Origin: an uncultured Pelagibacteraceae bacterium
GTDB taxonomy: Bacteria > Pseudomonadota > Alphaproteobacteria > Pelagibacterales > Pelagibacteraceae
Assembly: GCA_902515355.1 (NCBI GenBank)
Contig: CABXUA010000001.1
Location: 40,048-104,047, forward strand
DNA length: 64,000 nucleotides
Reading direction: 5' to 3'
Shown: positions 1-64,000 of the stretch, piece by piece
How the letters are laid out: every line of letters begins with the position of its first letter
Position numbering within the stretch: the stretch's first letter is position 1
Program-made: the position numbers and the translations under genes
The notes under the pieces: model-generated
The model's input: the letters and a program-made list of their open reading frames with translations, nothing else
What the model was told of the DNA's origin: nothing
The model's database searches: none

Positions 1-237
1 AACTGGGAGAGATTTTTCTAGACCAGCTCCCCTTTTGCTCTCTAAACTAGTTCTATTTGCTTTGTCGTAAGATGTTTTGTAAATAAATCCAATTCCAAGT
101 TTTTGAGTTATCTCCTTTAACTTACTAGCAGTATTTATCGCATGTTGTTCATTTTCTAACTGACAAGGTCCTGCTATAAGAATGAATTGATTAGTATTTG
201 AAATATTCAGCTTACCGCATTTAATCGTTTTGCCCAT
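1..237 (-). CDS. kdsA: 3-deoxy-8-phosphooctulonate synthase (KdsA), N-terminal part, truncated by window start
   Basis: Minus-strand translation [43 protein letters not shown]...[14 protein letters not shown] matches the KdsA N-terminus; ATG at 237-235 overlaps the pyrG stop codon (TGATG). Confidence 0.9.
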
Positions 238-1862
238 CAGTTCAAACCTTTCCTTTTTTCAGCTGCTTTAATAAAAGAAGAAAATAACGGATGTGGAGTA
301 AAAGGTCTTGACTTAAATTCTGGATGAAACTGAACACCTATAAACCAAGGATGATTTTTTAATTCTATAATTTCAGGCAAAGTTCCGTCTGGAGATAAAG
401 CAGAGAAAATCAATCCTTTTTTTTCAAATTCATTTTTATATTTGATATTAACTTCATATCTGTGTCTGTGTCTTTCTTTTATTCTTTTTGTTGAATAAAT
501 CCTAGAAATTAAGGAATTATTTTTTAATACAGCGTCATATAAACCTAACCTCATAGTTCCACCTAAATTTTTTTCAGTACCTTTAATAATCTTTTTACCT
601 TTTTGCCATTCTTCTAATAAACCCACAACAGGAGTGCAAATATTGCCAAATTCACTAGTTGATGCATTTTTTATGTTTAATAAATTTCTCGCAGCTTCTA
701 TTATCGCCATTTGCATACCAAAACAAATTCCAAAGAAAGGTATATTATTTAATCTTGCGTATTTTATGGCAGCAATTTTACCTTCACTACCTCTTTTTCC
801 AAATCCACCAGGAATAAGTATTCCTGAGACATCTTTTAATAATGGCTTTACTTGTTGGATTTTAAGGTTTTCTGAGTCAATTCTTTTTAAATTAACTTTA
901 AGGTTATTAGATATTCCACCATGTGTTAAAGCTTCATCTAAAGATTTGTAGGCATCTTTTAAATTAACATATTTGCCTATGATACCTATATTTACGTCTT
1001 TTCTTGAACCCAATACTTTTGAAGTAATATTTTTCCATTTTGACAAGTCGGGTGTTTTTTTTGTCTTGATTTTAAAGAATGATAACACTCTCTGATCTAA
1101 TTTTTCTTTATAAAAACTTATTGGCGCCTCATAAATTGTTTTAACATCGACTGTTTCTATTACATTTTCAATTTGAACGTTACAGAATAAAGATATTTTT
1201 TTTCTTTCTGCAGTTGGGATTTTTTTTTCTGATCTACAAATAATTATATCTGGTTGGATTCCTAAACTTCTTAATTCTTTTACAGAATGTTGGGTAGGTT
1301 TTGTTTTTAATTCGCCAGATGCTTTAAGGTAAGGAACTAAAGTAAGATGAATAAATAAACTATTATCTTTCCCTTCTTCATTCGAAAACTGTCTTATTGC
1401 TTCTAAAAATGGTAAACTTTCGATATCTCCTACAGTGCCACCAATTTCACAAATTATAAAATCTTCATTTTTAACGTTTTGAGAAATAAATTTTTTAATT
1501 CGATTTGTGACATGGGGTACAACTTGAACAGTGCCACCTAAATAATCTCCTTTTCTCTCTTTTTTAATTATGTCGCTATAGATCCCACCAGTTGTGATAT
1601 TGTCGGATTGTGTTGCTGAAATTCCAGTAAATCTTTCGTAATGACCTATATCCAAGTCTGTCTCTGCTCCATCATCTGTAACAAAGACTTCCCCGTGCTG
1701 AAATGGATTCATTGTTCCAGGATCTACGTTTAAATAAGGATCTAATTTTCTTACTCTTACTTTATAACCCCTCAATTGAAGTAGTGAAGCTAATGAAGCT
1801 GAAGAGAGACCTTTACCTAATGATGAAACCACGCCGCCAGTTACGAAAATATATCGCGCCAT
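237..1862 (-). CDS. pyrG: CTP synthase
   Basis: 541 aa, [35 protein letters not shown] plus C-terminal class I glutamine amidotransferase ([17 protein letters not shown]). Confidence 0.98.
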
Positions 1863-1901
1863 GGAAGTATGTTATACTATATTATTTTTAAATGACAAAG
1901 C

Positions 1902-2204
1902 TTATTTAGAAGACTCTGGAATTTGAGGAAGACTTGAGTCTTGTTTTTCTTCTTTTTCAAGAACAGATTGAACTTCGCGAATCTCGTCTCTGGAAATAAC
2001 TACTAGTGCAATGCTGGTAATAATAAACAAAGCAGCAACAATAGAAGTAAATTTAGTCAAAAAACTTCCAACCGATCTTGCGGATGTGAAACTATCTTGT
2101 GAAACGCCTAAACCAAGAGCTCCACCCTCCGATCTTTGCAATAAAATAACTATTACGAGTATTACTGCCAAGATTACATTAACTGCAATTAAAATATTTT
2201 CCAT
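1902..2204 (-). CDS. secG: Preprotein translocase subunit SecG
   Basis: 100 aa, two hydrophobic segments, VILLQRSEGGALGLG motif; between pyrG and tpiA. Confidence 0.93.
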   Translation of the reverse strand: MENILIAVNVILAVILVIVILLQRSEGGALGLGVSQDSFTSARSVGSFLTKFTSIVAALFIITSIALVVISRDEIREVQSVLEKEEKQDSSLPQIPESSK

Positions 2205-2209
2205 AGCAT

Positions 2210-2971
2210 CTATCTATAGTAATTTTTTATTATATCAATGAATTTTTTAGATGTTTTTGAAGCTCCGCCAATTAAAAAACCATCTAAAATTTTAATTGAA
2301 TTAAATTGTTGAATATTTGTGCTATCTACAGAACCTCCATAAAGAACTTTGATAGAATTATTTCTTTTAAAGATTTTTTTCAAACTTTTTTTAATAAAAA
2401 AAATAGTTTTTGATAATTCGGAAATCTTAGGAATTTTACCTGTACCAATAGACCATATTGGTTCATAAGCAATTATAATATTTCCTTTATTAAATTTTTT
2501 TTCTAAAACGTTTGACAATTGTTTCTTTAAAACCTTGTTAGTAAATTTTTTATTTTTTTGAGTTTTGTTTTCTCCGATACAAAATATTACATTAATTTTA
2601 TTTTTTAAGGCGAATGTAACTTTTTTTTTAAGTATTGAATCATTATCTCCTTCAGCTCTATTATCTGAATGTCCTATAATTACATATTTTGCCCCAAGTT
2701 TTTTGATCATATATGGGCTGATCGCTCCAGTATCAGAACTAAATTTTTCTTTATAAAAACAGTTTTGAGCACCAATAAGAACTCTTTTGTTTTTAAGTGC
2801 CTTAGAAAATGTTTCTAACAATGTGAAAGGCGGAGTAATTATTGCTTTATATTTTTTATTGTATTTTTTATCCAAATTTACAAATGCGTTAATCTTATTT
2901 ACTATATTTATTGATTTGGGAACTCCAAACATTTTCCAATTTCCAACAAAGTATCTCATCTTATTTGCCAT
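2210..2971 (-). CDS. tpiA: Triosephosphate isomerase
   Basis: FVGNWKMFG, IGAQN, GHSDNR, AYEPIWSIGTGK, LYGGSV motifs. Confidence 0.97.
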   Translation of the reverse strand: MANKMRYFVGNWKMFGVPKSINIVNKINAFVNLDKKYNKKYKAIITPPFTLLETFSKALKNKRVLIGAQNCFYKEKFSSDTGAISPYMIKKLGAKYVIIGHSDNRAEGDNDSILKKKVTFALKNKINVIFCIGENKTQKNKKFTNKVLKKQLSNVLEKKFNKGNIIIAYEPIWSIGTGKIPKISELSKTIFFIKKSLKKIFKRNNSIKVLYGGSVDSTNIQQFNSIKILDGFLIGGASKTSKKFIDIIKNYYR

Positions 2972-3026
2972 AATTATGAATTTGATCTATAGGTGTATAA
3001 AATTATTACTTTAATAGAATATAAAA

Positions 3027-4481
3027 ATGTTTTCATCAATAGGAAAATTTTCTAAGTCAATATCAATCAAAATTTTGGTTGGGATCATCATTTTGCCTTT
3101 TGTCTTTTGGGGTATGGGCGATATATTTAGAGGTGGAAATCAAAATATTCTAGCTACTATCGACTCAGATAAAATTAGTTCTAAAGAATTTTTCAATTAT
3201 TTGAATAGATTAAATCTGACAGAAAAAGAACAGAAAGATTTAACTAAAACGAATTTAATGGAAAGAATTCTTTCAGAGTATATTGGTAAGACAATAATTG
3301 ATTTAGAAATAGAAGATTTTGGAATTATTTTAACAGACTCGTCACTTAAAGATTATATAATTAATGACAAAACTTTTTATAAAAACAAAAAGTTTTCCAG
3401 AGCTGAATATGAAAAATTTTTATTAAAGAGTGGTTTGTCAGCTCCTAGTTTTGAAAAAAATATTTCAGATCAAGAAAAGAAGAGACAGTTATTATCTTAT
3501 TTAGCACAAGGATTATATGTTTCAGATTTTTTAATCCAGAGTTCTTTCAGCAAAGAAAATCAAATTAAAAATATTAAATACATAAATTTAAATAATTACT
3601 ATGACAAAAGAACAATTACAAAGGAGGAGATAAATAAAACCTACATAGAAAACAAAAATTTATTTCAACAAACTTATAAAAGCATAAATTTTATAGAACT
3701 TAAACCTGATAAACTTGTCGGCGATAAGGATTATTCCGAGAATTATTTCAAAAAAATTGATAAAATAGAAAATGATATCTTGGACGGTGTTACTCTTGAG
3801 TTGGTGGCAAATAATAATAATTTAACAGTTATTAAAACAGATGAAGTGAATAACCAAAAAAACAATATATTGGGAATTAAGGAAACATCTATTGACGATG
3901 ATTTATTTAATGAATTTTTTAAAATTAAAAGTTTAAATTCTCCTGAGTTAATAAATTTTAAAAATAAATATTATATTGCTCAAATTTCTTCACAAAATAA
4001 AATTGCAGGAAAAATTAATGACAGGCCAGTTAATGACGCAATAATTAAACAAATAAAAATTAAAAATATAATAGAAAACAACATTAAAATCTCGAAGGAA
4101 ATTTCAAAAGGAGACTTTAAAGAATCGAATATGGAAGAATATGCAAAGAAAAATAGTATTGATGTAAAAAAAACTCAATTAAAAAATCTTAAAAATAATG
4201 AGATTTTTAGTGAAGATATAATTAAAGAAATATTCAAAATGAATGATAAACAAATAAATTTAATTACTGATAGTACCTTATCAAAAAATTTTATAGTTTA
4301 TATTGATAATACAAAAAAAATATCAATAGAAAAAAATTCTAAGGATTATGAAAAGTATAAATCTCAAGCTAAATTAAATTTAGCAAGAGATATATATAAT
4401 GTTTATGATAAAAGTATAAATAATAAGTATAAAATTGATGTAAATAACAAGGCACTTGAAAGAATTAAAAACTCATTTTAA
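3027..4481 (+). CDS. SurA N-terminal domain / PpiD-like periplasmic folding factor
   Basis: N-terminal membrane anchor (ISIKILVGIIILPFVFWGMGDIFRGG) followed by a SurA_N_3-like region; upstream of trpE as in other alphaproteobacteria. Confidence 0.8.
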   Translation: MFSSIGKFSKSISIKILVGIIILPFVFWGMGDIFRGGNQNILATIDSDKISSKEFFNYLNRLNLTEKEQKDLTKTNLMERILSEYIGKTIIDLEIEDFGIILTDSSLKDYIINDKTFYKNKKFSRAEYEKFLLKSGLSAPSFEKNISDQEKKRQLLSYLAQGLYVSDFLIQSSFSKENQIKNIKYINLNNYYDKRTITKEEINKTYIENKNLFQQTYKSINFIELKPDKLVGDKDYSENYFKKIDKIENDILDGVTLELVANNNNLTVIKTDEVNNQKNNILGIKETSIDDDLFNEFFKIKSLNSPELINFKNKYYIAQISSQNKIAGKINDRPVNDAIIKQIKIKNIIENNIKISKEISKGDFKESNMEEYAKKNSIDVKKTQLKNLKNNEIFSEDIIKEIFKMNDKQINLITDSTLSKNFIVYIDNTKKISIEKNSKDYEKYKSQAKLNLARDIYNVYDKSINNKYKIDVNNKALERIKNSF

Positions 4482-5938
4482 TGAAACTAAATACTAGTTT
4501 TGTAAACTTCAAAAAAAACCATAAAAATAAAAAAGATCAAATTTTATTTTTTTCTAGAAAATGTAAAGATTATTCAAAAATCGAAAATTTATTTAAATTT
4601 CTTTTAGTCGAAAAAAACAGCTTTATTTTTGAGTCTGTTGAAAAAGGAAAAATTAGAGGCAGATATACAATAATAGGTCTGAACCCTGATAAGACATGGG
4701 ATATTAATAAAAACATTATAACTTACATAACTGAAGATAAAAAAAGAAAGATTAAGTCTAAACCCCTTAATTTTTTAAATAATTTATTAAATAATTTTAA
4801 TAATAAGATTCCAAAGGAATTGCCTAATATGGCCTCTATGTTAGTTGGTTATTTTTCTTATGATGTAATCAAATATTTAGAAAAAATTCCAAATAAATGT
4901 AAAGATGACCTCAATATTCCTGACGTTAGGCTGACGAGACCTAGAACTTTAATTATCTATGATAATTTAAAAAAAAAAATATATTATATAGAAAATATTT
5001 ATTCTGATATTCCAATTAAGAACTATTATGAAAAATATCAAAAAATCAAAGATAATTTTAACATGTTTCAAGAATATGAAAATATTAAACTACCTGATAA
5101 GTTTATCTTCAAATCAAATAAAAATAAAATAAAATCAAATATTTCAAAAAATAAATATAAATCTATAGTAATTAAAGCTAAAGATCATATAGCTAAAGGA
5201 GATATTTTTCAGGTGGTACTTAGTCAAAGATTTGAAAGAAAATTTGAAAAACACCCATTGGAAATTTATAACCATCTAAGAAAATCTAATCCCTCACCAT
5301 TTATGTTTTACTTTAACTATGAAGACTTCAAAGTTATAGGTAGTAGTCCCGAAATATTAGTAAGATTAAGAAATAATAAGATAACTGTAAGACCTATAGC
5401 CGGAACTAGACCTAGAGGCAAAAATAAGTTTCATGACAAAAAATATAAAAATGAGCTTCTCAAAGATAAGAAAGAACTTGCAGAGCACTTAATGTTATTA
5501 GACTTAGGTCGAAACGATGTGGGCAAAGTCTCTAAAATTAACACTGTCAAAGTTACCGAAAGTTTTAAAATAGAAAAATATTCTCATGTAATGCACATCG
5601 TATCTAACGTTGTAGGTACTTTTAACAACAAAACCTCAATTTTTGAAACACTTTTGTCAGGTTTTCCTGCTGGCACAGTTAGCGGCGCACCGAAAATAAG
5701 AGCTATGGAAATAATTGATAATTTAGAAAAAAACAAAAGGAAACTTTATGCTGGCGGGATTGGCTATTTTACCCCAAATAAAGAATTTGATACTTGTATA
5801 GCTCTCAGAACAGCCTTGATAAAGAATAATAAGTTTTATGTTCAATCTGGCGCAGGAATTGTTGCTGACAGCAATCCAGAAAGAGAATATCAAGAAACAG
5901 TAAATAAAGCCAAAGCCTTGATGAAAGCGATTGATTAA
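4481..5938 (+). CDS. trpE: Anthranilate synthase component I
   Basis: Chorismate-binding motifs ([53 protein letters not shown]). Confidence 0.97.
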
Positions 5939-6508
5939 ATGAAAGTTTTGCTAATAGATAATTACGATAGTTTTACTTACAACTTATATCACTACCTTTC
6001 TCATTTAGGATGTAGTGTCGATGTATTTAGAAATGATAAAATAGATTCAAATAAAATAAAAAGAAATAAGTATAAAAAAATTGTAATATCTCCAGGACCA
6101 GGAAATCCCAATCAAACAGGAAACTGTTTGAAGATTGTTAAGAATCTTCATAAAAGAATTCCAATTCTTGGTGTATGTTTGGGCCATCAGATCATTGGAC
6201 AGGTTTTTGGGGCAAAAATTATTAGAGCAAGGAATCTAATGCATGGTAAAATGAGTAAAATTAATCATAAAAAATTAGGTATATTTAAAAATTTTAAAAA
6301 TAATTTTTTGGCTACTAGATACCACAGTTTAGTAATTGATAGGAAAAAATTGCCAAAATCTCTTATTATTACTGCGGAAACAAAGAATAAAACTATTATG
6401 GGGATAATGCATAAAAGATATAACATTCATGGAGTACAATTTCATCCTGAAAGTATTAACACTAAGGTAGGACTGAAATTGATAAATAACTTTCTAAAAT
6501 ATAAATAA
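5939..6508 (+). CDS. trpG: Anthranilate synthase component II (glutamine amidotransferase)
   Basis: LLIDNYDSFTYNL, SPGPGNP, GVCLGHQ, GVQFHPES. Confidence 0.97.
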   Translation: MKVLLIDNYDSFTYNLYHYLSHLGCSVDVFRNDKIDSNKIKRNKYKKIVISPGPGNPNQTGNCLKIVKNLHKRIPILGVCLGHQIIGQVFGAKIIRARNLMHGKMSKINHKKLGIFKNFKNNFLATRYHSLVIDRKKLPKSLIITAETKNKTIMGIMHKRYNIHGVQFHPESINTKVGLKLINNFLKYK

Positions 6509-6509
6509 A

Positions 6510-7502
6510 ATGGACAAAATTATCAATAAACTAAAAAATAAAGAGAACTTAAGTTTTGAAGAAAGCAAGTCTGCTTTTGAAAAAATTATGTCAGGAAAAG
6601 TTAAGGAAGAACTAATTCATGATTTTTTAATTTATTCATCTACCAAAGGAGAAACATCTGAGGAAATCGCTGGGGGTGTTTATGTTTTGAGAAACAAAGC
6701 AAATAACGTAAATGTGTCTGAAGATACAATAGACACATGTGGGACTGGAGGTGATGGAAAGAATACTTTAAATATTTCAACTGCAGCAGCACTTTTATTA
6801 TCAAGTTTTAACATTAAAGTAGCAAAACATGGAAATAAATCTGTATCATCAAAGTGTGGGTCAGCTGATGTACTAGATAAATTAAATATAGATATTAATC
6901 TTGGGCCTAAAGAAGTAGAGGCAAGTATAGACAAAAACAATTTTGGTTTTATGTTTGCTCCAGGCTATCATTCAGCCATGAAATATGTTGGGCCTGTAAG
7001 AAAAAAAATCGGCAAAAGAACAATATTTAATTTGATTGGTCCATTAAGTAGTCCAGCTAAAGTGAAAAGACAAGTAGTTGGGGTATTTAATAAAGATTTA
7101 CTTAAGATTTTTGGTGAAGCACTAAAAAATTTGGATTTAAATAAAGCAATAATAGTAAATAGTGAAGATGGTTTAGATGAAATTTCACCCTATGCTAATA
7201 CTAAAGTAGTTGAATTAGAAAACGAAAATATTAAAGAATATATTTTAAACCCTAAAGATTTAAACATTAAAGCAGGTAATTTTGAAAACTTAATTGGAAA
7301 AGGACCAGAATATAACGCTGAACAAATTAAGGAAATATTTAAAGGAAAAGATAACGATTTTTCTATTGCAGTTTGTTTAAATGCTGCAGCAGGTCTTTTG
7401 GTTGCTGAAAAATCAACAAATTTTAAAGAAGGTTATGAAAACCTGAGAAAACATATTCTATCAGGAAAAGTTATTAATCATCTTTCTAAACTAATTAAAT
7501 GA
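6510..7502 (+). CDS. trpD: Anthranilate phosphoribosyltransferase
   Basis: DTCGTGGDGKNTLNISTAAA, KHGNKSVSSKCGSADVL, FNLIGPLSSP. Confidence 0.97.
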   Translation: MDKIINKLKNKENLSFEESKSAFEKIMSGKVKEELIHDFLIYSSTKGETSEEIAGGVYVLRNKANNVNVSEDTIDTCGTGGDGKNTLNISTAAALLLSSFNIKVAKHGNKSVSSKCGSADVLDKLNIDINLGPKEVEASIDKNNFGFMFAPGYHSAMKYVGPVRKKIGKRTIFNLIGPLSSPAKVKRQVVGVFNKDLLKIFGEALKNLDLNKAIIVNSEDGLDEISPYANTKVVELENENIKEYILNPKDLNIKAGNFENLIGKGPEYNAEQIKEIFKGKDNDFSIAVCLNAAAGLLVAEKSTNFKEGYENLRKHILSGKVINHLSKLIK

Positions 7503-8293
7503 ACAATACTTTAGAAAAAATAATTTCTGATAAAAAAGAAAGCATTAAAAAATATAAAAATTCTTTTTCAATTTTAGACCTAAAAAATAAAATTTCTAAT
7601 TATAATAAATATTTTAATTTTAAAGATAAACTTAATCAAAAAAAAATTTCGGTAGTTGCAGAGATAAAAAAAGCGAGTCCATCTGCTGGTATTATTGTTA
7701 AAAATTTTGATCCGAAAGTTATTGCTAAACAATACTATGATTCTGGGGCTGATTGTCTTTCTGTTTTAACTGAAGAGAACTATTTCAAAGGTAAATTAGA
7801 TGATATTTACGAAATTAAAAAAGTAATAAAATTACCTATTTTGTGTAAAGATTTTTTAATAGAACCTTACCAGGTATATTTAGCTAAAAGTTTTGGTGCT
7901 GATGCTATTTTAATTATTTTATCTGCCGTAAACGAAAAAATTGCTAAAGAAATTTATAATACCGCAGAAAATTTAAATATGAGCACTATAGTTGAAGTGC
8001 ATACTGAAGAAGAAGCAAAAAATGCACTTAATTTTAAGAACGCAATTATTGGCATTAATAATAGAAATCTAAAAACACTGAAAACAGATATTCAAAAAAC
8101 TTATGATTTACATAAAGTGTTATCCAGCCATCCAGGACCGTTGCTTTGTGAAAGTGGAATTAAATCAGAAATAGAAGTTAAACAAATAGTAAAAAAAACT
8201 GGAATAAATAATTTTCTAATCGGTGAATCACTACTTAAAGATATTGATAAAAACTCTCATCTTTTATCTAAGATACTTCAAATAAAGCCGTGA
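7499..8293 (+). CDS. trpC: Indole-3-glycerol phosphate synthase
   Basis: AEIKKASPSAGII, CKDFLI, IGINNRNLKT, ESGI; overlaps the trpD end. Confidence 0.97.
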   Translation: MNNTLEKIISDKKESIKKYKNSFSILDLKNKISNYNKYFNFKDKLNQKKISVVAEIKKASPSAGIIVKNFDPKVIAKQYYDSGADCLSVLTEENYFKGKLDDIYEIKKVIKLPILCKDFLIEPYQVYLAKSFGADAILIILSAVNEKIAKEIYNTAENLNMSTIVEVHTEEEAKNALNFKNAIIGINNRNLKTLKTDIQKTYDLHKVLSSHPGPLLCESGIKSEIEVKQIVKKTGINNFLIGESLLKDIDKNSHLLSKILQIKP

Positions 8294-8325
8294 TTTAAGG
8301 CTAATTTAGCATTGATATTATAGTA

Positions 8326-8340
8326 GAACTTTTGTAGAAC
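8326..8340 (-). promoter_or_regulatory. LexA (SOS) box, GAAC-N7-GAAC (= GTTC-N7-GTTC on the minus strand)
   Basis: Exact match to the alphaproteobacterial LexA consensus GTTC-N7-GTTC, directly upstream of lexA. Confidence 0.85.
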
Positions 8341-8346
8341 ATAAAT

Positions 8347-8361
8347 GTACGAGGTTTGTTC
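8347..8361 (+). promoter_or_regulatory. Second, one-mismatch LexA box GTAC-N7-GTTC
   Basis: GTAC GAGGTTT GTTC ends 1 nt before the preferred lexA ATG (8363); centre-to-centre spacing of 21 bp to the first box. Confidence 0.55.
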
Positions 8362-8362
8362 T

Positions 8363-9037
8363 ATGCTTACAAAAAAACAAAAAAACTTATTAATTTATAT
8401 AAATAAGAAGATTAGATCGTCAGGGATTTCTCCCTCTTACGAAGAAATGAAAAATTCTCTCAACCTTAAGTCGAAATCAGGTATTCATAGGTTAATTTCT
8501 GCACTAGAGGAAAGAGGGTTTGTCAAAAGACTAGCTCATAAAGCAAGAGCACTCGAAGTTGTTAAATTACCTGAAAATGCAAGTGCTAACGACATATTCA
8601 ACTCATTTACACCTAGTGTTATAAAAGGCGGCTTAGACAAAAGTAAAAAAACTTCAAGCCAAGTTTCTGTCTTAGGAAGTATAGCTGCAGGGACCCCGAT
8701 TGAAGCTATACAACAAGAGGTTGATAAAGTAGCATTACCAGAAGACTTACAAAATAATGGAGAGCATTTTGGTTTAAAAATTAAAGGAGACTCAATGGTT
8801 GAGGCTGGTATTAATGACGGAGACACAGTCATCATTAAAAAAGCTTCTAACGCAGACAACGGGCAAATAGCTGTTGTATTAATTGACGATCAAGAAGCTA
8901 CTTTAAAAAGAATTAGAAAAAAAGGTAATACTATTGCTTTAGAAAGTGCAAACAAAAATTACGATACAAAAATCTATGCTGCCAGTAGAATAAAAATCCA
9001 GGGAAAACTGGTCTCTTTGTATAGAAACTTTCATTAA
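8363..9037 (+). CDS. lexA: LexA repressor (start corrected from 8345 to 8363)
   Basis: MLTKKQKNLLIYINKKIRSSGISPSYEEMKNSLNLKSKSGIHRLISALEERGF winged-helix domain plus S24 peptidase (GSIAAGTPIEA, KGDSMVEAGINDGD). The upstream start at 8345 would overlap the operator. Confidence 0.95.
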   Translation: MLTKKQKNLLIYINKKIRSSGISPSYEEMKNSLNLKSKSGIHRLISALEERGFVKRLAHKARALEVVKLPENASANDIFNSFTPSVIKGGLDKSKKTSSQVSVLGSIAAGTPIEAIQQEVDKVALPEDLQNNGEHFGLKIKGDSMVEAGINDGDTVIIKKASNADNGQIAVVLIDDQEATLKRIRKKGNTIALESANKNYDTKIYAASRIKIQGKLVSLYRNFH

Positions 9038-9056
9038 AATAGTCTAATTAATTTAA

Positions 9057-10445
9057 ATGACTTTTATTTGTAGGTTTGCTCCCTCACCTACGGGACCTCT
9101 GCATATTGGCGGTGTAAGAACTGCACTATTCAATTGGCTACTAGCTAAAAAAAACAAAGGGAAATTTTATTTAAGAATAGAAGATACTGATAAAGAAAGA
9201 TCGAAAGACGAATTTAGAAAACAAATTATTTCCTCATTAAATTGGTTGGGTATAAAACACGATGGTAAAGAATATATACAATCTAAAAATATTAAAAAAC
9301 ATAAAGAAATAGCTGATGAGTTAATAAAGAAAGGATTCGCATACTATTGCTACTGTTCAGAAGATGAAATTAATGAACAAAAAGAAAAATGTAAAAAACA
9401 AGGGATACCTTATGTTTACAATAGAAAATGGAGAGATGCCAAAGATCTTAAAATTCCAGAGAATGTTAAACCAGTTGTTAGATTTAAAAGTAAAATTTCT
9501 GGAATGTCCTCAATTAAAGATTTAGTTCAAGGTGAAATGAGTCTTTCCAATCTAACAATTGAAGATTTTATAATTTTAAGACAAGATAACACTCCTACTT
9601 ACCAACTTTCTGCTACAGTTGATGATCATGAAATGGGAATAACTCATGTTATTAGAGGTGATGATCACAAGATTAATACCTTTAAACAAAAACAAATATA
9701 CAGTGCTTTGAATTGGGCTGTACCTGAATTTGCTCACATACCATTAATTCATAGTGAAACGGGGAAAAAACTTTCTAAAAGAGATAAAGCTTCTACAATT
9801 GACGATTATATTAAAACAGGAATTTTGTCAGATGCTCTTAGAAATTATTTATTGAGGTTGGGTTGGGCTCACAAAGATAAAGAAATTTTTTCCTTAGAGG
9901 AAAGCATTAATCTTTTTGATTTAAAAGGAGTTGGTAAATCTCCATCTAAACTTGATATGAGCAGAATTCTCTCCATTAATGAGTATTATATTAAGCACAT
10001 AGAAGAAAAAAAATTATTTGAATTATTGAAAAACTATTGTGAAAAATTCAACAAACCAGTCAAATCTTCTAAATCTAGCGTAATTTTAAAATCAATTAAT
10101 TTTTTAAAAAATAAAGCTAAAACACTTGAAGATATTTATCAGAATGCCCGATACATTCTTAATGATGAAGTTAAGATATCAGCAGAGGATAAAAATCTAA
10201 TCAATCAGTCTTCTAAGGCTATATTAAAGGACTTTCTTGATTCTTTTGAGAAAATTAAAAAAATAGATAAGAATAGTTTAGAAGAAATAATCAATAAATT
10301 GATAAAAGCTCATAAAACAAATTTTAAAGGTGTTGGGCAACCGTTGAGAATTGTTCTCACTGGTTCTAAATTTGGTCCAGCCGTTTACGATATTCTTCGC
10401 TCACTAGATAAAGAAGAAATTATTAAAAGACTTAAAAATATTTAA
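9057..10445 (+). CDS. gltX: Glutamyl-tRNA synthetase
   Basis: RFAPSPTGPLHIGGVRTALFNWL, KLSKRDKA. Confidence 0.97.
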   Translation: MTFICRFAPSPTGPLHIGGVRTALFNWLLAKKNKGKFYLRIEDTDKERSKDEFRKQIISSLNWLGIKHDGKEYIQSKNIKKHKEIADELIKKGFAYYCYCSEDEINEQKEKCKKQGIPYVYNRKWRDAKDLKIPENVKPVVRFKSKISGMSSIKDLVQGEMSLSNLTIEDFIILRQDNTPTYQLSATVDDHEMGITHVIRGDDHKINTFKQKQIYSALNWAVPEFAHIPLIHSETGKKLSKRDKASTIDDYIKTGILSDALRNYLLRLGWAHKDKEIFSLEESINLFDLKGVGKSPSKLDMSRILSINEYYIKHIEEKKLFELLKNYCEKFNKPVKSSKSSVILKSINFLKNKAKTLEDIYQNARYILNDEVKISAEDKNLINQSSKAILKDFLDSFEKIKKIDKNSLEEIINKLIKAHKTNFKGVGQPLRIVLTGSKFGPAVYDILRSLDKEEIIKRLKNI

Positions 10446-10462
10446 TTCAATCTGCGTCCTTT

Positions 10463-10492
10463 AAGTTTATTGAAATTCAACTCAATAAATTT
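10463..10492. repeat. 11-bp-arm inverted repeat (one G-U) between gltX and the ATP-grasp gene
   Basis: AAGTTTATTGA - AATTCAAC - TCAATAAATTT. Confidence 0.5.
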
Positions 10493-10503
10493 ATAAAAAC
10501 ATC

Positions 10504-11427
10504 ATGAAAAAAATATATGTGATACATGAAAATGATGAATGGATTGAACCATTACGAAAAAGTTTTATTAAAATAGGCGCTCCATATACAGAGTGGCATA
10601 TGGACAAAAAAAAATTTGATCTTAAAGAAAAATGTCCAGATGGCATTTTTTATAATCGTATGAGTGCTAGTTCACATTCTCGAGGTCATAGATATGCGCC
10701 TGAAAAAACTAAAGAGGTTTTAGAATGGCTTGAAAAAAACAATAAAAGAATAATAAATAATTCAAGAGCTTTAGAGCTTGAAATAAGTAAATTGAAACAA
10801 TACCAAGAACTTAAAAAATTTAAAATAAGATTTCCTAAAACATTTTCTGCTGAAAATAAAGAAGAGCTTATTGAAAAATCAAAAAATTTTGATACACCTT
10901 TTATTACAAAACATAATAGAGGTGGTAGAGGTCTCGGTGTAAAATATTTTGAAAATACTCATGATCTTAAAAAATATACTTATGGAAATAATTTTGAGGA
11001 ATCCATTGATAAAATTACTTTGCTTCAAGAATATATTTTTTCTGAAAAACAAATAATCACGAGAGTTGAATTTGTGAAAGGTAAATTTTTATATGCTGTT
11101 CAGGTCGATACTTCGGATGGTTTTCAGTTGTGTCCAGCGGATCCATGTAATGTGGAAGAAAATTTTTGTCCCACTAATTCTGATGGTAATAAATTCATGA
11201 TTATAAAGAATTATCATAACCCAGAAATACAAAAATATGAGAAATTACTATCTGAAAATAATATCGAAATAGCTGGGATAGAATATATAGTCGATAAAGA
11301 GGGCTTGCACTTTACTTATGATATCAATACTAATACAAATTATAATTCTATCGCTGAAGAAAAAAGTAATATTAAAGGAATGGATTCTATTGCGAGTTTT
11401 CTAAATAGTGAACTAAAACTGAACTAG
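10504..11427 (+). CDS. RimK-like ATP-grasp protein (putative alpha-L-glutamate ligase-type)
   Basis: ATP-grasp-type segments (PFITKHNRGGRGLGVKYF, FTYDINTNTNYN) and a recognisable N-terminal block YVIHENDEWIEPLR...FYNRMSASSHSRGHRYAPE. Confidence 0.75.
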   Translation: MKKIYVIHENDEWIEPLRKSFIKIGAPYTEWHMDKKKFDLKEKCPDGIFYNRMSASSHSRGHRYAPEKTKEVLEWLEKNNKRIINNSRALELEISKLKQYQELKKFKIRFPKTFSAENKEELIEKSKNFDTPFITKHNRGGRGLGVKYFENTHDLKKYTYGNNFEESIDKITLLQEYIFSEKQIITRVEFVKGKFLYAVQVDTSDGFQLCPADPCNVEENFCPTNSDGNKFMIIKNYHNPEIQKYEKLLSENNIEIAGIEYIVDKEGLHFTYDINTNTNYNSIAEEKSNIKGMDSIASFLNSELKLN

Positions 11428-12526
11428 CAATTTGAGAAGATCTTTCTGATTTAAAATTATTAATTATTCTCTGGGTTTTTTTTACCTGATTTTCTAATCT
11501 TGTCTTATCGTTTAAAAGAAAGTCAACAGTTTCAAATATATTGGAAGAATTACATTTAGATTGTAGTAATTCAGGAATGATTTCTTCGTTGGCTGCAATA
11601 TTAATAATATTTGCATATTTAACTTTAACCAGCATTTTCACTATAAAATAATTAATTAAACCCATTTTGTAGATAATTATGGAAGGTATTTTTGCATTAC
11701 AAATTTCTAAAGAAATTGTTCCAGATTTTGCTACTGCAAACATTGATGATTGAAGAATATGAGATTTTATCTTATCGTCGCTTATTGCGCCACAATTTTT
11801 AAATCCTTCTTTAAGTAATAGATTTTGAATTAGTTGTACATGTTCAGCTGTTGAGTGAAAAACAAAAAATAAATCTTTGTGTTTTTCGTTCATCTTTTTA
11901 ACGAATTCAAATAATACTGGAATTAAAATATTTATTTCTGATAATCTACTTCCTGGATAAATAGAAAATATTTTTTTGTTATCTTTGATTATTTGAGTAA
12001 TATCAACTTTACTTTTGCTCTGCTCTTCCAACAAAGGGTGGCCTGTGAATGTTGACTGTATACCCTCTTTATCGAAGTATTTTTTCTCAAATGGGAACAA
12101 TAATAAAACATGGTCTAAAAATGATTTAAGTTGCTTAATTCTATGTTCTCTCCAAACCCAAACTTGAGGTGCTACAAAATGAATTGTTTTTATACTCGGA
12201 TCTTTTTTTTTAACTTCTTTGGCTACCCGTAATGTAAAATCAGGACTATCTACAGAAAACAAAACATCGGGTTTAAATTTAAGTATCTTTTCAACTGTCT
12301 CATTTATTTTACTTTTTATTTTAAAAATATTTAATAAAACTCTCGTAAATCCTAAGTAAGTAACTTCTTTTAAATCATAAAGAGATTTAATCCCTAAAGC
12401 TTTTAAATTTTCACCTCCAACAGATAAATATTCTATATCTGAATTTGAATTTTTTAGTTGAGAAATCACTTTTGAAGCTAATTTATCTCCTGAAGGTTCG
12501 CCTGTTAAAATAAAGATTTTCTTCAT
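11387..12526 (-). CDS. lpxB: Lipid-A-disaccharide synthase
   Basis: FILTGEPSGDKLAS, HFVAPQVWVWREHRIK, GHPLLE, YPGSRLSEI, AVAKSGTISLE. Confidence 0.96.
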   Translation of the reverse strand: MKKIFILTGEPSGDKLASKVISQLKNSNSDIEYLSVGGENLKALGIKSLYDLKEVTYLGFTRVLLNIFKIKSKINETVEKILKFKPDVLFSVDSPDFTLRVAKEVKKKDPSIKTIHFVAPQVWVWREHRIKQLKSFLDHVLLLFPFEKKYFDKEGIQSTFTGHPLLEEQSKSKVDITQIIKDNKKIFSIYPGSRLSEINILIPVLFEFVKKMNEKHKDLFFVFHSTAEHVQLIQNLLLKEGFKNCGAISDDKIKSHILQSSMFAVAKSGTISLEICNAKIPSIIIYKMGLINYFIVKMLVKVKYANIINIAANEEIIPELLQSKCNSSNIFETVDFLLNDKTRLENQVKKTQRIINNFKSERSSQIASSVLVHYLENSQ

Positions 12527-13581
12527 TTAAACATTCTCCAAATACTACCGTCATCAGAAATTAGATTAATTTCTCCCGTAGTTTTATGAATTTTGATATC
12601 TCGTATCCTTCCAATATTTCCTTTGAATATTGTTTGTTCGACTACAAAAGATTCTTTAAAACTGATTTTTCTTAATGATTGATCTTTTAATGCAGTAACT
12701 AGTGCATCACCGTTCCATTCCTTAAATTCTTCACCTTTGTAAATTGCAATCGCACTAACTGCTATAGATGGAACCCAATATTTTATAGCTTTGGTAAATC
12801 CAGGTTTCCACTTTGGGCCTATTTTTGTTCCGCTATAATTTGTTCCGCCCCATCCTAATATTTTCCAACCGTAATTTTCTCCATATTTTACTGTCCCAAA
12901 CCAATCACCTCCCTTTGCACCATGATTGCTCAAATAAATTTTGTCATCAAATGGTGATAAAGCCATCCCTTGAGGATTTCTTACACCTATCTGATAAATT
13001 TCAGGTAACCAATTTTTTTTATCTTTAAATTTAGGATTATCTTCTGGAATAGAGCCATCTAAATTAATTCGAATTATACTACCAGGATGTTTTTGAGGAT
13101 CCTGCGCAATCATGCCCTTACCTCTTTCACCAGCTGTTATATAAAGTTTATTATTTTTAATAACCAATCTTGAACCAAAATGATATCCAGAGTTTATAGG
13201 AGGTTCAGCTCTAAAAATATTTTTAAAAACTATATTCTTATTGTTGAAGACACCTTTTGCAACTGAAGTGCTAGAATATCGATTTCCTCTGTTTTCAGAA
13301 TACGAAACATAAACACTTCCGCTATGGTATAAAACATCTAACAGACCACCTTGGCCGTCTTCTAATATAGACAAATTGTGTTTAATAACTGATTTTGTTT
13401 TATCTTTTAAATTTATAGTCAAAAGATTTCCAGGTTTTTCTGTAACCAAAATATTATTTTCGTCAATAAAAGATAAACTCCATGGCTTGTTTAAACCGTC
13501 AAATACTTTGACAAGCTTAATTTCTGAAGATTGTAAATTTGAAATATTAAATAAAAAAAGAAATATAATTAATTTTTTCAT
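12523..13581 (-). CDS. PQQ-dependent aldose/sorbosone dehydrogenase-like periplasmic protein
   Basis: Signal peptide MKKLIIFLFLFNISNLQSSE; beta-propeller motifs (GLNKPWSLSFIDENNILVTEKPG, GGLLDVLYH, GERGKG, GVRNPQGMALSP, HGAKGGDWFGTV). Confidence 0.88.
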   Translation of the reverse strand: MKKLIIFLFLFNISNLQSSEIKLVKVFDGLNKPWSLSFIDENNILVTEKPGNLLTINLKDKTKSVIKHNLSILEDGQGGLLDVLYHSGSVYVSYSENRGNRYSSTSVAKGVFNNKNIVFKNIFRAEPPINSGYHFGSRLVIKNNKLYITAGERGKGMIAQDPQKHPGSIIRINLDGSIPEDNPKFKDKKNWLPEIYQIGVRNPQGMALSPFDDKIYLSNHGAKGGDWFGTVKYGENYGWKILGWGGTNYSGTKIGPKWKPGFTKAIKYWVPSIAVSAIAIYKGEEFKEWNGDALVTALKDQSLRKISFKESFVVEQTIFKGNIGRIRDIKIHKTTGEINLISDDGSIWRMFK

Positions 13582-14372
13582 CTAATTAAGATATACATTT
13601 TATTTTTATTAGCAAAATTTATACATTTTCGTCTCTCTAAAAAAACATTTTGATTACTTTTTAAAACTATACCTTTTAACCCAGCTGATTTGCACTGTTT
13701 AAAAGTTTTCAATCCAACTGTTGGTAAGTCAATTCTTAAATCTTGTTTTTTTTTTGGAAATTTAACTAAGACACCATTTTTTTTAATTTTTTTATTTTTG
13801 GATTTTTTTAATAATTTTTGAGTTCCGCCATTTCCTTCAATAGCAATTAATTTTTTATTTCTAACTACTGCGCCTTGGCTATAATTATATTTATTTAATT
13901 TGCTTAATATTAAAATAGCTTTGTTAATATCTGCTTTATCAAATTTATTTGGCTTAACTTTAGTATAGTTGCCTTTCTTTAAAGATAGCTCAGGATTATA
14001 AAATAATGAATTTATAGTTTTAATTTTTTCTTTTTTTAAAATATTGATTATTTCATTTAAAATAGCTGCATCGCCCAGTTTAGAACTTTTAATAATTCTA
14101 GGCATATAATAAAAACCTTTGAAATCAAGCCTTAATTTGGAAAATTTAGGTTTATTAACTTTGCCTGCGAAAAGCACCTTTTTACATTTATTTTCTTTTA
14201 ATAGATTTATGATTTTTCCAAATTGACCTATGGATATTCGATAAGAATTTTTATCTTTTTTGAAAAAATTATTTTTACTTAAATCTACAATAAGGTATTT
14301 AAATTTTTTTCTTTTAATTTTTTTTAATATTTCTCTAGGAAAGTCAGTATCTCCAAATATTAATCCAATCAT
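13578..14372 (-). CDS. lpxI: UDP-2,3-diacylglucosamine diphosphatase LpxI-like (DUF1009)
   Basis: IGLIFGDTDFP, GQFGKIINLLKENKCKKVLFAGKVNKP, SQGAVVRNKKLIAIEGNGGT, DLPTVGLKTFKQCKSAGLKGIVL; between lpxA and lpxB. Confidence 0.9.
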   Translation of the reverse strand: MIGLIFGDTDFPREILKKIKRKKFKYLIVDLSKNNFFKKDKNSYRISIGQFGKIINLLKENKCKKVLFAGKVNKPKFSKLRLDFKGFYYMPRIIKSSKLGDAAILNEIINILKKEKIKTINSLFYNPELSLKKGNYTKVKPNKFDKADINKAILILSKLNKYNYSQGAVVRNKKLIAIEGNGGTQKLLKKSKNKKIKKNGVLVKFPKKKQDLRIDLPTVGLKTFKQCKSAGLKGIVLKSNQNVFLERRKCINFANKNKMYILIR

Positions 14373-15154
14373 TATTTAACTAATGGCGTGCAAATAGGTC
14401 TTTTTTTATCTTTTGCTATAAAATCTACTACTTCTTTAACTAAATCATTATCATTAAATTCACCGTTAACTTTAGCTAAATTTTCATGTAGCTTCTCAGA
14501 AGAGAATATTTTTTTATAAGCAGTATCTAATTCTAAAATTTTCTTATTTTCATATTTTTTTCTTCTTAATCCAATTAAATTGATACCTTGTAAGTAATTT
14601 CTGTTGCCAAATGATAGGCCAAATGGAATAACATCTTTAAGCACTCCTGTCATACCTCCAATCATTGCCAATCTTCCTATTCTTGTAAATTGTTGTACCG
14701 CTGAATTTCCACCGATAACTACTGAGTCTTCAAGTGTAACATGGCCTCCTAAAGGGACATTATTGGCTATTACAACGTTATTACCAACTTTACAATCATG
14801 AGCGATGTGAGATGAAATCATAAATAGACAATTATTACCTATTATTGTTTTACCTCCTCCACCTTCTGTTCCTGGGTTTATGGTAACATATTCCCTTATC
14901 ATATTGTTTTCGCCAATTATTAAACTATTTGACTCTCCCTTGTATTTTAAATCTTGAGGAATAGTTCCTATGCTTGCAAAGGGAAAAATTTTGGTTCCTT
15001 TACCTATTGTTGTATTTCCCTCTATGTGAACATTTGAAATCAATTCAACACTTTCAGACAATTCAACATTAGGACCTACATAACAAAAAGGTCCAATTTT
15101 TACTTTTTTTCCAATTGTCGCATTTTTATCGACAACACTTGAATCATGTATCAT
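14372..15154 (-). CDS. lpxA: UDP-N-acetylglucosamine acyltransferase
   Basis: Hexapeptide repeats and NNCLFMISSHIAHDCKVGNNVVIANN; lpx context. Confidence 0.97.
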   Translation of the reverse strand: MIHDSSVVDKNATIGKKVKIGPFCYVGPNVELSESVELISNVHIEGNTTIGKGTKIFPFASIGTIPQDLKYKGESNSLIIGENNMIREYVTINPGTEGGGGKTIIGNNCLFMISSHIAHDCKVGNNVVIANNVPLGGHVTLEDSVVIGGNSAVQQFTRIGRLAMIGGMTGVLKDVIPFGLSFGNRNYLQGINLIGLRRKKYENKKILELDTAYKKIFSSEKLHENLAKVNGEFNDNDLVKEVVDFIAKDKKRPICTPLVK

Positions 15155-15607
15155 TTATTTCCTATCGACTATAGTTGCAGACCATTGAGCGTCAGCCATT
15201 TTTTTTTCTCCAACCTTTGCTATTCCTTTATATTTCCAAACTCTACCATGTGATCTAACTGCCTCAATTTCTAAGTGAAGTTCGCAGTCAGGTATTACTG
15301 GATTTCTAAATTTTGCTTTTTCTACACTCATTAAATAAACCAATTTATTTTCATATTCTTTTGGATCAATTCCGTGTGCAGTTAAAGCTGCAGCTGCTTG
15401 CCCAAAAGCTTCAACTATAAGAACGCCAGGCATAACAGGCTGCCCAGGAAAATGGCCTTGTACAAAAAAAGCGTCTTTATTTACATTTACGATCGCTGTT
15501 GCAGATTTTAAAGGAACAATGTTTATTAATTTATCAATTAATAACATAGGTTCTCTATGTGGTAACAAATTCTCTATTTCTTTTTTATTTATAGAATCTT
15601 TGCCCAT
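15155..15607 (-). CDS. fabZ: 3-hydroxyacyl-ACP dehydratase FabZ
   Basis: LLPHREPMLLIDKL, GHFPGQPVMPGVLIVEAFGQAAA. Confidence 0.97.
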   Translation of the reverse strand: MGKDSINKKEIENLLPHREPMLLIDKLINIVPLKSATAIVNVNKDAFFVQGHFPGQPVMPGVLIVEAFGQAAAALTAHGIDPKEYENKLVYLMSVEKAKFRNPVIPDCELHLEIEAVRSHGRVWKYKGIAKVGEKKMADAQWSATIVDRK

Positions 15608-15610
15608 TAT

Positions 15611-16570
15611 TTATTTTTTTAAAAAATCTTTAAGTGGGACTGCCGGATAACCCATAACTACTACATTGTCCTCTATATTTTTAACAACTCCACTCCCGCC
15701 TCCAATTTTTACATTATTTCCTATTTTAAGATGTCCTGAAACACCAGCTTGACCGCCAATAGAAACATTGTCACCTATGGTTGAGCTTCCTGCAAAACCA
15801 ACTTGACCTGCAATCATACAATTTTTTCCTAATTTTACATTGTGAGCAACATGAACTTGGTTATCCAAAAAAGTATTTTCTCCTATCACTGTATCATCAA
15901 CTGAACCTCTATCTATCGTACATGAAGAGCCTATTTCCACATAATTTTTTAATATTACTCTACCGATGTGTGGAAATCTAAAATTTTTCCCCTTGATTGG
16001 AATAAAACCAAAACCTTTTAAGCCTATTTTCGAGCCGTCCTGAATTACAACTTCGTCTCCAACGATAGTATTTTTAATCATAACTTGAGATCCTATTACA
16101 CAATTTTTTCCTATAGAAACTTTACTTTCAATTATTGTATTGCTTCCAATAATGGTGTTTTTACCAATTTTAACTTTTTTTCCAATTAAAACATTGTTAC
16201 CAAATTTTACTTTAGGATATTTAGATTTTGTTGGTTTAGATAGACTTTTGTCTGGATAGTCAATATCTGAATTAGGGTAAAACTTTTTTGTAACTTTCGC
16301 AAGTTCAAATAAAACATTTTTTACTAAAATAACAACACAATTATTTGGCAAATATTCTTTTAATTTTTCAGTTGTAATGCAACAACCTGCTTTTGTTTTT
16401 TCAGCAAGTTCTTTATAATTTATAGTATCAAAAAAAGTAAGATCTGATTTTTTGGCATTATTAAGTGTTTTTATATTTGAAATTTTAATTTTTTTTTCTC
16501 TATATGTCTTACCAAATAGGTCTGACAGCAGGAAAGGTCCTTTTTTCTCAAAGAAATTATTTTCTAACAT
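15611..16570 (-). CDS. lpxD: UDP-3-O-(3-hydroxyacyl)glucosamine N-acyltransferase
   Basis: Hexapeptide repeats, IDRGSVDDTVIGENTFLDNQVHVAHNVKLGKNCMIAGQVGFAGS. Confidence 0.96.
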   Translation of the reverse strand: MLENNFFEKKGPFLLSDLFGKTYREKKIKISNIKTLNNAKKSDLTFFDTINYKELAEKTKAGCCITTEKLKEYLPNNCVVILVKNVLFELAKVTKKFYPNSDIDYPDKSLSKPTKSKYPKVKFGNNVLIGKKVKIGKNTIIGSNTIIESKVSIGKNCVIGSQVMIKNTIVGDEVVIQDGSKIGLKGFGFIPIKGKNFRFPHIGRVILKNYVEIGSSCTIDRGSVDDTVIGENTFLDNQVHVAHNVKLGKNCMIAGQVGFAGSSTIGDNVSIGGQAGVSGHLKIGNNVKIGGGSGVVKNIEDNVVVMGYPAVPLKDFLKK

Positions 16571-16575
16571 TTAGT

Positions 16576-17103
16576 TTAATTGAGTTTTAAAGACTTTAAT
16601 TCTTTGTTTAAAATTTCAATTATTTGAGGAGTAATATCTAATTTTACATCTCCTAATAAAATGCTTTTTCTATCTAAAACAATTCTTATTTTATTCTCTT
16701 CCATATATTTCTTTATTATAGGATTTAATGTTTTTAATAAGTCGGTCCTAGCCTTGGCTCTAAGATTTGCGATATTTTTTATAAGATCTTGCTTTCTTTT
16801 TTGTAAGCTAGCTACTTTTTTTCTTAAAGCTTCGACTTTTTTTTGATATTCTTCGTTTGTTATAAGTTTCTTTTGAGAAATGATTTCTGTCTCTTCTTTC
16901 TTTAAAGCTTCTTCTTCTTTTACAAATTTTTTATTCTCATTTTCAAATTTTTTTTTTAAAAAATCTTGCGCTCCTTTTCCTGCCTTACTTTCATTTAAAA
17001 CTTTACTAAAATCAATATAATAAGGTGTGTCTGCAAAAGCAAAAGCGGTTGTTAATAACGGTAGAATAACAATGATTAAAAATATTTTTTTAAATTTTTT
17101 CAC
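16576..17103 (-). CDS. skp: OmpH/Skp-family periplasmic chaperone
   Basis: Signal peptide, coiled-coil middle, YIDFSKVLNESKAGKGAQDFL; next to bamA. Confidence 0.88.
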   Translation of the reverse strand: MKKFKKIFLIIVILPLLTTAFAFADTPYYIDFSKVLNESKAGKGAQDFLKKKFENENKKFVKEEEALKKEETEIISQKKLITNEEYQKKVEALRKKVASLQKRKQDLIKNIANLRAKARTDLLKTLNPIIKKYMEENKIRIVLDRKSILLGDVKLDITPQIIEILNKELKSLKLN

Positions 17104-17106
17104 AAA

Positions 17107-19332
17107 TTAAAATGATGTTCCAAGGTTAAAAGTAAATGACTGCGTCTGATCAGTATCAGCTTTAGATAAATCTTGAGACAAAATAAATGACATAGGTCCT
17201 ATTGGGGAAAGCCAACTTGTGTTAATGCCAACTGAAGATCTTATTTTGTTAGAATCATCTATAGTGCTATCATAGTCCACGCCCCATACATTACCTATAT
17301 CTAAAAAAAGACCAACATCTGTCTTTGTCCTCTCTGGAAATAAATTAGGTAGGTTTGTTTCAATATTTATTGCTGCTGCATAATTTCCTCCAACATAATC
17401 ACTTCCGTCCAATGGACCAACTTTGTTGGGTTTAAATCCTCTTAGCCTTGTACTTGGTAATTTCGCTCTTTTGCTTAGTCTAACGTCCTCTCCTTGAAGG
17501 CCATGTATACTTGATCCAAAAAATTTAAACGAACCAACTACGTCTTCGCCAAAAGAATTATATTTACTAGATGTGAACCTATTACGTAAGTAAGGAGAGT
17601 CAGCATAAACTGGAAGAGTTTGACCAAAGGAAACAATGCTACCACTCGTTGGCATATATGCTCTATCTCTAGTATCAAGTCTTACTGCATAGTCAAAAGC
17701 TAGATCTGTAAAAGTTCCTGCTTGCTTTTTTAATGAGTCTGATGCTGTACTATCTACTTCCAAATCGTCATAGTTTAAATTCACTGCCGTGCTTAAATAA
17801 ACATCTTTATACTGTTCGAATGTTGTATTTATACCCATAGATGCTAAGTTATTTTTATATCCAGCATCAGGTTTATCATTTGTAGTATTACTAACAATCC
17901 ATCCAACTGAATTGCCTGAAAAATTATAATTAGGATCTATTACTTTTACTTGACCTTTTAAACTTTCTTCATCAGCTTCAACAGAGGTAGATAGCTCAAT
18001 CCCTCGACCTAAATAATTATTTTCTTTAATGGTAAAAGCAATAGAACCACCATTTGTACCTACTCCTGCTCCTGCACTAATTTCTCCAGTAGGCTGTTCT
18101 TCAACAAATATATCTATTACTTTGGAATTCTTTATTGAGCCATCTGTCACGTTTCTTTCAACTTCTGAAAAAATACCTCTTGCTTTAATTTTCGCTATAG
18201 ATTGTTTTAGCTTAAGCAAACTAAAAGGATCTCCTTCGTCAAGTAGAAGTTCAGACCTTATAACTGACTCATTAGTCACTGTGTTCCCTTTAATATTAAT
18301 TTTTTCAACAACTTTCTTTTCTCCTTCAAAAATATTAATTTGAACCTCTATATTGTCTTTAACTATTATTTCACTTACAGAATGTTCAACGAATTGAACA
18401 TCTTTTTTTGCAATTAGTAAGTCAACTTCGTCTAATAGTTTTTTTACTGTAAAAGGTGAATAATAATTGCCCACAACTTTTTTAAATTTTTTATTAAGAG
18501 GCATAAAAATTGATTTATCAATAGCTGAGTCTACATTCGTACTAATTTTTTGAATTCTATATCTTGTACCTGCATCGATATTATATGTTAAAGTTGTTGA
18601 ACTATCAGTTTCAATTTCTGCATTACTAGACAGAACTTGGACGTCATAGTATCCGAGTGATTTATAATAATTGCTTAAAAGTCTTTTATCGAGTTCAATA
18701 TTTTGACTATTTAAGTAAACATTTTTTGTTAACACTTTCCAAAATTTATGTTCTTGAGAAACGATTATGTCTCTTAATCTTCTGTCTCTAATTTTTTTAT
18801 CTCCAATGAAATAAATTTTCGAAATTTTTGTTTTTTCACCTCTGTTAATAAAGAAAAAAAGGTTAATTCTATTTTCAGAAATTTCCTCAATTTTTGATTC
18901 AATTTTTGTAAAATTGAAACCCATTGATAAATACAATTTTTTTATTAGATCTATATCTTCTTTTATAATATTTTTTATATATGGGCTGTTTTTTTTTGTT
19001 TGTATTCTATCTTTTAGTTCCCTTATTCTTTCCTCTTTTAGTTCACCTTCTACAGTAATAGAATTTATAATCGGGTATTCTTTAACAATAATTTCTAAAA
19101 CACCATTATTAATAGATGCTTTTATGTCATCAAAAAAATTTGTTGAGTATAAATTTTTTATAATTTTATTAAGATCCTTTTTTTCATAGTTTGAAGGAAC
19201 GGATATTTCTCCATAAACGAGTATGGTTTCTTTGCTAATTCTTTCATTACCTTGCACATTAACTTTATTTACTATTTCTGAAAAAGAATTAGTTGAAAAA
19301 AAAAGTAAAAATATGATTATATATTTTTTCAT
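17107..19332 (-). CDS. bamA: Outer membrane protein assembly factor BamA
   Basis: POTRA repeats (VNVQGNERISKETILVYGEI), surface antigen barrel with RLRGF motif, terminal Phe (SFTFNLGTSF). Confidence 0.96.
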   Translation of the reverse strand: MKKYIIIFLLFFSTNSFSEIVNKVNVQGNERISKETILVYGEISVPSNYEKKDLNKIIKNLYSTNFFDDIKASINNGVLEIIVKEYPIINSITVEGELKEERIRELKDRIQTKKNSPYIKNIIKEDIDLIKKLYLSMGFNFTKIESKIEEISENRINLFFFINRGEKTKISKIYFIGDKKIRDRRLRDIIVSQEHKFWKVLTKNVYLNSQNIELDKRLLSNYYKSLGYYDVQVLSSNAEIETDSSTTLTYNIDAGTRYRIQKISTNVDSAIDKSIFMPLNKKFKKVVGNYYSPFTVKKLLDEVDLLIAKKDVQFVEHSVSEIIVKDNIEVQINIFEGEKKVVEKINIKGNTVTNESVIRSELLLDEGDPFSLLKLKQSIAKIKARGIFSEVERNVTDGSIKNSKVIDIFVEEQPTGEISAGAGVGTNGGSIAFTIKENNYLGRGIELSTSVEADEESLKGQVKVIDPNYNFSGNSVGWIVSNTTNDKPDAGYKNNLASMGINTTFEQYKDVYLSTAVNLNYDDLEVDSTASDSLKKQAGTFTDLAFDYAVRLDTRDRAYMPTSGSIVSFGQTLPVYADSPYLRNRFTSSKYNSFGEDVVGSFKFFGSSIHGLQGEDVRLSKRAKLPSTRLRGFKPNKVGPLDGSDYVGGNYAAAINIETNLPNLFPERTKTDVGLFLDIGNVWGVDYDSTIDDSNKIRSSVGINTSWLSPIGPMSFILSQDLSKADTDQTQSFTFNLGTSF

Positions 19333-20496
19333 TTAATATTTGTTTTTATTTATAATTTTTAAAATTGTTAATCTTGACCATTGATCTATTAAATAAATAT
19401 TACCTAATTTAGTTGGATTGTATATAGCATATTTTTTGTAGTTTTTGTCTTTTAAAAGTGAAAATAGATGCTTTAAAATTGAAGTGAACCTTATTTTTTT
19501 TTTTAAGAAATGATCAACTAATATTTCATTAGCTGCATTGATAATTATTGGTGTCGAAATATAGTTGTTCAATTTGGGTATAAGTTTTAATGCTGGAAAT
19601 TTTCTTTCATCAGGCTCAAAAAATTCAAGGTTTTTGATTTTATTTTTTTTTTCAATAAAATTATTTATATCAAACTTTGAGTCAAAAATAGCATTGGATA
19701 TTGGTACCGTCATATCAGGCTCATGATATAAAAATTTTGTAATACCGCTTTTGAATCTTATTATTGCATGTACCAATGACTGAGGATGAATAATTATTTG
19801 ATATTTTTTTAGTTCAAATGGAAATATTTTTAGTGCTTCTATTAATTCTAATATCTTATTCATTAAAGTTGAAGAATCTACTGAAATTTTCTTTCCCATA
19901 GACCATTTAGGGTGCTTAATAGCATCTTTAGGTTTAATATTTTTAAATTTATTTTTTGGTAAATTAAGAAAAGGGCCACCAGAGGCAGTTATATAAATTT
20001 TTTCTATCTCATTTTTGTTATGATTTTCTAAAAGTTTCATTATAGAGAAGTGTTCTGAATCTATTGGTACAATTTTAGTTTTATATTTTTTTGCGAGATT
20101 ATTAATTATCTGCCAACCACATATAACTGACTCTTTATTAGCTAGAAGAATTTTTTTACTTTTTTTAACGAGACTAATCGTGGGTTTTAATCCAGCTATA
20201 CCAGGTATTGACGTAATAGTTATATCAATTTTCTTTAATAAAGATAAATTATCATAACTATTAAGAATTTTAGTTTTTTTATTTTTAAATTTTTTTTTAA
20301 TTTTTAAAAAAATAAAGTTATTTGTCACTACAAAATATTTGGGTTTAAATTTTATAATTTGATCACAAATACTTTTGTAATTCTTGTTTGCTGACAAAAG
20401 TTGAACATCAAATAAATTGTTTTTCTTTTTGATTATATTTAAAGATGTAGTTCCAATAGAACCTGTGGATCCTAAAATTGCAATTTTTTTTTTCAT
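19333..20496 (-). CDS. dxr: 1-deoxy-D-xylulose-5-phosphate reductoisomerase
   Basis: ILGSTGSIGTTSLNII, LANKESVICGW, PIDSEHFSIM, ITASGGPF, HPKWSMGKKISVDSSTLMNK. Confidence 0.97.
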   Translation of the reverse strand: MKKKIAILGSTGSIGTTSLNIIKKKNNLFDVQLLSANKNYKSICDQIIKFKPKYFVVTNNFIFLKIKKKFKNKKTKILNSYDNLSLLKKIDITITSIPGIAGLKPTISLVKKSKKILLANKESVICGWQIINNLAKKYKTKIVPIDSEHFSIMKLLENHNKNEIEKIYITASGGPFLNLPKNKFKNIKPKDAIKHPKWSMGKKISVDSSTLMNKILELIEALKIFPFELKKYQIIIHPQSLVHAIIRFKSGITKFLYHEPDMTVPISNAIFDSKFDINNFIEKKNKIKNLEFFEPDERKFPALKLIPKLNNYISTPIIINAANEILVDHFLKKKIRFTSILKHLFSLLKDKNYKKYAIYNPTKLGNIYLIDQWSRLTILKIINKNKY

Positions 20497-21149
20497 GTAA
20501 CAATTGAATATAATAGATAAGATAAAATAGAAATAAACATTAAGCCATCTATTCGGTCAAAAACACCTCCATGGCCAGGCAAGATTTTGCCAGTATCTTT
20601 TATTTTATCCATTCTTTTAAAATAAGAAATTGTTAAATCTCCAGCTTGAGCTACCGTTGAAAGTATAAAAGTAATAAAAATTTCATTAATACCAAACAAA
20701 AAACTAACAGTAAATTTTGAGTTAATTGGTTGAAGAATATATTCATTAAAAGCAAACAAACATACTAAAGATAAAAAATAAGATCCGAACACTCCAGATA
20801 TTGTTTTCTTTGGACTTATATTTGTTAGTTTTTTCCATTTAAATATTTTTCCAAAAATGTATCCGCCGATATCAGAACTTACACAAACAGCAATTGAATA
20901 AAATAAAATATATTTTGAATATAGATTTTCATTTGCTAAATAATAAATAGAGTAAAGTGATAAAATTAATACAAAAAATAAGAATATCTTTGTGAAGTTT
21001 TTTTTAAAAGTATTTAATAATTCATGTAATCCAGCAAAAAGAACGAATAACAAATAAAATGTTAACGGAACCCCTCCAATTATGAGGAGGTAAATAGATA
21101 TAGGTAAAGCTATTAATGAAGTTAAAATCCTTTTTTGAAAGTTGGTCAT
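20493..21149 (-). CDS. cdsA: Phosphatidate cytidylyltransferase
   Basis: Polytopic; SDIGGYIFGKIFKWKKLTNISPKKTISG...GHGGVFDRIDGL CdsA signature. Confidence 0.95.
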   Translation of the reverse strand: MTNFQKRILTSLIALPISIYLLIIGGVPLTFYLLFVLFAGLHELLNTFKKNFTKIFLFFVLILSLYSIYYLANENLYSKYILFYSIAVCVSSDIGGYIFGKIFKWKKLTNISPKKTISGVFGSYFLSLVCLFAFNEYILQPINSKFTVSFLFGINEIFITFILSTVAQAGDLTISYFKRMDKIKDTGKILPGHGGVFDRIDGLMFISILSYLLYSIVT

Positions 21150-21823
21150 ATTTTACCAAAGTTTCTTTTTATAGATCTAAAATGTTTAATAATTCTTCTT
21201 AAATCACTAGAATTAAAATCAGGCCATAGTTTATCAAGAAAGTAAAGTTCTGAATAAGCTAGTTGCCATAACATAAAATTACTTAAGCGTTTTTGCCCCC
21301 CGGTTCTGATTAAAATGTCTGGGTCTGGTAGTTTTCCTGTGTATAAATGTTTGCTAATTTTAGACTCATTAATTGACGATCGATTTCCTTTTAGCTTAAT
21401 AAATGCATTTTTTATTTCACTCTTAGAACCATAGTTTAAGGCTAAATTTACTATTAGTTTTTTATTTTTTTTAGTTTTTTTAATTGTGTCTTTTAATATT
21501 TTTTTTAATGGATGTGAAAAAGAGGAAATGCTTCCTAAAATATTTATTTTAATGCCATTTTTAATTACATTTTTAATTTCTTTTTTAAAATAAGATCCAA
21601 TTAGATTGAATAAGAAATTAATTTCGGTTTTAGGTCTTTTCCAGTTTTCAGTAGAAAAAACATAAAAAGTAATAATAGGAATTTTTAGTCTTAAGGATGA
21701 TTGTACTACCTTTTCAACAGTCTTGACTCCCTGAAGGTGCCCGAAGTTTCTTCCTTTTTTTTTCTTTTTACCCCACCTACCATTACCATCCATAATAAAG
21801 GCAACGTGGTTGAGATTATTCAT
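21146..21823 (-). CDS. uppS: Undecaprenyl diphosphate synthase
   Basis: HVAFIMDGNGRWGKKKKKGRNFGHLQGVKTVE, FSTENWKRP, DPDILIRTGGQKRLSNFMLWQLAYSELYF. Confidence 0.97.
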   Translation of the reverse strand: MNNLNHVAFIMDGNGRWGKKKKKGRNFGHLQGVKTVEKVVQSSLRLKIPIITFYVFSTENWKRPKTEINFLFNLIGSYFKKEIKNVIKNGIKINILGSISSFSHPLKKILKDTIKKTKKNKKLIVNLALNYGSKSEIKNAFIKLKGNRSSINESKISKHLYTGKLPDPDILIRTGGQKRLSNFMLWQLAYSELYFLDKLWPDFNSSDLRRIIKHFRSIKRNFGKI

Positions 21824-22380
21824 ATTTGAGATATTTCTTTTTCTTTTTCAGCTGAGATTTTTTCTATATTTGCAATATTGTCATCGGTAAACTTCTGAAT
21901 ATTTTTTTCTAATGACTTACTAACATCTTCACTTATTTTTTTTGCATTTAAGAGTTTCTTGAGTTCCTCGTTGGCTTCTCTTCTAATATTTCTAATTGAT
22001 ACTTTACTTTTTTCCCCCATTCCTTTTAATACTTTTATTAATTCTTTCCTTCTTTCTTCAGTAAGATCTGGAATTCGAATTCTAATAATCTGCCCATCTA
22101 CTTGGGGGTTTACTCCTAAATCGGATTCTTTAATCGCTTTGTCTACAAGAACTGCGTTTCCCTGATCCCAAACCTGGACAGATATCATTCTCGCTTCTGG
22201 GACGTTTACTGTAGCAATTTGATTTATTGGCATTTGTTGTCCGTATACATCTACTTTAATTGTATCAAGCATAGAGGCATTGGCTCTTCCAGTCCTCAAG
22301 GTTCCAATATCCTTTCTAAAAGACTGAATAGTTTTATCCATCTTAGCAGAATAATTTTTCTCATTAAACTCCGAACTCAT
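21820..22380 (-). CDS. frr: Ribosome recycling factor
   Basis: LRTGRANASMLDTIKVDVYGQQMPINQIATV...RIPDLTEERRKELIK. Confidence 0.98.
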   Translation of the reverse strand: MSSEFNEKNYSAKMDKTIQSFRKDIGTLRTGRANASMLDTIKVDVYGQQMPINQIATVNVPEARMISVQVWDQGNAVLVDKAIKESDLGVNPQVDGQIIRIRIPDLTEERRKELIKVLKGMGEKSKVSIRNIRREANEELKKLLNAKKISEDVSKSLEKNIQKFTDDNIANIEKISAEKEKEISQI

Positions 22381-22383
22381 TTG

Positions 22384-23229
22384 TTAAACTCCTTCGCCTA
22401 CCTTGTATCTTACGAACTCTAGAACTTTTATATCTTTTAGTATATCAGAAACTTTCATTTTGGGATCCATTATCCATATTTGATTTAACAGTGTATTATC
22501 AGAAATAAATTTATTTAATTTTCCTTGAGAGATTTTATCTATCATTTCAGGTTTTTTTCCTGAATTTATCAATTCAGCTTTTATAATTTCTAGTTCTTTG
22601 TCTATTATTTCTTTTTTTAAGTCATTCTTGTCTATTGCTACAGGACTACTTGCAGCTACATGCATCGCCAATTTTGTTCCTAATTCGTTATTTTCTTCTT
22701 TAATATTTTGAAGCTTTACGACAGAAATTATTTTTCCAATATTTTTTTCAATAGATCCATGAACATAGTAATAATTTTTACCATCAGATTTATTAAAAAA
22801 TCTTGCTCTTCTTAGTGTAATTTTTTCTCCTATTTTTGAGATTAAATCAATCAAGTTGTCTTTAACTGAAACTTTATTCTTCATATTGGCAGAATTTATT
22901 TTTTCTAAATCACCTTTTTTATTGAAGCAAATTTCCGAGATTTCCTTACAAAAATTTATAAAATCTTTATTTTTAGCAACAAAATCTGTTTCACTATTTA
23001 TTTCTACAATAGAAATTTCACCTGCTTTTTCGTTAACTAATGATAGCCCCTCTGATGCAGTTCTCGACATTTTTTTAGATGCCTTTGCTATTCCTTTTTT
23101 TCTTAGATATTCAATGGATTTTTCTATATCCCCTCCATTTTCATCGATTGCATTCTTGCAGTCTTTAAAACCTACACCAGTTAGTTCTCTGAGTTTCTTG
23201 ATGTTTTCTAAAAGATCTTTATTTGGCAT
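22384..23229 (-). CDS. tsf: Elongation factor Ts (start corrected to 23229)
   Basis: MPNKDLLENIKKLRELTGVGFKDCKNAIDENGGDIEKSIEYLRKKGIAKASKK; the ORF-track start adds 24 non-homologous residues overlapping the rpsB end. Confidence 0.97.
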   Translation of the reverse strand: MPNKDLLENIKKLRELTGVGFKDCKNAIDENGGDIEKSIEYLRKKGIAKASKKMSRTASEGLSLVNEKAGEISIVEINSETDFVAKNKDFINFCKEISEICFNKKGDLEKINSANMKNKVSVKDNLIDLISKIGEKITLRRARFFNKSDGKNYYYVHGSIEKNIGKIISVVKLQNIKEENNELGTKLAMHVAASSPVAIDKNDLKKEIIDKELEIIKAELINSGKKPEMIDKISQGKLNKFISDNTLLNQIWIMDPKMKVSDILKDIKVLEFVRYKVGEGV

Positions 23230-23248
23230 TTTAAAAGGAAGTAATATT

Positions 23249-24013
23249 TTATTTTTTCTTTTTTGATTTTGAATCGTTTTTTTTAATTGATTTCTTTTCA
23301 ATTTCTTTTTTTTCGTCTATCTTTTCAATAGATTTTGAAGCATCCACGATTGTATTTTTAATAAGATCACAATATAGATTTATTGATCTTCTAGCGTCGT
23401 CATTTCCTGGAATAGGAAATTGAATATCTGTAGGATCTGAATTCGTGTCTAATATTGCTACTATAGGTATTTTTAACTTAATCGCCTCTTTTACTGCTAA
23501 AGACTCTATGTTTGTATCAATTATAAAAATCATATCAGGAATTTTTTTCATATTTTCTATTCCGCCAAGTGATCGTTGCAACTTATCTCTTTCTTTCCCT
23601 AATTTTAATATTTCTTTTTTTGTAAAACCAATGTCGTCTTTAGATAATTGCTCGTTTAAAAGCTTCATTCTTTTTATAGAATTTTGTATTGTGTTCCAAT
23701 TTGTTAACATTCCACCTAACCATCTGTAATTCACAAAAAATTGTTCTGTTTCATTCGCTAGATCACTTATTTGTTCAGAGGCTTGTTTCTTTGTAGATAC
23801 AAGTAAAATTTTTCCACCTTTAGCGATACATTTATGAATTTCTGATAAAGCGTTCTTTAAAAAAACAACGGTTTGAGTTAAATCAATAATATGGATAGAA
23901 TTCTTGTCTCCAAAAATATAATCTTTCATTTTCGGATTCCATCTTAAAGTTTTATGACCAAGATGAACTCCGGCTTCCAATAATTGTTTTATATTTACTT
24001 CAGGTATTCTCAT
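23249..24013 (-). CDS. rpsB: 30S ribosomal protein S2
   Basis: LLEAGVHLGHKTLRWNPKMKDYIFG, NYRWLGGMLTNW, PDMIFIIDTNIESLAVKEA. Confidence 0.98.
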   Translation of the reverse strand: MRIPEVNIKQLLEAGVHLGHKTLRWNPKMKDYIFGDKNSIHIIDLTQTVVFLKNALSEIHKCIAKGGKILLVSTKKQASEQISDLANETEQFFVNYRWLGGMLTNWNTIQNSIKRMKLLNEQLSKDDIGFTKKEILKLGKERDKLQRSLGGIENMKKIPDMIFIIDTNIESLAVKEAIKLKIPIVAILDTNSDPTDIQFPIPGNDDARRSINLYCDLIKNTIVDASKSIEKIDEKKEIEKKSIKKNDSKSKKKK

Positions 24014-24083
24014 ATTTTCCGGTTAAATCCACCACAGCTATTCCAAAATTGGACCGGTAGGGCAATTGCCCTTAATTGCTGTG
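24014..24083 (-). ncRNA. Structured 5' leader of rpsB with predicted pseudoknot (candidate S2 autoregulatory element)
   Basis: Minus-strand CACAGC..GCTGTG closing stem (24083-24078/24038-24033), AGGGC-AATT-GCCCT hairpin (24072-24059), TCCA..TGGA hairpin, and CCGGT (24057-24053)/ACCGG (24023-24019) crossing pairing 5-9 nt before the rpsB ATG. Confidence 0.75.
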
Positions 24084-24099
24084 TGCGAAATTATGTTTT

Positions 24100-24126
24100 A
24101 GTATATTCAAAAATAGAAAAAATCAA
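24100..24126 (-). promoter_or_regulatory. Possible housekeeping-sigma promoter for rpsB (TTGATT-N15-TATACT)
   Basis: Sits just upstream of the leader; -10 TATACT is good, spacer is short (15 nt). Confidence 0.4.
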
Positions 24127-24130
24127 GTGA

Positions 24131-27100
24131 CTAAAAGCTTATTTTTTTAACGTATTGCTTGTTTTTAACATTATTGAAGGTATTTAAATCGAATTTTCTT
24201 GTCTTTTCAAGTTCAAAAGCAAAACTTTTATTTTTATCATTGATGATGAAGTTTATTTTTGTACTTCCAGTCTCTTTTAAAACTTCTTTTAATTCCTCAA
24301 TATCGTAATCATGGCTTAATTCAATGGATACATTTTTATATGGTTTTCTTATCATCTCACTTAAATCTAAAATTTTTCTTATGTTTATTCTTTGTTGAGC
24401 GCTTTCTCCAAGAATTTTGTCTTTCTGTAAGGTTAAAATAAATGATCCGGACTCTTTTAATTTATCCCTATTGGCTGTTAAGAGTTCAGAAAAAAGAAAT
24501 AATTCAAACTCACTGCTATTATCGCTAAATTTTACTATTGCAAAAGGAGTACCTTTTGAACTCTTTTTTTCTTGAATAGACATAATAGTTCCCGCAACAA
24601 GAGCTTCCTTTGAGTCTTTTGTTAAAAATTCTTTATATGATTTAATTTGTAATTGTGAAAATAATTCTTTGTATTCATTTAATGGATGGTCTGAAATATA
24701 GAATCCTAATGAATTAAATTCTTCAGCTAACAACTCTTTTTTTGTCCAAGGTTTTTCTGCTTTAAAATCAAATAAATCTTTTTCTGATTCATTTGTTAAA
24801 TCAAAAAGATTGCTCTGTTTGCTTTTTTTATCATCATTAATGCTTTTTATAGTTAATATAATTTTTGGTATTGAAGAAAATATTTTTTTCCTATTTTTTT
24901 CTATATCGTCAAACGCTCCTGCTTTGACTAATCCTTCAAGCTGAAGTTTGTTAACATTTTTAGGATCTACGCGTCTAATAAAATCCGTAAAAGATTTATA
25001 TTTCCCGTTTTTTTCTCTTTCAGTTACAATATTTGAGATAGCTTCAAAACCAACATTTTTAATTGCCCCCAAACCATAATAAATTTTATTTTTTCCAGCT
25101 TTAAATTCAGCATAACAATTATTTATGCTGGGTCTTATCACTTCAACCCCTAATCTCTTTAACTCTTCAACAAATTCTCTTAATTTGTCTGTGCTTGTCA
25201 ATTCAGTGGACATTGTTGCAGCAATAAAATCTTCCTTGTGATATGTTTTTAAATAAGCAGTTTGGTACGCTATAAGCGCATAAGCTGCCGCATGACTTTT
25301 ATTAAATCCGTATTCAGCAAAGGGTTCTATTTTTGTAAATATAAAATTTGCTAATTCTTTGTCTATCCCATTTTTAATTGCTCCATTAACGAATCTCTCT
25401 TTTTGTCTTTCAAGCTCTGCTCTCTTTTTTTTTCCCATTGCTCTTCTCAAAATATCCGCTTCTCCTGCTGTAAAACCTGCTAAAGTTTGTGCTATTTGCA
25501 TTACTTGTTCTTGATAAATAATTATTCCGTAAGTTGGTTTTAATATTTTTTCTAACTTAGGGTGGATGTAATCTGGAGTTTTCAAACCATTTTTACAATC
25601 ATTATAAATTGGAATGTTGTTCATTGGTCCTGGTCTATAAAGTGCTACCAAAGCAATTATGTCTTCAAATTTATTTGGTTTCATTTGACGAAGCGACTCT
25701 CTTACTCCAGTACTTTCAAGCTGAAATAAACCGGTTGTTTCTCCTGTAGATAAAAGTTTGAATATATTGTCGTCTTTAAGGTTAATTTTGCTTATGTCCA
25801 CTTTAATATTCTTTTTTGCTAACATTTTTAAAGTTTTATCAATAACTGTTAACGTCTTTAATCCAAGGATATCAAATTTTACTAAACCCGCATTTTCTGA
25901 TGAGTGCATATCAAATTGAGTTGAAGGCAAAAATAAATTAGAGGAGTGATCTTTGTAAAGAGGAACTTGTTCTGATAATTTTTCCCCTGCAATAACTACT
26001 CCAGCTGCGTGCGTAGCCATATTTCTATTAAGTCCTTCTAGTTTAAGGGATAGTTCTATTAATTTTTCAACTTTTTTGTTGTTTTTTATTTCTTCTTTAA
26101 ATCTAGGCTCTCTATCAATAGACTCCTTTAAAGATAGTGGGCGAGATGGATCAAAAGGAATCATTTTACAAATTTTGTCTACATGGCCATATGGTAAACC
26201 TAAAACTCTACCAACATCTCTTAAAGCCATCCTAGCTTTCAATTTTCCAAAAGTGATGATATGTGCGACACCACCTTTATATTTTGATTTTAAATATTGA
26301 AATATTAAATCTCTCTTTTCCTCACAAAAATCTATATCAAAATCTGGCATGGAAATTCTATCAGGGTTTAAAAACCTTTCAAAAATAAGATCAAATTCAA
26401 TAGGATCTAAATCAGTAATATCTAGAGAGTATGCTACCAGTGAACCAGCGCCCGAACCTCTTCCTGGTCCAACTGGAATATTGTTATTTTTAGCCCATTT
26501 TATATAATCTGAAACTATTAAAAAATAACCAGAATAATTCATTTTTGTAATTATATTTAATTCGTGTAAAAGCCTATCTTCATAAATTTTAATAATTTTT
26601 TCTTTATTAATAATTTTATTTTTTTTTAATATAAAATTTTTTAATCTATTATTTAAACCATTTTTAGCTTGAGAATTGAGTTCCTCTTCAACGGTAAGAT
26701 TTTTTTTAATCTCTAGTGACGGGAGAATTGGATTTGATTTTTTAGGTTTAAAGTTAAATCTATAAGGAAAATTATAATTATTTTCTAGAGCTTCAGGTAT
26801 ATCTTTAAATATTTTTTTTAAATCGTCATTACTTTTTAAATAATGTTGATCATTATACCTTTTTCTTTTTGAGTCATTAATAAAATTTTTTTCGCCAATA
26901 CAAATAAGTGCGTCATGAGCCTCAGAAAGATTTTTTTCTAAATAAAAAACTTCTTGAGTAGCAATCAAAGGAATATCTAATTTTTTAGATAAATTAATTA
27001 AAAATTTTTCGTAAGAATTTTCTCCAGCCTCTTCATGTCTTTGTATCTCAATATATATTCTGTCTTTCAACGAAATTTTTAGTCTTTTTATGTTCTCTTC

Positions 27101-27550
27101 AATTTTTTTTAATTTGTTTTTTTTAAATAATTCACCAAATAAATCAAATTGGTTTCCAGTTAATATAATTAAATCTTGGTTTAAATTAACTAATTCATCA
27201 AAATTACAATGAGGATCATTTTCTTTGTTAGAGTCTAAGTAGCTTTTAGAAGATAATTTTATAAGATTTTTATAACCGAGTTCTGTTTTTGCAAAAATGG
27301 GAATTTTTCCAATTGTTCCCTCTAATAAAAAATTTATCTGGGTTCCAATAATTGGTTGGGTGCCGACTTTACTAATCTTTTCAGAAAATTCCAAAGCTCC
27401 ACATAAATTATAGCTATCGCATATGCCAATTGCTTTTATTTGTTTTTCCTTACAAGTTAAAACTAAATCATCTATTCTTATTGCACCTTCGCAAATAGAA
27501 TATTGAGTATGAATTTTAAAATTATTAAATTTTTGGTTAACTTCGACCAT
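24131..27550 (-). CDS. dnaE: DNA polymerase III subunit alpha
   Basis: 1139 aa; PVGPGRGSGAGSLVAYSLDITDLDPIEFDLIFERFLNPDRISMPDFDIDFCEEKRD. Confidence 0.98.
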   Translation of the reverse strand: MVEVNQKFNNFKIHTQYSICEGAIRIDDLVLTCKEKQIKAIGICDSYNLCGALEFSEKISKVGTQPIIGTQINFLLEGTIGKIPIFAKTELGYKNLIKLSSKSYLDSNKENDPHCNFDELVNLNQDLIILTGNQFDLFGELFKKNKLKKIEENIKRLKISLKDRIYIEIQRHEEAGENSYEKFLINLSKKLDIPLIATQEVFYLEKNLSEAHDALICIGEKNFINDSKRKRYNDQHYLKSNDDLKKIFKDIPEALENNYNFPYRFNFKPKKSNPILPSLEIKKNLTVEEELNSQAKNGLNNRLKNFILKKNKIINKEKIIKIYEDRLLHELNIITKMNYSGYFLIVSDYIKWAKNNNIPVGPGRGSGAGSLVAYSLDITDLDPIEFDLIFERFLNPDRISMPDFDIDFCEEKRDLIFQYLKSKYKGGVAHIITFGKLKARMALRDVGRVLGLPYGHVDKICKMIPFDPSRPLSLKESIDREPRFKEEIKNNKKVEKLIELSLKLEGLNRNMATHAAGVVIAGEKLSEQVPLYKDHSSNLFLPSTQFDMHSSENAGLVKFDILGLKTLTVIDKTLKMLAKKNIKVDISKINLKDDNIFKLLSTGETTGLFQLESTGVRESLRQMKPNKFEDIIALVALYRPGPMNNIPIYNDCKNGLKTPDYIHPKLEKILKPTYGIIIYQEQVMQIAQTLAGFTAGEADILRRAMGKKKRAELERQKERFVNGAIKNGIDKELANFIFTKIEPFAEYGFNKSHAAAYALIAYQTAYLKTYHKEDFIAATMSTELTSTDKLREFVEELKRLGVEVIRPSINNCYAEFKAGKNKIYYGLGAIKNVGFEAISNIVTEREKNGKYKSFTDFIRRVDPKNVNKLQLEGLVKAGAFDDIEKNRKKIFSSIPKIILTIKSINDDKKSKQSNLFDLTNESEKDLFDFKAEKPWTKKELLAEEFNSLGFYISDHPLNEYKELFSQLQIKSYKEFLTKDSKEALVAGTIMSIQEKKSSKGTPFAIVKFSDNSSEFELFLFSELLTANRDKLKESGSFILTLQKDKILGESAQQRINIRKILDLSEMIRKPYKNVSIELSHDYDIEELKEVLKETGSTKINFIINDKNKSFAFELEKTRKFDLNTFNNVKNKQYVKKISF

Positions 27551-28226
27551 TAACTCTTTTTATATGACCGTTAGAAATACTCAACTTGTAATCTGCTTTG
27601 TTAGCAAGCTCTCTATTGTGGGTTGCAAACAATACCGCTTTCTTCAATTTTTTAAGTTTAATAAAATATGAGAATATATCTTGTGAAGTTTTAAAATCTA
27701 AATTACCAGTGGGTTCATCAGCTAGTACTAAGTCTGTTTCAGCTATAATTGATCTTGCAATTGCAACTCTTTGTTGTTCCCCTCCGGATAATTCGCTTGG
27801 AAAATGACTTGCTCTCTCCAAAAGATTGACTTGTCTTAAAATATTTTTTGCTTTCCTTAATGAACTTCCATAATTTTCACCTCTAATAATAAGTGGCATC
27901 AAAACATTTTCAATAGTAGTAAAATCGGAAAGTAAATTGTTGTCTTGAAATATTATTGATATTTTTTTTTTCCTTATTTGATCTTTTTCGCTTTCTCCAA
28001 AATTTTTTGAATCTTTTCCTAGAAAAAATATTTTACCAGAAGAAGGCTTGTCTAATAATGAAAGCAAGTGTAAGAATGACGATTTCCCAGATCCTGAAGG
28101 TCCTACAAGTGCTACTAGTTCTCCAGGTTTTATACCTAAACTTACGTCTTGAAAAACTTTAATTTGACCGTTTCTATGATCAAAAGTTTTTTTTAGTTTT
28201 TTTACTTCTATCAAGTACTTATTCAT
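27537..28226 (-). CDS. lolD: Lipoprotein-releasing ABC transporter ATP-binding protein
   Basis: Walker A GPSGSGKSSF, LSGGEQQRVAIARSII, LADEPTGNLD; adjacent to lolC/E. Confidence 0.94.
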   Translation of the reverse strand: MNKYLIEVKKLKKTFDHRNGQIKVFQDVSLGIKPGELVALVGPSGSGKSSFLHLLSLLDKPSSGKIFFLGKDSKNFGESEKDQIRKKKISIIFQDNNLLSDFTTIENVLMPLIIRGENYGSSLRKAKNILRQVNLLERASHFPSELSGGEQQRVAIARSIIAETDLVLADEPTGNLDFKTSQDIFSYFIKLKKLKKAVLFATHNRELANKADYKLSISNGHIKRVNGRS

Positions 28227-29448
28227 ATTTTAAAGCCTTAATTGTATCCATTTTTGATACAGCTTTTGCCGGAAAAAAAGATGCAACTGCGGTAACAATA
28301 ATTGAAAAAAGAAATATAATTAAAATTGATATTGGATTTATTTCACTTGGTAATTTGTCTAGATAATAAATATCCTCAGGAAAAATTTCTAAATTAAAAG
28401 TTGATGATATAAAAAACCTGATATCTTCAATATAAAATGAGAAAATAACTCCAAATATTACACCGGCTATTGAAGCTAAAAAACCAATTGTAAAACCCGT
28501 CAAGAAAAAAGACTTTGTTATTGACTGATTGCTTAAACCTAAGGTTTTAAATATAGCAATTTCTTTAGTTTTATTTTTTATCAGTATTGTTAATCCTGAA
28601 ATTATATTAAAGGCAGCTACTATAATTATTAATGTGAGTATTATAAACATTATGTTTCTCTCTAGCTTGAGGGCTGCAAAAAAGGACTTATTTAAATCCG
28701 TCCAAGAATAAACATAATAATTTTCATTAATCATTTCTATTTTTTTTTTATAAAAATCTGCTTTAAGAGGATCATCTAATTTAATTTCCAAGTTCAAATC
28801 TTTCTCTGTTTTATCAAAAAATGATAAAGAATCATTTAAATTTAAAAATACTACGCCTTGATCAAATTCATAAAACCCGCTACTAAAAACTGCTACTATT
28901 TCAAAACTTTCTTGCATTGGTAATCCACCCATAGGTGTGGATATAAAGGCAGATGACATTAGATTAATACTATCTCCAACTACCACTCCTAAATTTATAG
29001 CTAATTGTTTGCCTAAAATAATTTTACCAACTTCAAAGTCTTGAAGATTTCCGTCTATCAAATTATTTTCTATTGATTTTATATTTTCACTCTTTTTGTT
29101 TATTCCTTTTACAAAAACTCCTTTTACTAAATCGTTGTTTACAACGACTGCTTCTCCACCAAAAGTCTCTGTAATTTTAAAGAATTGATATTCTCTTTTT
29201 AATTTGAGTTTAAAAGATTGATCTATATCTGAACTGTAAGGCTTGATTACTATGTGAGGATTAAATCCTATAATTTTATTGGTGAGATCGTTTCTAAAAC
29301 CATTCATCACTGACATTACTATAATTAAAATAGCTACTCCCAGCATTATTCCTAGGAAAGAAAATATAGAAATGACTTTTAAAAATCCCTCTTTTTTTTT
29401 GGGCTTAAGATTTCTTGATGAAATTAATCTTTCAACTTTATTAAACAA
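28219..29448 (-). CDS. lolC: Lipoprotein-releasing ABC transporter permease LolC/LolE family
   Basis: Four TM segments, MacB-like periplasmic domain, FLKVISIFSFLGIMLGVAILIIVMSVMNGFRNDL. Confidence 0.92.
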   Translation of the reverse strand: MFNKVERLISSRNLKPKKKEGFLKVISIFSFLGIMLGVAILIIVMSVMNGFRNDLTNKIIGFNPHIVIKPYSSDIDQSFKLKLKREYQFFKITETFGGEAVVVNNDLVKGVFVKGINKKSENIKSIENNLIDGNLQDFEVGKIILGKQLAINLGVVVGDSINLMSSAFISTPMGGLPMQESFEIVAVFSSGFYEFDQGVVFLNLNDSLSFFDKTEKDLNLEIKLDDPLKADFYKKKIEMINENYYVYSWTDLNKSFFAALKLERNIMFIILTLIIIVAAFNIISGLTILIKNKTKEIAIFKTLGLSNQSITKSFFLTGFTIGFLASIAGVIFGVIFSFYIEDIRFFISSTFNLEIFPEDIYYLDKLPSEINPISILIIFLFSIIVTAVASFFPAKAVSKMDTIKALKYE

Positions 29449-29449
29449 T

Positions 29450-30763
29450 TTAATTCTTAATTTTATCTTTTATTTCTTTAAGACTTAATATTTTCGTCTC
29501 ACCATTAATTTCCTTGAATTCAAATTTATCTCCTTGTGATTTGGATCCAATAATTATTTGGTAGGGAACTCCTATTAGGTCATGTTTTTTAAATTTTGCT
29601 GACATATTCTCATCAACATCATCCAACAATGCGTCAACATTTTGTTGCTTTAAATCTTGGTAAATTTTATTAGCTTTTGCTAAGTTTTCCTTATTATTTT
29701 TACTTATGCTTGGAATGATAACAATATCAAATGGAGAAATTAGCTTCGGCCACTTCATTATATCGTTGTTGTATTTGGCTTCTATTATTGCTCCAACCAA
29801 CCTGGATACCCCAATTCCGTATGAACCCATTTTAACAGAATTTTTGTTTCCATCTTGGGAATCAACAAAACAATTAAGCGGTTTAGAATACTTGTCACTG
29901 AAATAGAATATGTGACCAACCTCAATTCCTTTTGTAATTATTTGATTTGATTTATCAACCAGCTTATCAAATTCTCCTTTGTTAAACTTCTCATCTGTAA
30001 CAGCATAAAAAGAAGTAAATTCTTTTCTCATATTTTCTAGCGAGGTATCATTAAATTGAAATTTATTTAAATTTATTTCAAAAATTTTTTTATCAGTATA
30101 TATTTTGCTTTCTCCAGTTTCTGCCAAAATTACAAATTCATGTGAAAGATCTCCACCTATAGGTCCAGTATCTGCTGCCATTGGAATTGCCTCTAAACCT
30201 AATCTTTTAAATGTTTTTAAATAAGCATAAAACATTTTATTGTATGATTTTTTAGCAGATTCTTCGTCGATATCGAAAGAGTATGCGTCTTTCATAAAAA
30301 ATTCTCTACATCTCATTACACCAAATCTTGGTCGAACTTCATCTCTAAATTTCCATTGAATATGGTAAAGCATTTGAGGTAGAGATTTATAAGACTTAAT
30401 ACTAGAACGAAAAATCTCAGTTATAAGTTCTTCGTTAGTTGGTCCATATAACATCTCTCTGCCTTGGCGATCTTTTATTCTAAGCATCTCTTCTCCATAA
30501 TCATCATATCTTCCACTCTCTTTCCAAATATCTGCAGATTGAATGGTAGGCATTAACATTTCTTGAGCTCCAATGTTATTTTGTTCTTCTCTTACGATTA
30601 ATTCAATTTTTTTCATTATCTTAAAACCTAAGGGCAACCAAGAGTATATCCCTGAAGCTGACTGTCTAATCATTCCAGTTCTTAACATAAGTTGATGAGA
30701 CTTAATTTTGGCATCTGAGGGCAAATCTTTTGTTATTGGTATAAAAAGTTTTGAGAGTAGCAC
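29450..30763 (-). CDS. proS: Prolyl-tRNA synthetase, short alphaproteobacterial form
   Basis: 437 aa; class II motifs, SASGIYSWLPLGFKIMKKIE, MKDAYSFD, GSYGIGVSRL; too short to hold the ~180-aa insertion editing domain. Confidence 0.96.
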   Translation of the reverse strand: MLLSKLFIPITKDLPSDAKIKSHQLMLRTGMIRQSASGIYSWLPLGFKIMKKIELIVREEQNNIGAQEMLMPTIQSADIWKESGRYDDYGEEMLRIKDRQGREMLYGPTNEELITEIFRSSIKSYKSLPQMLYHIQWKFRDEVRPRFGVMRCREFFMKDAYSFDIDEESAKKSYNKMFYAYLKTFKRLGLEAIPMAADTGPIGGDLSHEFVILAETGESKIYTDKKIFEINLNKFQFNDTSLENMRKEFTSFYAVTDEKFNKGEFDKLVDKSNQIITKGIEVGHIFYFSDKYSKPLNCFVDSQDGNKNSVKMGSYGIGVSRLVGAIIEAKYNNDIMKWPKLISPFDIVIIPSISKNNKENLAKANKIYQDLKQQNVDALLDDVDENMSAKFKKHDLIGVPYQIIIGSKSQGDKFEFKEINGETKILSLKEIKDKIKN

Positions 30764-30821
30764 TATCCTATAATCTCCTTAAATTTATAAATATAACAAA
30801 TTACCATATATTATTTTTTCT

Positions 30822-32483
30822 CTAAATTCTTGCTATATTGATATTTGTAAAGGGTTTTTTACCTGTTTTAGCTTTTACTATTCTTCTACAATTCTGCTTC
30901 AACATTTCAATTAAGTTTTTTTCTTGGTTTTTATTAGTTAAGGAAAATGTTCTACATATATTAGAAATCTCATCTTCCATATCAAAAATAAAAGTTTCAG
31001 CCACTTCATCTTCTGGAATGCCTCTAAATGAGATTACTGGTTTTTTAATTCTTCCGTTATTAGAAACAATCAATGTTACTTCCAAATATCCATTTAGGGA
31101 TAGATTTTTTCTTTCTTTAACAGATAGAGAATCTTCATTTACTCCTATAGATCCATCTAAATAAATTTTCCCTGTTGGAGCCTTATCAATAATTTGAGGT
31201 TTAATCCCTGGGCTAAGTTGGATTAAATCTCCATTTTCAACTTGCAATGTTTGAGGTATCTGCATTTCTTTAGCAAAATTAATATGTTCCATCATATGTC
31301 TGTGCTCTCCATGAACAGGTATTACACATTTTGGTTTAACCCACTTATACATATCTTTAAGGTCATCTCTGTTTGGATGGCCTGATACATGAACAAATGC
31401 ATTTTCTTCAGTTATTATTTCAATATTTTTTTTTACGATTTCATTATGTAATTGATATAATTTTTTTTCATTGCCTGGAATTATTTTTGAAGAAAAAATG
31501 ATTGTATCACCTGACTCTAGAAATACATCAGGATGAGTACCATTTATTATTCTTTTTGTTGCTCCCATAGGTTCTCCTTGGCTTCCAGTGCACAGATATA
31601 TAATTTTATTTCTTGAAATTTTTTTTGCTTCTTTAGGATCTAGGGGTTGAATTACGTCTTTTAAATAACCACATTGTCTGGCTGCATTATATATTCTATT
31701 CATTGAGCGACCTACTAGTGAAATTTTTCTATTAGTTTTTTTGGCACAATAAAAAATTGACTCCATTCGTGCTACATTAGAAGCAAAGGAAGTTACAGCT
31801 ATTTTTTTAGTTTTTGTCTCTATGATCTTTAATAAGCTCTCTCTCACATCTGATTCAGATCCCGCTCTTCCAGGGCTGAAAACATTAGTCGAGTCACAAA
31901 TCATTGCCATTACATTATTATTACCAATTTCTTTCAATTTTTTTTCATCGATATTTTTTCCAATTAATGGATTTGGATCAATTTTCCAATCGCCAGTATG
32001 AAGAATTAGTCCAGCTGGAGTTTTTATACTAAGCCCATTCGGTTCTAAAATGGAATGAGTTAAAGTTACAAAATCTATTTCGAATGGACCTAAATTTATT
32101 TTTCCGTTTAATTGAACAATTTCTAAATGTTTAGATATATCAATTTTTTTTTCTTTAAATTTTTCTTTAATTAGTGTAGCCGTGAATGGTGTTGCATAAA
32201 TCTTACATTTAAGCTGTGGCCAGATATGAGATACCGAACCAATGTGATCTTCGTGAGCATGTGTCAAAACTATTCCTAGTAGATCATCTTTTTTATCCAA
32301 AATGAATCCAGGATCTGGATAAATCAGGTCTATTCCAGGTATTGAATCATCTGCAAAGGTAACACCCATGTCAACTATTATCCATTTCTGATCTTCTTCC
32401 TTGCCATAAGCATAAAGATTCATGTTGGCACCTATTTCTCCCGAACCTCCGAGAGGACAAAAAATAAATTTTTCTTTAGTCAT
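30822..32483 (-). CDS. rnj: Ribonuclease J family metallo-beta-lactamase
   Basis: LTHAHEDHIGS, VDMGVTF, TGSQGEPMGA, VSGHPNRDDLKDMYKWVKPKCVIPVHGEHRH. Confidence 0.93.
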   Translation of the reverse strand: MTKEKFIFCPLGGSGEIGANMNLYAYGKEEDQKWIIVDMGVTFADDSIPGIDLIYPDPGFILDKKDDLLGIVLTHAHEDHIGSVSHIWPQLKCKIYATPFTATLIKEKFKEKKIDISKHLEIVQLNGKINLGPFEIDFVTLTHSILEPNGLSIKTPAGLILHTGDWKIDPNPLIGKNIDEKKLKEIGNNNVMAMICDSTNVFSPGRAGSESDVRESLLKIIETKTKKIAVTSFASNVARMESIFYCAKKTNRKISLVGRSMNRIYNAARQCGYLKDVIQPLDPKEAKKISRNKIIYLCTGSQGEPMGATKRIINGTHPDVFLESGDTIIFSSKIIPGNEKKLYQLHNEIVKKNIEIITEENAFVHVSGHPNRDDLKDMYKWVKPKCVIPVHGEHRHMMEHINFAKEMQIPQTLQVENGDLIQLSPGIKPQIIDKAPTGKIYLDGSIGVNEDSLSVKERKNLSLNGYLEVTLIVSNNGRIKKPVISFRGIPEDEVAETFIFDMEDEISNICRTFSLTNKNQEKNLIEMLKQNCRRIVKAKTGKKPFTNINIARI

Positions 32484-33253
32484 ATTATCAAATGTTTATA
32501 AACTTTAATTATTCCTTTCATAGTAATGTTGTTATTTATTGTAGATTTTTTGTTAATATGTTTTTTAAATAATTTCGAATAACCGCCTGTTAATATTACT
32601 TTATATTTTATTTTACTAGTAGAAGTAATCTTTTTTATTATATTATTTATCAAACCTTTATAACCCCATAAAAAGCCGGCATTGAGCGCTTCTTTAGTAT
32701 TTTTTCCATAACTTTTAGCCTTTGATTTAAGTTTTAGCATTGGTAGAAGAGCTGCTGAATGATTCAAACTAATGATAGATAGTTTTACTCCTGGTGCAAT
32801 GACACCTCCATCATAAATTCCAGGTTTTTTTACTACATCAAATGTTGTTGCTGTGCCAAAATCAATTACTAAACAATTTGTTTTATAGGTATTATAAGAT
32901 CCAATAGCATTTACAATTCGATCTGAGCCAACCTGTTTAAAGCTTTTAACATTTAACTTAATTATTTTATTTATTTTTAATTCTTTAATCTCATAAGACT
33001 TGAGACCTTTCTTTCTTAGATAATATTTAAGGTTTTTATAAATTTGAGGAACAACACTTGAAAATAAAATTTTATTATTTAAATTCTTAACAAGAATTTT
33101 ATTAAAAATAGATTTTATATTTTTATTTTTATAGAGTTTTTTACTATCAATATTAAATGAATTTATAATGTTGAAATTTTTATTTAGTATTGATATTTTT
33201 GTAGAGGTATTTCCTATATCACCAACTAAGTATTTAATATTTTTTTTGGGCAA
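32480..33253 (-). CDS. coaX: Type III pantothenate kinase
   Basis: LVGDIGNTSTKISI, VGSDRIVNAIGSY, VIDFGTATTFDVV, GGVIAPGVKLS. Confidence 0.95.
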   Translation of the reverse strand: MPKKNIKYLVGDIGNTSTKISILNKNFNIINSFNIDSKKLYKNKNIKSIFNKILVKNLNNKILFSSVVPQIYKNLKYYLRKKGLKSYEIKELKINKIIKLNVKSFKQVGSDRIVNAIGSYNTYKTNCLVIDFGTATTFDVVKKPGIYDGGVIAPGVKLSIISLNHSAALLPMLKLKSKAKSYGKNTKEALNAGFLWGYKGLINNIIKKITSTSKIKYKVILTGGYSKLFKKHINKKSTINNNITMKGIIKVYKHLII

Positions 33254-33269
33254 ATTTTACCTTTTATTT

Positions 33270-33809
33270 TTAATATTGATTTTTATTAAAGTTAGAGAAA
33301 GTTTTTTCGTACGCTAGTTTTATTTTCATTAGAATTTCTTCATTTTTAAAATTACGATTAGAGCATTCTAAAAGTGAAATAGATTTAAATTTTTTATTTT
33401 TTGGGGATGTTATTGTATTAATGCCTATTCCAATAATTAAAAATTTCTTTTTTTTATACTCAATTACTTCTTGTAATATTCCACATATTTTTCTTCTCAT
33501 TATTAACAAGTCATTTGGCCATTTAATAGTTATATGTCGCACAGAATATTCGGAAAGCACTTTTTTTACAATGCGGGGGTTTAAAATTGAAAATTTATTA
33601 GCTTTTAACTTAATTGATTTTATTTCAAAAAATAAAGATAAAAACAAATTTCCTTTTTTCGATATCCAGCTTTTGCCCATGGTACCTTTGCCTTTTTTTT
33701 GTATATTAGTGGTAATTATACCGGGCGTTATCTTGTTTTTTCTTATAAGTTTGATGGCTTCGTCGTTAGTGCTATTTACACTATTAAATTTTATTAACTT
33801 AAGTTTCAT
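33270..33809 (-). CDS. birA: Biotin--[acetyl-CoA-carboxylase] ligase (start corrected to 33809)
   Basis: LIKFNSVNSTNDEAIKLIRK, KGKGTMGKSWISKKGNLFLSL, IKWPNDLLI, KICGILQE, GIGIN; ATG overlaps the nuoN stop (TAATG). Confidence 0.93.
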   Translation of the reverse strand: MKLKLIKFNSVNSTNDEAIKLIRKNKITPGIITTNIQKKGKGTMGKSWISKKGNLFLSLFFEIKSIKLKANKFSILNPRIVKKVLSEYSVRHITIKWPNDLLIMRRKICGILQEVIEYKKKKFLIIGIGINTITSPKNKKFKSISLLECSNRNFKNEEILMKIKLAYEKTFSNFNKNQY

Positions 33810-35224
33810 TAAGAAGTGAATACCAAACTTACTATATTGTTTAAAGTTGAAGGATATAAAAAGAAAGTTGCTAATAGTATACAACTTAAAAATATTGTTC
33901 CAGTAATGCTGAAATTTCTAATTCTGTCAAAGGAGCCTGCAAATTCATCAAAATATATAATCTTTATTATTCTTAAATAATAAAAAGCTGATATTACAGT
34001 AGTTAATAATCCTACAATAGCTAAAAAATACATACCGTTTTCAATAACGGTCATAAATACATAAAATTTCGCAAAAAAACCTCCTAGAGGAGGTATTCCT
34101 GCTAATGAAAATAAGATAATTAAAAATGAAATAGCTACCAAAGGATGTTTTTTGGATATTCCAGATAAATCATAAATTTTTTCTGTATATTTCCCATTCT
34201 TTTTCATTAAAAAAATACAAGCAAACATTCCTATGCTCATTACAATATAAATTGTTATGTAAACAATTGAACTCATATAACCTGAGTCTGTTCCCGTAGC
34301 TACTCCAGCGAGAGCATAACCTATGTGACCTATGGAGCTATATGCCATTAATCTTTTTATATTATTTTGCCCTATTGCAGCCACGGCTCCTAATATCATT
34401 GAAGCAATTGAGATAAAAATGATTATAGTTTGCCACTCAACGAGTATGTTCTCAAATGGAGTTTGCATAAATCTTATCAATACAGCCAATCCGGCAACTT
34501 TTGGAGCTGCAGAAAAAAAGTTTGTTATTGAGGTTGGGGATCCTTCATATACATCAGGTGTCCACATATGAAAAGGCACTGCAGAAACTTTAAAGGCTAA
34601 GCCTACAAGTATAAATACCATTGCAAATATTGAGCCAACACTACTTGTATTTAATGAATTACTTATAATATCAAAATTAGTAGAGCCAGTAAAACCATAG
34701 AGCAAAGAACAGCCATAGAGAAGTAGTCCAGAGGATAAAGCGCTTAATACAAAATACTTAACTCCAGACTCTGTAGACCTAGTATTATCTCTGTCTATTG
34801 CAGCCAAAACATAAAGTGATAATGACTGAAGTTCTAGTCCTAGATAAAAAAGGATTAAATCATTCGAACTAACCATAAAAAACATACCTAAAATGGATAA
34901 AAGTATTATTATTGGGTATTCAAATTTGGCTATATTGTTGTCTTTAATAAATACTTGGGATGATAGCAGAATGAATATGGTCGAAATAATGATTAAAATT
35001 TTTATAAATTTTGCATACCCATCTCTAATAAAGCTATCTGTAAATATTTTCACTGAAGTACTCTCGGTATTTAAAATTATTACAATTAAAATTACTAATG
35101 CTATAAGAGATAAGTTAGTGACTAGGTTATAGCTTTTCTTAAAAAAAACTCCTACCATTAAAATTAAAAAAATTGAAATTGATAAAAAAATTTCAGGTAA
35201 TAAGATGTTTAAATTGTAAGTCAT
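33809..35224 (-). CDS. nuoN: NADH-quinone oxidoreductase subunit N
   Basis: Polytopic proton-translocating subunit, FYLGLELQSLSLYVLAA, KVSAVPFHMWTPDVYEGSPT. Confidence 0.96.
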   Translation of the reverse strand: MTYNLNILLPEIFLSISIFLILMVGVFFKKSYNLVTNLSLIALVILIVIILNTESTSVKIFTDSFIRDGYAKFIKILIIISTIFILLSSQVFIKDNNIAKFEYPIIILLSILGMFFMVSSNDLILFYLGLELQSLSLYVLAAIDRDNTRSTESGVKYFVLSALSSGLLLYGCSLLYGFTGSTNFDIISNSLNTSSVGSIFAMVFILVGLAFKVSAVPFHMWTPDVYEGSPTSITNFFSAAPKVAGLAVLIRFMQTPFENILVEWQTIIIFISIASMILGAVAAIGQNNIKRLMAYSSIGHIGYALAGVATGTDSGYMSSIVYITIYIVMSIGMFACIFLMKKNGKYTEKIYDLSGISKKHPLVAISFLIILFSLAGIPPLGGFFAKFYVFMTVIENGMYFLAIVGLLTTVISAFYYLRIIKIIYFDEFAGSFDRIRNFSITGTIFLSCILLATFFLYPSTLNNIVSLVFTS

Positions 35225-36717
35225 TTGCTTGCTGATAAATGATAAATTAAATCTTTTTCATAATTATCTATTAAACCATTAACGGAAACGTTCATAGTAT
35301 TTAATAATGGATCTGGATAAAAACCAAAAAAAATTACGATAGTTGCTAAAATAAATAATATTGTTCCCTCGGAAAAATTAACATCTTTTAAGGTTTTTAT
35401 TTCTGGGTTTTTTATTTGACCAAAAATAACTCTTTTGGATAACCAAAGCATATAAGCAGCACAAAGTACAACTCCAATTGTCGCCACTAAACCTATCAAA
35501 TAGTTTTTTTGAAAAATACCTATCAAAACCAAAAATTCTCCCAAAAATCCTGTGGTGCCTGGCAAACCTAGAGCTGCTAAAGCAAAAATAATAAAAACCA
35601 GTGAATACTTTGGAATAGAGTTAACTACACCACCATACGTTTCTATAAGTCTTGAATGAGATCTATCATACAAAACACCTACACATAAAAACAGCGCAGC
35701 CGAAATTAATCCGTGACTTAACATTTGAAACATACCTCCATCTATTCCTTGTTTGGTAAGTGTAAATATTCCAAGAGTGACATAACCCATGTGGGCTACC
35801 GAAGAATATGCTATCAATTTCTTCATATCTTCTTGCATCAGAGCTACTAATGAGGTGTAAATAATTGCAATTAAACTTAAAAAATAAATCATTGGTGTAA
35901 AATATTCTGTAGCAATTGGAAATAAAGGAATAGAAAATCTTAAAAAACCATATCCCCCCATCTTTAAAAGTATCGCTGCAAGTATAACTGAACCCGCTGT
36001 TGGAGCCTCTACATGAGCGTCTGGTAACCAAGTATGAACAGGCCACATTGGCATTTTTACAGCGAATGAGCTAAAAAATGCTAGCCATAATAAATGTTGG
36101 AATTCACTTGGAATTTTAATTTCATGAATACTGGTTATATCAGTCGTGCCTGTTATCCAATAAATTGAAATAATAGCTACCAACATTAAAACTGAACCAA
36201 GAAGAGTATAAAGAAAAAATTTAAATGCAGAATATACTCTTCGTTCACCACCCCAAATACCAATAATTAAAAACATTGGTATTAGACCAGCTTCAAAAAA
36301 TAAATAAAAGATAACAAGGTCTAATGAACAAAAAACTCCTATCATGAAAGTTTCAAGTACTAAAATTGCAATTAAAAATTCTTTAACTCTTTCCTTTACG
36401 CTGTTGATACAAGAAAAAATACAAATTGGAGTGATAAAGGCTGTTAAAAGTATAAACAATATAGATATACCATCTATTCCTAATTTAAACTTTATTAACC
36501 CGCTTATCCAATTTTTTTCTTCAATAAATTGAAATCCAGAGTAATTATTATCAAATGAAAACCATAGAAATAAAGACAAAAGAAGATTGGCTAGACTTGT
36601 GAAAATAGAAACATAGATCGCACTTTTATTATTGTCCTTTTGATATCTAAATAAAAAAATAAAAGTGGCGCCCAATAAAGGTAAAAAGATAATTAAAGAT
36701 AAAATAGGAAAATCCAT
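35221..36717 (-). CDS. nuoM: NADH-quinone oxidoreductase subunit M
   Basis: FFEAGLIPMFLIIGIWGGERRVYSAFKFFLYTLLGSVLML, KMPMWPVHTWLPDAHVEAPTAGSV. Confidence 0.97.
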   Translation of the reverse strand: MDFPILSLIIFLPLLGATFIFLFRYQKDNNKSAIYVSIFTSLANLLLSLFLWFSFDNNYSGFQFIEEKNWISGLIKFKLGIDGISILFILLTAFITPICIFSCINSVKERVKEFLIAILVLETFMIGVFCSLDLVIFYLFFEAGLIPMFLIIGIWGGERRVYSAFKFFLYTLLGSVLMLVAIISIYWITGTTDITSIHEIKIPSEFQHLLWLAFFSSFAVKMPMWPVHTWLPDAHVEAPTAGSVILAAILLKMGGYGFLRFSIPLFPIATEYFTPMIYFLSLIAIIYTSLVALMQEDMKKLIAYSSVAHMGYVTLGIFTLTKQGIDGGMFQMLSHGLISAALFLCVGVLYDRSHSRLIETYGGVVNSIPKYSLVFIIFALAALGLPGTTGFLGEFLVLIGIFQKNYLIGLVATIGVVLCAAYMLWLSKRVIFGQIKNPEIKTLKDVNFSEGTILFILATIVIFFGFYPDPLLNTMNVSVNGLIDNYEKDLIYHLSASK

Positions 36718-38625
36718 TTAGTATATAATCAAATAAGTTATTAAAGCTGATAAACCTATAAGCATAATAAAAGCATAATCATAAATATATCCGCTTTGAA
36801 ATTGAACTGCTTTGTCTGAAATAAGCTTTATAATTTTTGAAATTCCATTAGGACCAAATCGATCTATTGTTCCTTCATCTCCTTTTTTCCAAAATATGTA
36901 ACCAATTTTTTTAATTGGGTTGACTAAAATTATCTCATAAAACTCGTCAATATACCATTTGTTTAATAGAAAAGTATAAAGTTTTTTATATTTTTCTATA
37001 AATCCATCCAATATTTTTTTATCTTTAACAAATAAAAAATAAGACACTGGAATAGAAATTATTACGAGCAGAGGTGTTAGAACTAAAAACCAAAGAGGAA
37101 TATGATCGTGAGAAATATTTTCAATAAAAAAAATTGAATTTAGCCAAAAACTTTCACTATTTTCTCCAATAAATAATTCTTTAAAAAAATAACCTGAAAA
37201 TATTGCACCAAAAGCTAAAAAAATTAGTGGTAACAGCATAATCAAAGGAGATTCATGGGTTTCTTTAATAGGAATTTTTTTATTCATATATTTGCCGTGA
37301 AAAGTTTTAAATATTAATCTCCACGAATAAATTGAAGTTAAAAAAGCTGTAATAATTCCCACAGTTGCTGCTGAATTTCCTATAAAAGTATTTTTTAAAA
37401 ATGCAAATTCAATTATTGCGTCTTTTGAATAAAAGCCTGATAATAATGGGAATCCAGTTAAAGCTAAAGTTCCAATTAACATAAGTATCCAAGTATATGG
37501 AAGTTGTTTCCACACCCCACCCATATTTCTTATATCTTGATCATCTTTAAATGCGTGTATTACTGACCCAGATCCTAAAAATAACAATGCTTTAAAAAAT
37601 GCATGTGTAAATAAATGGAACATTGCTACATGATACGCTCCTACCCCTGTAGCAAAAAACATATATCCTAATTGACTGCACGTAGAATAAGCAATAATTC
37701 TCTTTATATCATTTTGTACTAATGCAACTGAAGCCGCAAATATAGCAGTAATCATACCTATTACTGCAACTACATTTAAAGCCACTGATGAGTACTCAAA
37801 TATAGGAGAACATCTAACAACTAAAAAAACTCCTGCTGTTACCATTGTGGCAGCATGAATTAATGCAGAAACAGGTGTCGGTCCTTCCATTGCGTCTGGT
37901 AACCAAGTATGAAGTAAAAATTGAGCAGATTTACCCATGGCACCTATGAAAAGTGAAAGACAGATTATCGTGATTAAATTATATTCAAAACCTAAAAAAT
38001 TTATTTCTTTATTTGCTAAAGTAGGAATTAATCTAAAAACCTCATCATAATTAATAGTGCCTAAATGGTAAAATATTAGAAAAATTCCAACCGCTAGTCC
38101 AAAATCTCCTACTCTATTTACTATAAATGCTTTTATAGCAGCATTATTGGCAGAATTTCTTTTATACCAAAAGCCTATTAGTAAATAAGAGCACAAACCA
38201 ACTCCTTCCCATCCAAAGAATAATTGTAAGAAATTATCAGAAACTACAAGAGCTAACATTGAAAAAGTAAATAGCGAAAGATAAGACATAAATCTTGGTT
38301 TATAAGGATCATGACTCATGTATCCTATTGAATAAATATGAACAATTGATGAAACAAGCGTTACTACGACTAACATGATAGAGCTAAGAGGATCTATATT
38401 AATTGACCAATTCGCTACGAAATTTCCTGAACTGATCCATTCAAATATCTTAAAATTTCCGTAAGATCCTGCGGTTATGCCATTATAAAAAATTACAATT
38501 GATAAAATTGCTGAAGCTGAAACAAAAAAACTTGTTGCTATTTCTGAAAAAAAATTTCCTAATGATTTTCCAAAATAACCTAATATTGATCCTAATAAAG
38601 GCAGAAATAATACAGCGTATTCCAT
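36718..38625 (-). CDS. nuoL: NADH-quinone oxidoreductase subunit L
   Basis: 635 aa; FFGWEGVGLCSYLLIGFWY, GKSAQFLLHTWLPDAMEGPTPVSALIHAATMVTAGVFLV. Confidence 0.97.
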   Translation of the reverse strand: MEYAVLFLPLLGSILGYFGKSLGNFFSEIATSFFVSASAILSIVIFYNGITAGSYGNFKIFEWISSGNFVANWSINIDPLSSIMLVVVTLVSSIVHIYSIGYMSHDPYKPRFMSYLSLFTFSMLALVVSDNFLQLFFGWEGVGLCSYLLIGFWYKRNSANNAAIKAFIVNRVGDFGLAVGIFLIFYHLGTINYDEVFRLIPTLANKEINFLGFEYNLITIICLSLFIGAMGKSAQFLLHTWLPDAMEGPTPVSALIHAATMVTAGVFLVVRCSPIFEYSSVALNVVAVIGMITAIFAASVALVQNDIKRIIAYSTCSQLGYMFFATGVGAYHVAMFHLFTHAFFKALLFLGSGSVIHAFKDDQDIRNMGGVWKQLPYTWILMLIGTLALTGFPLLSGFYSKDAIIEFAFLKNTFIGNSAATVGIITAFLTSIYSWRLIFKTFHGKYMNKKIPIKETHESPLIMLLPLIFLAFGAIFSGYFFKELFIGENSESFWLNSIFFIENISHDHIPLWFLVLTPLLVIISIPVSYFLFVKDKKILDGFIEKYKKLYTFLLNKWYIDEFYEIILVNPIKKIGYIFWKKGDEGTIDRFGPNGISKIIKLISDKAVQFQSGYIYDYAFIMLIGLSALITYLIIY

Positions 38626-38937
38626 TTATCCTTTCATTTCGTGAATATCTTCAACTCTTATTGAGCCTTTGTTTCTATAGAAAACAACTATAATCGCTAA
38701 GCCAATGGCAGCTTCTGCAGCGGCGACCGTTAATATTAACATGGTAAATATTTGTCCTAAAATATCTCCTGAAAAAATAGAAAATGAAATCAAATTTATA
38801 TTTACTGCTAATAATATTAATTCTACCGACATTAAAATTACTATAATATTTTTTCTATTTAAAAAGATCCCTATAATCCCAAGTGAAAAAATTATTGCTC
38901 CTAATGTTAGATAATGTCCTAATCCTATATCAATCAT
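38626..38937 (-). CDS. nuoK: NADH-quinone oxidoreductase subunit K (start adjusted)
   Basis: [45 protein letters not shown]. Confidence 0.95.
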
Positions 38938-39559
38938 CAATCTTGACTCCTTTTTCAAATTCTACTTTTTTTAATTCAATAGAAGTTATTTTTTCTCTAG
39001 AAATTTGATTAATATAACTTTGTTTTTTTATATTATCTTTCTTTTGGTAAGTTAATACTATCGCTCCAATCATAGACAAAAGTAATATTATTCCTGAAAT
39101 TTGAAAGTATAAAATGTAATCTGTATACATTACTGTTCCTATAAGATGAGTGTTGGATATATTTTCATTTATAAATAAATTGCTACTACTCATAATATTC
39201 TTTTTGTATTTCCATCCCCCTAAAACTACTAATAATTCTAAGAAAATTATTACGCTAACAACTAAACCAAAAGGAATATGACTAGATTTTTTTCCTATAA
39301 ACCAGGATTGTTTTTGTTGTGCTACATTCAGCATCATCACTACAAATAAAAATAAAACTGCTACTGCACCTACATAGACAATCAAAATTATGATGCCTAA
39401 AAATTCTGCTCCAACCATAATAAATAAACAACCAATTGATATAAAATCTAGAATTAAGAAAAAAACTGAATTTATTGTGCTTCTAGATGTTATAACCATT
39501 AAGGCTGAAAAAATGGCTATAATAGAAAAAAAATAAAAGAAAATTGAATGAAATAACAT
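38930..39559 (-). CDS. nuoJ: NADH-quinone oxidoreductase subunit J
   Basis: [46 protein letters not shown]. Confidence 0.96.
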
Positions 39560-39560
39560 C

Positions 39561-40046
39561 TTATCTGTAGATTTTGTCTAACTTAATATTTTTTGATAGT
39601 ACTGACTCCCACCTGTCTCCGTTATCTAACAGCTTCTCTTTATTATAATAAAGTTCTTCTCTTGTTTCTGTAGCAAATTCAAAATTCGGACCTTGAACTA
39701 TGGCGTCTACGGGACAAGACTCTTGACAAAGTCCACAATATATACACTTTAACATATCAATATCATACCTTGTAGTCTTTCTGCTCCCATCCTCACGCTC
39801 CGTTGACTCTATTGTAATAGCTTGAGCAGGACAAACAGCTTCACAAAGTTTACAAGCGATGCACCTTTCCTCTCCATTAGGATACCTTCTTAGTGCATGT
39901 TCTCCTCTAAATCGGGGACTTATCTTCCCTTTTTCATATGGATAATTAATTGTTTTTTTCGGTCTAAATATCTCTTTAATTGCAATAATAAAACCTGAGA
40001 TGAACTCTGCTAAAAATATTGTTTTTAAAAATCTATTCAGTTTCAT
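39561..40046 (-). CDS. nuoI: NADH-quinone oxidoreductase subunit I (2x[4Fe-4S])
   Basis: [19 protein letters not shown]...[32 protein letters not shown]. Confidence 0.97.
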
Positions 40047-41051
40047 TTAAAATTCTTTGGTTGGAAGCATATCAAAATAAAATAAAAAACTTGCTGTTAA
40101 AACTACATACAATAAAGAAAAAGGAAGAAAAATTTTCCATCCTAGTCTCATCAGTTGGTCATATCTATACCTTGGGACTATCGCCTTCACTATTGAAAAT
40201 AAAAAAAACAAAAATAATATTTTAAAAATTATCCAAATCGGTGAAGGAATTATATTAAAAGGATAAACATCTATTGGTGGTAACCATCCACCTAAAAATA
40301 ATATTGAACCCATTGCGCACATTAATAAAATATTAGCGTATTCACCTAACCAAAACATCGCATACATCATTCCAGAATATTCAGTTTGATAACCAGCAAC
40401 TAATTCTGCCTCGGCTTCTGGTAGATCAAAGGGTGGTCTATTTGTTTCAGCCAGCGCAGATATAAAAAATATTACAAACATTGGAAACAAAGGAATTACG
40501 AACCAAATATTTTTTTGAGCTAATACTATATCGGTAAGATTTAATGAGCCTACGCATAAAAGAACGTTTATAATTATAATTCCAATCGAAACCTCATAAG
40601 AAACCATTTGAGCTGCAGATCTTATTGCCCCTAAAAAGGGATATTTTGAATTTGAGGCCCAACCTCCCATTATTATTCCGTAAACTCCAAGAGACGAAAT
40701 TGCGAATAAGTAAAGAATTCCTATATTAATATCAGATAGAACTAAATTTTCTCCAAAAGGTATAACTGCCCACGCGACTAATGCTAATGTCATTGTTACT
40801 ATAGGAGCTAAAATAAATATTATTTTGTTTGCACTTGCAGGAATTATAATTTCTTTGAAAATATACTTTAAAGCATCTGCTAAAGTTTGAAAAAGACCAA
40901 AAGGACCAACCACGTTTGGACCCCTTCGTTTTTGAACTAAACCCCAAACTCTTCTATCTAACCAAACAATTAGGGCAACTGAAACTAGTATTGGCACTAC
41001 AAGAAAAAATATTTTGTAAATCTCGTTAAAAAATATATCTAAATATTCCAT
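40047..41051 (-). CDS. nuoH: NADH-quinone oxidoreductase subunit H
   Basis: [61 protein letters not shown]. Confidence 0.97.
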
Positions 41052-41052
41052 T

Positions 41053-43107
41053 TTAATTATTAGTTCCTTCTTTTAGACTCTTAATTTTAACATTTCTACA
41101 GTCACTCATAGTTTTTGATGCTCTAGCTATTGAATTAGTAAAATAGTAATCAATTTCATTAATTAAAATTTTTTCATTAAAAAATTCTGAATTCAGTTTT
41201 TTGTTATTTTTAAATATTTTATTAGGTAAGCTATCAATTCCGGAGAAGTTTTTTATTTGACCAAGCGTTAATTTTTTAAGGTCTTCGTAGTTATGGAAAA
41301 GTTTTTCATTCTTTAATTTTTTAATTATTAAATTAAAAATTTTCCAGTCTTCTTTAGCTTGACCTGCAGGATAAGAAGCTTTTCTACATTCTTGTAACCT
41401 TCCCTCTAAGTTTATATACATGCCATCCTGCTCAGTGTATGCAGGACTAGGTAATATTATGTCCGCAATTTCTGCACCCCTATCTCCATGGCTACCTTGG
41501 TAAATAATAAATTCATTCTTTTTTACCAATTCGAAATTGTCTGAGCCTAGAAGATATATTAGTTCAAAATTATTATTCTTGATTTTTTTAAAGAATGTTC
41601 CCCCGTCATCTTTTTTTTCATTAAAAAATTGTAAGTCAATACATCCAACTGTTGATGCATTTTGAGACAAAATATTTAAAGCATTCCAATTTTTATTTAT
41701 AAAATTATTTTTAAATAAAAATTCTTTTATTTCCTCGAAAATAAATTTCCCGCTTTTCAGCTCTAGAGCGGACTCGCCAATAATAACGATCGGTTTTTTA
41801 GAAGATAAAAACTTCCTGCTAAATTCATTTTTTCCCCCAATTATTTCTTTAAAAGTCTCAGTTGTATCGCCGATAATATTATATTTGTAAGTAAGATCAC
41901 CTACATCCCCCAAAGAGTAAATAGGTGTCTTATTTTTTACAAAAGCTTTTCTTATTCTAGCATTAACCATTGTTGCCTCGTGTCTAGGATTACAACCAAT
42001 CAGTAAAATCAAATCTGATTTCTCTATGCCACTAATTGAGGAATTAAATAAATAATTAATTTTGTCAGATGAATTAATGTAAAAATTTCTTTCTCTAAAA
42101 TCGTAGTTAGTACAGTTAATAGTATTTAAAAACTTTTTAAAAGAAAAAATATTTTCTAAACTTACCATATCACCAACATGTGCTCCTATAAGTTTGGGAT
42201 CAGTGACATTTATTTTATTACATATTAGTTCGATAGCTTCTTCCCAAGTTGTCTTAGCCAGTTTACCATTCTTTTTGATGTAAGGAGTATCTAAACGTTG
42301 CTTTAATAATCCATCGCATGCATATCTTGTTTTATCAGAAATCCATTCTTCATTAATTTCATTATTAATTCTTGGTAAAATCCTTTTTACTTCCCAGCCA
42401 TAAGTATCAACTCTAATATTTGATCCAACGGCATCCATTACATCAATACTTTCAGTTTTTTTAAGCTCCCATGGTCTTGCTTCAAAAGCATAAGGTTTAG
42501 AAGTAAGTGCTCCTACAGGACATAGGTCAATAACATTAGCAGATAATTCTGACTCCATTGATTTCTCTAAGTAAGTAGTGATCTCCATATCTTCACCCCG
42601 ACCAATAGCTCCTAATTCAGAGACACCTGCAACTTCAGTAGCAAATCTTATACATCTGGTGCAATGAATGCACCTTGTCATCTGAGTTTTTATTAAAGGG
42701 CCCATGTATTTCTCTTTTACAAATCTTTTATTTTCTGAAAATCTAGATTTATCTACTCCATAGTATAGAGATTGGTCTTGTAAATCACATTCACCTCCCT
42801 GATCACAAACTGGACAATCTAAAGGATGATTGGCTAGTAAAAATTCCATAACACCTTTTCTAGCTTTTTCGACAAATTCAGTATTAGTTTTAATATTCAT
42901 TCCTTCAGTTGCTGGCATCGCACAAGATGCTATAGGTTTTGCAGATTTTTCCATTTCTACAAGACACATTCTACAGTTTCCAGCTATAGAAAGTTTTTCA
43001 TGATAACAAAATCTTGGTATTTCAACATTGGCAAGTTCACATGCCTGTAACACAGTCATGCCTTTATCGAATTCTATTTCTTTGCCGTTAATAGTAATTT
43101 TAGGCAT
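41053..43107 (-). CDS. nuoG: NADH-quinone oxidoreductase subunit G (start adjusted)
   Basis: [52 protein letters not shown] 2Fe-2S domain, [14 protein letters not shown], molybdopterin-oxidoreductase domain. Confidence 0.96.
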
Positions 43108-44431
43108 TTTCTTTCTCCAATAAATGTTGATCAATTAAATAAGGGACATTTCTTTTCTTTTTAACTATTGGGGTTCCAGTACACTTTTTTTCTATTTCTT
43201 TTCTGAAATGTCTCAATAAACCTTGAACTGGCCAAGATGCTCCCTCACCAAAAGCACAAATAGTGTGTCCTTCAATCTGTTTTGTAACATCAGATAATAA
43301 ATCTATATCTCTATATGTGGACTCTCCCTTGGCTGTCCTTTCAAGTATTCTCCACATCCATCCAACACCCTCTCTACAAGGTGTACATTGACCACAACTT
43401 TCATGTTTATAAAATTTAGCTATTCTTGCCATACATTTAATAATGTCTTGCTCTTTGTTAATAACAACTATGCCAGCGGTTCCTAGTCCACTCTTAGCTT
43501 TAACTAAAGAGTCAAAATCCATAGTAATAGTTTCACATATATTTTTTGGTAGTAAAGGCATTGATGAACCACCTGGAATGACTGCTTGTAAATTATCCCA
43601 TCCTCCAACGACACCTCCTGCATATTTTTCTATTAAATCTTTCAAAGGTATGCCCATCTCTTCCTCAACATTACAAGGGTTGTTTACGTTACCTGATATG
43701 CAAAAGATTTTTGTGCCTGTATTTTTAGGTTTACCTATAGACGAAAACCATTTTGCACCTTTTCTTAAAATAGTAGGGACAACTGCAACAGTTTCTACAT
43801 TATTTACAATTGTGGGACATCCATATAGACCTACTAAAGCTGGGAAAGGAGGTTTTAATCTTGGTAACCCTTTGTTACCTTCTAAACTTTCGAGTAGCGC
43901 TGTCTCTTCTCCACAAATATATGCTCCTGCACCATAATGAATATATACTTCGAAATCCCATCCTGAACCGCATGCATTTTTACCTAGAAAATTTTTCTTA
44001 TAAGCTTGATCAATAGCCTCTTGAAGTCTCTTGCCCTCATTATAATACTCGCCTCTAACATAAATGTAACAAGTGTGTGCATTGACAGCAAAGCCTGCAA
44101 TTAAACAGCCCTCCAACAATTTTTGTGGTTCAAATCTTAAAATGTCTCTATCCTTACAAGTCCCAGGTTCAGACTCATCGGCGTTTATAACCAAATAATG
44201 TGGTCTTGAGCCTACTTCTTTCGGCGCAAAAGACCACTTTAATCCTGTTGGAAAACCTGCTCCTCCTCTACCTCTAAGTTCTGAAGATTTTACCTCATTA
44301 ATTATCCATTCCCTACCCTTTGATATGATTTCCTTGGTGTTATTCCAATCATTACGTTTAATAGAATTTTCTATTTCCCAACCAAAATCATTGTAAAGAT
44401 TTTTAAAAATTTTATTCTCTTCTTTGATCAT
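43100..44431 (-). CDS. nuoF: NADH-quinone oxidoreductase subunit F
   Basis: [44 protein letters not shown]. Confidence 0.97.
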
Positions 44432-45033
44432 TTTGAACTATTACCATTTAAATTTTTATCTTTCTCAGGCGAAGTATTTCTTCTTCCTCTGTAAGAACCA
44501 GGTTTTAAAGGCTTATCATTTAATAATGATTCTACAATTTTATTAGCATTATTTTCATTCAAATCTTCATAATAATCATTATTAACCTGCATCATCGGAG
44601 CGTTTACACATGCGCCTAAACACTCAACTTCCATCCAAGAACATCTTTTATTTTCAGAAAGTTTTCTTTCTTTTGAAGAAATTTTTTCTTTACATACTTT
44701 GACTAATTTATCTGCGCCTCTTATTAAGCATGGGCTTGTAGTACATACCTGAATGAAATATTTTCCAACAGGAGAGAGATTATACATGGAATAGAAGGTA
44801 GCTATCTCATAAACATTTATATAGGGAATAGATAAAAATTTTGCAATATATTTCATTGCTGCTAAAGGTATCCAATTATCATTTTGTTTTTGAGCTAAAT
44901 ACAGTAATGGCATAACTGCGCTTTTCTTATTGTTGTTAGGATATTTTTTCAAAATTTCATCTACAATTTTCTGATTTTTATCAGAAAATTTAAAAATATT
45001 TGGTTGTTCGTTATAAACTTCTTTTAAACTCAT
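44428..45033 (-). CDS. nuoE: NADH-quinone oxidoreductase subunit E (start corrected to 45033)
   Basis: [43 protein letters not shown] start overlaps the nuoD stop (ATGA). Confidence 0.95.
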
Positions 45034-46205
45034 CGATCGACCTCGCCAAAAACAATGTCTAATGAACCTAGAACAGCAGGAACATCTGCTAACATATGAC
45101 CACGTATTAAATAATCCATTGCTTGCAAATGAGAAAACCCTGGGGCTCTTATTTTGCATCTGTATGGTTTATTGCTTCCATCAGAAATTAAATATACTCC
45201 AAATTCACCTTTTGGAGCTTCTACTGCTGTGTAAACATCTCCAGCTGGTACCCTAAATCCCTCAGTAAAGAGTTTGAAATGGTGAATGAGAGCTTCCATG
45301 GAATCTTTTAATTCATCTCTACTAGGAGGTGAAATTTTCCCGTCTATTGATTTAACGGGCCCTTTTGGTAGATTTTTTAAACATTGTTTTATTATTTTTA
45401 CACTTTCTCTCATTTCTTCAACTCTGCAGAGATAGCGGTCATAACAATCTCCATTTTTTCCAATTGGGATTTTAAATTCTAAATCTTTATAACATTCATA
45501 AGGTTGAGATTTTCTTAAATCCCACGGTACCCCTGATCCTCTTAACATGACACCAGAGAAGCTGTGACTTAATGCTTCCTGCTTTGTTACGATTCCAATT
45601 TCAACATTCCTTTGTTTAAATATTCTATTATCAGTTAATAAACTTTCTAAATCATCTATAGTCTTAGGAAATTTGTCACAAAATTTATCTATATCTTCGT
45701 ATAATTTAGTTGGAAGATCTTGATGAACTCCGCCTGTTCTAAAAAAATTTGCGTGCAGTCTTGATCCTGAAGCCCTCTCATAAAATGTCATAAGTGTTTC
45801 TCTTTCTTCAAATCCCCACAAAGAGGGTGTTAAAGCACCAACATCTAATGCTTGAGTAGTTATATTTAATATATGGCTTAATATTCGACCAATTTCGCAA
45901 AAAATTACTCTAATGTATTTTGCCCTAATTGGAATTTCTAAATTTAATAATTTTTCCGTTGCTAGTGCGAAAGCATGTTCTTGGTTCATCGGAGCCACAT
46001 AATCTAATCTATCGAAATACGGTAATGCTTGAGAGTAGGTTTTATGTTCAATTAATTTTTCTGTTCCTCTATGCAGTAAACCTATGTGTGGATCTGCTTT
46101 TTCAACAATCTCTCCATCTAATTCTAATATAAGTCTAAGAACCCCATGGGCTGCAGGATGTTGTGGACCAAAATTAAGATTTAATGTTTTATTCTTTTTT
46201 TTCAT
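45030..46205 (-). CDS. nuoD: NADH-quinone oxidoreductase subunit D
   Basis: [47 protein letters not shown]. Confidence 0.97.
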
Positions 46206-46806
46206 TATTAGATTTTTTTTTTATTTCTTTTAAATACTTTGTTCCTTCCCAAGGACTTTCAAAATCAAAATTTCTGTAGTTTTGTTCAAGTTTAACAGGC
46301 TCGTAGATTACTTTTTTTTCCTTTTCGCTATATCTTACCTCGTTAAATCCTGTTAGAGGAAAATCTTTTCTTAATGGATGACCTTTAAAACCATAATCTG
46401 TTAAAATTCTTCTAAGGTCGGGGTGATTTGTAAATTTTATTCCGTACATATCAAACACTTCCCTTTCCATCCAATTGGCAGATGGAAAAATTTTAACAAT
46501 TGATGGAATGCTTTTGCTTGATTCAAAGTCTATGCAAAGTTTAATTCTTAAATTTTTTTCATGTGAGAGTAATAAATAAATTAGTCTAAATCTTTTATCT
46601 CTCTCAGGAAAATCAACTCCAGCTATATCTATTAGTTGCTTAAATTTACAATTATCATTTGATTTTAGAAATTGTACAATCGAAAACAAATTTTCCACAT
46701 CTAATTCCAACATTATTTCGTTAAAACTTATAGTGGACTTTTTTATTTTGCTTGCTAACTCTGAGTTAACTGCTTTTTCAAGTTCTTGAATATCCTTTAT
46801 GAACAT
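46189..46806 (-). CDS. nuoC: NADH-quinone oxidoreductase subunit C
   Basis: [52 protein letters not shown]. Confidence 0.96.
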
Positions 46807-46809
46807 AAA

Positions 46810-47367
46810 TTATCTTTTAACACTACCTTCTCTTCTAATTTTTTTTTGAAGTTGAAGTACTCCATATAACAAAGCTTCTGCCGATGGTGGACAACCTGGA
46901 ACATAAATATCTACTGGCACAATTTTATCGCATCCTCTTACAACTGAATAAGAGTAGTGATAATAACCTCCTCCATTAGCGCAACTTCCCATGGATATTA
47001 CGTATCTTGGTTCTGGCATTTGATCATAAACTTTTCTTAAAGCTGGAGCCATTTTATTTGTTAACGTGCCTGCAACTATCATAACATCGGATTGTCTTGG
47101 CGAAGCTCTTGGAGCTGCTCCGAATCTTTCAAGATCATACCTTGGCATTGAAGTCTGCATCATTTCTACAGCACAACAAGCGAGCCCAAAAGTCATCCAG
47201 TGAAGTGAGCCGGTTCTAGCCCAATTGATTAAATTATCTGTAGAAGTTGTGATAAAACCTTTTTCACTAAAATCTTTAGCGATTTGTTTAAAGTTTTCTG
47301 GAATTTGATCTTCTTTATTTTTAAAAAAATTTGAATTTATTCCCATTCCAAAGCTCCTTTTTTCCAT
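46810..47367 (-). CDS. nuoB: NADH-quinone oxidoreductase subunit B
   Basis: [62 protein letters not shown]. Confidence 0.97.
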
Positions 47368-47705
47368 TCATAGATAAACCCAATAGTTAATACACCTAAA
47401 AAAATCATCATTGACCAAAAACCTAGTGTTCCTATATTGCCGAGTGAGATAGCCCAAGGAAAAAGGAAAGCTATTTCTAAATCAAAAATTATAAAGAGTA
47501 TTGCGACTAGATAAAACCTCACGTCAAATTCTAATCTCGAATCTTCAAAGGCTTCAAAACCACATTCATAAGCTGAGAGTTTTTCTGGATCAGGGTTACT
47601 TGGAGAGGCTAAATAATTAGCTAATAAAAAACCAATGCTTAATAATAAAGCAATAAATAAAAATAATATTATTGATAAGTATTCTGTTAAAAAATTATAA
47701 ATCAT
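47337..47705 (-). CDS. nuoA: NADH-quinone oxidoreductase subunit A
   Basis: [44 protein letters not shown]. Confidence 0.96.
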
Positions 47706-47719
47706 TTTTTTAATATCTA

Positions 47720-47742
47720 CCCTAATACCATTTGGCTTAGGG
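47720..47742 (-). repeat. Hairpin-forming inverted repeat in the nuoA 5' leader (CCCTAA..TTAGGG with inner CCA/TGG)
   Basis: CCCTAATACCATTTGGCTTAGGG, 14 nt upstream of the nuoA ATG on the minus strand. Confidence 0.5.
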
Positions 47743-47847
47743 ATTCTTATATTAAGTTATGATGTATATATAACATCTCAGTCACTTGTGTACAGGTAAC
47801 AGAAGATCGCATTATCGTAACTTTAACTGAAAATGATTATCAACTAG

Positions 47848-47924
47848 TGGCGGGAGTGACGGGACTCGAACCCGCGACCTCCTGCGTGACAGGCAGGCGC
47901 TCTAACCAACTGAGCTACACCCCC
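47848..47924 (-). tRNA. tRNA-Asp (GTC)
   Basis: GGGGGTGTAGCTCAGTTGGTTAGAGCGCCTGCCTGTCACGCAGGAGGTCGCGGGTTCGAGTCCCGTCACTCCCGCCA; complete cloverleaf with encoded CCA. Confidence 0.97.
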
Positions 47925-47938
47925 AATTCAGCTTAATT

Positions 47939-48014
47939 TGGTGGGCGGTAAAGGACTCGAACCTATGACCCTCTCGGTGTAAACGAGATGCTCTACCAAC
48001 TGAGCTAACCGCCC
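47939..48014 (-). tRNA. tRNA-Val (TAC)
   Basis: GGGCGGTTAGCTCAGTTGGTAGAGCATCTCGTTTACACCGAGAGGGTCATAGGTTCGAGTCCTTTACCGCCCACCA; cloverleaf with encoded CCA. Confidence 0.97.
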
Positions 48015-48114
48015 TAAATTAAACAGAACCGAGATATACAACATAAATTTTATAATGTAAAAAGTAAAAAATACTAATTTAAGTTTATGACTATAAGCTG
48101 TATTATTAATAAAA

Positions 48115-48627
48115 ATGATTATTCAATGTAAATCTTGTAATAAGAAATTTACGGTACCGGATAGCGCAATTACGGCAAAAGGTAGGTTGGTACAATGTAG
48201 CTCATGTGGTAATCAATGGACACAATATCCAATAACCTCAAAAAAAGAAATAATACCTCCTGTAATTAGAAAGAGTACCAAATCTACTTCTTCGAAAAGA
48301 AAAAAAACTAAAGATATTGATGTATACTCTAATGAGTATTTACAAAAAAAACATGGAATAAAAATCATAGATCCCTCTAGTATAAACAAGAAAACAATTC
48401 AAAAGAAAAACAAGTCAAAATTTAGTAAGAGAGCAAGTTCAGGTTTAGGATTTTATAGTTATTTGGTTTTAATTTCTGTAACGCTAATTTTTTTATTTGG
48501 TACTTTTAACCTAACAAAAGATATTTTAATTTATAATTACCCTTTCTTAGAAAGCTACATAATATATTTTTATGAAACATTGAATAATATCAGCTTAATT
48601 TTCTCAGATATGATTTCAAATTACTAA
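48115..48627 (+). CDS. MJ0042-type zinc-ribbon protein with a single C-terminal TM segment
   Basis: IQCKSCNKKFTVPDSAITAKGRLVQCSSCGNQW (CxxC..CxxC), basic linker, LVLISVTLIFLFGTFNL TM segment. Confidence 0.8.
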   Translation: MIIQCKSCNKKFTVPDSAITAKGRLVQCSSCGNQWTQYPITSKKEIIPPVIRKSTKSTSSKRKKTKDIDVYSNEYLQKKHGIKIIDPSSINKKTIQKKNKSKFSKRASSGLGFYSYLVLISVTLIFLFGTFNLTKDILIYNYPFLESYIIYFYETLNNISLIFSDMISNY

Positions 48628-48633
48628 ATTTAT

Positions 48634-48798
48634 ATGAAAGATAATTTTCATGTTAATGAAATATTAGAGGCTGTAGATTTATTATTAAATTCTAAATCAA
48701 AGAAAGACACAACAACAAAATTAAAAACTAATCAAGTCTTACCTCCTGAAACTGAAAATATTATTTCTCAAGCTGAAAAATTTATCAAAACTAAATAA
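48634..48798 (+). CDS. Small hypothetical protein, 54 aa
   Basis: MKDNFHVNEILEAVDLLLNSKSKKDTTTKLKTNQVLPPETENIISQAEKFIKTK; starts 6 nt after the preceding stop; absent from the supplied ORF track. Confidence 0.6.
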   Translation: MKDNFHVNEILEAVDLLLNSKSKKDTTTKLKTNQVLPPETENIISQAEKFIKTK

Positions 48799-51345
48799 TT
48801 ATTTTTCTAAGTCTTTTATATTAATAATTTGTTTTGATAGATGTGAATTTTTTGATTTGATCTCTTTAAAAAAATTCCAAGCCAAAACTAACATTGTATT
48901 GTTATTATCTTGAATTTTAGATTTATTTTTTATCGGTATTTTTACTCCTGGGATAAATTTTCCTTGTTTTAGTTTATTATCTTCTACAACAAAATCTAAC
49001 TCATCGGAAATACCAAAAAAATTTAATGCAGTGGTAGCTTTAGCTGGAGAACCATAACCGATTATTCTATTACCTCTTTTTTTAATATCATTAATTTTTC
49101 TAATTACATTTTTCCTAATACTGTAAACTTTTTTTCCGAAGTTTTCATAAGTTTTGAATTTTTTTATCCCATATTTTTCTTCATCAATTAAAGTCTTTTT
49201 AACACTTCCGTCTGCTTTAATATTTTTTCCTTTCTTTATAAAAACTCTTATTGAACCGCCATGAGTTTCAACTTCTTCAACTTTATAAATTTTTGCATCA
49301 AATTGTTTAAAGAAATTATTTAATGACGTTAAAGACCAGTAATTATAATGTTCATGATAAATATTATCAAAAGTAAGATCTTTTAAAGTTCTTATTAAAT
49401 ATTGTACCTCTATAATTATTGTTCCATTTTTACTTAAAAGATTTAACATGCATTGAGCCATTTCTTTTAAGTTATCTGAATGAGCAAAAACATTTGAAGC
49501 TAATATCAAGTCAGCATTTTTCTTAATTTTTTTTATATTTTTCTTAGTCAAAAAACCATTGTATGTTTTAATTTTATTTTTATTAGCAAGCTTTGATAAA
49601 TTTTTAGCTGGTTCAATGCCTAATATATTTTTAAAACCTAAATCTTTAAAGGGTTTTAAGGCAATTCCATCATTGCTGCCTACATCAATAATATAAGACT
49701 TTTTAGCTTTTAATTTAAGTTCTTTTATATATTTGTTTGCAGCATTAATAAAATGATTTCTAAATGTTTTAGAAGTTGAAGAAGTATATAAATAATTATT
49801 AAACATTTTTTTCGGGTCTACAGCTACAGAAAGTTGGCAATTATAACAATTGTCACAATAATTTACTTCTAATGGATATAATTCACATTTTTCATTTTTA
49901 GTTTTTAATAAATTATTTGCTAATGGTTGATATCCCAGGGAAACAACTCGTCTAAGTTTTGTATTTCCACAAACTCTACAATCAAATTTGTAACAACCCA
50001 ATAACAAATTTTTTTCTTTTTCGTCTACAAAAACATGTTTTATTGTGTGAGTAACTCCATAATTTTCATGTTCACGCTCGCCTCTTACTAGGTTTAAAAA
50101 AGTACTATCTTTTGTAAAAACCATGGTGTGAGCGACATTAGGTTTTATAATTGACAATTGTCCTTCGTTAACAACTTGAGTAATTTTTGGGGATTTTGGA
50201 TTTAGTATATCTTGAAATATTTCGATAATTTGACCTTTCGTAAATAAACATTTTTGTTCTTGTTGAGGGTGATAATGATTAGCTCTTATAGTTCCTTTTT
50301 TTGAATTAATTAAACCTATCATATTTATAGGTTCTGTAAGCTCGTGGTTACTAATTTTTCCTCTAGCATCAGAAAATTCTTTTTCTCCATCTTTTACGTG
50401 CTCAAGGTCTTTGATTAAATTTTGCTTTGACCACTTTTGAATCATTTCTTTTATGCTCTCTTCAAGACCATATTTAAACTTGAAACCTTTTTTTAACAAT
50501 TTTTTGTTTGATAAAGAGAAACCAAGGTTTGGAACCTCGTCATTAGTTTCTTTTAAGATTATATTTGGATTATATTTTCTACAAATTTCTGCTACTTCTT
50601 TTACTGTAACTGTATCTTTTGTTAAATTAAATAAATCATTTGAAATATCATCTCTTTCTTCCATAAATTTAAAGCATCTTGCGACATCAATAAGCGGAAC
50701 CAAACTTTTAACTTGTCTTCCTCCCGCATAAAGTTTTAAAGTTCCATTTTGAGATGTTATTTGGGAGAAAAAATTTGACATTATGTCTATTCTTGCCGTA
50801 TCTGTAGAATAACCATATACAGATCCTAACCTTAATATTATATATTTTTTTCCTGAAGACTTAAGTTGTTTTTCATTATAATCTTTAGATTTTCCATAAG
50901 ACAATACAGGATTAGTTTCCTCATCTTCTGATATATCATTTTTTACTTTTTCTATTCCCTCGTATACTACATGTGTTGAAGGAACAATAATTTTACAATT
51001 ATCACCCATTACATCAATTATGTTTTGAGTTCCTTCTTCAGCAACTACTTTTATTTTTTCGTCTTTTTCATTGCTACTTTGACTTTGTACTCTTGGAACG
51101 TCAGTAATTCCTGCTAAGTGATGAATTATATCAGCATCTGCACAATGCTTTTTTATTAAATCTTTATCCAAAATATCTCCATGGATAAAATCCATATTCC
51201 ATTTTCTTAATTGATGAATTCTTTCTGAAATAAATCTATTATCAATTACTGTTATAGTATCATTCCAACTATATCCTGAGTAAATCTTGCACAATTCTGT
51301 GCCTATATATCCTAAGCCACCAGTGATAACTATTTTTTTTCCCAT
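48799..51345 (-). CDS. Three-module fusion: NAD-dependent epimerase/dehydratase + cupin-like domain + zinc-binding SAM C-methyltransferase
   Basis: N-term GGLGYIGTEL and YGKSK (extended SDR); middle NHYHPQQEQKCLFTKGQIIEIFQD...VAHTMVF cupin; C-term CRVCGNTKLRRVVSLGYQPLANNLL...YCDNCYNCQLS, VGSNDGIALKPFKDLGFKNILGIEPA, YHEHYNYWSL, GYGSPAKATTALNFFG. Confidence 0.85.
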   Translation of the reverse strand: MGKKIVITGGLGYIGTELCKIYSGYSWNDTITVIDNRFISERIHQLRKWNMDFIHGDILDKDLIKKHCADADIIHHLAGITDVPRVQSQSSNEKDEKIKVVAEEGTQNIIDVMGDNCKIIVPSTHVVYEGIEKVKNDISEDEETNPVLSYGKSKDYNEKQLKSSGKKYIILRLGSVYGYSTDTARIDIMSNFFSQITSQNGTLKLYAGGRQVKSLVPLIDVARCFKFMEERDDISNDLFNLTKDTVTVKEVAEICRKYNPNIILKETNDEVPNLGFSLSNKKLLKKGFKFKYGLEESIKEMIQKWSKQNLIKDLEHVKDGEKEFSDARGKISNHELTEPINMIGLINSKKGTIRANHYHPQQEQKCLFTKGQIIEIFQDILNPKSPKITQVVNEGQLSIIKPNVAHTMVFTKDSTFLNLVRGEREHENYGVTHTIKHVFVDEKEKNLLLGCYKFDCRVCGNTKLRRVVSLGYQPLANNLLKTKNEKCELYPLEVNYCDNCYNCQLSVAVDPKKMFNNYLYTSSTSKTFRNHFINAANKYIKELKLKAKKSYIIDVGSNDGIALKPFKDLGFKNILGIEPAKNLSKLANKNKIKTYNGFLTKKNIKKIKKNADLILASNVFAHSDNLKEMAQCMLNLLSKNGTIIIEVQYLIRTLKDLTFDNIYHEHYNYWSLTSLNNFFKQFDAKIYKVEEVETHGGSIRVFIKKGKNIKADGSVKKTLIDEEKYGIKKFKTYENFGKKVYSIRKNVIRKINDIKKRGNRIIGYGSPAKATTALNFFGISDELDFVVEDNKLKQGKFIPGVKIPIKNKSKIQDNNNTMLVLAWNFFKEIKSKNSHLSKQIINIKDLEK

Positions 51346-51392
51346 TAATTTAAATTTACTTATATAAAATTTTATTATAACTCAATTAATAT

Positions 51393-52283
51393 ATGAATAT
51401 TTATGACTGTTTTATGTATTTTGATGAAGATTTACTCCTAGATTTAAGGCTTAATATTCTGGATAAATATGTGAAAAAATTCATTATTACCGAGGCTACT
51501 TACACTCATAATGGAACGCCAAAAAAGCTAAACTTTAATTTAAACAACTTTGCTAAATTTAAAGACAAAATATCATATATAGTTATTGATAGTCCGCCTC
51601 CTGATATTAAAGAAATAAATAAAAATGACTCAGAAGAAATAAGAGGGGAAAAGCTAATACTTAATGGCATGGCAAGAGATTACTTTCAAAGAGAGAACTT
51701 GTCTAAAGGGTTGAATGATGCACTAGAAGACGATTTTATTATGATAAGTGATTTGGATGAAATTCCAAATTTGGATGGATTAGATTTTGAGAGAAACAAA
51801 GATCAAGTTATTATTTTCAAACAAAAAATGTTTTATTATAAATTAAACTTATTTTACAAAGAGTTTAATTGGTATGGATCTAAAGCGTGTAGAAAAAAAA
51901 AATTTATATCTCCTCAATGGTTAAGGAATATTAAATCAAAGAAATATCCCAAATGGAGATTTGATTTAATTTTTTCCAAAAAAAAATATACTAATATTTT
52001 TCATGTAGAGAACGGTGGTTGGCATTTTACGTGTTTAAAAAAAGCTGAGGATTTAGAAAAAAAATTATTAAATTTTGCGCATCACTATGAATATGAAGAA
52101 AGTGGATTGAATATAAAAGATATAAAAAAATTAATTGAAGAGAAAAGAGTTATGTATGACCACAATGTAGATAAAAAAGAATTTAAGTGGTCAGGGAGCA
52201 CTAAATTGAGAAAATTAGACCTTCATCAATTACCAAGTTATATATCTAAGAACTTATCTAAATATAGAGAGTGGCTAGATTAA
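51393..52283 (+). CDS. Glycosyltransferase family 17-like (beta-1,4-GlcNAc transferase-like)
   Basis: YDCFMYFDEDLLLDLRLNILDKYVKKFIITEATYTHNG, DFIMISDLDEIPN, GGWHFTCLK motifs of GT17. Confidence 0.82.
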   Translation: MNIYDCFMYFDEDLLLDLRLNILDKYVKKFIITEATYTHNGTPKKLNFNLNNFAKFKDKISYIVIDSPPPDIKEINKNDSEEIRGEKLILNGMARDYFQRENLSKGLNDALEDDFIMISDLDEIPNLDGLDFERNKDQVIIFKQKMFYYKLNLFYKEFNWYGSKACRKKKFISPQWLRNIKSKKYPKWRFDLIFSKKKYTNIFHVENGGWHFTCLKKAEDLEKKLLNFAHHYEYEESGLNIKDIKKLIEEKRVMYDHNVDKKEFKWSGSTKLRKLDLHQLPSYISKNLSKYREWLD

Positions 52284-52284
52284 A

Positions 52285-54672
52285 CTAATGTTTTCTAGTT
52301 GTAGAAGTTTTTTGATTATTTTTTTTGGAAATTTGTTCTACCTCAACCCACTCAACTCTTTTTAGACTTTTTGTAAGAGCTATTTTAAGCACTTCATCAA
52401 CATTTTTAACCGGCTTAATTTCAATATTTTTTTTTATTATTTCAGGTATTTCTATTAAATCTTTTTGGTTTTCGAAAGGTATAAGAACTTTCTTAATTCC
52501 AGCTCTATGTGCTGCTAATAACTTTTCTTTTAAACCACCTATTGGCAAAACAATTCCTCTTAAAGTAATTTCTCCAGTCATCGCCACATCTTTGTTTACT
52601 GGTATTTCAGTTATAGCAGAAATTATAGAAGTAACCATGGCTACTCCGGCAGAAGGTCCATCCTTAGGTATAGCACCTTCGGGAACATGAATATGAAAAT
52701 CTTTTTTTTCAAAAATCGGAGGTATAATCCCATAATCTAAACTTTTTGATCTTATATAAGATTTTGCAGCTTTTACGGACTCCTGCATTACTTCCCCAAG
52801 TTTACCAGTAATTTGCATTTTACCTTTGCCTGACATAATTACAGACTCAATTTTCAATATTTCTCCCCCTACTTCAGTCCAAGCTAGTCCTGTAACTACA
52901 CCCACTCTGTTCTGTTCCTCTATCTCGCCATATTTAAATTTTTCTACACCAAGGTATTTTGTAAGATCTTTTTCTTTTATAGGATTGTTAACTTTTTCCT
53001 TTGCATCTATTCTTTTGACAGTTTTTCTAGCGATTTTTGATATCTCTCTCTCTAAATTTCTTACTCCCGCCTCTCTTGTGTAATTTCTGATAATTTTTCT
53101 ATTTAGGTTTTCTTTTATAGATAACTCATTTTTTTTTAATCCAGCATTTTCTTTTTGTTTTGGAATTAAATATTTTTGAGAAATGCTTACTTTTTCATCT
53201 TCTGTATAACCTGGTAATCTAATCAGCTCCATTCTATCTAGTAAAGGAGGTAAAATATTTAAAGTATTAGCAGTAGTAACAAACATTACATCTGATAAAT
53301 CATAATCAACTTCTAAATAATGATCATTAAATTCTTTATTTTGCTCTGGATCTAAAGCCTCTAACAAAGCTGAAGATGGATCCCCTCTATAATCGTTTCC
53401 TACTTTGTCAATTTCGTCTAATAAAAAAAGTGGATTTTTTGTACCTGCTTTTTTCATCATTTGAATAATTTTACCTGGAAGAGAGCCAATGTAAGTTCTT
53501 CTGTGTCCTCTAATTTCAGCCTCATCTCTAGTACCGCCTAAAGAAATTCTAATAAATTTTCTTCCAGTTGCTCTAGCTATTGATTTTCCAAGTGAAGTTT
53601 TTCCTACTCCCGGTGGACCAACCAAACAAAGTATCGGACCTTTCATTTTCTCAGTTCTTTTTTGAACTGCTAAAAATTCAATTATTCTCTCCTTAACTTT
53701 TTCTAAACCAAAATGGTCTTCATCTAAAATTTTTTGAGCATTTTTGAGGTCTGTATTAATTTTGCTTTTGAAACTCCATGGCAACTCTGTCATCCAATCA
53801 AGATAATTTCTGACAACTGTTGCCTCAGCAGACATCGGACTCATTGATTTTAATTTTTTCAATTCTGAGAGGCATTTTTCCTGAACTAATTTTGGCATTT
53901 TAGCTTTTGCAATAGCTTTTGTTAAATTTGAAATTTCATCTTTTCCTTCATCTATTTCTCCTAATTCTTTTTGAATAGCTTTGAGTTGTTCATTTAAATA
54001 ATACTCTCTTTGAGTTTTTTCCATTTGATTTTTAACTCTTCCTCTTATCTTTTTTTCAACAGAAACAACGCTTGTTTCTTTGTCAATAAATTCATATATC
54101 TTTTCAAGTCTCTTTCTTAAATCTGCTAGTTCTAACAATTCTTGTTTTTGAGAAATTTCTAAATTTAAATTGGAAGCAATGTTATCTGCTATCTCACTAG
54201 AGTCTTTTAATTTTTTTATTCCATCTATTACTTCAGATAAATCTCTTTTGTTTAGTATTAGAAGTTTTTCAAATTTTTTTACAAGTGATTGTGCGTATGT
54301 ATCAGAATCTTTATTTTTGTTTGTTTCTTCAATAGTTTCTGATTCACAGCTGAGAAAATTCTCTTTTTCATCTTTAAAAATTTCCAATATCTTTACTCTT
54401 TTAATGCCTTCAACTAAAACTTTCACCGTGCCGTCAGGTAGTTTTAATAATTGAAGAACTTTGCTTAAACAACCATAACCGTAAATATCTTTTTCCTCAG
54501 GTTCATCAATTTCCGAATTTTTTTGCGCAGATAATACTATTGATTTATCGTTTTTCATGACCTCTTGAAGAGCCTTTATAGATCTTTCTCTCCCTACAAA
54601 TAAAGGAACAACCATTGAAGGAAAAATTACTATATCTCGTAGAGGTAAGAGCGGTTTTTTATTTATAGCCAT
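52285..54672 (-). CDS. lon: ATP-dependent protease La (Lon)
   Basis: [45 protein letters not shown], catalytic [14 protein letters not shown]. Confidence 0.98.
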
Positions 54673-54676
54673 AATA

Positions 54677-54709
54677 CCTATATATGATAATCAGAATTGA
54701 AATATCAAG
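54677..54709 (-). promoter_or_regulatory. Possible RpoH (sigma32)-type promoter of lon: CTTGAT-N17-CATATATAGG
   Basis: Close to the alphaproteobacterial heat-shock consensus as I remember it (CTTGAA, ~17 nt, CYTATNTNNG); proximity to the ATG lowers confidence. Confidence 0.4.
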
Positions 54710-54735
54710 ATACTTATTTATCTATAGTGTGACTA

Positions 54736-55989
54736 TTATGCTGCAGATGTTGATTGTTTTTTTCCGTAGGTAACTATAGGCTCTTTATCACCTTTTGCTG
54801 CAGCCTTGTCTATGCTTACTTTAGTAACATTGTCGTTTTCTGGTAATTCAAACATGGTTTTTAAAAGTATATTTTCCAGAATTGACCTTAATCCTCTCGC
54901 TCCAGTTTTTTTATTAATTGCCTTTTTGGCGATTTCAGAAAGAGCATCTTCTTGAAATTCAAGCTCAACATTTTCGAACTCAAACAATCTTTTATACTGT
55001 TTGATTAAAGAATTTTTTGGTTCTTTAAGAATTTTTATTAATGATTTTTCATCTAAATCATTTAGTGTCGCAATAATTGGCATTCTGCCTATAAACTCCG
55101 GTATAAGTCCGTACTTAATTAAGTCCTCTGGCTCTAAGTTTTTCATAATTTCTGCTAAAGGTTGTTCCTCATAGTCTTTTACTTGAGCACCAAAACCTAT
55201 TGAAGTACCTTTGCCTCTCCTCTCAATAATTTTATCTAATCCTGCAAAAGCACCGCCACAAATAAATAAAATATTTGTAGTGTCTACCTGTAAAAACTCT
55301 TGCTGAGGATGTTTTCTTCCCCCTTGAGGAGGAACGCTGGCTACTGTTCCTTCCATGATTTTTAAAAGTGCTTGTTGTACTCCTTCACCTGAAACATCTC
55401 TAGTGATTGAAGGATTTTCTGATTTTCTACTAATTTTATCTACTTCATCAATGTAAACTATTCCCCTTTGAGCTTTCTCTACATTGTAATCTGCCGCTTG
55501 TAATAACTTTAAAATAATATTTTCAACATCTTCTCCAACATATCCAGCCTCTGTTAAAGTTGTTGCATCAGCCATAGTGAAAGGCACATCTAATATTCTT
55601 GCTAATGTTTGTGCTAAAAGGGTTTTTCCACAACCAGTTGGACCAACTAATAAGATATTTGATTTTGATAATTCGACATCTTTGTTGTTTTTTGTTTCAT
55701 GATTTAATCTTTTATAATGATTGTGTACTGCTACAGACAGAACCTCTTTAGCAAATTTTTGCCCAATAACATAATCGTTTAATACGTTACAAATTTCTTT
55801 TGGTGTAGGAACTCCATCCTGATGTTTTATTAAAGAACTTTTGTTTTCCTCTTTGATAATATCCATACAAAGTTCAACGCATTCATCACAAATGAATACT
55901 GTAGGTCCAGCAATTAATTTTCTCACCTCATGCTGGCTTTTTCCACAAAATGAACAGTAAAGTATATTTTTATTATTTTTATCAGACAT
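54736..55989 (-). CDS. clpX: ATP-dependent Clp protease ATP-binding subunit ClpX
   Basis: Zinc-binding [55 protein letters not shown]. Confidence 0.98.
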
Positions 55990-56000
55990 AACGAATCAAT

Positions 56001-56038
56001 TACTTGATATTAAATCTTCAGAATCTTCATATCAAGTA
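56001..56038. repeat. Perfect 10-bp inverted repeat in the clpP-clpX intergenic region
   Basis: TACTTGATAT - 18 nt - ATATCAAGTA. Confidence 0.6.
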
Positions 56039-56068
56039 TAAGTTGTTTTAACGGCTATATATTGTGTA

Positions 56069-56698
56069 TTATTTTCTCTTTTCCACTACTGAGTCTATAA
56101 GACCAAATTTTTTTGCTTCATCCGCCGTCATAAAATTGTCTCTCTCAAGAGCGCTGGAAATTTCTTCAACTGACTTTCCTGTGTGCTTAGCATAAATTTT
56201 ATTTAATCTATTTTTAAGATCAAGAATTTCTTTAGCGTGAATTTGAATATCTGTAGCTTGTCCTTGAAAGCCGGAAGAAGGTTGGTGAACCATTATTCTA
56301 GAATTAGGCAAAGAAAATCTTTTTCCTTTTTCTCCAGCAGCTAATAAGAAAGAACCCATAGATGATGCCTGTCCAATACACAAAGTTGAAACTGGTGAAT
56401 TTATGTATTGCATAGTATCATAAATACCTAGCCCAGCAGTTACAAGACCACCAGGACTATTAATATAAAAATTAATTCCTTTCTTTGGATTTTCAGACTC
56501 GAGAAACAACAATTGCGCTGTTACTAAAGATGCAACATTATCATTAACTGGGCCAACTAAAAAAACTATTCTTTCTTTTAAAAGTCTTGAATATATATCA
56601 AAAGCCCTTTCCCCTTTAGCAGTTTGTTCAACAACCATTGGTATAAGTGAATTCATTTGCTCTTCAATTTTGCGACTCATAGTAATGGTCTTATACAA
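56069..56698 (-). CDS. clpP: ATP-dependent Clp protease proteolytic subunit
   Basis: [53 protein letters not shown]. Confidence 0.98.
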
Positions 56699-56705
56699 CT
56701 ATTAG

Positions 56706-58037
56706 TTACTTTTTACTAATTTTTTTTGTTTTTGCTTTATTTTTAGAGCCATTAAAATCTGAAATAACCTTTTCTGCTTCCTGAGTTGATAATTGTTTTG
56801 ATGTTAATTTTATTTTAGATTTCAAAAGTTTAATAATTTTTTCTTCATAAATTGCACCTTTTAAACTTTGAGCAACATGAGGATTTTTTTTATAATACTC
56901 AATCACCATTTTTTCTTGACCTGGCATTCCCCTTATTTGTTTTTGTATTTCAGCATCTATTTCTGCATCAGTAACTTTAAGATTATTTTTTTCCCCATAT
57001 TCATTTAAAACTAGACCAAGTTTAATTCTTGATTTTGCTAGTTTTTCATTTGCATCTTTGTGTTTGTCTTTATCTTTATCTTTAAGATTTCTTGTCATTG
57101 TAGCAATTTCATTATCTACCAGGTTTTTTGGTAGATCAAATTTATGAGATTTTTCTAACTGATCTAAAATTTCTTTTTTAGTAATAGAGTCTAGAGCTTG
57201 CTTATATTGAGAAATAATTTGTTTTTCTATTAATTTTTTTAGATCTATTAAATCTTTAGCTCCCATAAGTTTTGCAAAATTATCATCGACTAATGTCTCT
57301 CTAGGTTTTTTTAAACCAATAATTTTACACTCAAATAGAGTTTTTTTATTTGCCAATTCTTCTTTAGGGTGGTTGGATGGAAGTACCGCTTGAACTTTCT
57401 TCGTCTCATTTTTTTTAACGCCAATTAACTGTTTGTCAAAATCTTTGAGAAATAAATCTTTTCCCAATTCAATTTGAACGCCCTTACCTTCGCTCCCTTC
57501 AAATTTATTCCCGTCTACAGTTGCAGAATAGTCAAAAATTAATTGATCTCCTTTTTCTGATTTGTCGTCTTTATTTTTATCAATAAAATTTTTATGTTGT
57601 TTAGCGATTTCTTTTAGCTTTTCCTCTACGAGTTTATTGTTTGTTTTAACCGTATATTCGGTAGCTTGAAATTTATCGAAAGGTTTTAATTCAAATTCAG
57701 GCAATGAGTCAATTTCTAGAGTATAGTTTAAGTCTTTACCTTCTCCAAAAGTTTTAAGATCAATTTTTGGTTGTCCAGCTACTTTAATTTTATTTTGTTC
57801 GATGGCTTTAGCAGAAGACTCTTTTAATAACTTGTCAATTACATCGCCGTAAACGGCTTTTCCAAATTGACTTTTTATTACTGAAGGTGGAACTTTACCT
57901 GGTCTAAAGCCTTTAAGACTTACTTCAGACTGAAGTTCTAGAAGCCTTTCCTCAATTTTTTTCTTGATAGTTTTCTTATCAATAATAATTGATAAACTTG
58001 TTTTTAAACCTTTTTTTGACTGTACTTCTACTTTCAT
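56706..58037 (-). CDS. tig: Trigger factor (start corrected from 58085 to 58037)
   Basis: MKVEVQSKKGLKTSLSIIIDKK...EVSLKGFRPGKVPPSVIKSQFGKAVYGDVIDKLL; the ORF-track N-terminal extension is translated tRNA. Confidence 0.95.
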   Translation of the reverse strand: MKVEVQSKKGLKTSLSIIIDKKTIKKKIEERLLELQSEVSLKGFRPGKVPPSVIKSQFGKAVYGDVIDKLLKESSAKAIEQNKIKVAGQPKIDLKTFGEGKDLNYTLEIDSLPEFELKPFDKFQATEYTVKTNNKLVEEKLKEIAKQHKNFIDKNKDDKSEKGDQLIFDYSATVDGNKFEGSEGKGVQIELGKDLFLKDFDKQLIGVKKNETKKVQAVLPSNHPKEELANKKTLFECKIIGLKKPRETLVDDNFAKLMGAKDLIDLKKLIEKQIISQYKQALDSITKKEILDQLEKSHKFDLPKNLVDNEIATMTRNLKDKDKDKHKDANEKLAKSRIKLGLVLNEYGEKNNLKVTDAEIDAEIQKQIRGMPGQEKMVIEYYKKNPHVAQSLKGAIYEEKIIKLLKSKIKLTSKQLSTQEAEKVISDFNGSKNKAKTKKISKK

Positions 58038-58043
58038 ATTTTT

Positions 58044-58128
58044 TGGTGGGCAAGAAGAGACTCGAACTCTTAAGCCTTGCGGCACTAGTTCCTAAGACTA
58101 GCGCGTATACCAATTCCGCCACTTGCCC
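58044..58128 (-). tRNA. tRNA-Leu (TAG)
   Basis: GGGCAAGTGGCGGAATTGGTATACGCGCTAGTCTTAGGAACTAGTGCCGCAAGGCTTAAGAGTTCGAGTCTCTTCTTGCCCACCA; class II variable arm, encoded CCA. Confidence 0.97.
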
Positions 58129-58148
58129 AATATTGTTTAGCGATGTGT

Positions 58149-59222
58149 TTATATATCAATTTCCTTTTTTGCGAAACTATAAACTCTAAAATAAATTATC
58201 AAATAAACAATTAAAAGAAAGAAGAACCAATATCTACAAATAAAAGGATTCTCTTTAAAGAAAATTGCAGGCAAAATTAAAACAAAATAAACCAGATTAA
58301 TAATTAAAGAATTAAGATAATTACAATCTATAAATTTTTTTGTTTTCTCTAGACATTTGAATAATAGCATATGAAAATGGTTATTATCGGGAATTAGAGG
58401 TGATTTTTTTAAATATATTTTTCTAAAAAAAGAAAAAAATACCTCAAAAAATAAATAAAATAAAAGTATACAAAAGAAAAAAGATGAAATTTGAGGATTT
58501 AAATTGTTTGTCTCTATAACATTTAAGGCAATTAGAGAACCAAATAAATAAGACCCGCTGTCCCCCAAAAAAATCTTCGCTTTAGGAAAATTGAACAATA
58601 AAAAAGAGAAAAAAATTGCAATTTGACCCGTTATAATTAAAGCAAGTTCCATATTTTGATTGTCAATATTAATTAGCAAAAGTATAAAATTTATCAATAT
58701 TGAGTGAATTACGAGTAGGCCATTAAAACCATCTATCAAATTTGCTCCATTAATAACAAATAAAAAACACAACAAAATAAATGAAACTTCAAAAAATCTA
58801 TTTGATGTCCAAGATTTTAAAAAACCAATGTCTATATTATCGATATTAATGGAGAGAAAAATTATACTTAAAGTTAAAGCTACAATCATAAAAATTAACC
58901 TAATTTTAGGGTTGGTTTTAATCTTTATGTCATCTAAAAATCCTAAAGAAAAAAAAATTATAGATAAAAATAAATAATCACTAAGTATTCGACCAAACAA
59001 AAAATTATAAATAAAAATAAAAAACATCAAAGAAATGAATGATGCTAATCCTCCACCTCTGGATATAGGCTCTACATGAAAGGCTTGGGGTTTATCAAAA
59101 TCCTGATCCAACAAAATCCCATTTCCAATTTTGCTGGAAGTTTTTTGTACAATTAAAGTTACAAAAAAACCTACTAGCGTTACGATTGACAAAAAACTTT
59201 GTGTAGCCTGCTCTGAAAACAT
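58149..59222 (-). CDS. MraY/WecA-family polyprenyl-phosphate glycosyl-1-phosphate transferase
   Basis: Polytopic; FDKPQAFHVEPISRGGGLA, FLDDIKIKTNPKIRL, NLIDGFNGL, FLGDSGSYLFG, PDNNHFHMLLF. Confidence 0.88.
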   Translation of the reverse strand: MFSEQATQSFLSIVTLVGFFVTLIVQKTSSKIGNGILLDQDFDKPQAFHVEPISRGGGLASFISLMFFIFIYNFLFGRILSDYLFLSIIFFSLGFLDDIKIKTNPKIRLIFMIVALTLSIIFLSINIDNIDIGFLKSWTSNRFFEVSFILLCFLFVINGANLIDGFNGLLVIHSILINFILLLINIDNQNMELALIITGQIAIFFSFLLFNFPKAKIFLGDSGSYLFGSLIALNVIETNNLNPQISSFFFCILLFYLFFEVFFSFFRKIYLKKSPLIPDNNHFHMLLFKCLEKTKKFIDCNYLNSLIINLVYFVLILPAIFFKENPFICRYWFFFLLIVYLIIYFRVYSFAKKEIDI

Positions 59223-60115
59223 TATTTTCTTACCAATTTATCATTTTTTTTTACAATATATATACCTGAAACTATTATAATTAATGAAACTAGTACTCTC
59301 CAAGTGATTTCTTCACTCATAATTATATATCCAAAGAATACACCAAATAGTGGAATTAAATAGGCAACTTGAGTTTGAAATACTAGACCAACCTTAGTTA
59401 ATAAATGAAACCTTAACATCCAAGCTATTCCAGTTGGAAAAACTCCTAAATATATTAAAGCTAGAGTTGACTCTATAGATGGATTTAAGTTCGACCAAGG
59501 TTCTTGTAATAAACATAGTGGAAAAAGGAAAATCAAAGACCATAATATAGTTGAGGTAGACACATTTTCGTTCCCTTTATTTTTTAGAAATTTAAGAGTT
59601 AATATTCCTCCAACTACATAAAAAGTAGATCCAACTAAAATTATTAATGCATAAAGAAAGTTGCTCTCAGATATTACTAACTTATCAAAAAATAAAAAAA
59701 CTACTCCAGTAAAACCAAAAATAACTCCAATTAATTTAAAAAAATTTAGTTTTTCATTTTTTGTGAAAAAATGAGCTAATATTGTTCCGCTCAATGGAGT
59801 TGTACTCATTAATATTGCAGCTAAATAGCTCTGAACTTTGTTAGTTCCATAAGCAATTAATAAAAATGGAATTACAATGTTGCATAGCCCAACCAAAGAA
59901 TACATTTTCCAATCTTTTGAAAAAGCTAATATTTTAATATTTTTATAAGAACAGTAAAAAGCCAAAGCTATTGATGCAAAGAAAACTCTAACAAAAACAA
60001 GAGTAAAAGTGTCATAAGTATATGTGGCTATTTTGATATTAAAAAAAGCTGATCCCCAAATTGCTCCAAGCAAAATTAATAATAAAACATCTATGGTTCT
60101 AGCTTCTTTTTTCAT
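59222..60115 (-). CDS. EamA/DMT-family transporter
   Basis: ~10 TM segments, LLLILLGAIWGSAFFNIKIA...; TAATG coupling with the downstream gene. Confidence 0.88.
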   Translation of the reverse strand: MKKEARTIDVLLLILLGAIWGSAFFNIKIATYTYDTFTLVFVRVFFASIALAFYCSYKNIKILAFSKDWKMYSLVGLCNIVIPFLLIAYGTNKVQSYLAAILMSTTPLSGTILAHFFTKNEKLNFFKLIGVIFGFTGVVFLFFDKLVISESNFLYALIILVGSTFYVVGGILTLKFLKNKGNENVSTSTILWSLIFLFPLCLLQEPWSNLNPSIESTLALIYLGVFPTGIAWMLRFHLLTKVGLVFQTQVAYLIPLFGVFFGYIIMSEEITWRVLVSLIIIVSGIYIVKKNDKLVRK

Positions 60116-60237
60116 TTCAAGCTTAGATTGTATTATGTGAATAGTGCATATCAGTCATTCTAAATATTATATTATTGAAATTTTTTGTTCTGTTATGTTT
60201 AATACAATTTTAGTAAAACTTACAAAGGAATTTTTTC

Positions 60238-61644
60238 ATGGGAAAAAAAGATGTCTTAAAATTGATGAAAGATAAAGAGGTGGAATTTGTAGACCTAAGG
60301 TTTACTGATCCTAGAGGTAAACTTCAACATTTAACAATGGACGCAACAATTGTTGATGATGATATGCTTGAAGAAGGAGTTTTTTTTGACGGGTCCTCAA
60401 TAGCAGGATGGAAAGCAATTAATGAGTCAGATATGATACTAAAACCTGACTTATCAAGAACAATCATAGATCCTTTTAATTCGCATAGTACTTTAAATAT
60501 TTTTTGCGACATTTTAGACGCTGTTAAAAAAGATCCTTATGAAAGAGATCCAAGAGGAACAGCTAAAAAAGCTGAAGCTTATTTAAATAAATCTGGTATT
60601 GGCGACAAAGCATATTTTGGTCCAGAACCAGAGTTCTTCGTCTTTGATGATGTTAGATACAAAAATGATATGAATGAAACAAGTTTTACAATTGATAGCT
60701 CTGAGGGTCCTTATAATACAGGAAAGAAATATGAGAATGGTAATATGGCTCATCGTCCTGGAATAAAAGGAGGTTATTTTCCAGTTCCTCCTGTTGATAG
60801 CGCGCAAGATATGCGAGGAGAATATTTAAAAGCTTTAAGAGATATGGGAATTAAAGTTGAAAAACATCATCACGAAGTTGCTCCAAGTCAACATGAATTA
60901 GGTATGTATTTTGGGACACTAACTAATCAAGCAGACAACATACAATTATATAAATATGCAGTGCAAATGGTTTCTCACTCGTTTGGTAAAACTGCTACTT
61001 TTATGCCTAAACCTGTCAAAGGAGATAATGGTTCAGGAATGCACTGCCATCAATCAATTTGGAAAGGCAGTACGCCGGTTTTCTCTGGAGATAAGTATGC
61101 AGGACTTTCTCAAAACGCGCTTTATTATATAGGTGGAATATTAAAACACGCTAAAGCCATTAATGCTTTCTCAAACGCAACAACAAATAGTTATAAAAGA
61201 TTAATACCAGGATTTGAAGCTCCGGTTCTACTAGCTTACTCGGCACGAAATAGATCTGCTTCTTGTAGAATACCTATAACTTTAAGTAAAAAAGCAGCTC
61301 GTTGTGAAGTAAGATTTCCTGATGCGGCTGGAAACCCATATTTAACTTTTGCCTCTATGCTTATGGCTGGAATTGATGGAATTAAAAATAAAATTGATCC
61401 AGGAAAATCTCTAGATAAAGATTTATATACATTATCAGAAAATGAAGTTAAGAAAATCCCAACTGTTTGTGGCTCTTTAAGAGAAGCGATGGAAAATTTA
61501 GATAAAGACAGAAAATTTTTAACTCAAGGTTCTGTTTTTACTGACGATCAAATTGATGCTTACATAGCTCTAAAATTTGAGGAAATTTATAAATTCGAGC
61601 ACACGCCACATCCGATTGAGTTTGAAATGTATTACAGTGGCTAA
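60238..61644 (+). CDS. glnA: Glutamine synthetase type I
   Basis: [47 protein letters not shown], adenylylation-type KDLYTL Tyr region. Confidence 0.98.
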
Positions 61645-61646
61645 TA

Positions 61647-61835
61647 CTAAATTTTATTTTTTAAAATCTTTTGATCAGCTATTTTATTTTTATTCACGCC
61701 CTCTTTAATCGTGTACTCAAGCGTTCCATTAGCTCCGGCCTCAACAGATTTTTTTACATTTTTAAAAAGTTTTATTTCTTTTTCTTTAGCTTCTCTTTCT
61801 TTTGCAAACTTTTCTAAATGTTTAGTGTCTCTCAT
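61647..61835 (-). CDS. Hypothetical 62-aa charged protein
   Basis: MRDTKHLEKFAKEREAKEKEIKLFKNVKKSVEAGANGTLEYTIKEGVNKNKIADQKILKNKI; colinear with the suf genes, convergent to glnA. Confidence 0.6.
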   Translation of the reverse strand: MRDTKHLEKFAKEREAKEKEIKLFKNVKKSVEAGANGTLEYTIKEGVNKNKIADQKILKNKI

Positions 61836-61843
61836 AATAGTTA

Positions 61844-62179
61844 TTATACCTTAAAAGACTCTCCACATCCACAACGTTCTGTCTCATTTGGGTTTTTAAA
61901 GACAAATTGCGAGGAAAATTCCTCTTTTTTATAATCCATTTCTGTTCCTAAAAGATACATTATTGCTTTGGGATCTATTAAAACTTTGACCCCTTTATCT
62001 TCAACTACTTCTTCATTAGGTTTTACCTCTTTAGCATATTCCATTATATAAGAAAGCCCTGCACAACCACCTGACTTGACTCCTACCCTTACGCCAATTG
62101 TTGTTTTATCTGCGTTAGACATTATTTGTTTAATTCTATTAGCAGCATTTTCACTTAATTTTATAACTTGCTCTCTCAT
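61844..62179 (-). CDS. sufA: HesB/IscA/SufA-type Fe-S assembly protein (start corrected to 62179)
   Basis: GVRVGVKSGGCAGLSYIMEYAKE...ERCGCGESFKV; ATGA overlap with the preceding gene's stop. Confidence 0.92.
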   Translation of the reverse strand: MREQVIKLSENAANRIKQIMSNADKTTIGVRVGVKSGGCAGLSYIMEYAKEVKPNEEVVEDKGVKVLIDPKAIMYLLGTEMDYKKEEFSSQFVFKNPNETERCGCGESFKV

Positions 62180-62478
62180 AAATTTAATTCTAATTTTGCT
62201 GCTTCCGACATCTTTGATTTGTCCCACGGAGGGTCCCAAACAAGATTTAGTTTTACGTCGGAAACACCTTTCACTTTCAATATATATTCCTTAACCTGTT
62301 TTGGCAAACTGTCTGCTACTGGACAATTAGGAGTAGTTAGTGTCATATCTACCTTAACTACATTCTTATGGTCAATTTCTATCTTGTATATAAGTCCTAA
62401 TTCGTAAATATTTACAGGTATTTCAGGGTCGTAGACTTTCTTAATTTCTTTAATAATTTTTTCTTTTAAATCACTCAT
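62176..62478 (-). CDS. sufT: SufT / MIP18 (DUF59) family Fe-S assembly protein
   Basis: IKEIKKVYDPEIPVNIYELGLIYKIEID...MTLTTPNCPVADSLP...VNLVWDPPW-type motif. Confidence 0.92.
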   Translation of the reverse strand: MSDLKEKIIKEIKKVYDPEIPVNIYELGLIYKIEIDHKNVVKVDMTLTTPNCPVADSLPKQVKEYILKVKGVSDVKLNLVWDPPWDKSKMSEAAKLELNL

Positions 62479-62484
62479 GTTTAT

Positions 62485-62946
62485 TTATTCAGTGACAGTT
62501 GTCTCTTTTTTTCCTTCAGCAGCATGTATAAACGTATGCCAAGCTAAAGTAGCACACTTAACTCTCATAGGAAATCGTTTTACTCCAGAAAGAGACATCA
62601 TTGTAGTATTTTCATCCTGAGTTAAACTATTTATACTAATTTTAGAGCCCTCCTTAAGCATATTTAAGAAATGTTCTAAGATTTTTTTTGCTACATTGAA
62701 TTGTTTGCCTTTTATAGTTTCTGTCATAATAGAAGCTGATGCCATTGAAATAGCGCAACCTTCTCCTTCAAATGAAATATCTTCAACTTTTTTTTCGTTA
62801 TCTAATTTTACGAAAACATGAACTTTATCTCCACAAAGAGGGTTGTGTCCTTTTGCATCTTTGTTAAACCCATGACATTTTTTTTTATTTCTTGGATTCT
62901 TGCCATGATCTAAAACTATTTCTTGATATAATTCTTTAATATCCAT
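62485..62946 (-). CDS. sufU: SufU/NifU-like Fe-S scaffold or sulfur transfer protein
   Basis: IVLDHGKNPRNKKKC, NPLCGDKVHVFVKL, GEGCAISMASASIMTE, RVKCATLAW. Confidence 0.93.
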   Translation of the reverse strand: MDIKELYQEIVLDHGKNPRNKKKCHGFNKDAKGHNPLCGDKVHVFVKLDNEKKVEDISFEGEGCAISMASASIMTETIKGKQFNVAKKILEHFLNMLKEGSKISINSLTQDENTTMMSLSGVKRFPMRVKCATLAWHTFIHAAEGKKETTVTE

Positions 62947-64000
62947 TTAAGTATTAAATACCTTATTACATTTTTTTATAGAACTACTTAATACATCTAT
63001 ATCTTCCTTAGTGTTATAAATGCCAAAAGATGCTCTTGCAGATGCAGTTATTCCCATTTTTTCATGTAAAATTTGACAGCAGTGGTGGCCTGCTCTTATA
63101 GCCACTCCATCTTCATCAAGAATTGTTGCTATATCGTGTGGATGAATTCCTTTAATTGTAAAAGAAATTATTGAGCCTCTGTTTTTTGGCTCACCAATAA
63201 TTCTAACAGTATTATTTTTTTTAATTTCTTCTAGACCGTATTCCAAAATTTCCTTTTCATGTTGCAAAATATTTTTTATACCTACATCTTTTATAAATCT
63301 TATCGATTCTGAAAAACCTACAACTTCTGCAGTTTGTAAAGTTCCTGCTTCATATTTTGTAGGGCTACCAGGGAAAGTGATACTATCTTTTTTAACTTCT
63401 TCAATCATGCCTCCACCACCTTGGTAAGGAGGTAGTACATCTAGCCATTTCTTTTTAGCGTATAAAACACCCACTCCAGTTGGTCCATACATTTTGTGGC
63501 ATGAAATTGCATAAAAATCGCAACCTAATTTTTGCATATCTATTTCTAAGTGCGGTGCTCCTTGACAGCCATCTACTAGAACTGGAATTTTTTTCTCGCG
63601 GGCCAAATCTACGATCTCTTTTATCGGCATAATATAACCAGTAACATTGGATAGATGCGTAATTGAAATAATTTTTGTTTTGTTAGTTATCATTTTTTTT
63701 ATTTCATCAATATCTACTTCTCCTTTATCATTACATTTTGCAAATTTTATAATAGCTCCCTTTTTTTCTCTTAAAAAATGCCATGGAACATAATTAGCAT
63801 GATGTTCTAATTCTGTTATTAAAATTTCATCACCTGAATTTATAAATTTCTCACCAAATGATGATGCTACTAAATTAATTGCTTCTGTAGCATTTTTTGT
63901 AAATATTATTTCTTCTCTTGATTTTGCATTAATATATTCTTTCATCAAATCTCTTGTTTCCTCAAACCTGTTGGTTGCAGTAACAGCTAAAGAATGAACG
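62947..64000 (-). CDS. sufS: Cysteine desulfurase SufS, 5' end truncated by the window edge
   Basis: FTKNATEAINLVA, LVDGCQGAPHLEIDMQKLGCDFYAISCHKMYGPTGVGVLY, RAGHHCCQ; frame stays open to 64000 (VHSLAVTATNRFEETRDLMKEY). Confidence 0.95.
   Translation of the reverse strand, partial: VHSLAVTATNRFEETRDLMKEYINAKSREEIIFTKNATEAINLVASSFGEKFINSGDEILITELEHHANYVPWHFLREKKGAIIKFAKCNDKGEVDIDEIKKMITNKTKIISITHLSNVTGYIMPIKEIVDLAREKKIPVLVDGCQGAPHLEIDMQKLGCDFYAISCHKMYGPTGVGVLYAKKKWLDVLPPYQGGGGMIEEVKKDSITFPGSPTKYEAGTLQTAEVVGFSESIRFIKDVGIKNILQHEKEILEYGLEEIKKNNTVRIIGEPKNRGSIISFTIKGIHPHDIATILDEDGVAIRAGHHCCQILHEKMGITASARASFGIYNTKEDIDVLSSSIKKCNKVFNT

Follow-up and report, generated by a model that had tools for sequence, protein, structure and literature searches.

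An RNA element upstream of rpsB, the rpsB motif, was published in 2009 from Pelagibacter ubique and marine metagenomes, with three stems, P1, P2 and P3, and a pseudoknot formed by the junction J2-3 (Meyer 2009, PMC2704228). That paper states that the motif occurs in most Alphaproteobacteria and Gammaproteobacteria, gives the dnaE-rpsB gap of Candidatus P. ubique HTCC1062 as positions 873155-873283, and notes that the motif does not obviously resemble the S2 sites of 16S rRNA. It also reports that an rpsB-lacZ fusion is under the cis control of the corresponding region in E. coli, a region that responds to S2 in trans. In E. coli, excess S2 assisted by S1 represses rpsB-tsf translation through the 5′UTR; the review that describes this places the ribosome-binding site outside the operator and calls the details unclear (PMC10931766). 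Direct occlusion of the ribosome-binding site is therefore not a conserved feature of this system.

The window analysed here is a stretch of 64,000 nucleotides from an uncultured Pelagibacteraceae bacterium whose genome is a partial assembly of 766 kb. The S2 protein of the window and that of a single-cell genome, uncultured Pelagibacteraceae bacterium AG-916-G03, share 97% identity, which places the window in SAR11 (Pelagibacterales); P. ubique (leader L119) belongs to the same family and to a different genus. The minus strand carries, in this order, dnaE, the leader, rpsB and tsf, with tsf following rpsB as it does in the E. coli operon. The listed tsf open reading frame (22384-23301) opens with TTG inside rpsB; the ATG at 23229, past the rpsB stop, is the likelier start. 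The features of the locus are as follows.

24131-27550, minus strand: dnaE (Pfam family match).
24121-24126, minus strand: candidate −35 box TTGATT (TTGATT or TTGCTT is seen repeatedly at this position within the genus).
24100-24105, minus strand: candidate −10 box TATACT, spacer 15 nt (putative; a TATA-rich stretch recurs in most of the genus).
24014-24088, minus strand: the whole rpsB leader element (RF01815 match and held-out covariance model).
24078-24087, minus strand: P1 5′ strand, CGC, bulged A24084, CACAGC (fold; SAR11 covariation).
24059-24072, minus strand: P2 hairpin AGGGC-AAUU-GCCCU (fold; four of four counted pairs changed on both sides in SAR11).
24053-24057, minus strand: pseudoknot 5′ arm CCGGU in J2-3 (invariant in SAR11; compensatory changes in other Alphaproteobacteria and E. 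coli).
24042-24053, minus strand: P3 hairpin UCCA..UGGA (fold; two of three counted pairs changed on both sides).
24030-24038, minus strand: P1 3′ strand, GCUGUG then GUG (fold; SAR11 covariation).
24019-24023, minus strand: pseudoknot 3′ arm ACCGG, rpsB positions −10 to −6 (same evidence as the 5′ arm, plus the spacing analysis).
23249-24013, minus strand: rpsB, ribosomal protein S2 (PF00318, E 5.6e-87).
22384-23229, minus strand: tsf, elongation factor Ts, the next gene (PF00889, E 7e-59; ATG 23229 read from the sequence).

The leader forms a three-way junction of P1, P2 and P3, with a crossing helix between CCGGU (24057-24053) and ACCGG (24023-24019), the 3′ arm ending 5 nt ahead of the rpsB AUG. 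The original prediction had quoted this leader, its two hairpins and the CCGGU/ACCGG complementarity, and all were recovered in place; the crossing helix that it drew over the initiation region does put its 3′ arm at −10 to −6. The closing stem that it gave, CACAGC/GCTGTG, is present and part of the fold but incomplete: P1 continues beyond bulged A24084, where CGC (24087-24085) pairs with GUG (24032-24030), followed by a U-G pair in the predicted fold. Because P1 is longer than CACAGC/GCTGTG, the 5′ end of the element falls at 24087-24088 and not at 24083, so that the predicted extent of 24014-24083 has to be lengthened. U24053 is shared by P3 (UCCA/UGGA) and the pseudoknot, and those two pairs are thus mutually exclusive. 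The minimum-free-energy fold contains P1, P2 and P3 at −23.5 kcal/mol, against −16.6 ± 3.2 for shuffled sequences (z −2.2). The thermodynamic signal is modest, the comparative signal strong.

A covariance model built from 58 SAR11 relatives, with the window left out, found the window leader as its sole match in the 64 kb, at 69.4 bits (E 1e-13). RF01815 matched at 24005-24087 with 29.5 bits (E 5.6e-4), its single match in the source genome. This is below the Rfam gathering score of 40 bits, which is a search threshold and not a biological feature. The P. ubique leader (33.3 bits) misses it too, so the cut-off under-calls SAR11 and provides no argument against membership; in the 61 SAR11 genomes searched, not one match reaches it. 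RF01815 matches in 25 of 61 relatives are an underestimate, every leader read by eye having the element. RF00127 (t44), the gammaproteobacterial model of the enterobacterial form, did not match the window leader at E values of up to 10, leaving RF01815 as the one matching model, while the E. coli leader matches RF00127 at 83.5 bits. The E. coli K-12 record (L320, 163-298) carries on the rpsB leader the annotation of a 'small RNA', T44/tff.

The window leader lies directly upstream of rpsB and has a long closing P1, has P2 and P3, which vary in length in the motif, at the junction, and has a J2-3 pseudoknot with the 3′ extension after P1. It shares with the rpsB motif (RF01815; Meyer 2009, PMC2704228) the gene, the dnaE-rpsB gap, the three stems and the pseudoknot; its P2 and P3 have 5 and 4 bp, where 3 and 2 bp are stated there for P. 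ubique. With the E. coli rpsB-tsf operator (RF00127, t44/tff) it has in common P1, J2-3 and a crossing helix at the homologous place. It belongs to the rpsB motif RF01815 and is a real, strongly conserved, well-supported and already known element. The doubt on novelty voiced from the start was justified, the 2009 paper describing the motif, pseudoknot included, in Pelagibacter (PMC2704228); with the same element described in a close relative, the present one is ordinary.

Covariation had been set beforehand as the refuting test; it supported P1 within SAR11 and the crossing helix beyond SAR11. SAR11 leaders were taken from three groups, namely the genus of the window, other genera of the family and a second family of the order. 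Over 57 distinct rows, 99.2% of P1 cells were paired with four pairs changed on both sides, and 94.7% of P2 cells with all four pairs changed on both sides; the figure for P3, 81.8%, is lowered by a one-column alignment slip. For the whole structure, the observed values were reached by none of 500 shuffles, and sliding the partner by one column reduced pairing from 96% to 43%. P1 variants included CACAGC/GCUGUG, CACAAC/GUUGUG, CACAUAGUA/UACUAUG and CACAAAGCU/AGCUUUG. MAFFT alignments including the window placed P2 and the 3′ arm off by one base and were excluded from counting. On alignment A3, RNAalifold returned P1 and a local hairpin, pseudoknots being beyond its scope. In the second SAR11 family (L080-L113) P2 is different (GAUAGC/GCUGUC); by eye, in those members with CACAGC in P1, ACAGC could also pair with GCUGU of P2, a possible alternative fold. 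Both arms, CCGGU and ACCGG, were present in all 116 distinct SAR11 leaders checked, and the crossing helix was identical throughout. Being invariant, it is neither supported nor opposed by SAR11 alone.

The crossing helix was hence followed outside the order. Built from SAR11, model R1 proved too narrow for a full alignment: many of its matches in distant Alphaproteobacteria covered the 3′ end alone. The class-wide test accordingly relied on anchoring in Python and on a short two-arm alignment. AACCGG occurs near the start codon in 129 of 142 leaders of other Alphaproteobacteria. Of the 13 leaders that lack it, twelve have an altered 3′ arm whose 5′ counterpart at the homologous place matches it, across loops of 33-40 nt; the thirteenth, L236, has no such element upstream of rpsB. 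Such arm pairs include CUGGU/ACCAG, CCGAU/AUCGG, CCAGU/ACUGG, UCGGU/ACCGA and UUCGU/ACGAG, and GGGGU/ACCCC is the counterpart in E. coli, again at the homologous place. In L190 the leader is displaced: its arms, CCAGU/ACUGG, sit some 75 nt ahead of the start codon and are followed by an A/T-rich insertion. The two-arm alignment (24 distinct rows, assembled from chosen rows, with variant 5′ arms placed by eye before counting) had 99.2% of cells paired, four of five pairs changed on both sides and 12 compensatory cells; two of the variants are from one genus and some pair via G-U only. Among 500 shuffles, none did as well in covariation score, cell count or percentage paired, and six did so in pair count. 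Covariation across the class thus shows the predicted pairing of J2-3 CCGGU with the ACCGG that lies between P1 and the start codon.

The leader structure is real, and the window leader is very probably the operator through which S2 controls the rpsB-tsf operon and thus its own synthesis, an example of the published rpsB motif from a genus in the family of Pelagibacter. An unlikely alternative is a conserved structured 5′UTR unresponsive to S2, which would set a constant translation level or mRNA stability, for example by 5′-end protection or as an S1 landing site. The lack of obvious resemblance to the S2 sites on 16S rRNA, reported in PMC2704228, would suit such a leader; however, the homologous E. 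coli region is reported to answer to S2 in trans (PMC10931766; PMC2704228), and the element stays with the S2 gene across Alphaproteobacteria. Still less probable is a separate small RNA upstream of rpsB that is not part of its mRNA: Rfam types both RF01815 and RF00127 as sRNA and the E. coli record places tff/T44 at the leader, but in the window only 5 nt separate the arm from the start codon, a scan there showed nothing resembling a terminator at the leader, and the E. coli region reportedly acts in cis on the rpsB-lacZ fusion (PMC2704228). Chance complementarity of hairpins and CCGG repeats, to which the single-sequence z of only −2.2 and the self-complementarity of CCGG might point, is rejected as highly improbable, since P1, P2 and the pseudoknot covary with controls and all SAR11 leaders checked have the element.

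The SAR11 leader differs from that of E. coli in the position of the 3′ arm relative to the start codon. In E. coli the arm lies 24 nt from the start, a separate AGAGG follows it, and the operator is reported not to contain the ribosome-binding site; in the window the distance is 5 nt and the arm lies inside the initiation region. Across 115 distinct SAR11 leaders the arm is 3-10 nt from the start (group medians 8-9), and a separate Shine-Dalgarno (AGGA, GGAG or GAGG) between arm and start was seen in a single one. In other Alphaproteobacteria the spacing is longer (median 16, n = 127; Mann-Whitney p 6e-41, relatedness ignored) and 106 of 138 leaders have a separate Shine-Dalgarno. About 20 of these other alphaproteobacterial leaders have a short form without one, mostly ACCGGAG, whose GGAG shares GG with the arm. 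ACCGGAG with the arm 8-11 nt from the start was observed in L053, L162, L179, L181, L191, L196, L203, L210, L223, L227, L272-L274, L281, L283 and L284.

In the window, a 4-nt Shine-Dalgarno core was found upstream of 7 of 53 long open reading frames, against 17 of 159 control stretches inside genes; as far as the window and this crude set of open reading frames go, the source genome shows little Shine-Dalgarno use. Given this and the leader sequence ACCGGAAAAU-AUG, the arm fills the landing region of the ribosome and does not mask a strong Shine-Dalgarno. With the arm 3-10 nt from the start and almost never a separate Shine-Dalgarno, the knot in SAR11 could block the ribosome directly. We tentatively propose, as a possibility short of an even chance, that in Pelagibacterales, as in some further Alphaproteobacteria, shortening of the S2 operator has brought its 3′ arm to the ribosome-landing position with no separate Shine-Dalgarno, and that S2 would there repress by direct occlusion, unlike in E. 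coli. The mechanism would then have changed in a lineage-specific way while the operator was conserved. The short arm-to-start distance is not discussed in the available text of Meyer 2009 (PMC2704228).

The following sequence of events may be envisaged. Transcription probably begins shortly ahead of P1, by a few bases, at a predicted start near 24093, from a promoter in the dnaE-rpsB gap, as the recurring boxes upstream of P1 suggest. A promoter-like pair just past the dnaE stop was observed genus-wide (L002-L032, L240-L258, L285), with a TATA-rich box in most; a consensus scan requiring a spacer of 16-18 nt did not pick up the TTGATT box. The leader RNA would then fold into P1 capped by P2 and P3, as shown by covariation. 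By analogy with E. coli, S2 in excess of the needs of 30S assembly, probably helped by S1, would bind the P1/junction region and stabilise the pseudoknot, which would keep the ribosome off rpsB and lower tsf as well. In SAR11, with bases −10 to −6 paired, the 30S subunit may be excluded by direct occlusion, judging from the position of the arm. S2 binding, help from S1 and repression in SAR11 are expected by homology, and S2 autoregulation at this locus would follow from the published E. coli work.

The window adds a second SAR11 genus in support of the view that the S2 leader behind ribosomal-protein feedback elsewhere is retained in a streamlined ocean bacterium. The public RF01815 threshold is also seen to under-call SAR11 members, P. 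ubique included. Finally, the compact layout, with the arm in the ribosome-landing slot and without a separate Shine-Dalgarno, would offer a minimal leader of about 75 nt in which to test the S2 mechanism.
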